From: Desulfovibrio sp.
GTDB taxonomy: Bacteria > Bacillota > Dethiobacteria > DTU022 > UBA8154
DNA: 39,461 nucleotides
Reading direction: 5' to 3'
Assembly (NCBI GenBank): GCA_020060185.1
Contig: JAGVAS010000001.1
Coordinates: forward strand, 1 to 39,461
The translations under genes were made by a program, and so were the position numbers. The number at the start of each line of letters is the position of its first letter. Within the stretch, counting starts at the first letter, position 1. Below the pieces are notes generated by a model. It was not told the origin of the DNA and did not search any database. It saw nothing but the letters and a program-made list of their open reading frames with translations. This document shows positions 1 to 39,461 of the stretch, in pieces.

Positions 1-2
1 GC

Positions 3-146
3 CTCAAACGATCAGGCATGTTCTGGAGCGTCAATGGCGCCAACGCCATTATCGCCTTGCGCTGCAGTCTGCTCAGTGGCAGATTTGACGACTTCTGGCA
101 TCGCTATAGGGCTAACAATATCCTCCAACAAGCTCTTCAAAGATGA
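3..146 (+). CDS. ISKra4-like transposase, C-terminal fragment (cut by window start)
   Basis: Frame 3 translation LKRSGMFWSVNGANAIIALRCSLLSGRFDDFWHRYRANNILQQALQR* resembles ISKra4-type transposase C-termini (M.WSV.GANAI.ALRC...G.F..FW). Confidence 0.75.
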   Translation, partial: LKRSGMFWSVNGANAIIALRCSLLSGRFDDFWHRYRANNILQQALQR

Positions 147-449
147 GTTGCTAATTATTTACTCATAAAATTGTCGTCCACCCAACAAGAGAACAAGAGA
201 AGAGTTCGTAGCGGTCTGCCTTTAAGCTTTTAGCTTTTGAGCCATTTGCATTCTTATTGAGTGACGATAACAAGCTTAACGAGAGGGTCACCCAAAATAA
301 TTTTACCCCAGGTAGAGGCGGTAGAGTGGGGTTTTTGCGGGCAGAATTTTGAGGGATCGTCAAAATTGACCCCAAACATTTGACTGACATTTCGATCTGT
401 TCGATCTAGCCGATCTATTTGGAAGATAACAACTTTAAAGTAATAAAAA

Positions 450-513
450 GGAAATCCTGCTCCTTTGTCGAAGTAATAACTTGTAAGCAAAACCACGAAA
501 GGAGAGGATTTCC
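450..513 (+). promoter_or_regulatory. Hairpin sequestering the transposase RBS
   Basis: GGAAATCC-TG-CTCCTTT (450-466) pairs with AAAGGAG-A-GGATTTCC (498-513); the right arm contains the Shine-Dalgarno AAAGGAG before ATG at 517. Confidence 0.7.
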
Positions 514-516
514 CTT

Positions 517-1824
517 ATGGCCATTATAGCACAAATGAAGCTTTTTGGGTGGGAAGAAATTGAAGAATTAGGTGATTTAGAAAGATTGCGCCTGGTGCTT
601 GAGTACATGCCTGATGAAGAGCTCATGCAAAGACTGGAAAAAGAGCGCGGCCTTGGCCGTAACGACTACCCTGTTAGGGGAATGTGGAACGCAATACTTG
701 CGGGAGTTGTCTACCAGCATCCTTCCATTGAAAGCTTAAGGCGCGAGCTATCCCGCAACGGCCAGCTAAGGGATATGTGTGGCCTCAGCAAAGTACCCCC
801 TTCCTGGGTTTTCAGCAGGTTTTTAGCAAAGCTGCTATCTATGGAGGAAGAAATAAATGCCATCTTTGACAAGCTGGTGGAAGAGCTTTCAGTGTTGCTC
901 CCGGACTTTGGGGTGAACCTGGCAGTAGACGGCAAGGCCATAAAGACCTATGCCCGTCCCCGTAAAAAAGAAGAAAAGAATATTTCTTATGACGGAAGAA
1001 GAGACACAGATGCCGACTTCGGTAAGAAGGTCTACCGGGGCCAGCGTGAAGATGGCACCCTTTGGGAAAAAGTAGTAACCTGGTTTGGCTACAAGCTGCA
1101 CCTCCTTGTCGATGCGGACTATGAGCTTCCTGTAGCCTTTACGGTAACCAGGGCCTCCGCCCCGGAAGCTCCCCAGGCCCATAGTCTTTTGGATAAAGTG
1201 GAAAAGACCTATCCGGAGATTTTGCATAGATGCGAACACTTTATGGCTGACAGGGGCTACGACGATGGGAAACTGATAACAAGGCTCTGGGACGACTACA
1301 CCGTAAAGCCTGTTATCGATATTCGCAATATGTGGCAGGACGGGGAAGAAACGAAACTGGTAGCTGGCCTAGAAAATGTAGTCTACGACTACTGTGGCAC
1401 TGTTTACTGCCACTGCTCCAAGACCGGGATAAGAAGGCAGATGGCCTACGGCGGTTTCGAGAAGAAAAGGAAAGCGTTAAAGTACCGCTGCCCTGCGGAG
1501 CATTACGGTGTTACCTGCCAGGGCAAAGAAGATTGCCCGGTAGCGAAAGCGGTGAGGATCCCCCTTGAAGAGGACCGCCGGGTGTTTACACCAATTGCCC
1601 GCTCCAGCTACAAATGGGAGAAGCTCTACAACAAGCGCACATCTGTAGAAAGGGTCAACGCGCGCCTGGACGTCTCCTTCGGGTTCGAGAACCACTTTAT
1701 CAGGGGATTAAAAAAGATGAAACTGCGGGTGGGTCTGGCCTTATGTGTCATGCTGGCCATGGCCCTGGGGAGGATAAAAGAGAATCAAAAGGATAAGATG
1801 CGCAGCCTGGTAAAGGCAGCGTAA
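517..1824 (+). CDS. DDE-type transposase (IS1182/IS5-like)
   Basis: 435 aa ORF with VDGKAIK..., ADRGYDD and ...SVERVNARLD motifs typical of DDE_Tnp_1 transposases, plus N-terminal DUF772-like region. Confidence 0.88.
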   Translation: MAIIAQMKLFGWEEIEELGDLERLRLVLEYMPDEELMQRLEKERGLGRNDYPVRGMWNAILAGVVYQHPSIESLRRELSRNGQLRDMCGLSKVPPSWVFSRFLAKLLSMEEEINAIFDKLVEELSVLLPDFGVNLAVDGKAIKTYARPRKKEEKNISYDGRRDTDADFGKKVYRGQREDGTLWEKVVTWFGYKLHLLVDADYELPVAFTVTRASAPEAPQAHSLLDKVEKTYPEILHRCEHFMADRGYDDGKLITRLWDDYTVKPVIDIRNMWQDGEETKLVAGLENVVYDYCGTVYCHCSKTGIRRQMAYGGFEKKRKALKYRCPAEHYGVTCQGKEDCPVAKAVRIPLEEDRRVFTPIARSSYKWEKLYNKRTSVERVNARLDVSFGFENHFIRGLKKMKLRVGLALCVMLAMALGRIKENQKDKMRSLVKAA

Positions 1825-1932
1825 GAAGCGTCGCGCCGCTTAAAGAATAAAAAAATTCCCCGGGGTGAGATCTGCCCAAAACCAGGACCAATGAACCATA
1901 ATATGGAAAATATGACGTTTCTAGCCCATGAA

Positions 1933-1961
1933 AGCAGTGTTTTCTACGAAAAACTGCTTAA
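1933..1961. repeat. Inverted repeat/hairpin downstream of IS
   Basis: AAGCAGT-G-TTTTC-TAC-GAAAA-ACTGCTT. Confidence 0.5.
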
Positions 1962-2105
1962 AAATGGGAATTTAATGGCCCGTATTTCTTGTAGCAATCT
2001 AAAAAAATGAGTGCAACGCAAATGGCTTCTTTTAGTTATAACTTGCAATGCTTTAACCTTTATAATAAAATAAAGAATAAAGCTCTTAGAAAGCGGGAGG
2101 AAAAT

Positions 2106-2912
2106 ATGCTTGGGTTTATCGGTTGTGGAACCATGGGGGGCACCCTGCTAGAAGGTATGATTAAAAATCAACTCGTTGCCCCGGAAGAGGTTGTTATTTT
2201 TGATCAGGATTCAGGCAGAATGCTGTTTTTTAAAGAAAATCTACAGGTAAATATTGCTGATGATATCCAATCTCTTTGCCAGCAAACCCCAAAAATATTC
2301 CTCGCGGTTAAACCCCAGGATATGAAAGAGCTGCTTCTGGAAATGAAACCGCTGTTAAATGCAGAACACCTCCTTATTTCTGTAGCTGCCGGCTTATATA
2401 TCAGCTTTTTCCAGGAATACCTGGGAGATTCTGTTAAAATTATCCGTATAATGCCCAATACCCCCTGTCTCATTGGTGAAGGCATGAGCGTAATCAGCAG
2501 GAGTCAGACTGTTTCTGAAGAAGAAGAGAAAGAAGTTGCCGCTTTAATAGGGTCTTTGGGAAAAGTTATATCCCTGGAAGAAAAACATATGAGTGCAGTA
2601 ACCGGATTAAGCGGAAGCGGCCCGGCGTACATATTTCTGGTTATCGAGGCCCTTGCCGATGGGGGCGTGGAAATGGGTCTTAGCCGGGATGTGGCCTTAT
2701 CGCTTGCAGCACAAACGGTACTTGGCGCAGCCAAGATGTTCCTGCAGACAGGGGAACATCCGGCTGTTTTGAAAAACAAGGTTACTTCTCCGGGAGGAAC
2801 AACCAGTGCCGGGCTCCTGGCCTTAGAAGAAGGCGCTGTAAGAGCTTCGTTGATAAAAGCAGTAATTCGATCCGCCCAAAAAGAAAAAAACATGTTCTTG
2901 GAAAAAAAGTAA
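2106..2912 (+). CDS. proC: Pyrroline-5-carboxylate reductase
   Basis: MLGFIGCGTMGG Rossmann start; SGSGPAYIFLVIEALADGGVEMGL and TSPGGTTSAGL motifs; ATG at 2106 preceded by GCGGGAGG (ORF track start 2007 is too long). Confidence 0.95.
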   Translation: MLGFIGCGTMGGTLLEGMIKNQLVAPEEVVIFDQDSGRMLFFKENLQVNIADDIQSLCQQTPKIFLAVKPQDMKELLLEMKPLLNAEHLLISVAAGLYISFFQEYLGDSVKIIRIMPNTPCLIGEGMSVISRSQTVSEEEEKEVAALIGSLGKVISLEEKHMSAVTGLSGSGPAYIFLVIEALADGGVEMGLSRDVALSLAAQTVLGAAKMFLQTGEHPAVLKNKVTSPGGTTSAGLLALEEGAVRASLIKAVIRSAQKEKNMFLEKK

Positions 2913-3005
2913 AGCTTACGCCTCACGATGAGACATATAATTAGATCTTAGATAGAGATTATATCTTCCACGAATTTAAAAAAATTTCCGGGAAGGAGAA
3001 CTTTC

Positions 3006-4136
3006 TTGCAGAGGCCTATTAATTCAGAATATATTAAGAAAATAGTTATTAAAGTAGGAACACGGCTGTTGACCTATAAAACAGGGAAGTTAAACCTTGG
3101 TATTATCGAGACACTTGTACGGCAAATGGCTGATCTTAAAAACCAGGGGAAAGATGTTGTCCTTGTTTCTTCCGGAGCAGTAGGTGCAGGAATAGGTAAG
3201 CTGGGGCTTAAAAGAAAGCCGGTGTCCACCCAGGAAAAGCAAGCTGTCGCCGCTGTTGGCCAGGGATTATTAATCCAGTTTTATGAAAAACTTTTTTCCG
3301 AATACGGTCATATTGTCGCACAGGTTTTACTGACAAGAGAAGACCTTGATAACCGCAAACGTTACATAAATTCCCGGAATACATTGTTACATCTCTTAAA
3401 ATTCGGGGCTATTCCTATCATTAATGAAAATGATACTATTTCTACAGATGAAATTGAATTGGGTTTCGGAGATAACGACAGGTTATCTGCCCTAGTGGCA
3501 ACCCTTATTGACGCAGATTTACTGCTAATTTTAACTGACATTGACGGTTTATACACAGCAAACCCACGTTATAACCCTAATGCTTACTGTATCTCATTTG
3601 TTGAAGAAATTACACCCGAAATTAAAAATTTTGCCGGTAAAACCGAAGAAATACTGGCTAAAGGAGGTATGATTACTAAAATAGAAGCGGCTGAGATTGT
3701 CATGGCCTCCGGAATCGATATGGTTATTGCTAACGGGCGTCAGGAAAATATTATCAAACGAATTCTGGAAGGAGAGGAAACAGGTACTTTTTTCTGTTCA
3801 AAGCAGGGTCACTTGCGTAGTAGGAAACGATGGATCGCCTTTGCTCAAAAGAGTAAAGGAGTTATTAACATAGATCATGGAGCCGAACTGGCCCTAACAG
3901 AGGAAGGAAAAAGTTTATTGCCTGCAGGTGTTATCAGTTTTGAAGGAACTTTTTCCAGAGGTGAAATGGTAAGCGTATATAATCCTCATGGCGAGGAAAT
4001 TGCCCGCGGCCTGGTAAATTATAGCGCAGAAGAACTGCGCCAGATTACAGGATGTAAATCTGATGAAATTGAAAGCATTTTAGGTTACACGGGCCATAAA
4101 GAAGTAATTCATCGTGACAATCTTGTACTTTGTTAG
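3006..4136 (+). CDS. proB: Glutamate 5-kinase with C-terminal PUA domain
   Basis: IVIKVGTRLL, VSSGAVGAG, INENDTIS...FGDNDRLSALVA motifs; TTG start after GGAAGGAG. Confidence 0.95.
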   Translation: MQRPINSEYIKKIVIKVGTRLLTYKTGKLNLGIIETLVRQMADLKNQGKDVVLVSSGAVGAGIGKLGLKRKPVSTQEKQAVAAVGQGLLIQFYEKLFSEYGHIVAQVLLTREDLDNRKRYINSRNTLLHLLKFGAIPIINENDTISTDEIELGFGDNDRLSALVATLIDADLLLILTDIDGLYTANPRYNPNAYCISFVEEITPEIKNFAGKTEEILAKGGMITKIEAAEIVMASGIDMVIANGRQENIIKRILEGEETGTFFCSKQGHLRSRKRWIAFAQKSKGVINIDHGAELALTEEGKSLLPAGVISFEGTFSRGEMVSVYNPHGEEIARGLVNYSAEELRQITGCKSDEIESILGYTGHKEVIHRDNLVLC

Positions 4137-4199
4137 GAAAGACAGTATCATTAATGAGGAGAAAAGGAGGTGCGCCTGTTTTATAACAGGAGAACTTTT

Positions 4200-5390
4200 A
4201 TGGACAGGCTTAAAAAAGGGCTGGAAAATAACGATATTATTATTGTAGATACAACTTTAAGAGATGGTGAGCAAACAGCAGGTGTTGTTTTTTCTAACCA
4301 GGAGAAAATAAGAATTGCCAAAATGCTTGATGAAATAGGAGTTCACCAGATTGAAGTCGGTATTCCCGTGATGGGGGGCAGCGAAAAGGCCGTAATTAAA
4401 AAGATTGCCGCACAAGGATTACGCTGCAGTTTAATGGCCTGGAACAGGGCCAATATCAATGATATAATGCATTCCCTTGATTGTGGAGTGGATGCCGTGG
4501 CAATCTCCATTTCAACATCCGATATTCATATTAAACATAAATTAAACAGTACCAGGGAACAGGTTCTGGAAAGCATGGTTAAGGCCACGGAGTTTGCAAA
4601 GAAACACGCGGTTTATATCTCTGTTAATGCCGAGGATGCATCCAGAACGGAAATTGATTTTTTGGTTGAATTTGCCCTGGCTGCCAGGGAAGCAGGAGCA
4701 GACAGGCTTCGCTACTGTGATACAATCGGTGTTTTGGAGCCTTTCAAGACCTACGAGATTATTTTAAATCTAATTGATAAAACAGGTATGGATATAGAGA
4801 TGCATACCCACAATGATTTCGGTATGGCTACCGCTAATGCCCTGGCCGGTGTCAGGGCCGGAGCACGATATATCGGTGTCACTGTTAACGGACTCGGCGA
4901 AAGAGCGGGAAACGCAGCTCTCGAAGAAGTGGTCATGGCCCTAAAGCATATTTTTAACAAAGATCATGACATTAAGACACAAATGTTCCGGGAAATTTCC
5001 GAGTATGTGGCAAGAGCTTCCGGTAGAATTTTACCGCCCGGGAAAGCTATTGTCGGGGACAATATGTTCCGCCACGAATCAGGAATTCATGCAGACGGCG
5101 TTATCAAATTTCCCGGAACATATGAGGTCTTTAGTCCCGAAGACGTCGGGCTGGAAAGACAGATCGTTATCGGAAAGCATTCCGGTTCCAAAGCCATTAT
5201 GCTCAAATTTAAAGAATATGGGATTAGCCTCACAGAAGAAGAGGCTACGGAATTACTGCCGGCAATACGGCGTACTACTGTGGAAATGAAAAGGCCGCTG
5301 TTCGACAAGGAGCTGGTTTATATTTACGAAGATTACATGCATAAAAAATTAGAAAAAGGAATTGATTACAGTCCAATAAATACCGACTAA
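4200..5390 (+). CDS. nifV: Homocitrate synthase (NifV family)
   Basis: DTTLRDGEQTAGVVFS..., MHTHNDFGMATANALAG, VNGLGERAGNAALEEV, HESGIHADG..., GKHSG motifs; ATG 4200 preferred over GTG 4170. Exact substrate (homocitrate versus Re-citrate or other) not determinable. Confidence 0.85.
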   Translation: MDRLKKGLENNDIIIVDTTLRDGEQTAGVVFSNQEKIRIAKMLDEIGVHQIEVGIPVMGGSEKAVIKKIAAQGLRCSLMAWNRANINDIMHSLDCGVDAVAISISTSDIHIKHKLNSTREQVLESMVKATEFAKKHAVYISVNAEDASRTEIDFLVEFALAAREAGADRLRYCDTIGVLEPFKTYEIILNLIDKTGMDIEMHTHNDFGMATANALAGVRAGARYIGVTVNGLGERAGNAALEEVVMALKHIFNKDHDIKTQMFREISEYVARASGRILPPGKAIVGDNMFRHESGIHADGVIKFPGTYEVFSPEDVGLERQIVIGKHSGSKAIMLKFKEYGISLTEEEATELLPAIRRTTVEMKRPLFDKELVYIYEDYMHKKLEKGIDYSPINTD

Positions 5391-5428
5391 ACAAAATACG
5401 ATATAAAAAAAGAGAGGAAGAGCATTTG

Positions 5429-6685
5429 ATGGGAAAAACTATTGCAGAAAAGATATTCAGCCAGCATTCAGGAGAAGATGCCAGGGCCGGTGACCTGGTA
5501 ATTGCCCACCTCGATTTTATTATGGGCCAGGATGGCACAGCCCCCCTGGCCATTAACTCTTTTCATGAAATGAGAGGGGAAAAAGTCTTTGATCCTTCCA
5601 AAGTAGCTTTTGTTATCGATCACAGTGCTCCCAGCCCCAATGAAGGGGTTTCTTCCCTGCACAAGCTAATGCGAGAATTTACTTCAAAACAGGGAATATT
5701 GCTTTATGACATTGGTCACGGTGTCTGCCACCAGTTGATGCTGGAACAGGGACATGTTGTACCCGGGGATCTTGTTATCGGCGCCGATTCACACACCTGT
5801 ACTTATGGTGCTCTAAATGCTTTTTCCACGGGAGTGGGCTCTACAGATCTGGCTGCAGGGATAATTTCCGGAAAACTCTGGTTCAAGGTTCCGGAAACAA
5901 TAAAATTTCTTTGTGAGGGTATTTTGCCGCCTGGAGTATTTTCAAAAGACCTCATTCTCTACCTGATCGGTGATATCGGAGCTGACGGTGCCACCTACCT
6001 CGCAGCAGAATATTGCGGTGAAACGATATCTGCCCTGGATGTTGAAGAGCGCTTTACTATTGCCAATATGGCTATCGAGATGGGGGCCAAGGCAGGCCTG
6101 ATGGAGTTTGATGAGAAAGTTAAAAAATGGGTGGCTGGCCGTTCTAAGAAACCACCACGTCCGGTTTTTGCCGACCCGGATGCGAAATACCTGGAAATAC
6201 GTAAATATGATCTCAGTCATCTTGAACCGCAAATTGCCTGCCCTCATACTGTTGATAACGTTTCCCCTGTGGGACAGGTAGAAGGATTACCTGTACAGCA
6301 GGCTTTTATTGGAACCTGTACCAATGGCCGGATTAACGATTTAAGGATCGCCGCCAGAATTCTTACCGGGAAAAAAGTATCACCCGGAGTGCGTTTAATT
6401 GTAGCTCCTTCCTCCAGGCAGGTTTTCCTGGATGCTATGAATGAGGGAATAATTCAGGTCCTGGTAGAAGCCGGGGCGGCCATAGTAACTCCGGGTTGTG
6501 GTCCCTGTGTCGGCACCCATAACGGAGTACCTTCTGACGGGGAAGTGGTTCTATCAACAGCAAACCGCAATTTTAAAGGAAGAATGGGAAATTCCAGGGC
6601 GTCTATTTATTTAGCATCTCCCGCTACAGTAGCTGCTTCAGCAGTGACGGGTAGAGTTACTGACCCGCGCCCTTTTTTCCTGTAA
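5429..6685 (+). CDS. LeuC/homoaconitase-family dehydratase large subunit
   Basis: GADSHTCTYGALNAFSTGVGSTD, GTCTNGR, PGCGPCVG Fe-S cluster motifs. Confidence 0.9.
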   Translation: MGKTIAEKIFSQHSGEDARAGDLVIAHLDFIMGQDGTAPLAINSFHEMRGEKVFDPSKVAFVIDHSAPSPNEGVSSLHKLMREFTSKQGILLYDIGHGVCHQLMLEQGHVVPGDLVIGADSHTCTYGALNAFSTGVGSTDLAAGIISGKLWFKVPETIKFLCEGILPPGVFSKDLILYLIGDIGADGATYLAAEYCGETISALDVEERFTIANMAIEMGAKAGLMEFDEKVKKWVAGRSKKPPRPVFADPDAKYLEIRKYDLSHLEPQIACPHTVDNVSPVGQVEGLPVQQAFIGTCTNGRINDLRIAARILTGKKVSPGVRLIVAPSSRQVFLDAMNEGIIQVLVEAGAAIVTPGCGPCVGTHNGVPSDGEVVLSTANRNFKGRMGNSRASIYLASPATVAASAVTGRVTDPRPFFL

Positions 6686-6700
6686 GGGAGGTTATAAAGG

Positions 6701-7201
6701 ATGCTGCTTAATGGAAAAGCTTTTAAATTTGGCAATGATATTAATACTGATTACATTATCTCGGGAAAGTACAAATTCAAGACGCTGGATATGAAAGAGC
6801 TGGCCAGGCACGTAATGGAAGATCTGGATCCCCAATTTTTTCAAAAAATCAGCGAAGGCGATATGATTGTGGCCGGGTCAAATTTTGGCTGCGGTTCTTC
6901 CCGTGAACAAGCGCCCCTGGCTATTATTTATGCCGGAATCGGCTGTGTTCTGGCTTCTTCATTTGCCCGCATTTTTTATCGTAATGCTATCAATACAGGA
7001 TTACCTGTAATAGAATGTGATACTTCAAAAATTGATGAGGGCGACCTGCTGCAGGTAAACCTGGAAAAAGGCATTGTTTTAAACAGGTCCAAAAACCTGG
7101 AAATACCCATTACCCCTTTGCCGCAGGTTATGATAAAAATACTTTCCGATGGCGGCCTTATTAAGCATTTCCAGAAATATGGCGATTTTAACTTTGATTA
7201 A
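6701..7201 (+). CDS. LeuD/homoaconitase-family dehydratase small subunit
   Basis: FGNDINTDYIISGKYKFKT, GSNFGCGSSREQAPLAI, ARIFYRNAINTGLP motifs; 15 bp after the large subunit. Confidence 0.92.
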   Translation: MLLNGKAFKFGNDINTDYIISGKYKFKTLDMKELARHVMEDLDPQFFQKISEGDMIVAGSNFGCGSSREQAPLAIIYAGIGCVLASSFARIFYRNAINTGLPVIECDTSKIDEGDLLQVNLEKGIVLNRSKNLEIPITPLPQVMIKILSDGGLIKHFQKYGDFNFD

Positions 7202-7263
7202 GATTATAACTAAAAAAATAGGGTAAACTTAGAAAAACAGCTTTATAGAAAAGAGGTGATCAG

Positions 7264-7593
7264 GTGCTAGATCAGGTTATCTCTCTCGGTTGGGGCGTAT
7301 TATCTTTCTCCCGGGAAAAAGCGGAAAAATTAGTCGAGGAAATGATAAAAAAAGGTGAGTTAAGCAAAGAAAACGGTAAAAATATCCTTAAATTTCTTGT
7401 AGAAAGAGGAGCAAGAGAAAGGGCGGACTTTAAAGAAAATATCAATAACATTATTTTTAACCTTGTGCAAAAAGGTATCTTTGTAACCAGGACCGAGTTT
7501 ACAAAACTGGAAGAAAGAATAAATAAAATAGAAGAATCTACTAATAAAGAGAATAATAAAATTTCCGAGGGCAATGGAGAGAAAGGCCTGTGA
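7264..7593 (+). CDS. Phasin-like (PHA granule-associated-like) coiled-coil protein
   Basis: 109 aa, amphipathic/coiled-coil (EKAEKLVEEMIKKGELSKENGKNILKFLVERG); commonly adjacent to ubiB/aarF in Firmicutes. Confidence 0.65.
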   Translation: MLDQVISLGWGVLSFSREKAEKLVEEMIKKGELSKENGKNILKFLVERGARERADFKENINNIIFNLVQKGIFVTRTEFTKLEERINKIEESTNKENNKISEGNGEKGL

Positions 7594-7614
7594 TTGCTTC
7601 ACAGGCTTTATTCT
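7586..7614 (+). terminator. Terminator-like hairpin overlapping the phasin-like stop codon
   Basis: GCCTGTGA-TTGCT-TCACAGGC (7586-7606) then TTTATTCT; TGA stop 7591-7593 lies in the stem. Confidence 0.6.
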
Positions 7615-7634
7615 CACTACAGATATAATTTGTG

Positions 7635-9311
7635 ATGGTGAAAAGGTTGGAAAGAATAGCTTATCTAAAAAGGTTTCAGAAAATTATTAATACGCTGGTT
7701 AAACATGGTTTTGGGCAGTTAGTGCATGATTTAGGCATAGAAGAAATAACCAGGCACCTGCCTTTTCACCTGCAGCGCAGAGAAAAAAAAGATATTAAAG
7801 AATTATCTAAAGCGGTAAGGTTCAGGATGGTTCTGGAGGAATTAGGCCCAACTTTTATAAAATTTGGCCAGCTTTTAAGCACCCGCGCAGATGTTATTCC
7901 TCCAGATTATATTAATGAACTAAGGCACCTCCAGGATCAGGTTTCGTCTTTTCCTTTTTCTCAAGTTAAAGAAGTTATTGAAAAGGAGCTAAAATATCCC
8001 CCGGATGTCCTTTTTGAAAGTTTTGATGAAGTTCCCCTGGCTGCGGCCTCTATGGCGCAGGTCCACAGGGCAACATTGCCTGGAGGCAAAGAGGTTGTCG
8101 TTAAAGTTCAAAGACCGGATATCAAAAAGATAATAGCAGTTGATCTGGCTATTTTAGAGGAAATTGCCTTGTTGCTGGATAAATATACTGCTATAGGAAA
8201 GGTTTACAACTTTAGCGGTATAGTTGAGGAGTTTAGCCACATTTTAAACATGGAGTTAAACTTCTACCTGGAGGGTCGCAACGCCGAGCGTTTTAAAAAA
8301 AATTTTTCCGGAGAAAAAAACGTTTATATTCCAGAGATATATTGGAGCTACACCACCAAGAAAATCCTAACGATGGAATATGTTAACGGTGTTAAATTAA
8401 ATAATAAAGAAGGCCTGAAAAACGAAGGATTTTCAAGCAGAAAAATCGTTGAAAATTTAAGCAAGGTTTTTTTAAAGCAATTTTTATGGCATGGCTTTTT
8501 TCATGGAGATCCCCATCCCGGTAATATCGGAGTTTTAAAAGGTGAAATATTATATTTCCTGGATTTTGGTATTGCCGGTTATTTAACTGAAGAACAACGG
8601 CAAAACCTTGGCAAGTTAATGCTGGGTTTCCTTTCCAAAAATTTAGACCAGGTTTTGGACGCTATCATGAGCCTGGGGATAACTTCTGAAGTGACCGATA
8701 GAAAATATCTAAGAATGGAACTGGAGCGATTACAGGAAAAATACTTTGATGTTCCTCTTAAAGGCATTCACTTCGGCCAGGCTATGCATGAATTAATGGA
8801 AATTTCCTTTAAACAACATATCAGGCTACCAACAGAGTTTACGCTTCTGGCCAAAACTTTTTTAACTTTGGAGGGTTTGATTTCCGAACTGGACCCTGAT
8901 TATAGTATCGCTGAACTGGTAAAGCCCTTTGGTAAGGAATTCATACGCAACCAGTTTTCCAGGAAGAAAATAGCTTTTAACATCTATAAACATCTAAATA
9001 AATATTTGCATTTGCTGGAGATTTTTCCGGAGCGCGTTATTTCAATTCTGGAGAAAGGAGCCGGGGGGAATGTAAAATTTAAAGTAGAAGTTGTAGAAAC
9101 AGAGCGGCTCCTAAACCGCCTTAACAATATGGTAAACAGGATCTCTTTCAGTATAGTTCTAGCCAGTATTATTGTTGGTCTTTGTTTAATGCTACAATTT
9201 ACAGAAGTAACCTTATTCCGGCGTTTTCCCCTTGCAGAAATCGGACTCATACTTGCAGCTTTTATGGGTTTTTGGTGGTTATGGTCAATTTTACGTTCGG
9301 GAAGACTTTAA
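7635..9311 (+). CDS. ABC1/UbiB (AarF) family kinase-like protein
   Basis: LGPTFIKFGQLLSTRADVIP, ASMAQVHRA, VVVKVQRP, GFFHGDPHPGNIGV, FLDFGIAG motifs; C-terminal TM segments. Confidence 0.93.
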   Translation: MVKRLERIAYLKRFQKIINTLVKHGFGQLVHDLGIEEITRHLPFHLQRREKKDIKELSKAVRFRMVLEELGPTFIKFGQLLSTRADVIPPDYINELRHLQDQVSSFPFSQVKEVIEKELKYPPDVLFESFDEVPLAAASMAQVHRATLPGGKEVVVKVQRPDIKKIIAVDLAILEEIALLLDKYTAIGKVYNFSGIVEEFSHILNMELNFYLEGRNAERFKKNFSGEKNVYIPEIYWSYTTKKILTMEYVNGVKLNNKEGLKNEGFSSRKIVENLSKVFLKQFLWHGFFHGDPHPGNIGVLKGEILYFLDFGIAGYLTEEQRQNLGKLMLGFLSKNLDQVLDAIMSLGITSEVTDRKYLRMELERLQEKYFDVPLKGIHFGQAMHELMEISFKQHIRLPTEFTLLAKTFLTLEGLISELDPDYSIAELVKPFGKEFIRNQFSRKKIAFNIYKHLNKYLHLLEIFPERVISILEKGAGGNVKFKVEVVETERLLNRLNNMVNRISFSIVLASIIVGLCLMLQFTEVTLFRRFPLAEIGLILAAFMGFWWLWSILRSGRL

Positions 9312-9350
9312 TTAAATTAATAGTTAAAAAAGTAAAAGGAGGGTTTTTCG

Positions 9351-9800
9351 TTGCCCTGGATAATTTTTGCAGCAGTGATATGGCTATTTATAATAATTTT
9401 TTTGCGTTTTCAGTTGGGAAAGTTCTGGAGTGGCGGTATTTGGGCAATATTAGTCGGATATTTCCTTAACGAAATTTTCATAAGTAATCAATTTTACACT
9501 TTTCAGGAATTGCTTTATCAGTTTCAAGGGCTTCCTATAGGTTACTTAATAGGCCTGGCAGGAGTCGGCATAATAATAATCCGCTTCCTCCCTGAGGAGA
9601 AAGTATGGCAACTGCCTTATTTAATCCTGTTCGGCTTAATCTTTACCGCGCTAGAATTTTTTGCTGTAGAACAAGGCTACCTTCTTTATCTGCAGTGGTC
9701 TTTATATTATAGTTTTTTTTATAAATTAATTGCTTTTATAACCATTGCCTGGTTGAGCAACCTGACGATCAGGCGCCGTAAAGGCTACTTTTTTAGGTAA
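9351..9800 (+). CDS. Hypothetical polytopic membrane protein
   Basis: 149 aa, several hydrophobic segments, RBS AAAGGAGGG. Confidence 0.6.
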   Translation: MPWIIFAAVIWLFIIIFLRFQLGKFWSGGIWAILVGYFLNEIFISNQFYTFQELLYQFQGLPIGYLIGLAGVGIIIIRFLPEEKVWQLPYLILFGLIFTALEFFAVEQGYLLYLQWSLYYSFFYKLIAFITIAWLSNLTIRRRKGYFFR

Positions 9801-9812
9801 GGGTGTTTGGAA

Positions 9813-10559
9813 ATGAAGTTGATTGTCCTAGGAAGTTATGGCCCGTTTCCTCCGGCAGGAGGTGCATGTTCCGGTTACCTGTTGGAACACGAGGGGTTTT
9901 ATGTTCTCCTGGATTGCGGTAACGGTGTTCTCAGCAGGATGCAGGAGTTTATCACCGTTAATAAACTGGGAGCAGTTGTTGTTTCCCATCTTCACAGCGA
10001 CCATATTTCTGATTTATTTATTTTACGTTATGCCCTGCAAATGGAGATGGAACAAGGTTTAAGAAATATCCCATTATTGTTAATTGCTCCTGAAGAACCC
10101 CGGGAGGAATTTTCAAGACTTTCTTATAAAAACGTCTTCATGATAGAACCAATTAATCAAGATAAAATGATAGATGCCGGTCCGTTCCGTTTTTCCTTTA
10201 TGAGGACGGTTCATGCCGTTCCCTGTTTTGCCATGGCAGTTTATCTCGGGGAATTTAAAAAACTTGTGTATTCCGCCGATACAGAGTATTTCCCTGGATT
10301 TAGCCCTTTTGCCCGAAATGTTCCTCTTTTCTTATGTGAATCCAACTTTTTAACTGAAGACCTGTCCAAAGAAGCAAAGAACCATTTGAGCGCCTTTCAG
10401 GCAGCGAGTATTGCCCGTGATGCCGGGGTACAAAGCCTTTTACTAACACACCTGCCGCCTTTTAGAAACAAAAAGGATTACTTAGCTGAGGCTTCCAATG
10501 TCTTTAGCAATGTATCCGTTGCCGAAGAGGGAAAGGTATACAATATTGAAAGCAGATGA
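9813..10559 (+). CDS. MBL-fold metallohydrolase (RNase Z-like)
   Basis: VVVSHLHSDHISDLF, LVYSADTEY, LLLTHLPP motifs. Confidence 0.88.
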   Translation: MKLIVLGSYGPFPPAGGACSGYLLEHEGFYVLLDCGNGVLSRMQEFITVNKLGAVVVSHLHSDHISDLFILRYALQMEMEQGLRNIPLLLIAPEEPREEFSRLSYKNVFMIEPINQDKMIDAGPFRFSFMRTVHAVPCFAMAVYLGEFKKLVYSADTEYFPGFSPFARNVPLFLCESNFLTEDLSKEAKNHLSAFQAASIARDAGVQSLLLTHLPPFRNKKDYLAEASNVFSNVSVAEEGKVYNIESR

Positions 10560-10727
10560 TTAATAATGAAAGGCCGGGCTCTTCTGACCATAAAATACGA
10601 CCCATTTTAACTGTATCCTAATAAGATAAAGGAAAGTTTAACATTTAAATTTTCTTCAATTATTGAAGGAAAAGTTATCTTTTTGACGAAATCTTAAAAG
10701 AAAAAACGTAGGAGGGAATAAACCCGT

Positions 10728-10973
10728 ATGGCTTTATCAGTATGTCCTAAATGTGAAAACCACAGATTTGAGATGGTGGAGGTAGAGCCGGGAAACTGGA
10801 GGTTTAAGATAATGTTTGTGCAGTGTACATCCTGTGGAACGGTTGTAGGTACTATGGACTATTTCAATCTAAGCACTCTAATACATGAATTAGAAGAAAA
10901 AGTGGAAATTATCGAAACCAAGCTGGAAGATATAGAATATGAAATAGGAAAGATGAAAAATAAGAAGCAATAA
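10728..10973 (+). CDS. Small zinc-ribbon protein
   Basis: CPKC...CTSC pattern followed by coiled coil; RBS AGGAGGG. Confidence 0.65.
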   Translation: MALSVCPKCENHRFEMVEVEPGNWRFKIMFVQCTSCGTVVGTMDYFNLSTLIHELEEKVEIIETKLEDIEYEIGKMKNKKQ

Positions 10974-11024
10974 TTTTCTTCATACCTGAACTTACATATT
11001 TTTTACAAATTCTTTTAAGTTTCC

Positions 11025-11067
11025 AAAATCCCTTTTGCAAAAAGGCAGTAAGGGGTTTTGTTTTTTT
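11025..11067 (+). terminator. Rho-independent terminator
   Basis: AAAATCCC...GGGGTTTT followed by GTTTTTTT. Confidence 0.5.
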
Positions 11068-11110
11068 GATCATATTTTATTTCCCGGGCAAGCGCAAAAT
11101 TCGACCTTTC

Positions 11111-11139
11111 TTGTATAAAGGTTATACTTACAGTATAAT
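11111..11139 (+). promoter_or_regulatory. sigma-A-like promoter for miaB
   Basis: TTGTAT-17 bp-TATAAT. Confidence 0.6.
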
Positions 11140-11177
11140 TTAGAATATATACCTGAAGATAAGAGAGGGTTTCTTTA

Positions 11178-12566
11178 ATGGGTAATGATGGAACAAAAAA
11201 GTATCACATCTTGACTTACGGATGCCAAATGAACGTATATGATTCCGAAGTACTCTCCGGATACCTGGAAAATATGGGCTATGATCATACGGAAAAAGAG
11301 GAAGAAGCCGATGTTTTAATTATAAATACATGCGCTGTAAGGAAAAAAGCGGAAGAAAAAGTGTTCAGCAGGTTGGGTAAATTACGGCCGTTAAAAGAGA
11401 AAAACCCCGGGATGTTAATGGTTCTTTGGGGGTGTATGGTACAACAGGAAAGCGCTGCGCAAAAAGTAAAAGAAAAGTACGGGTTTGTAGATCTGGTTGC
11501 CGGAACTCATTCCCTGGGACGTTTTCCTGATCTGCTGGAAAAAGCCCGGGTTTCACCCAGAACAATCCTGGATCTTGAAACGGAGGAGGAAAGGGAAGAC
11601 CTCCCCATTAAACGGGGGCATAAGGCTAAAGCCTGGGTGCCCATAAGCCATGGTTGTAATAATTTTTGTTCTTACTGTGTAGTTCCTTATGTCCGGGGAC
11701 CGGAAAAGAGCAGGCCACTCCAAAAAATATTAAATGAAGTAAAAGAACTTGTAGACAACGGGTACAAGGAAATCACCCTTTTGGGACAAAACGTTAACTC
11801 GTACGGTAAGGATTTGGATCAGGAAATGGACTTTGCAGACCTTCTCAATATCCTGGACCATCTTGAAGGCCGGTTTCAGATAAGGTATATGACCTCACAC
11901 CCCCGTGATTTTTCTGAAAAAATAATCCGTACCATACAACATAGCCAAAAAATATGTGAGCATTTTCACCTGCCCTTACAATCGGGAAGCAACAATGTGC
12001 TCAAGCTAATGAATCGTGGATACTCCCGGGAATATTATCTGGGTTTGGTAGAAAAAATCAGGGTCCTGGTACAAAATAGTTCAGTTACTACGGATATTAT
12101 CGTCGGTTTCCCCGGTGAAGAGGAAAAGGACTTTGAAGATACACTTGAAATGTTGGAAAAAGTGAGATTTGATGCCGCCTATACTTTTATCTATTCTCCC
12201 AGGAAAGGGACAAAAGCTACAGAAATGAAAGGGCAAGTTTCTTCGGACATTAAAAAGAAAAGGATTGTTACACTTAACGAGATACAAAGCAGGATTAGTA
12301 TGGAAATAAACCAGCAACTTCTCGGAACGGAACAGGTAGTTCTGGTTGAAGGAAGAAGTAAAACAGACCCCAACGTTTACACTGGAAGAACCAGGACCAA
12401 TAAAATTGTACATTTTTCCACCAATGAAAACCTGCTGGGAATGTTTGTTAATGTTGAAATAACAGCAGCCAAATCCTGGACTCTAACAGGAAATTTTAAA
12501 AATAAAGTAACTACCCAGGAGTCAGGAGTCAGGAGTCAGAATGAGAAAACCGGCGAAAACATTTGA
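11178..12566 (+). CDS. miaB: tRNA-2-methylthio-N6-dimethylallyladenosine synthase
   Basis: YGCQMNVYDSE, GCNNFCSYCVVPYVRGPEKSRP, LPLQSGSN; C-terminal TRAM-like region. Confidence 0.96.
   Translation: MGNDGTKKYHILTYGCQMNVYDSEVLSGYLENMGYDHTEKEEEADVLIINTCAVRKKAEEKVFSRLGKLRPLKEKNPGMLMVLWGCMVQQESAAQKVKEKYGFVDLVAGTHSLGRFPDLLEKARVSPRTILDLETEEEREDLPIKRGHKAKAWVPISHGCNNFCSYCVVPYVRGPEKSRPLQKILNEVKELVDNGYKEITLLGQNVNSYGKDLDQEMDFADLLNILDHLEGRFQIRYMTSHPRDFSEKIIRTIQHSQKICEHFHLPLQSGSNNVLKLMNRGYSREYYLGLVEKIRVLVQNSSVTTDIIVGFPGEEEKDFEDTLEMLEKVRFDAAYTFIYSPRKGTKATEMKGQVSSDIKKKRIVTLNEIQSRISMEINQQLLGTEQVVLVEGRSKTDPNVYTGRTRTNKIVHFSTNENLLGMFVNVEITAAKSWTLTGNFKNKVTTQESGVRSQNEKTGENI
12517..12537 (+). repeat. Three tandem AGGAGTC heptamers within the miaB 3' end
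   Basis: AGGAGTC AGGAGTC AGGAGTC directly read. Confidence 0.9.
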
Positions 12567-12684
12567 AGACTTACTGGTCAAAGATCTTGGATACGGTGAT
12601 ATTTACGAAACAAAACTTCTTTTGCAAAAGGTTAGTAAATTCCTGGAAGCATATTCTCGGGGCATTCTGAATTCTGACTACTGA
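12541..12684 (+). pseudogene. Internally deleted four-helix-bundle (23S rRNA IVS/S23-type) protein remnant
   Basis: ORF MRKPAKTFEDLLVKDLGYGDIYETKLLLQKVSKFLEAYSRGILNSDY*: family-typical N-terminus joined directly to the family-typical C-terminus, core missing. Confidence 0.65.
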
Positions 12685-12702
12685 ATTCTGAATACCTGAA
12701 TA
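12661..12702. repeat. ATTCTGAATTCTGACTACTGAATTCTGAATA flank, inverted relative to 12517-12541
   Basis: Reverse complement contains CAGTAGTCAGAATTCAGAATG, similar to left CAGGAGTCAGAATGAG. Confidence 0.65.
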
Positions 12703-12783
12703 GTAACAAAATAATACCTGCTTTCAGGGAATAAGGGTTGACGAACAATAGCAAATGTTATATATTCATATTGGATATTATTT

Positions 12784-12799
12784 ATTATTTAAAAATAAT
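12784..12799. promoter_or_regulatory. Perfect AT-rich palindrome, candidate Fur/PerR operator
   Basis: ATTATTT-AA-AAATAAT just upstream of the RBS/ATG (12812) of the Fur-family gene. Confidence 0.45.
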
Positions 12800-12811
12800 T
12801 GGGGGATAGAG

Positions 12812-13264
12812 ATGCAGAGCATTGAAGAAATCCTGAGGGCCAAAAAGATCAAGGTTACTCCCCAGAGGATGGCTGTTTATGCGATTTTAAAAAGAACCGA
12901 TTTACACCCTAATGTCGAGATGATTTACCAAAAATTAAAACCTGATTATCCCGCAATGAGCCTGGCAACTGTCTATAAAACAGTAGATGTACTTAAGAAA
13001 GTGGGCTTAATTCAGGAGTTAAGTGTAGGAGAAGGCGGATTACGCTACGATGCTAAAATTAGGCCTCATTCTCACGTTTATTGTGAAATTTGTGGCAAGG
13101 TCGATGATGTCGAGCAATATCCTCTTGATGAACTTCAGGACCGCTTTTTACTGGAAAAAGTTAAAAAGGAAACAGGGTATGACGTTACAATCGTACAACT
13201 TTATTTTTTCGGTAAATGCCCCCAGTGCAGTATGAACAAAGAAACCAGGGCTAAGGGAGCATAA
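12812..13264 (+). CDS. Fur-family (PerR-like) transcriptional regulator
   Basis: KVTPQRMAVYAIL, SLATVYKTVDVL, HSHVYCEICGKVDDV, CPQC; ATG 12812 after GGGGG RBS. Confidence 0.92.
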   Translation: MQSIEEILRAKKIKVTPQRMAVYAILKRTDLHPNVEMIYQKLKPDYPAMSLATVYKTVDVLKKVGLIQELSVGEGGLRYDAKIRPHSHVYCEICGKVDDVEQYPLDELQDRFLLEKVKKETGYDVTIVQLYFFGKCPQCSMNKETRAKGA

Positions 13265-13300
13265 CTTGCAGGTTTAAAGTTTATACTTATATAATTTTTA

Positions 13301-13338
13301 AGGAACCTGTCCAAATTAACTGTCAGGTTCCTTTTTCG
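13301..13338 (+). terminator. Rho-independent terminator after fur-family gene
   Basis: AGGAACCTG ... CAGGTTCCTTTTTCG. Confidence 0.85.
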
Positions 13339-13418
13339 TTATTTCCAACTATGTTATAATTAATCCAGGATCTTGAAGTGAGTCCCTGCAAAGAATATTT
13401 GTCCTCTGAGGTGAAGAT

Positions 13419-16127
13419 ATGTCCAGGTTAACACCCATGATGCAACAATTTACATCTGTTAAGAATGAACATCCCGATGCCATCCTTTTCTTCCGGGTTG
13501 GAGATTTTTATGAAACGTTTTATGATGATGCTGTAACCGCTTCACGTGAACTTGAAATCGCCTTAACAAGCAGAGACGGGAATAAAGAGGACGCTGTACC
13601 CCTGGCAGGTGTCCCTTATCATGCAGCCCAAAATTATATTGCCAGGCTTTTAGAAAAAGGTTATAAGGTTGCTATCTGTGATCAGGTAGAAGAAGCCAGT
13701 CAGGCTAAAGGGCTTGTTAAAAGAGAAGTGACCCGTGTAATAACACCGGGGACAATAATGGACGACAACCTTCTACCAAAAGATCGTAACAATTATTTGG
13801 CTGCTATCAGCAAAAAAAGAAATGAAAACTCCTTTGGCCTTACCTTTGTCGACATCTCCACTGGTGAGTGCCAGGTTTTTTACTTTGATGAAAAAAGGGC
13901 AGCTGATAAAGTCTTTGATAAAATTTACTGCTTAAGACCAACGGAAATAGTTATTGATGAATTCGTAGAAGATGACAACTTATGTAAATTGCATTTACAG
14001 AAGCAAAGAGAACTTTTTCTTATCAACAAAAAAAAGGGTTTCTCAGATCATGATGAACCTCTGTTTATCCTTAAAGAACAATTTTCCGAGGCTATGTTAG
14101 AAATGTCCGGAATAACGAGCGTACAACCCGCCTTTTTTTCAGCAGCCCTTGCTCTGGAATATATTAAAAAAATGCAAAAGGTATCACTTGCCCATATTAG
14201 CGATATTAAATTTTACCGATATACAGATTCCCTCACCCTTGATGCTGTAACAGCACGCAATTTAGAAATATTCGAAACGATACGCTCCAGGGAGAAAAAG
14301 AATGCCCTGCTAGGTTTACTTGACAGGACAAAGACAGCAATGGGGGCAAGGCTTTTAAGAAAGTGGCTGGAAAAACCTTTGTTGGAAAGGGAATCCATGG
14401 AGCTGCGCTGGGAAGCTGTAGGAGAACTTAAAGAAAAGCAGCTTTTAAAAGAAGACCTGGCCGGAATTTTAAAACAGAGCTACGATTTGGAACGGCTTAG
14501 TGGGAGAATCAATATGGGCCTTGTTAACCCCAGGGACTTGCTGGCATTGAAAAAAACACTTCTGCTGCTGCCACAAGTAAAACTTCTTTTAGAAGATCAT
14601 CAGGCAAGATTGCTGAAGCTGTTAAGCAATCAGATTCCCGATTTATCTCACCTTGTTAAAGAACTCGATTCTGCTATTAAAGATGATGCCCCTTTTTCCT
14701 TAAAAGAAGGAGGCATTTTTAAAGAAGGTTATTGCAACGAAATAGATGAGTTGAGGCAGGTTTCTAAAAACAGTAAACTCTGGCTGCTGGATATGGAAAA
14801 AAAAGAAAAAGAGCGTACCGGAATTAAATCTTTAAAAATAGGCTTTAACAAAGTGTTTGGCTATTATATCGAAATTACCAGGGCCAACCTGGAACTGGTA
14901 CCCGCCGGTTATATAAGGAAACAGACCTTGGTTAACTGCGAGCGATATATTACAGAAGAATTAAAAGAAAAAGAATCCCTTATTCTTAATGCTGAAGAAA
15001 AACTAGCCCAGTTGGAGTACGAACTTTTTGAAAAGTTACGTCTTAATGTTGCCCAATATATTAAAAATATACAAACGGCCGGGCAGGTGCTGGCAAACCT
15101 CGATTGCCTGTTCTCCCTGGCTGATACTGCCTCTGTTTACGGATATATAAAACCCCGTTTCTCTTCTGATAAAACCATTAATATTAAAGGTGGACGTCAC
15201 CCTGTTGTGGAACGTGTTCAGGAGGAGCTTTTTATTCCCAACGATGTTTTTCTAGATGGAGAAAGACAGAGAATTTTAATTATTACCGGTCCCAATATGG
15301 CCGGAAAAAGTACTTACTGCCGCAGCATAGCTTTACTTCTAATTATGGCCCAGATTGGCAGTTTCGTCCCTGCTGAAGATATGAGTTTTTCCCCTGTAGA
15401 TCACATCTTTGCCCGGGTTGGGGCAAGTGACGATTTAAGCAGCGGAAGGAGCACATTCATGGTGGAAATGGAAGAAACAGCTTCCATTCTGCGAGATGCT
15501 ACTCCAGATAGCTTGGTAATCCTGGATGAAATAGGCCGCGGGACCAGCACTTATGACGGGATGAGCCTGGCACAGGCAATACTTGAGTATCTCCACAACG
15601 ATCTTAAAGCCAAAGTGCTTTTTTCTACTCATTACCACGAACTGACCGCTTTAGAAGACAGGCTTTCCGGGATTAAAAATTTTACTGTCTCCGTTAAAGA
15701 AAAAGGAGAAGAGGTCATTTTCCTGAGAAAAATTGTCCCCGGAAAGGCAGACAAGAGTTATGGTGTAAATGTTGCCAGGTTGGCTGGTTTACCTGTTAAA
15801 ATTATCAATAGGGCCTGTCAGGTTCTGGAAAACCTCGAAACTAAAACATCTGCATCCAAAATAGACGGCAATTACCCTGCTGCAGAAAATCATTCTCCGG
15901 ACAATCCTTTTTATCTAAATTTTGAAAGCTTTGAGGGTCAGCTTTCTTTTTTGCCTTCCCGTAAAAATAAAGATGCTTCCTTAAATAAAAAAGAGGAAAA
16001 AGTTATTCAGGAAATAAGAGAATTAAACGTTGTTAACATAACACCCCTTGAAGCTCTTAAGAAATTGTTTTCCCTGCAATCCCGGCTGCTTTCCAAAGAG
16101 AATCCCCTCAGGGAAAAGGAAAGGTGA
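13419..16127 (+). CDS. mutS: DNA mismatch repair protein MutS
   Basis: FFRVGDFYE, ITGPNMAGKSTYCRS, LDEIGRGTSTYDG, STHYHELT. Confidence 0.98.
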   Translation: MSRLTPMMQQFTSVKNEHPDAILFFRVGDFYETFYDDAVTASRELEIALTSRDGNKEDAVPLAGVPYHAAQNYIARLLEKGYKVAICDQVEEASQAKGLVKREVTRVITPGTIMDDNLLPKDRNNYLAAISKKRNENSFGLTFVDISTGECQVFYFDEKRAADKVFDKIYCLRPTEIVIDEFVEDDNLCKLHLQKQRELFLINKKKGFSDHDEPLFILKEQFSEAMLEMSGITSVQPAFFSAALALEYIKKMQKVSLAHISDIKFYRYTDSLTLDAVTARNLEIFETIRSREKKNALLGLLDRTKTAMGARLLRKWLEKPLLERESMELRWEAVGELKEKQLLKEDLAGILKQSYDLERLSGRINMGLVNPRDLLALKKTLLLLPQVKLLLEDHQARLLKLLSNQIPDLSHLVKELDSAIKDDAPFSLKEGGIFKEGYCNEIDELRQVSKNSKLWLLDMEKKEKERTGIKSLKIGFNKVFGYYIEITRANLELVPAGYIRKQTLVNCERYITEELKEKESLILNAEEKLAQLEYELFEKLRLNVAQYIKNIQTAGQVLANLDCLFSLADTASVYGYIKPRFSSDKTINIKGGRHPVVERVQEELFIPNDVFLDGERQRILIITGPNMAGKSTYCRSIALLLIMAQIGSFVPAEDMSFSPVDHIFARVGASDDLSSGRSTFMVEMEETASILRDATPDSLVILDEIGRGTSTYDGMSLAQAILEYLHNDLKAKVLFSTHYHELTALEDRLSGIKNFTVSVKEKGEEVIFLRKIVPGKADKSYGVNVARLAGLPVKIINRACQVLENLETKTSASKIDGNYPAAENHSPDNPFYLNFESFEGQLSFLPSRKNKDASLNKKEEKVIQEIRELNVVNITPLEALKKLFSLQSRLLSKENPLREKER

Positions 16128-16131
16128 AAAG

Positions 16132-17913
16132 GTGCATATTCGCAAATTAGATACCATAACTTCTGAACAGATCGCTGCTGGAGAGGTAGTGGAAAATCCT
16201 TCTTCCGTAGTAAAAGAGCTTGTGGAAAATTCCCTTGATGCTGGTGCAAAACGTATTAAAGTCATTTTTAAAAAGGGCGGGCTCAAAGAAATTACCGTTA
16301 TAGATGATGGGATCGGAATTCCCTCAGATGAGGTCCGCCTGGCGCTGGAAAGGCACGCTACCAGCAAAATAAGCTGTCTGAAAGACCTGCAAGAGATTCG
16401 TACTTTCGGTTTTCGTGGTGAAGCGTTACCCAGTATAGCTTCCGTGTCCAGAATATCTATTACCACCCGTCACCAAAATGAAGAGACGGGAAGATATATA
16501 TTATTAGAAGGGGGAAAGGAAAAGGAATATAGAGAAGTGGGTTTCCCCGTAGGAACCAGGGTAACAATAGAGGATCTTTTTTATAATACACCGGCAAGGC
16601 TAAAATTTTTAAAAGGAGTTCCTTCCGAAACAGCAAAAATTTCTAGAATAATTCACTTCCTGGCTCTTTCCAGGCCCGATATATCTTTTTCATTAATAAA
16701 GGAAAACGAAGTGTTACTGGAAATATCCGGCGATGGAAACCTGTTAAATGTTATTATGAAAATTTTCGGTAATGATCTGGCCCGGGAACTTGTATCTCTA
16801 AACTTTAAATCTGGAGAGTTAATTTTAAACGGATATGTTAGCAAACCCACTTATTCCCGTAATAGTAGAAATTATCAGATATTTTATATAAATGGTAGAT
16901 ATGTACGCAGTCAGCTTTTTAAAGACGCGCTGGACAAAAGTTTTGCGAGTATTGTAACTTCAAAAAGATACCCTGCAGCATTCCTGTACCTTACTCTACC
17001 CCCTGAAAACCTTGATGTAAATGTACATCCTTCCAAGATAGATGTGCGTTTTCAACAAGAAGAGCAGGTACGTATTTTTTTGGAACAAAGTCTTAAAAAA
17101 GCTTTTACTCCGGGTTATTTTGTCTCTATGATACAGAATAAAAGCTTGCAAAAAAAAGAGAGCTCCTTATTTTTAACTAGAAAACAGGAAATTAAAAAAG
17201 GACTTAATTTAAAAGAAACCCTTAAATGCGATCATTACCCCGAAAGTGATTTACAGAACCAGGTTGCTGAAAAAAACTATACTTTTAATGAAAATGATAT
17301 TAAAAGCAGCTTCTTAAAAACAGAACTTTTTACGGAAAGGTTCTTTAACGGTCCGATAACAGGACAGGTTTTCGCTACATACATAATTATTCAGGAGGAG
17401 GATAACCTGATCTTTATAGATCAACATGCCGCCCATGAAAGAATTTTATGGGAAAAGATTCAACAAAGGGAAGGAGAAAAAGAAAAATACGTCCAGGAAA
17501 TTCTTCCATTTACCGTAGAACTCCCATTGTCGATAGCAGAAGCAGTAAAAGATAAATTGGAACTTTTAAAGGATATAGGGTTAGAAATGGAGCAATTTGG
17601 AAATAATACTTTCATTATAAGAACAGTGCCTTTTTTTCTCAAAGATATTTTTACAACAGAAGTATTAATGGACATTTTGGAAGATTTGTCCGGACTGGCT
17701 GTAACAGGTAGGGAGTTCCAAAAAGAAATCTTATTACAACTTTCCTGCAAAACAGCAATTAAGGCAAATGAAAACTTAACTATAGAAGAAATCAAGTCCC
17801 TGTTAGCGCAGCTCGAAAAATGTGAAAATCCCTTTTTTTGCCCTCACGGAAGGCCTGTTATGATTAAAATAGAAAAGTATGAACTTGAAAAGCACTTCAA
17901 AAGGCGGGGTTAA
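16132..17913 (+). CDS. mutL: DNA mismatch repair protein MutL (endonuclease type)
   Basis: GTG start; AAGEVVENPSSVVKELVENSLDAG, GFRGEALPSIASVS; DQHAAHERILWE endonuclease motif. Confidence 0.97.
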   Translation: MHIRKLDTITSEQIAAGEVVENPSSVVKELVENSLDAGAKRIKVIFKKGGLKEITVIDDGIGIPSDEVRLALERHATSKISCLKDLQEIRTFGFRGEALPSIASVSRISITTRHQNEETGRYILLEGGKEKEYREVGFPVGTRVTIEDLFYNTPARLKFLKGVPSETAKISRIIHFLALSRPDISFSLIKENEVLLEISGDGNLLNVIMKIFGNDLARELVSLNFKSGELILNGYVSKPTYSRNSRNYQIFYINGRYVRSQLFKDALDKSFASIVTSKRYPAAFLYLTLPPENLDVNVHPSKIDVRFQQEEQVRIFLEQSLKKAFTPGYFVSMIQNKSLQKKESSLFLTRKQEIKKGLNLKETLKCDHYPESDLQNQVAEKNYTFNENDIKSSFLKTELFTERFFNGPITGQVFATYIIIQEEDNLIFIDQHAAHERILWEKIQQREGEKEKYVQEILPFTVELPLSIAEAVKDKLELLKDIGLEMEQFGNNTFIIRTVPFFLKDIFTTEVLMDILEDLSGLAVTGREFQKEILLQLSCKTAIKANENLTIEEIKSLLAQLEKCENPFFCPHGRPVMIKIEKYELEKHFKRRG

Positions 17914-17914
17914 A

Positions 17915-18880
17915 GTGACAGGTCAGGCAGGTTTGCATCAGGGGCAATTTATACCTCTTCTTAGCGTTGTGGGACCGACAGCGGTTGGCAAGACCGAAAT
18001 TGCCATTGAACTGGCCCACAGGTTAGGAGGTGAGGTAATTTCAGCTGACTCTGTTCAGGTTTACCGTTATATGGATATCGGAACAGCTAAGCCCACAGTT
18101 GAAGAGAGGCGGGGAATTCCCCATCACCTGATTGATATTGTGGATCCGGATGTAAATTTCACTGTTTATGATTACCAGCGAAGGGCACAAAGTTGTATCA
18201 CTGAAGTTCATAACAGGGGTAAACTTCCCATATTAACAGGTGGAACCGGCCTATACATCAAAGCGGTACTGGATGAGTACACCTTCTGTAGCGGTAAAGT
18301 AAATCCGTCCATAAGAAGGCACCTGCAAGAGGAACTGGAATTGAAGGGAAAAGAGGGCCTTTACCGGTCACTCGAAAAAATCGATCCCATAGCAGCGAAA
18401 AGAGTGCATCCTAATGACTCGAGGAGAATAATAAGAGCTCTGGAATTTTTTTACTTGACGGGCAAACCTATATCTGTGCAGTGGGAGCTGACTAAAAGAA
18501 AACAAAGCAATTATCAACTTGTTATGGTCGGTATAACTATGGAAAGGAATTATCTCTATGAAAGAATTAATAAAAGAGTAGACCTAATGATAGAGAAAGG
18601 CTTGCTGCAGGAAGTAAAAGGATTGCTGGAAAGAGGCTATAAAAGTAATTTAAAATCAATGCAATCCCTTGGCTATTTTCATTTTACAAGTTATCTTGGA
18701 GGAAAATGGGATTGGGAGACTGCTATTAACGTTTTTAAAAGAGATACAAGGCGATATGCCAAAAGACAGTTAACGTGGTTTCGCGCCGATCAAAGAATAT
18801 TTTGGCATGAGCGTGAGCCAAATAACACGAAAATAGAACCAATTTTGGATAATATTTGTTCCAGGGTAGAAGGATATTGA
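17915..18880 (+). CDS. miaA: tRNA dimethylallyltransferase
   Basis: VGPTAVGKTEIAIELA, SADSVQVYRYMDIGTAKP, GGTGLYIKA; GTG 17915 right after the mutL stop. Confidence 0.96.
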   Translation: MTGQAGLHQGQFIPLLSVVGPTAVGKTEIAIELAHRLGGEVISADSVQVYRYMDIGTAKPTVEERRGIPHHLIDIVDPDVNFTVYDYQRRAQSCITEVHNRGKLPILTGGTGLYIKAVLDEYTFCSGKVNPSIRRHLQEELELKGKEGLYRSLEKIDPIAAKRVHPNDSRRIIRALEFFYLTGKPISVQWELTKRKQSNYQLVMVGITMERNYLYERINKRVDLMIEKGLLQEVKGLLERGYKSNLKSMQSLGYFHFTSYLGGKWDWETAINVFKRDTRRYAKRQLTWFRADQRIFWHEREPNNTKIEPILDNICSRVEGY

Positions 18881-18933
18881 TATCTTTTAACGAATAGAGA
18901 ATAGAGTAAACAAAGAAAAAGGAGGCGATATCA

Positions 18934-19182
18934 ATGTCGAAAGGTTCTTTTAATCTTCAGGATAATTTTTTGAACCAACTCCGCAAAGAAAATGTCCTGG
19001 CAACAATCTTTTTAGTTAATGGATACCAGATTAAAGGAAACATCCGCAGTTTTGACAGTTTTACCGTACTTCTGGATGTGGATGGAAAACAACAGCTTGT
19101 ATACAAACATGCTGTTTCAACCATTATACCATTCCGGAATATTACTGTTAACCTTATGCCTGCAGAACAGGAAATTACTTAA
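18934..19182 (+). CDS. hfq: RNA chaperone Hfq
   Basis: [13 protein letters not shown]..., [10 protein letters not shown] Sm2 motif. Confidence 0.97.
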
Positions 19183-19226
19183 AAAGCTACTTTTTAAGCT
19201 CACTTTACATTAAATTACGACATAAA

Positions 19227-19254
19227 GGCACTTGAGTAAGCAAGTGTCTTTTTA
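19227..19254 (+). terminator. Rho-independent terminator after hfq
   Basis: GGCACTTG-AGTAAG-CAAGTGTC-TTTTT. Confidence 0.85.
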
Positions 19255-19376
19255 ATTGTGTTACCGCTGGCGGTATGTTAAAATTTATGATGAAACTGTT
19301 GAAAAGGTGTGGAGATATTTTAAAAGATAAAGAAAAAGCTATAATTCAAGTTGAGGACGGGGAGTGAAATTTAGTA

Positions 19377-20642
19377 GTGGAATGGTGGCAGCTAGCGCAA
19401 ATCAAGTCAAAAATTGTGGAGATAATAAAAAAAGCAGAAAAAAAGGCAGCTAAACAGCACCGGGAAATTTCTGCCACTAGTTTGTTCAACCAGGCTAAAG
19501 TCCTAAAATCCTTTCAGGAAGTTAAGGTAAACGATGATTGTTTTAATTCCAGCGAAGGTTATGGTTATCACGATCTTGGGAGAGATAAATTAGAAGCACT
19601 TTTCGCTCTTGTATTTAAAGGTGAAGATGCTATAGTCAGGCCTCATTTCGTTTCAGGGACACACACCATATTCAGTTGTTTCAGGGGTTTGCTAAGACCG
19701 GGAGACCGCCTGGTTTCTGTTACAGGACAACCTTATGATACCCTTTTCCGCGCTATCAGTGGAAACAATTCTTTATTAACCGAAGGTAATCTTCGAGAAT
19801 GGGGTATATCTTACGGAAACCTTAATCTGGAAGATTTTGACCACCCTGGAAACGGTTTTTGCCTGGAAATGCTCCAGGAACCCACCAGATTGGTCTTCAT
19901 CCAGCGTTCAAGAGGTTATGATCCTTATCGTTCTGCTTTAACGGTAAAAAAAATAGAGGAACTGGTTCAGAAAATCCGCAGCTTTAATTCTGAAGTTACT
20001 ATTTTTGTCGATAACTGTTATGGAGAATTTGTGGAAAAGAAAGAACCTTTGGAAGCCGGTGCCGATTTAATCGCCGGTTCATTGATAAAAAACCCGGGGG
20101 GAGGACTGGCACCTGCAGGAGGTTATGTAGCAGGCAAAAAAAAATATATAGATAAAATCAGCCATGCCATATCAGCTCCCGGCCTGGGAAAAGAACTGGG
20201 AGCCTTCGTTTATAATAAAAGACTCTTTTTCCAGGGTCTATTTATGGCTCCACATCTTACTGGTGAAGCATTAAAAGGGATGGTAACCCTTGCTGCAGCC
20301 TTAGAAACGGTAGGATTTGAAGTGGAGCCCCGTTTTGATGCAGAAAGGGGGGATATTGTACAGTCAGTACACCTTAAAAACAAGAATGAACTGGAGAAAA
20401 TATGCCTCGCCGTGCAGGGTTCCTCACCAGTAAATTCTCATTTGATACCTGTAGCGGGAACTACTGCTGGTTATTCTGATCCTGTTTTTATGGCTGCAGG
20501 AACATTTGTCCAGGGTGCTTCCAGTGAGTTCAGCGCTGATGCTCCGCTGCGCGAGCCTTATACCGTTTATATTCAGGGAGGTCTTACCTATCACCATGTA
20601 ATCCTTGGGCTGGCCTCGATTCTCGAAGCAATTCTGGATTGA
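19377..20642 (+). CDS. Methionine gamma-lyase / aluminium-resistance family PLP protein (YnbB-like)
   Basis: RPHFVSGTHTIF, FVDNCYGEFVE, GADLIAGSLIKNPGGGLAPAGGY; positioned between hfq and glnA. Confidence 0.9.
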   Translation: MEWWQLAQIKSKIVEIIKKAEKKAAKQHREISATSLFNQAKVLKSFQEVKVNDDCFNSSEGYGYHDLGRDKLEALFALVFKGEDAIVRPHFVSGTHTIFSCFRGLLRPGDRLVSVTGQPYDTLFRAISGNNSLLTEGNLREWGISYGNLNLEDFDHPGNGFCLEMLQEPTRLVFIQRSRGYDPYRSALTVKKIEELVQKIRSFNSEVTIFVDNCYGEFVEKKEPLEAGADLIAGSLIKNPGGGLAPAGGYVAGKKKYIDKISHAISAPGLGKELGAFVYNKRLFFQGLFMAPHLTGEALKGMVTLAAALETVGFEVEPRFDAERGDIVQSVHLKNKNELEKICLAVQGSSPVNSHLIPVAGTTAGYSDPVFMAAGTFVQGASSEFSADAPLREPYTVYIQGGLTYHHVILGLASILEAILD

Positions 20643-20745
20643 AAGCACAAGTGTTATATCTTGGTGAGTTTCGACTGCTGTTGGAAAAAAAAGTGATGAT
20701 ATAATATAAACATAATACTACATAAAACAATGGGAGAGGTTTTAA

Positions 20746-22077
20746 ATGAAGGAATATTCCCCTGATGATATCCTGTATTTTGTTAAAGACCAAAAAATAG
20801 AATTTATTAGGTTACAATTTTCTGATATTTTTGGCATTACCAAAAACGTGGCCATACCTGTTCCCCAGTTGGAAAAAGCCCTGGAAGGGGAAGTAGCTTT
20901 TGACGGCTCTTCTATTGAGGGTTTTGTCCGTATTGAGGAATCTGACATGCTTCTTAAACCGGATCCCAATACCTTTGCCGTTTTTCCCTGGAGAAAAGGG
21001 AATGGAGCTACAGCAAGGCTGATTTGCGATGTTTACAATCCAGACAATACTCCCTTTGAAGGCTGTCCCCGCAGCATTTTGCGACAAGCCATAAAAGAAG
21101 CTGACGACATGGGTTTTACCATGTATGCGGGTCCAGAACTGGAGTTCTTTCTTTTCCTAAAGGATGAAAACGGACAAGCAACAACTATTACACATGACCA
21201 GGGAGGGTATTTTGATTTAACTCCTGTGGATATGGGAGAAAATGCCCGACGGGATATAATTGTGAACCTGCAAAAAATGGGCTTTGAAATAGAAACCTCA
21301 CATCATGAAGTGTCACCAGGGCAACATGAGATTTCTTTTAAATATGCAGATGCTTTAACTACAGCAGACAATATTGCCACTTTCAGATTCGTCGTAAGAA
21401 CCATTGCTTTAAGTCATAACCTTCATGCTACCTTTATGCCCAAACCTATTTTTGGAATTAATGGTTCCGGTATGCATACCAACCAGTCTTTATTTGCCGG
21501 CGATAAAAATGTTTTTTATGATCCCCAAGCGCCTTCTCAGTTAAGTAAAACAGCTCACTATTATATAGGGGGCCTGATGAGTCATGCCAAAGGCTTTACG
21601 GCCATAACAAATCCCCTGGTAAACTCCTATAAACGCCTGGTACCGGGATATGAAGCCCCTGTTTACATTGCCTGGTCAGAAAGAAACCGCAGCCCGCTGA
21701 TCAGGATTCCGGCAAGAAGAGGAATGGGGACACGCGTGGAGTTGCGTTCCCCTGATCCTTCCTGTAATCCTTACCTGGCCCTGGCCGTTATGTTAAGGGC
21801 AGGTCTGGATGGTATAAAAAATAAAATCGAGCCGCCAGAACCAGTAAACTACAATATTTTCGAGCTAAATGATCAAGAATTACGGGAAAGAGGCATCGAA
21901 GTTTTACCCTTGCACCTGGGCGCGGCTCTGGAAGAGATGGCAGAAGACGAGGTAATTAAAGATACCCTGGGGAAACATATCTTCAATCGCTATTACGAAG
22001 CTAAAAAAATCGAATGGAACGAGTACCTTACAAAAGTTCACCCGTGGGAACTGGGGCGCTACCTTAAGGTATACTAA
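20746..22077 (+). CDS. glnA: Type I glutamine synthetase
   Basis: [59 protein letters not shown]. Confidence 0.97.
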
Positions 22078-22079
22078 AT

Positions 22080-22697
22080 TTATTCAAAAATTCTCAGCAG
22101 GCCGATTACCTTGCCTAACACACGAATATTGTCCTTTGTAATTATTGGTTCATAATCCGGGTTTTCCGGTTGGAGGCGAATATGGTCTGTTTCCCGGAAA
22201 AACCGTTTTACTGTTGCTTCATCTCCGATAAGAGCAACAACAATTTCACTGTTTTCCGCAGCAGGTTGTTGCCTGACGATTACCAGATCCCCCTGGAGAA
22301 TGCCTGCCTCTTTCATACTGTCACCTTTAACACGCAATAAAAAAAGGTTGTCACCTTTGACCATTTCCTCCGGGAGGGCAAGGTAGCTTTCAATATTTTC
22401 TTCAGCTAATACAGGTATCCCGGCAGTTACCTGACCAAGCAGGGGAACAAGCCGGGATCTTCTTTTTTGTTTGGAGTTTACAGAAGGGTCCAATATTTCA
22501 ATGGCACGAGGCTTGGTGGGATCTCTTTTAATATAGCCCTTTCTTTCCAGTGCCTTTAAATGAGCATGAACCGTGGAACTGGAACTAAGACCCATTGCCT
22601 GGCAAATCTCGCGAACAGAGGGAGGGTAATTTTTATGCATAACTTCTTCGTTTATAAAATTCAATATTTCTCTCTGCCGTGAAGTTAATTTTTTCAA
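22080..22697 (-). CDS. lexA: LexA repressor
   Basis: [48 protein letters not shown] cleavage site, [13 protein letters not shown]. Confidence 0.97.
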
Positions 22698-22762
22698 AAA
22701 AAATCAACCCCTTATACCCTTATAGTTGTTGGCTAAATTATAACATATAAAGATGATTTTAG

Positions 22763-22776
22763 CAAACAACGGTTCG
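22763..22776. promoter_or_regulatory. LexA (Gram-positive SOS) box upstream of lexA
   Basis: CAAAC-AACG-GTTCG: one mismatch to CGAACN4GTTCG, about 66 bp upstream of the lexA start. Confidence 0.7.
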
Positions 22777-22795
22777 AAGAAAATATCTTTATTTT

Positions 22796-24331
22796 TTACT
22801 TTATTTTATTGTTATTGTTAACATGTGCCATCATGTTAATCAGCTTGTTTAAACTGTCAAGATAAGCTTTTACACTGGCTTCCACAATATCCGTACTTAC
22901 ACCACGTCCGATTATATTTTTATCTTCATGTGTTATCTTAAGGGAAACCTCTCCAAGAGCGTCCATACCACGGGTAACAGCACGCAAGTTATAATTCTCC
23001 AGGCGAGTAATAATATTTGTGATCTTGTCAATCGCTTTATAAGCAGCATCAATTGGGCCAGCCCCGCTGGAAACCTCTTCAAAAGTTTCTTCACCTTTAC
23101 GCAGGCGTACCACCGCTGCCGGTATGATTCTTGTCCCGCTGACAGTTTGAAGGTATTCCAGTTCGTACGTAGGTTCTGCAAACGAAATATCGATAAGCAA
23201 AGCTTCCAGGTCTTCCTGGTATACTTCTTTCTTTTTGTCCGCAAGTTCCAGAAAACGATGATAAAAATTTTCAAACTCCTCATCACCAAGATGGTAATTC
23301 ATGCTTTCCAGCTGATGACGTACCGCATGGCGTCCTGAACGGGCAGTAAGTATCATTTGTGCCGCCTGACCGCCTATCAAGTCGGCGTTTATTATTTCAT
23401 AGGTTCTTTTGTCTTTCAATACTCCATCCTGGTGTATACCAGAAGAGTGTGCAAAAGCATTTATACCTATAATTGCTTTATTTACTGGAATCGGTATACC
23501 TGTCAGCTTGCTCACCATGCGGCTCGTACGATAAATTTCTTTTAAGTTAATTCCCGTTTCAAATGGAAACTGATCTTTCCTTATTACCGTAGACAGGACG
23601 ATCTCTTCCATAGCAGCGTTTCCTGCCCTTTCCCCGATACCGTTAACGTTGCATTCCACCTGCCTGGCACCATTTTGCACGGCGAACAATGAATTTATAA
23701 CTGCCAATCCCAGGTCATTGTGACAGTGTACACTGATCGTAGCTTTATCAGCATTAGGAACTTCAGTTTTAATCTTCTTGATTAACCTGCCAAATTCCTC
23801 CGGAACTGCATAGCCTACCGTATCAGGAATGTTAACTACGGTGGCACCGGCATCAATAACAGCCTCTACAACCCTCAATATATAATCTTCTCGTGCCCTG
23901 GTGGCATCTTCAAGAGAGTATTCTACATCTTCAGTGAAACTTTTGGCGTACTTTACAGCCTGAACAGCTTCTTTCAAACAAGTTTCAGGGTCTTTACGCA
24001 GCTTTTTCTCCATATGAATATCTGATGCAGCCAAAAAAACATGGATACGGGGCTTCTCCGCGTCTCTAACGGAATTCCAGGCACAATCGATATCTTCCTT
24101 GACAGTTCTGGCAAGGGCCGCAATGACTGGACCCTTAACTAACCTGGAAATTTGTTGAACGGCACGAAAATCTCCTGGGGAAGAAATAGGGAAACCTGCT
24201 TCAATAACATCGACTTGCAATCGGGCAAGCTGCCGGGCGATTTCCAATTTTTCCTGGGCATTTAGCTTGGCCCCGGGTGTTTGTTCTCCATCCCTCAAAG
24301 TGCTGTCGAAGATAATAATTCTTTTACTCAT
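22796..24331 (-). CDS. leuA: 2-isopropylmalate synthase
   Basis: FDSTLRDGEQTPGAKLN, SVHCHNDLGLAVINSL, NGIGERAGNAAMEE, HSSGIHQDGVLK; C-terminal LeuA allosteric domain. Confidence 0.96.
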   Translation of the reverse strand: MSKRIIIFDSTLRDGEQTPGAKLNAQEKLEIARQLARLQVDVIEAGFPISSPGDFRAVQQISRLVKGPVIAALARTVKEDIDCAWNSVRDAEKPRIHVFLAASDIHMEKKLRKDPETCLKEAVQAVKYAKSFTEDVEYSLEDATRAREDYILRVVEAVIDAGATVVNIPDTVGYAVPEEFGRLIKKIKTEVPNADKATISVHCHNDLGLAVINSLFAVQNGARQVECNVNGIGERAGNAAMEEIVLSTVIRKDQFPFETGINLKEIYRTSRMVSKLTGIPIPVNKAIIGINAFAHSSGIHQDGVLKDKRTYEIINADLIGGQAAQMILTARSGRHAVRHQLESMNYHLGDEEFENFYHRFLELADKKKEVYQEDLEALLIDISFAEPTYELEYLQTVSGTRIIPAAVVRLRKGEETFEEVSSGAGPIDAAYKAIDKITNIITRLENYNLRAVTRGMDALGEVSLKITHEDKNIIGRGVSTDIVEASVKAYLDSLNKLINMMAHVNNNNKIK

Positions 24332-24361
24332 TTAAAATTAATCACCTCTTTTTAATAACAT

Positions 24362-24630
24362 TAAAAAACCTTTCGCCCCAAAAACAAATTTAGAGACGAA
24401 AGGTCAAGCCTCCGCGGTACCACTCTATTTGACAGAAAAATATTTCTCCTGTCCGCTCTAAGTGTTCTTCTTTTAACGGTAAAGCCCCGTCCAGACTTAC
24501 TCTCACTTAAGGATTTCAGTCAGCTCCTCGCAGGGGAGTTTCAGAAAGGAGAAGAGGTTGCACTTACAGCAGGATGGCAACTCTCTGTACACTTCTTATC
24601 TTTCCTACTGATCCTGCTCATCGTATTTAG
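24362..24630 (-). ncRNA. T-box leader (leucine) upstream of leuA
   Basis: Minus strand: T-box AGAGTGGTACCGCGGAGGC (rc of about 24409-24427) followed by terminator ACCTTTCGTCTC...GGGGCGAAAGGTTTTTT; upstream Stem I region with candidate CTC specifier in TTTCTGAAACTCCCC. Confidence 0.9.
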
Positions 24631-24712
24631 CTTTATCAATTTAAAATATAGTTTATACATTTTTATTCTTCCTGTCAAGCCTTTAATGAAAAAAAAAGCG
24701 CAAATTAAAGTA

Positions 24713-24748
24713 AAAACGGACCGATGAATTATCGGACCCGTTTTTTTA
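24713..24748. terminator. Bidirectional terminator-like hairpin after Mn catalase
   Basis: AACGGACCGAT-GAATT-ATCGGACCCGTTTTTTT. Confidence 0.75.
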
Positions 24749-24766
24749 TAAAAGTTAAATTAACGC

Positions 24767-25441
24767 TTATTGTTGACGAGGATTTTTGAAAGAAGGAGGA
24801 GTGGGGGAGGGTTCTTTAAAATGCCTGCCTGGAGAAGAAAGGTCGAAATAAAGCTTGGAATCATCTGTTACCCCGAAATCTTGCAGCGAACCCTCATCCT
24901 GTATCCGGTTTAATGCTTCTCGGAAAAGGGCGTTATGGGCTTCTTCACGGTTTAAAAGAAAATCTATTGTTTCCCTTACACCTTTATCATTAATTTGGCG
25001 ATGCAAATACTCATATACTACTTTTGCCCTTTGTTCTGCAGCAATGTTTGAAAGTAAATCCGCCGGCAGATCGCCTGTTACATTAGCATACACTCCAATC
25101 CAGGGGAATCCTGAAGCATCTGTAAGAAGTGGAGCGAGTCCGCCTACAACATGACTTTGAATGGTACCTGCAGGTTGATTAACAGCATTAAGTTCGTCAC
25201 CATGTAGTAAATTTATAGTCTGTGCAACCATTTCCATATGACTTAACTCTTCAGCCCCAATGTCCAGGAAAAGATCTTTGATGGCTTGATCCTGTACCCG
25301 AAAACTCTGGGCTATGTACTGCAGGCCCGCTTTTAATTCACCGTTGGAACCGCCAAGCTGTTCCTGCAGCATTGCAGCATAAACAGGATTGGGACCATCG
25401 ACCTTTACATCATGTAGAAGTTGTTTTTCATGTTTAAACAA
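24767..25441 (-). CDS. Manganese catalase family (CotJC-like) protein
   Basis: AAMLQEQLGGSNGELKAGLQY, DIGAEELSHMEMVA, LLNREEAHNALFREAL. Confidence 0.92.
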   Translation of the reverse strand: MFKHEKQLLHDVKVDGPNPVYAAMLQEQLGGSNGELKAGLQYIAQSFRVQDQAIKDLFLDIGAEELSHMEMVAQTINLLHGDELNAVNQPAGTIQSHVVGGLAPLLTDASGFPWIGVYANVTGDLPADLLSNIAAEQRAKVVYEYLHRQINDKGVRETIDFLLNREEAHNALFREALNRIQDEGSLQDFGVTDDSKLYFDLSSPGRHFKEPSPTPPSFKNPRQQ

Positions 25442-25579
25442 TTTTTAACCTCCTCGTAATTTTAGTGCGCCTGTAAAATTTTAAACATTTGGCGTTTAAA
25501 AAGTAAATACTTTAAACAGCCGAAAAAAGAGCGTTTAATTTATTTTTTCATTGTACGGATTTTATATACACGGTAAATG

Positions 25580-25664
25580 AACAATGACGGGATCTAAACC
25601 CGGTTATTTTCATCCATTGTTTGTTATGACCGTTGTTGTGACCGTCAGGGTCATGGTGGTTATT
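25580..25664 (-). repeat. Solo 5' module of the structured repeat element (copy D)
   Basis: Minus strand: AATAACCACCATGACCCTGACGGTCAC...AACAATGGATGAAAATAACCGGGTTTAGATCCCGTCATTGTT, near-identical to 32245-32313. Confidence 0.85.
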
Positions 25665-25700
25665 TACGAAAATAGTAGTATTATCCGTATACATTTTTAT

Positions 25701-25731
<31 letters not shown>

Positions 25732-25917
25732 GGAAAAGGTTAAATTTCTTGCACTACTCCCACCGAGAATACTAGGAACACCTGAAATCAAGGTCTTCTT
25801 CGTCACCCCATTGAAGGGTAATAAAAAAGGTAATTTGAACGCAAGCATTTAACGAACCAGCCGTCAAAATTCTTGCCATTTTTGTGCAGAACTTTAGAGT
25901 TAAAGCCCTAACTTATT

Positions 25918-26376
25918 TCAAGCTTTTATCGGAATATGTGCAACATTCAAGTTAAGACCATCTTTTGTTTTGTTAATAGTGTATGAGGCTATAAGTCGCT
26001 TATCATTTTTAAATAAAAAGTTTTTTCTGGCAATAAGGTAATCCATAATCTCATTCATGTCTTTGATCAGCTGCTCATCACCTCTACAAATTTCCTTTTT
26101 TAATATTTCTTTAAACTTATCAGCTTCTTCCTTGGGAACAATGCATATATTCCAAACATGTATCGAGAAAATTAATATTTTTTTCTGTTCATCAAAATTT
26201 GAGCATCTCTCAAGGAGTGGCTGCGCTAAATCTATAATCACTTCCGATAATTTATCATCGCCAGTATTCCATTTAAATTTTGAATTAGGGAGAATATTTT
26301 TTACAGAATCCATTAGTTTTCTTTCAGCTGTTTGATTATCAGCTTTTTTCTTTTTTTTCTTTTTTTTGTTGCTCAT
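25918..26376 (-). CDS. Hypothetical protein with N-terminal poly-lysine
   Basis: 152 aa ORF, MSNKKKKKKKKADN...; no recognised family. Confidence 0.55.
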   Translation of the reverse strand: MSNKKKKKKKKADNQTAERKLMDSVKNILPNSKFKWNTGDDKLSEVIIDLAQPLLERCSNFDEQKKILIFSIHVWNICIVPKEEADKFKEILKKEICRGDEQLIKDMNEIMDYLIARKNFLFKNDKRLIASYTINKTKDGLNLNVAHIPIKA

Positions 26377-26418
26377 CAATTAATCATCCCAATCTAATAA
26401 AATTTAACTTGCATTGCA

Positions 26419-26882
26419 CTACCCCATGTAAGCGCAGATGCCCACTCGTGGAGAATTTACCACCGGAAGAAGCATGTCTTCACCGCATTCATGTTCTTCA
26501 GCACACTCTTCGCAAAGCCACCCCCCGCCATCGTAAATGCACTCCGAGCAAACCTGCACGGCGATTTTATCGCAGTAATCACACTGATACTTCGGCTCAT
26601 CATTCCGGGCCAGGACGGCGATTTTTTCGTCCAAGAAGCGCTTTTTCGTTTTTCCCACACGCCTGAGTGTAAGTTCAGTCGTGTTACCGAAATCATATTC
26701 ATAGGTAAAGTACGCGCCTGTGTCTACGACCCTGGTCAGGGAAGCACGCATGTCCTTATCATAATAATCATCCGGTTCCCGGCAGTATCTTTCGCCAAGG
26801 ATGTTAAACGCGCTCAGGTGACCGCAGCACTCCAACCAGATGTGGCGCAGGAAGAGATCAAGTTCCGCATACTGCCAATCTC
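26419..26882 (-). pseudogene. 5'-truncated CxxC zinc-binding protein (pRiA4b ORF-3-like / LECCGHLSAF family)
   Basis: Frame continues upstream of the called start as DWQYAELDLFLRHIWLECCGHLSAF... then hits an in-frame TGA at 26883-26881; CDYCDKIAVQVCSEC...CEECAEEHECGED. Confidence 0.55.
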
Positions 26883-26937
26883 ATTGGCATACTCCCTGGT
26901 TTAGCTTATGAACAGATTAGATCTTATGAGAACCATT

Positions 26938-27093
26938 TCACTTTTTCAGGTATTCTTCCCTGGAAGTATTCGGCCCGCTGACATGATTCAGCAATAGATA
27001 CAAATCATCCAGCATCATGGTACGGGCTGTATGTACGCTGCTTTTGTGGAAACAGAAACCGAAACGTTCCAATGACGAGTTTAAGTCTTTCAT
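26938..27093 (-). CDS. Short hypothetical ORF/gene fragment (51 aa)
   Basis: MKDLNSSLERFGFCFHKSSVHTARTMMLDDLYLLLNHVSGPNTSREEYLKK*; below the ORF track length cutoff. Confidence 0.35.
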   Translation of the reverse strand: MKDLNSSLERFGFCFHKSSVHTARTMMLDDLYLLLNHVSGPNTSREEYLKK

Positions 27094-27414
27094 ACTGTAC
27101 TCCACAGGAGCATTGTTTGTTTTTTTAAACCTTGTTTAAAGGTAACTATATTAGAAACCCCTGGGGTTCTGGCGCGAAAACAAGCGGTTTAGTGGGATAA
27201 CAAGGAACCCCTTACATTAAAAAAAGGGTATAAAGGTCATTATTTTGGTTTTAAAAATAATGAAAACGCCATAGGCCAACAGTCTATAGTTAAATTATCA
27301 TAAGTCTGTGAATAGTAATATTCTCCAAAAAAGGGCCTGTTTCCTTTCTTTGCTTGTAAATATTTCTAATTTTGTGGCAAGTAATCTGGCAATTAGAATG
27401 ATAATGCCTCTCTA

Positions 27415-27579
27415 TTAAAGGCAGTGTTTTAATATTTCTTCACTCCTTGCCATCGCCTCTGCAGAAGCAAGTTCTTTGTTGACCGACTTTACATCATTGG
27501 ATGAAAGTATCTCTACCAACTTTTCAACTGCTTCCGCTTACCTGATAACAATGTTCTTATCAAAGGAAACGGTTGCCAT
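27415..27579 (-). pseudogene. Antitoxin-like small gene with premature stop
   Basis: RBS GAAGGTG then MATVSFDKNIVIR*AEAVEKLVEILSSNDVKSVNKELASAEAMARSEEILKHCL*; single in-frame TAA (27539-27537). Confidence 0.55.
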
Positions 27580-27739
27580 CAGTTTCACCTTCTTTCAAAA
27601 ACATATTTTCTAAATATATTATAAGCTGCGTTGCCTTATAATTCAGGTAAAATATCTTTAATTTCACTAATTGACATGAAGACGTGCAATTTCATTACAT
27701 ATAGCCCGAGTGAATATATGTTTGGTGGAATTGCTATGC

Positions 27740-27783
27740 AATAGAAAGCGTCGAAGGCTCGAAAGCCCCCGACGCTCTATTCT
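27740..27783. repeat. Strong inverted repeat, terminator-like without a clear U-tract
   Basis: AATAGA-A-AGCGTCG-AA-GGCT-CGAA-AGCC-CC-CGACGCT-CTATT. Confidence 0.7.
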
Positions 27784-27919
27784 AATCATTAACAGGATTT
27801 TATTATGTAAACTAATATAAAATATTCCTGCCAGTAACCTCCTTCCACTCTTTTAAAAAAGAGGAAATACTGCAGAAAATCATATTTTTAAAGCTTCTAC
27901 TATATTTCATTTATATATC

Positions 27920-28288
27920 TCATTTTTTAGCTGTACGTTTATTTTCTTTGACCCATGACATGGATTTTGACGGGGCCTTACCCTTTCTATAATTCCTTCC
28001 CCTTACAGCGGTAAGCTTATGTATTTTATCATTGGAGTTGTTGCTAAATTCTTCAATAGTGTTTTTAGTGCCGGACCATAAGCCTATGGCAGAAAGACCG
28101 GAAACCAAACCCAAAAAAATAGCTTTTTTAGGTTCACCAGGCGCCAGGTAATAAAACCCTGAGAGAATCCCCAGTATGACAGCTGTAACTGGAGCAAGTT
28201 TTTTGGGTATTCCCACTCTTTTTAACAGTTCGACCATTGCCAGGATAATCGGTACCAGGGCCATACCATAAACGCTAAATTCCTCCAT
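27920..28288 (-). CDS. Small holin-like membrane protein
   Basis: 122 aa, about 3 hydrophobic segments (ALVPIILAMVELL, LAPVTAVILGILSGFYYL, KAIFLGLVSGLSAIGLW), basic C-terminus. Confidence 0.5.
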   Translation of the reverse strand: MEEFSVYGMALVPIILAMVELLKRVGIPKKLAPVTAVILGILSGFYYLAPGEPKKAIFLGLVSGLSAIGLWSGTKNTIEEFSNNSNDKIHKLTAVRGRNYRKGKAPSKSMSWVKENKRTAKK

Positions 28289-28387
28289 CTTTTTCCACCT
28301 CCCTGAAAATTTTTATACTTATTTTAAAATTATTCAGGAGGCAGCATAAAAAGAACATTCTCCCGTAAAAACCGTTTTAAATTAATT

Positions 28388-28669
28388 TTAGTAATTATCC
28401 CTGATTTTAAGATCAAGCTCCTGGATAGAAGCTAGCAATATGGCTACAGCTTCATATATTTCAGATGGTATTTCCTGGTTAAGATCAAGTTTAAATAATT
28501 CATGGACCAGTAAAGTATTTTCTTCTACGGGAATACCGTTTTCTTTCGCCAGCGTTATAATTTTCTCAGCAACCCGGCCCTGCCCTTTAGCTGTCACAAC
28601 AGGTGCTCTGTCTTTTTCCTGCTGGTATCGTAAGGCGACGGCATGTTTTATTTTACTATAATTGCGCAA
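28388..28669 (-). CDS. FlhB C-terminal-like (YlqH/EscU switch family) protein
   Basis: VALRYQQEKDRAPVVTAKGQGRVAEKIITLAKENGIPVEEN.LL..L. Confidence 0.85.
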   Translation of the reverse strand: MRNYSKIKHAVALRYQQEKDRAPVVTAKGQGRVAEKIITLAKENGIPVEENTLLVHELFKLDLNQEIPSEIYEAVAILLASIQELDLKIRDNY

Positions 28670-28689
28670 CAGTTAAATAGTTCCCCCTT

Positions 28690-29478
28690 TCAAACCTGTA
28701 TATCCAGTCTGAAACCTGTTTCCAATAAATTACGGGATATTTCCTCTTTTAACCGGGTTGGTATTAAATCCCATTTTAAAAAGATTATATTTCTTTCTTT
28801 TAAATTTTGGAAAAGTGTTTGGAGTCCCTCCAATTCTCTTTCAAATAAAGTGCCTATTTTCTCTGATTCAACCAATATTTGACTAAAATAAAAATCATCC
28901 TTTCTTTCAAATTGGATGATCATTAAACCCAGGTTGCTGGTTTCTACAACGAAATCTAACAAAAACTTGTTTGCAACCTTTCCGGTTTTTTTATCGTGAT
29001 TGTCCTTTTCGCTTTCGGAATTGGAAAAGTGCCGGATCATTACGGGAACAAGTACTTCTTCACCCTGCTCCTTAATTAAAAGCCGTATAAAAGATATATT
29101 TTCTTCTTCATTTAATTTAATCGGTTCCGGGGAACGTTTTATAACCTTGTAACAGTATTTTCCGTTCTGAAGGTTTTTAAACTGCAGCAGCAGATATTCT
29201 CCTATTTTAACAGGAATATCAACCTTGGCGAGGATATCTCCCTGGCCCTGCAGTTTTAACAGAGCATAGATATCTTTTAATTCTTTAACCTGTGCCACGA
29301 TCCTGTCAGGTAAATTATTGTTGAAATGATCTTCACTCACCAGTATTTTGTTTTCCGGATAAGGCATAAACACTTTAAGGGTATGGAAAAGGTCATTTAA
29401 ACGCATTTTTTGATTCTCCCAGGGTTTCGGTACTATTATATCGGTTTGTTCCGTCCTGGTTTCAATAATACAAAGCAT
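28690..29478 (-). CDS. FliK C-terminal-like / YlqG-like protein
   Basis: Directly upstream of YlqH-like gene as in ylqG-ylqH; LGLMIIQFERKDDFYFSQILVESEKIGTLFERELEGL resembles Flg_hook/FliK C-domain. Confidence 0.55.
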   Translation of the reverse strand: MLCIIETRTEQTDIIVPKPWENQKMRLNDLFHTLKVFMPYPENKILVSEDHFNNNLPDRIVAQVKELKDIYALLKLQGQGDILAKVDIPVKIGEYLLLQFKNLQNGKYCYKVIKRSPEPIKLNEEENISFIRLLIKEQGEEVLVPVMIRHFSNSESEKDNHDKKTGKVANKFLLDFVVETSNLGLMIIQFERKDDFYFSQILVESEKIGTLFERELEGLQTLFQNLKERNIIFLKWDLIPTRLKEEISRNLLETGFRLDIQV

Positions 29479-29501
29479 TGTAAAAATGTATTTTTAATGT
29501 T

Positions 29502-29870
29502 TTAAACTTTTTCCAGGATAATATTTACCGGTTCCCTGAGTTCTTTTAATATGGATAAATCTCCCTTAATCCTGCCAAAAACATTGACAGGACCGGCAGC
29601 CCTTATTTCGTCACCGTGACTGGCCGGAGTAGGACCATAAAAGATACATATGGCCTTCATTGGAGGCCAGTAAGCGATTTCTCCGGCTTCTAAAACTTCC
29701 CTGGGGTTGTCCAATGCATTCACTACCTGGGAAGGAAAGTAAATTTCCTCTCCCCAGGTACTACCCGTACCCTTTATAGGTAAAGCATCAAATACCTTTT
29801 GTGCTGTGGCTGTCTTGTAAAGCTCTGCCTGGAAAGAGATACCCTGGTTTATAATAATTTTAATTTCCAA
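29502..29870 (-). CDS. Cyclophilin-like fold protein (TM1367/DUF369-like)
   Basis: ALPIKGTGSTWGEEIYF, GEIAYWPPMKAICIFYGPTPAS, PVNVFGRI. Confidence 0.8.
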   Translation of the reverse strand: MEIKIIINQGISFQAELYKTATAQKVFDALPIKGTGSTWGEEIYFPSQVVNALDNPREVLEAGEIAYWPPMKAICIFYGPTPASHGDEIRAAGPVNVFGRIKGDLSILKELREPVNIILEKV

Positions 29871-29939
29871 AAAAAATATCCCTCATTTCTTTTAAAGCTC
29901 AGCGTTGTAATTTTATGTTCAGGAAATCATATATTTTTT

Positions 29940-30782
29940 TTATATCATTTCCTCTGCAAAACCGACCAGTTTTTCCGCCATTATATTTAAATTTTGAACA
30001 GTTTCGGCTACTTTTTGCGAATCACCAGCCTGTTCCAGAGAAATAGCTCCGATACTTCCTATTACCTGACTGATACTGTTGCTTGCCTCCCGAAGGGTTT
30101 GGAGTATTCCTTCAATCTGTTTCAAAGAATTAGAACTGTTTTCTGCCAGTTTACGTATTTCCTCCGCTACTACACCAAAACCTCTGCCCTCTTCTCCCAC
30201 TCTGGCCGCTTCGATGGAGGCATTAAGGCCAAGAAGATTGGTCTGGCTGGTAATTTTCTTTATTACCTTAAGTACAGCATCGGTTTCACTTACTTTCTCC
30301 AGTAAATTTACAGAAAGCTGTGATAAAGTATCGCCAATAGCAGAAAGCTCCTGGGATTCTCCGGCCAGTTTTTCCGTTGCCGCACTTGTTTCCCGGATAG
30401 TCTTTTGTAGATTATCAGCCATATTTAGCAATAGGTCCTGCTTATCAAGAACCTGGGTTAAAGAAATGCCACCAAGTATATTCCCTTTTTCATCTTTTAC
30501 CGGTATGGCGACACCGATATAAGGAAAACCAAAGGCCTCTTTCCCAACTTTTTTTACCAGTCTTTTATTTGTGATTATAGATTCTTTTAAAATGGTTTTT
30601 TCCGGAAGCGGGTCCCCGGCCCTTGACCCATGGTCAATTTTCTCACCGGGAACATAGGCAAGTACCTTAAGGGTTTTCGCATCGGCAATAGCAACAGCCA
30701 GATCACTGGTACTCAGTTGATTAAAGTAAGAAGCGACGGTAACCAGGCAATCAAGTAAATTATGTTTACTGTTTTCTTCCAA
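29940..30782 (-). CDS. Cytosolic methyl-accepting chemotaxis-type protein
   Basis: MCP signalling hairpin [41 protein letters not shown]; no TM segment. Confidence 0.9.
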
Positions 30783-30918
30783 AATCCTCCAGGCCCCCTT
30801 AAATTGTTATTTTTATGTTAACATTTCCATAAATTCTCTTTCTTTTGGAAAATTCCTTCTTAAGCTGTTTACTTTAACTCAGTTCCGGATTTTGAAAAGC
30901 CTGCTTGTCTTATATATT

Positions 30919-30946
30919 TTGACCACAATTTATGGTAAACTATATT
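30919..30946 (+). promoter_or_regulatory. sigma-A-like promoter for capA-like gene
   Basis: TTGACC-16 bp-TATATT. Confidence 0.5.
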
Positions 30947-30978
30947 TAAAAATTTACAGGACAGAGCAGGTTTTATTG

Positions 30979-32283
30979 ATGAAAAAACGGGTTTTATTTG
31001 TTTTTATCATACCGTTAATAATTTTTTTACTTTTTTATTTTACTTCCTGTAACGGGACAAAAGACACTACTTCAAACGTAGAAAATTCTTTATTTAGTAT
31101 TTGTGAAAATGACCCTAGTTTATTAGAAAAGGAATCCTTTTTTGATGATAGCGCTTTAGATTATACCGTTATTGAAGGTAAACACAATAAAAGTATTGTT
31201 TTGGCCGTAGTTGGTGACATTATGGTCCACAGTCCCCAGATTACCAGTGCTTATATCGAAAGTGAAGGAATGTATAACTTTAAGGAATGCTTTTCTCATA
31301 TAACTTCTTTTTTGCAAAAAGCGGATTTTGTTACAGGTAACTTGGAAACAACCTTTGCGGGGACAGAATATGGTTACAGCGGTTACCCGCTTTTTAATTC
31401 TCCTCCGGAGTTAGCCCATGCCTTGAAAGAAAGCGGTTTCAGCTTATTGTTCACAGCTAACAATCATTCCATGGACAGGGGAGAAAAAGGTGTTGTTAAT
31501 ACAATTAATCTTATTGAAGAGAAGTGTTTGAGTTTCGTAGGTACGGCCCGTAACCAGGAAGAGAGAGAAAGAGGTTACATTCTTTTCCAAAACGATATAA
31601 GGGTAGCATTTTTTGCCTACACCTATGGAACGAACGGCATCCTCTTACCTTCTAGGAAAGAATACTTAGTTTCCCTGATCGATGAACAATTAATCGCCAA
31701 AGACATAAACAGGGCAAAAAATGATCTGAAGGCCGATATAGTTGTAATTGGATTACACTGGGGCGAAGAGTACCAGCTTCTACCTTCAGGTTATCAAAAA
31801 GAACTTGCCAGAAAACTTGTAGACATGGGTGCAGATATTATTATCGGCAGCCATCCCCACGTTATTCAGCCTGCAGAGATTATTAAAACAGAAAAAGGTG
31901 AGGGTTTGGTTTTTTATTCTCTGGGTAATTTTATTTCCAACCAAAGGTGGCGTTACTCTGATTCAGGGGTTATTGTTTATATTAAAATCCAGTTAAATCC
32001 TGCCCTGCACACTTCGAATGTAACTATTTTAGAAATTGTACCTACCTGGGTCCATAAATATCTTCAGGGAGGAAAGTGGAAATATACAGTTCTGCCTGTT
32101 CGGGAAGTGTTAGAAACAGAAAATGCTAAGGAAATTTTTAAATTATCAAATCAAAATTGCCAGCGTCTTAAAGAAGTTCTGGAAGAAACTGACGAGATTT
32201 TCTGGCGTTTCTGGCCTAATGATCAATCTGTCCCTGTAGATCTTATTAACCGCCATGAGCCTGACGGTCACAACAATGGATGA
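30979..32283 (+). CDS. CapA/PgsA-family metallophosphatase, lipoprotein
   Basis: Lipobox LLFYFTSC; AVVGDIMVHSPQ, TANNHSMDRGEKG, GLHWGEEY, GADIIIGSHPHVIQP. Confidence 0.9.
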   Translation: MKKRVLFVFIIPLIIFLLFYFTSCNGTKDTTSNVENSLFSICENDPSLLEKESFFDDSALDYTVIEGKHNKSIVLAVVGDIMVHSPQITSAYIESEGMYNFKECFSHITSFLQKADFVTGNLETTFAGTEYGYSGYPLFNSPPELAHALKESGFSLLFTANNHSMDRGEKGVVNTINLIEEKCLSFVGTARNQEERERGYILFQNDIRVAFFAYTYGTNGILLPSRKEYLVSLIDEQLIAKDINRAKNDLKADIVVIGLHWGEEYQLLPSGYQKELARKLVDMGADIIIGSHPHVIQPAEIIKTEKGEGLVFYSLGNFISNQRWRYSDSGVIVYIKIQLNPALHTSNVTILEIVPTWVHKYLQGGKWKYTVLPVREVLETENAKEIFKLSNQNCQRLKEVLEETDEIFWRFWPNDQSVPVDLINRHEPDGHNNG

Positions 32284-32570
32284 AAATAACCGGGTTTAGC
32301 TCCCGCCATTGTTAACGGGGACATTCCCCGACGCTTTATCGGGGTGTGTCCCCATACCTCTGTGTGCCGGCGTTTTACTGTTGGCGGAGTGACTTGTGCA
32401 GCGAGGAAACAAGTTCACTACGAAACGAGAGCTGGAGACGACCCAGTTGACAGGATGTCAACTGATGGATGGGAATTCCGCCGGGAAGGTCGCCGGAAGC
32501 TCGAGGTGAGTAGTAGAACTTGCCGAACTGAACCCGGAACTACGCCACCAGCAAACGCTGCGATTTTAGA
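32245..32570 (+). ncRNA. Structured repeat RNA element copy A (candidate HEARO/omega-RNA-like)
   Basis: Hairpin AACAATGG...CCATTGTT enclosing CGGG...CCCG; GGGGACA..CCCCGA/TCGGGG..TGTCCCC (32317-32353); CAGTTGACA-GGA-TGTCAACTG (32444-32464); long-range GCGTTTTACTGTTGGCGGAGT (32370-32390) with ACTACGCCACCAGCAAACGC (32539-32558); homologous to 39082-39345. Confidence 0.7.
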
Positions 32571-33702
32571 GAGTTGATATTTGCATTACTTGTTCGGGAA
32601 GCTCTTTTTCACTGTAAATTTCATCTATAACAATATCTATCTTATCCATAAGATTTAACTCATATTGTTTTAAAGGTTCAAAATCTTTTTTTGTGCATAA
32701 GATACGAACGCTGGGTCTTAAAGGAAACCCTACCGTGTTATGCACTACTACCCCTATCTCCCCGTTGCTTAATCCCACAAAAGTACCGATAGGATAGGCT
32801 GCAATATGCTGAAAGAATTTTTGTAAGACGTTAAGATCAAATAATTCTATTCCGGATTGCAGCAGTTCCAGAGCCTTATGAGCTGGTAAAGCTTTTCGAT
32901 AAGGACGATCCGCTACCAGAGCGTCATAAACATCTACAACGGCACAAATTCTGGAAAAAAGATGAATTTGTTCCCCCTTTAAGCCTTCGGGATAACCCTC
33001 ACCGTTCATACGTTCATGATGCTGCAGAACTATTAGAGCAGATGTCGGATTAATAAGGGACTGCATTTTAACCATATCGTAACCTAAAAGAGCATGTTTT
33101 TTTATCTCTGTAAATTCTTCCGGAGTAAGTTTCCCATTTTTGTTTAAAATATTGGCTGGAATTTTTACTTTTCCCAAATCATGAAGCAAGGAACCCAAAC
33201 CTATTTCTTGTAATTTTGATCGTGGAAATTCCAAGGAAATAGCAGTTGTAATGGCCATTACAGCAACATTAACAGAATGAGCGAAAGTATAGTTGTCAGA
33301 AGTTCTTATATCTGACAAATTTACGATAAGATTTTTGTTATTTAAAAGTTGATCAATTATATCATCGAGAATATTTTTTACACCTTTGTGAGTAAAAAGC
33401 AGCTTGGGGATAGACTTCTCAGGTTGCTTCTCCAGGTCGGAGAGAATATTTCTGATTAGATTGTTGGCTTTTTGCCTGGTTTCATCCAGGATAACATCCT
33501 CGATATCAATATCAGGGATGATGTTGTCAATGATATAAACGGCAGGTATATTTAATTTTTTCAAGTTATGGATATATTCTTTTTTAAGTTCTTTACCGGC
33601 ATTGAGAAGTAAAAAACCGGAAGAATCATATACCGGCCTTCCAATTTTCATTCCCGGTTCCAGAGCCCATACTGACACTTTTCTCATCAACAATCTCCCC
33701 AT
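32566..33702 (-). CDS. HD-GYP domain protein (cyclic di-GMP phosphodiesterase family)
   Basis: HSVNVAVMA, GSLLHDLGK, HHERMNGEGYPEGLKG, DVYDALVADRPYRKA. Confidence 0.94.
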   Translation of the reverse strand: MGRLLMRKVSVWALEPGMKIGRPVYDSSGFLLLNAGKELKKEYIHNLKKLNIPAVYIIDNIIPDIDIEDVILDETRQKANNLIRNILSDLEKQPEKSIPKLLFTHKGVKNILDDIIDQLLNNKNLIVNLSDIRTSDNYTFAHSVNVAVMAITTAISLEFPRSKLQEIGLGSLLHDLGKVKIPANILNKNGKLTPEEFTEIKKHALLGYDMVKMQSLINPTSALIVLQHHERMNGEGYPEGLKGEQIHLFSRICAVVDVYDALVADRPYRKALPAHKALELLQSGIELFDLNVLQKFFQHIAAYPIGTFVGLSNGEIGVVVHNTVGFPLRPSVRILCTKKDFEPLKQYELNLMDKIDIVIDEIYSEKELPEQVMQISTL

Positions 33703-33798
33703 TTACTAGTTCGTTTACATTATTATAGTATACAAAATACCAGAAATTTTTCGCTGCAGGATTTAATGTAAGATGCCTGGTAAGGGCATAATAAAATT

Positions 33799-34983
33799 GT
33801 GGTTACTTTAACTGATCAAAAAGACAAATTAAGAATTGCAATCTTTACTGATAGTTATTTTCCATATATAAGTGGCGTCGTACGCTCCATAGAAATTTTA
33901 ACGGGTGAATTAGAAAACAGAGGTCATGAAGCCTTTATTTTTGCCCCGGATTATCCTCTAGCATCTAAGAAAGAAAAAGTATATCGCTATTTATCTTTGC
34001 CGGCACCTACCCAGCCAGGCTTTTACCTGCCCATTCCTATTTCCCCCCGCTTGCCTGCTTTAGTGCAAAACCTTAAGATAGATCTTATACATGTCCATAC
34101 TCCTTTTCTTTTAGGTTCGCTGGGTTATTTAACATCAAAACTTTTAAACTTGCCCCTGGTTTTTACTTATCATACCTTATATCATTGCTACTCGCATTAC
34201 CTCCCCTTAGGAAAAAATATCAGCTCCACAATGATAAAGCACTGGAACAAGCGTTTCTGTAACAGATGCGATCTAATTATCGCTCCTTCGTTATTTGTCA
34301 AGAAACTTATAGAAAGAAGCGGCATTTCCAGTCCTGTAGATGTCATTCCCACGGGCCTGCAGACCACTTATTATTCTAATAACCATGAACAGCAATGGTT
34401 AAGAAATAAATTCAAGTTAAGAGTAGAAGAAAAGATTTTATTATACGTAGGCCGTTTGGGCAAGGAAAAAAACATATCTTTTTTATTGGATGCCCTGGAA
34501 CGCATTACAAAAAATTTTCCTTATGTCAGGCTAGTGATCGTAGGAACAGGTCCGGAAGAATCAAACTTGAAATTACTCTGCCGTCAAAAGCAACTTAACC
34601 AGTATGTCATCTTTGCCGGGAAGGTTGATGACCGGGAACTTTTAAAATGTTACGCCGGAGCAGATATTTTTACTTTTGCCTCCCAAACAGAAACACAAGG
34701 ACTGGTAATCGGCGAAGCCAAAGCATCAGGTTTGCCGGTCGTAAGTCTATTTTCACCCTGTCTATCAGAAATTATTTTTAATGGTAAGGATGGGTTCCTT
34801 GTACATAATTTACAGGATTTTACCGATAAATTAACATACATGCTCGAGAATGAAGATATTATTAAAGAAATGGGAAAAAGAGGTAAAATAAATGCGATAA
34901 GGTTTTCATCCCACCTTTTAGTTAAGAAAATGCTAACTTCATATTATAAAGTTATCCAGGCAAAGTCTGGTAATCTGTCGTAG
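33799..34983 (+). CDS. Glycosyltransferase family 4 (diacylglycerol glucosyltransferase-like)
   Basis: IAIFTDSYFPYISGVVRSIE, VHVHTPFLLGSLGY, YVGRLGKEKNISFLL, GLVIGEAKASGLPVV. Confidence 0.92.
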   Translation: MVTLTDQKDKLRIAIFTDSYFPYISGVVRSIEILTGELENRGHEAFIFAPDYPLASKKEKVYRYLSLPAPTQPGFYLPIPISPRLPALVQNLKIDLIHVHTPFLLGSLGYLTSKLLNLPLVFTYHTLYHCYSHYLPLGKNISSTMIKHWNKRFCNRCDLIIAPSLFVKKLIERSGISSPVDVIPTGLQTTYYSNNHEQQWLRNKFKLRVEEKILLYVGRLGKEKNISFLLDALERITKNFPYVRLVIVGTGPEESNLKLLCRQKQLNQYVIFAGKVDDRELLKCYAGADIFTFASQTETQGLVIGEAKASGLPVVSLFSPCLSEIIFNGKDGFLVHNLQDFTDKLTYMLENEDIIKEMGKRGKINAIRFSSHLLVKKMLTSYYKVIQAKSGNLS

Positions 34984-34986
34984 AGA

Positions 34987-36462
34987 TTACGCAAGTTCAA
35001 ATAGTTCTTTGGCCCTTTTAAATCTTTCCAGGACTTTTTCTCGTCCCAGAACGGAAATTATATCAAATAGTTCAGGCCCCATGGTACGGCCGGTAACAGC
35101 CAGCCTGGTAGGAGGATTAATCTGTGCTAAAGGAACATTTAACCTTTCGCTTAACTTTTCCAACTCTTCCTTTATCTGTGAAGCCTGGAAAGGTTCTACT
35201 ATTTCCAGGGTTTTAGCAATCTCGTTTAATATATCACCGGCATTTTTTTTACGAAAGTGTTTTTCTACTCCTTTTTCATCATAAGTAAAATCATCCTGGA
35301 AGAAATAATTAGAAGCTTCAACCACTTCGTGAAGAGTTTTGACTCTATCCCTCACAAGATCCACAACTTTTTCCATAATTTTATTTAAATAATCTTCCTT
35401 GTAAGAATCTATTATTTTACTTAATTTATCGTTATCTTTAAAAAAAGGTAAAGCTCTTTGGACAATTATTTTCAGTTCCATCGTTCTTAAATAATGACCA
35501 TTAAGCCAGATTAATTTTTTAAGATCATATATGGCAGGATTTTTGCTTACCTTTTCCAGTGAAAAAGAATCAATTATCTCATTAATACTCATTATTTCCC
35601 TGTCTTCACCTGGAGACCAACCCAAAAGAGCCAGGTAATTTATCAAAGCTTCCGGTAATATCCCCATTTCTCTATATTCCTGTACCGACGTTGCCCCATG
35701 CCTTTTACTTAGTTTGCTGTGATCCGGAGCGAGGATCATCGGCACATGAGCATAAAGAGGTATTTTATACCCCAGTTGCCGGGCAATGATCTGTTGACGG
35801 GGAGTATTGGAAAGATGTTCTTCCGCCCTGATAACATGGGTAATTTCCATTTTAAAATCATCGATAACTGAAGCAAAATTATAAGTCGGTAAACCGTCAG
35901 ACTTCATGATGATAAAATCATCAAAAATTTTATTTTCAAAAACTACTGATCCCCTGATAAGATCTTCAACGACTGTTTCACCTTCTTCCGGTACCAGAAG
36001 CCGGATCACAAAGCTGTGGTTAGCTTTTTTTTCTTCTTTTTCTTCAAAAGATAAATATCGGCATTTCCCACTATAACGTGGAGGTTGCCCTTGAAGGCGT
36101 TTTTTTTCCTTTTCTGCCAGCAGTTCTTCTGCAGTACAGAAACAGTAATATGCTTTTCCTTCGTTTACAAGATTTTGCGCTTCATTTCTGTATATATCCA
36201 GGCGCTCCGATTGAAGATAAGGTCCATACTTCCCTCCCATTTCAGGACCTTCGTCCCAATCCAGTCCTAACCATTTCAAGGAAGTAATAATAGAATTTAA
36301 AAACTCCGGAGAGGATCGATGCTTGTCCGTATCATCGATTCTTAGAATCATTTTTCCTCCCCTGTTTCTGGCAAAAAGCCAGTTAAAAAGCGCTGTCCTT
36401 GCTCCACCAATGTGTAATTCCCCGGTAGGGCTGGGAGCAAATCTTACCCTTATATTTACCAT
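34987..36462 (-). CDS. gltX: Glutamate-tRNA ligase
   Basis: RFAPSPTGELHIGGARTALFNWL, SKLSKRHGATSV (KMSKS-like), HVIRAEEHLSNTPRQ. Confidence 0.97.
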   Translation of the reverse strand: MVNIRVRFAPSPTGELHIGGARTALFNWLFARNRGGKMILRIDDTDKHRSSPEFLNSIITSLKWLGLDWDEGPEMGGKYGPYLQSERLDIYRNEAQNLVNEGKAYYCFCTAEELLAEKEKKRLQGQPPRYSGKCRYLSFEEKEEKKANHSFVIRLLVPEEGETVVEDLIRGSVVFENKIFDDFIIMKSDGLPTYNFASVIDDFKMEITHVIRAEEHLSNTPRQQIIARQLGYKIPLYAHVPMILAPDHSKLSKRHGATSVQEYREMGILPEALINYLALLGWSPGEDREIMSINEIIDSFSLEKVSKNPAIYDLKKLIWLNGHYLRTMELKIIVQRALPFFKDNDKLSKIIDSYKEDYLNKIMEKVVDLVRDRVKTLHEVVEASNYFFQDDFTYDEKGVEKHFRKKNAGDILNEIAKTLEIVEPFQASQIKEELEKLSERLNVPLAQINPPTRLAVTGRTMGPELFDIISVLGREKVLERFKRAKELFELA

Positions 36463-36529
36463 CTAACTTAACACCCCATCTTTGTTCCTTTTAAATATTT
36501 ATTTCTTTTTTTTCCAGCAAAATCCTTCA

Positions 36530-37453
36530 TTATTTTAAATCTTGTATTTCTTCTGCCTTAAGAATCATTGGTTTTAATGCGGAAAGGATTTTAGCAGTAT
36601 GTTCAACGTATTCCTGGTAGATATTTTTCATTTCTTCATTTTCTGTTTCCAGGGCAAAGCTCTCCAGTTGAGCATTAATCTTTTCTAAGTTTATGATTAA
36701 CTCCTTTTCCCTGGTGGACTGTGGCCTGGGCTGTTTGTCATCATAAAGATCCACATACAGCTTTCCATTGGTGTCAAGCTGGGCCAGGGAAACAGCTTTA
36801 GGATCTTCCACACCCATCTCGTAAAGCTTATCCTTGAGCCAATTTTCACTATATCCCCTATGATGCAGATTTCTTTGCATTATCTTTCCGTTTAGTACAA
36901 CTACAGAAGGAAAGCCCTGTTGCTGAACTACCATCTTTAAATCTTCCGGGGTAATACTTTGTTTTTGGCTTTTTTTGATTACACTTATTTCCCCTTTTGG
37001 TTCAAGGACAGCGAATTCTACATCTTCCAGGAGCGCAACCCCTTTTAAACGTAACGCTGACATCAAGTCATCAAAATTCAGCTTCGCCCTGAAGAGGTTC
37101 TTTTCCCGGATCTTACCATTCTTAATAAGCACCAGGGGCCCACCGACTAATATGCGCCTGACATTGGGAAGCCTTATTCCTGCTAAATTTAAGGAAATTG
37201 AAAGAAAAGCCCATAAGCCCATATTTAGAAGGCTGGAACCAAAATGAACCTGGCTGTCTACCAGGGCCGCGGCAGCAATGCTGCCGATAGTAATAGCTAC
37301 TACAAAGTCTATGGTTGTAATCTCTCCGAGTTCTACCGGGCCCATTAACCTGACTACAATTAAAAGAAAGATAAAGGCAATAATGCCCCGTAATAGAAAT
37401 CCAAGGATATGTAATTCCGGTGTACTTAAAAATATTTGTTCCCAAAACGCCAT
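36530..37453 (-). CDS. YetF-like DUF421 membrane protein
   Basis: Three N-terminal TMs, RLMGPVELGEITTIDFVVAITIGSIAA; VVVLNGKIMQRNL. Confidence 0.9.
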   Translation of the reverse strand: MAFWEQIFLSTPELHILGFLLRGIIAFIFLLIVVRLMGPVELGEITTIDFVVAITIGSIAAAALVDSQVHFGSSLLNMGLWAFLSISLNLAGIRLPNVRRILVGGPLVLIKNGKIREKNLFRAKLNFDDLMSALRLKGVALLEDVEFAVLEPKGEISVIKKSQKQSITPEDLKMVVQQQGFPSVVVLNGKIMQRNLHHRGYSENWLKDKLYEMGVEDPKAVSLAQLDTNGKLYVDLYDDKQPRPQSTREKELIINLEKINAQLESFALETENEEMKNIYQEYVEHTAKILSALKPMILKAEEIQDLK

Positions 37454-37486
37454 AAGAATACACCTCCTCCAAAGCTGTAAAATAAA

Positions 37487-37510
37487 AAAACCTCTCTTAT
37501 GAGAGGTTTT
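37487..37510. terminator. Bidirectional terminator
   Basis: AAAACCTCTC-TTAT-GAGAGGTTTT. Confidence 0.8.
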
Positions 37511-37625
37511 CCTTAATTATCGGGCTTTATACTTTGGTTCCTGTGCTTCTATTTCCTTAATTCTTCTCTTCAAAACCCTTCTATAATAGTGTTGGATCAG
37601 TCTGCAAACTCGCCCTTTAGAATAA

Positions 37626-38969
37626 TCAGCTGTCCGGAAGGACTCCTACAGCATAAATTTCCGGAGTAGGAGCATAATAATTTTTCCCCAGGTGCTCCCG
37701 GTACACTTCTTTTCCATTTTCATAAAAGATGCGTATTGTTTCTGCTGTATATCCCGGTTTGCCCTCTTGTATTAAATTACGGTAAGAAGAAGGTTGATCT
37801 TTTATTTCCTGGTAATGGACAGGTGGTTCTATGATTTGTAAACTTTGTGTAATGATTTTTACTTTTCTTATTTTGGAGGGATCGCCAAAAAAGGTGGCTT
37901 TTAATTCGTTATTAAGTACCTGCATATGAATTAAAATGTAGAAAGATGTATTGTTCTTGAATTTTAAATCCCTGTAATTAAAGGCTACGGTAGCATCATA
38001 TCCCGGAGGAAGATATCCTACAGGAAGTCCATGATTGTGACGTTCCTCAATACCCAGCCCTGCCCTTAATGCAGCATTATATATCGTAGAGGATACCTGG
38101 CAGATACCGCCTCCCAGCCCCATTACGAGACGATCATTAACTATAACGGGTGCTTCTTTATAACCGTTTTCCAGGCTGGCCTCACCGACAATTTGATTAA
38201 ATGAAAATATTTCTTCCGGTGTAAGAAGAATATTATCCAGTTTTTTAGCAGCGAGAGTTATGTTATGAGACCTGTTTATCGCAGCGGGATCGAAATATGT
38301 ACTGGCCGTCGCTATTTCACCTATTATCCCGCTGTCCAGGATGCGGGAAATCGTCATTTCCGGATACAGGTATTCCATCTCCATTTGAATTGTCAAAGGA
38401 AAAGAGGGCCAATAATATAGTTCCTCTATTACTTTGTCGAGCATTTGTTCAAATTTTAAATTCTTTCCTTTTCTCTGAGGTCTAAATTTTAACATTCCTT
38501 GTTCTGCATAGACCAGCGCATCCTGCGGAGGCACATATCTCTCTTCCTTGACTGGTGCTAAAACAGAAAAGAATTTTTCCTTTTCCACTGCAAAATATCC
38601 CGGTATCTTCCACCTCCCGCGATAAATTCTGAATTTTTCCCCATAATTAAACGGGGTATTCAGGCGGATTATCTCCTCCATAATCTTCTCTTTTTGAAGT
38701 GCTATTCCTATTTCCTCCAGAGTAAAGTTTAAAGGTATATCTTCACCGGAAATATAAAAATTTATTTCTTCATTTCCCAGATCGTCATTAATTTTTTCCA
38801 GAAGTGTTTCTATATCCTTATAAGTTTTACCGCCTACATAGTTTTGTCCGATATAAATCCCCAGTGGAGCCCTTTTCTTGAAGTATATATTTTCGCCCAT
38901 AACCAGTAAAGAAGCGATTAAAAATAATGCTAACAGGACTTTTATTAATTTTGACTTGATTATTGTCAT
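37626..38969 (-). CDS. VanW family protein with peptidoglycan-binding-like N-terminal domain
   Basis: N-terminal TM; RSHNITLAAKKLDNILLTPEEIFSFNQIVGEAS, GGGICQVSSTIYNAAL.AGL...RHNHGLPVGYLPPG.DATV. Confidence 0.92.
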   Translation of the reverse strand: MTIIKSKLIKVLLALFLIASLLVMGENIYFKKRAPLGIYIGQNYVGGKTYKDIETLLEKINDDLGNEEINFYISGEDIPLNFTLEEIGIALQKEKIMEEIIRLNTPFNYGEKFRIYRGRWKIPGYFAVEKEKFFSVLAPVKEERYVPPQDALVYAEQGMLKFRPQRKGKNLKFEQMLDKVIEELYYWPSFPLTIQMEMEYLYPEMTISRILDSGIIGEIATASTYFDPAAINRSHNITLAAKKLDNILLTPEEIFSFNQIVGEASLENGYKEAPVIVNDRLVMGLGGGICQVSSTIYNAALRAGLGIEERHNHGLPVGYLPPGYDATVAFNYRDLKFKNNTSFYILIHMQVLNNELKATFFGDPSKIRKVKIITQSLQIIEPPVHYQEIKDQPSSYRNLIQEGKPGYTAETIRIFYENGKEVYREHLGKNYYAPTPEIYAVGVLPDS

Positions 38970-39081
38970 GGTACCACCATTTTTATAAAATAATACACCA
39001 TATGTTTATGTAGAGGTGCAAATAACTATGCATAAAAATACCTGTGAGAAAGGTCCCACAGGTATTGTATTTATCTGTATC

Positions 39082-39345
39082 AACAATGGATGAAAATGCT
39101 CGTTTTAAAACTCGTGTTATGTCCCGCAAAGGTGGCGCAAGGTTGTGGCGAGCGACATGTGCAGCGCAGCGTACAGGTTCAGCGATGCGAAGGCTGAAGG
39201 CGGTCCTGCTGGCATGGAAGCCAGCAGCCGGGAGGTGAGTTAGGATGCGAACTCTCTCGGGAAGGCCAGCCGTAAGACTGAGCTGAAACGTAGAGCTTTC
39301 AGAGCGGAACTCGGAGCTCCGCCTCAGCAAAAGCTGCTCCATTTC
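39082..39345 (+). ncRNA. Structured repeat RNA element copy B (candidate HEARO/omega-RNA-like)
   Basis: Starts AACAATGGATGAAAAT; GCGACATGTGCAGCG; hairpin CTGCTGGC-ATGGAA-GCCAGCAG (39206-39227) at the position of the copy A CAGTTGACA hairpin; GGATGCGAACTCTCTCGGGAAGGCC versus GGATGGGAATTCCGCCGGGAAGGTC in A; 3' CTCCGCCTCAGCAAAAGC. Confidence 0.65.
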
Positions 39346-39350
39346 CATAT

Positions 39351-39461
39351 TAACCGCCACGACCCTACGGGTCACAAAGATGGATGAAAATGACCGGGTT
39401 TAGATCTCCTGATTGTTCGATAGACGAAGCGTTTTGCTGTTGGCGGAGCGACTTGTGCAGC
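39351..39461 (+). ncRNA. Structured repeat RNA element copy C, truncated by window end
   Basis: CCGCCACGACCCTACGGGTCACAAAGATGGATGAAAATGACCGGGTTTAGATCTCC...GCGTTTTGCTGTTGGCGGAGCGACTTGTGCAGC, matching copy A 32250-32401. Confidence 0.7.

Follow-up and report, generated by a model that had tools for sequence, protein, structure and literature searches.

The window locus

The window, the whole stretch of 39,461 nucleotides that was analyzed, corresponds to contig C103 of a 2.47-Mb, 200-contig draft genome (G000) with a completeness of 89%. In the convergent gap between a capA-like gene and an HD-domain gene, it contains a mobile element, copy A, on the plus strand at positions 32246 to 32570. The extent of copy A is based on the 5' boundary YTA|ACCGCC common to the copies, an empty site in the sister genome G067, and the BLAST matches of the repeat. 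According to the listing of boundaries, the trinucleotide Y-T-A flanks both ends of intact copies, and at the 5' boundary of copy A, it reads TTA (32246 to 32248, plus strand). The initial annotation described this block as noncoding, which does not hold for its entire length. The capA-like ORF (PGA_cap) extends ∼37 nt into the block with its stop codon at 32281 to 32283, and the stop codon of the HD-domain ORF is located at 32566 in the 3' tail. As both ORFs terminate within the block, the insertion provides both stop codons.

Intact elements are built from two hairpins, a short one (GACCC/GGGTC) and a second one representing the 5' module, together with the RNA core and a tail. The hairpins named in the initial annotation are all found in place, and all features of copy A described here are located on the plus strand. 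The 5' module hairpin (32272 to 32313) is formed by ACAATGG/CCATTGT with an inner CGGG/CCCG stem; in another subtype, the stem is compensated to ACAATA/TATTGT. The 5' module also contains ATGAAAAT (32280 to 32287). This segment is predicted to pair with the complementary ATTTTCAT in the 3' tail of intact copies, which in copy A has decayed to ATTTTAGA. In this module (32277 to 32300 of the window) and in other copies, a short frame recurs (ATG GAT GAA AAT ... GTT TAG), corresponding to MDEN(N/D)RV, possibly by chance.

The GGGGACA...TGTCCCC palindrome at 32316 to 32353, counted among the hairpins of the structured block in the initial annotation, is a separate REP-like insertion in copy A. Most copies show no such sequence between the modules, and similar palindromes occur elsewhere. 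The RNA core of ∼190 nt follows at 32370 to 32558 and is matched from 32364 to 32565 with 176.6 bits by R1, a covariance model built from 38 cores. Its P5 hairpin (32444 to 32464) carries a conserved GGA loop at 32453 to 32455. Of the neighboring P6 hairpin, the loop AUGGAU and the 3' arm remain (32465 to 32486), with the 5' arm deleted according to the alignment row. Due to this missing arm of a conserved hairpin, copy A is regarded as a degenerate copy. The predicted fold is more stable than that of shuffled sequences both for the core region (32360 to 32575; −80.0 kcal/mol; z = −3.8) and for the entire block (32240 to 32585; z = −4.4).

Copies and insertion sites

A BLAST search of the genome with the block yields 83 matches, of which 41, counted by hand, extend over the 5' half of the core, and covariance models add at least about 12 cores beyond the BLAST set, in agreement with the initial view of the block as a structured repeat. 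The element is thus dispersed over the 2.47-Mb draft genome in about 50 or more copies. The real copy number is probably higher since many copies are located at contig ends, where the assembly broke. Within the window, copy B (39129 to 39342, plus strand; 141.7 bits) contains a full core of another subtype. It is directly followed by copy D (39350 to 39461, plus strand), a truncated fourth element which starts with TTAACCGCC and runs to the contig end, with a match of 22 bits at 39423 to 39461. Copy C (25579 to 25662, minus strand), upstream of a Mn-catalase gene, consists of the 5' module only.

Intact copies start with YTA|ACCGCC and finish with ATTTTCATA|YTA. Besides the site of copy A, empty in G067, the site between nusG and rplK is occupied here and empty in the sister species G067 and G070, and a second orthologous site is empty in G068 and G069. 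At one site in G068, just the final 16 nt of the element remain (CGCTATTTTCATACTA). With its dispersed copies, fixed ends, and empty sites in relatives, the element resembles miniature inverted-repeat transposable elements (MITEs) and other nonautonomous DNA transposons. The window subfamily itself shows no clear terminal inverted repeats, and the duplicated site amounts at best to YTA at both ends.

Several insertions show particular arrangements. The copies in the nusG-rplK gap (L004 in G000:C142) and in the tuf-rpsJ gap (L013 in G000:C56), with the genes read from the flanks, are antisense to their operons. Another copy (L044 in G000:C68) apparently interrupts an acyl-CoA dehydrogenase gene near its start, as far as the reading of the flank indicates. 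In G070 and G057, one core is nested in the P5/P6 region of a second core, and this composite is present at several sites (L053, L071, L072, and L079). Head-to-head pairs of cores, a few hundred bases apart, occur in G053 (L298) and are frequent in G058 (L318, L319, L320, and L327).

Relationship to the TwoAYGGAY family

The initial annotation proposed the block as a candidate orphan HEARO/omega-RNA, the RNA partner of the IscB and IsrB nucleases; under this reading, it would be a guide RNA remaining after loss of its nuclease. The two have in common that they are mobile structured RNAs of similar size, and the intergenic position would fit as well. However, the HEARO model RF02033 gives no match at an E value of ≤10 at the locus or in the genome and none in 18 plus 18 related loci, and the fold differs. 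A search of the genome, 89% complete as assembled, revealed no RRXRR domain of IscB/IsrB, and this domain is not among the commonest families of 120 proteins flanking the copies either. The architecture instead matches a different Rfam family, which leaves the HEARO origin with a probability close to nil. An Rfam scan of the locus gives nothing convincing, and the matches to isrK, snoRNAs, and PtaRNA1 lie far under the cutoff.

The family in question, TwoAYGGAY (RF01731), was described in 2010 and is represented in Rfam; we know of no function for it. Rfam places it in clan CL00106, shared with CsrB, and labels it "Cis-reg." Of 98 genomes of the class, 32 contain the RNA according to R1, and some of these belong to other families and orders. 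A relative from the class (L193) reaches 47.0 bits with RF01731 (E value of 7e−7) and passes the Rfam cutoff of 43 bits. In the reverse search, 18 of the 30 RF01731 loci taken from the wider phylum are matched by R1 with E values of 5.6e−19 to 0.0018, compared to a best E value of 0.26 for the negative control sequence. Another copy from the genome of the window (G000:C105) reaches 125 bits against R1 and 40.0 bits against RF01731, below 43 bits. No window copy has an RF01731 match reaching this curation threshold, and the window family is therefore filed as a diverged relative and not as a plain member. Judged by homology in both search directions, the window-type RNA is a diverged subfamily of TwoAYGGAY.

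The window-type RNA shares with TwoAYGGAY the long closing stems, a three-way junction, two hairpins with (A)YGGA(Y) loops, and a tandem G-A in one stem; copy A retains the sequence of the second loop without its 5' arm. The tandem G-A and the GGA loops are reported for the TwoAYGGAY family in PMC4333381. In contrast to typical members, window-type copies score under the cutoff, and the P5 loop is often one base shorter (ACA-GGA-UGU). Further differences are the amplification to dozens of copies, the nested copies, the extra 5' module, and the 3' ATTTTCAT tail.

Selection on the core structure

From a copy B with the same architecture built from different stems, the initial annotation, which also described a long-range helix, had concluded that the RNA structure is under selection. 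For an evaluation of this structure, 38 diverged cores were aligned from sequence alone and compared with a hand-drawn structure of 66 pairs. In this alignment, 87.5% of the cells are paired and 45 of the 66 pairs show double changes, with a covariation score of 0.329. Shuffled controls give 77.6% paired cells, 30.7 double-change pairs, and a score of 0.169, and none of 500 shuffles reaches the observed values. Sliding the 3' partners by 1 to 3 columns reduces the paired cells to 25 to 46% (maximum of 45.6%), with at most 23 double-change pairs and scores of ≤0.097. A conservative tree-based covariation test of our own, similar to R-scape, passes only two pairs with an E value of <0.05, both in P5, so that individual pairs are mostly not significant alone, and the slid and shuffled controls are relied upon for this reason. 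Taken over the alignment as a whole, the core structure is conserved through compensatory changes, and both the long-range helix and the shared architecture of copy B are upheld. Mobility and selection on an RNA (or single-strand) structure are thus retained from the initial interpretation, without the HEARO/omega-RNA identity.

GGA is present in the two hairpin loops in 36 and 37 of the 38 cores, and the tandem G-A in 31 of them. These conserved GGA loops suggest a putative protein partner. Cells with G-U number 117 versus 95 with A-C overall and 36 versus 11 in P4. As G-U lies slightly above A-C overall, this comparison favors the stated strand only weakly, and the choice between RNA and single-stranded DNA is likewise only weakly decided.

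TwoAYGGAY RNAs on other small elements

Matches to RF01731 are found in 51 of 399 genomes of the phylum, often several per genome, and the copies within one genome are up to 95 to 100% identical with sharp edges. Terminal inverted repeats together with a target duplication are clear in three genomes, G053, G214, and G348. In G214 and G348, which belong to different families, the RNA lies within an element of ∼280 bp with the inverted ends CAGACTGWAGACAAA. These ends occur in 42 and 34 exact copies, respectively, compared to 0 for a reversed-pattern control. The elements (L337 to L366) are inserted in stem-loops, many of them terminator-like, and the whole stem-loop is duplicated on both sides. 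Stem-loop targeting with such a duplication has been discussed for IS1272/IS1182 (PMC5678879). The likeness to MITEs and IS1182-type elements extends to the short length, the inverted ends, and the duplicated target stem-loop; the differences are that no transposase with CAGACTGWAGACAAA ends was identified and that the window subfamily has no such ends. L337 and L365, located at different sites, both lack the core and share a single deletion junction; in one element of this set, the core is inverted.

The carrier in G053 has different inverted repeats, CACTACAGCGAAAAAT. Elements of about 110 to 300 bp with these repeats (L372, L377, L383, and L392) are flanked by short duplicated sequences (for example, TTAG or ATAA), and among those measured, only the one of 301 bp carries the RNA. 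An R1 match is contained in 5 of 30 end-matched loci, representing four distinct elements, and most of the loci are without detectable RNA. A 4-kb span between two such ends was considered as an autonomous parent and rejected, as it apparently consists of two small elements flanking other ORFs. The ends change from genome to genome but the core persists, and the same ends are also found on elements without a core; the core is therefore cargo, carried between at least three types of ends. TwoAYGGAY RNAs are multicopy cargo of small nonautonomous elements with at least three unrelated types of ends. This is new here; the open-access literature naming TwoAYGGAY, in the passages considered, contains no description of mobility.

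The same observations bear on the question of whether the fold acts solely at the level of DNA, as single-stranded hairpins or ends for transposition, with no function as an RNA. The nearly symmetric G-U and A-C cells, the nested and tandem copies, and the preference of IS1182-type elements for stem-loops (PMC5678879) are consistent with such a role. It is nevertheless unlikely, given that the core is retained though the ends vary among genomes, that elements lacking the core spread with the same ends (the L337/L365 junction and the low share of RNA-bearing loci in G053), and that P4 shows an excess of G-U.

Flanking genes and transcription

No recurrent neighbor is found beside the RNA, since at most 3 to 4 of the 120 flanking proteins belong to one family, and a partner gene adjacent to the RNA was rejected on this basis. 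In gaps between codirectional genes, 21 copies are in sense and 29 in antisense orientation (P = 0.32), with ORFs taken from simple longest-ORF calls. Some positions between operon genes, such as nusG-rplK and tuf-rpsJ, as well as the "Cis-reg" label in Rfam, would be expected of a cis-regulatory leader or antiterminator acting on adjacent genes. The lack of a fixed neighbor and of an orientation bias makes such a role highly improbable, and the discoverers of TwoAYGGAY likewise considered it probably not cis-regulatory (PMC2864571). No sigma-70-like promoter is seen at the element, and read-through transcription is therefore the likely source of the RNA.

Mobilization and origin

A transposase with matching ends could not be identified. 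A Y1 transposase was rejected as the mover, being present in 19 of 23 genomes of the family irrespective of the element and only as a partial gene in G000. A phage or plasmid origin was likewise rejected, as no similar DNA occurs in the viral or plasmid collection. The sole pattern match in a viral contig, along with matches in Bacteroidetes, Treponema, Desulfotomaculum, and others, proved on reading to be due to chance. Copying by a reverse transcriptase, as for a group II intron or a SINE-like RNA, would account for dispersed copies of a structured RNA and for the missing inverted repeats of the window subfamily. Such a retroelement is very improbable, however, as no RVT_1 gene was found in G000, G054, G057, G067, and G069, all of which carry the element, and Rfam gives no group II intron match at the locus or the related loci. 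As the genomes are drafts, these absences are provisional.

Copy A is best explained as a decayed nonautonomous mobile element that carries, as its main component, a structured RNA from a diverged subfamily of TwoAYGGAY; to this reading, in its full form, we assign a probability of roughly three in four. Its family assignment and mobility are very probable, while the part concerning a protein-binding, trans-acting RNA is tentative. In the proposed mechanism, a transposase supplied in trans would move the element DNA, with insertion into YTA/TA-type sites in this genome, and other genomes would employ different transposases acting on the other ends. The RNA would be produced via read-through from adjacent genes and, once folded, would expose both GGA loops for recognition by an RNA-binding protein, with an effect in trans and not on the neighbors.

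CsrA and candidate protein partners

A role as a sponge for CsrA, in which the GGA loops titrate the protein at a dose set by the copy number, was proposed for TwoAYGGAY in PMC4333381. The nearly invariant GGA loops and the Rfam clan common to CsrB argue for this role, and the CsrB/RsmB sponges (RF00018) also carry GGA in hairpin loops. Unlike these sponges with their many repeated loops, the window-type RNA is one folded domain with two loops, and it occurs in genomes without a detected csrA. CsrA (PF02599) is present in 17 of 32 RNA-positive compared to 23 of 66 RNA-negative genomes (Fisher's exact test, P = 0.12). It was not found in the other 15 RNA-positive genomes, G000 and 14 others, and these absences include G024, G046, and G048 with completenesses of 95 to 96%. 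As CsrA was not detected in about half of the RNA-positive genomes, a CsrA sponge is unlikely as the general function, and under the mobile-element explanation, the protein partner would hardly be CsrA everywhere.

A broader possibility, put forward tentatively, is that TwoAYGGAY does not belong to the ordinary RNAs of the host but represents a structured-RNA cargo module, which small transposons from several unrelated families would have acquired in independent events across the phylum. The module may have been kept because a trans-acting RNA, with its GGA loops bound by some RNA-binding protein, aids the spread of the element or its tolerance by the host. Since TwoAYGGAY travels on small elements with three or more types of ends, in dozens of copies and also in hosts without detectable CsrA, the question it poses shifts from which gene is regulated to what is gained by a mobile RNA module. 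The CsrA-sponge proposal becomes directly testable by a comparison of hosts with and without csrA.

Other RNA features of the window

Apart from the element, the window contains a T-box leader on the minus strand (24389 to 24630; 116.8 bits), located 5' of a 2-isopropylmalate synthase-like gene with LeuA domains.
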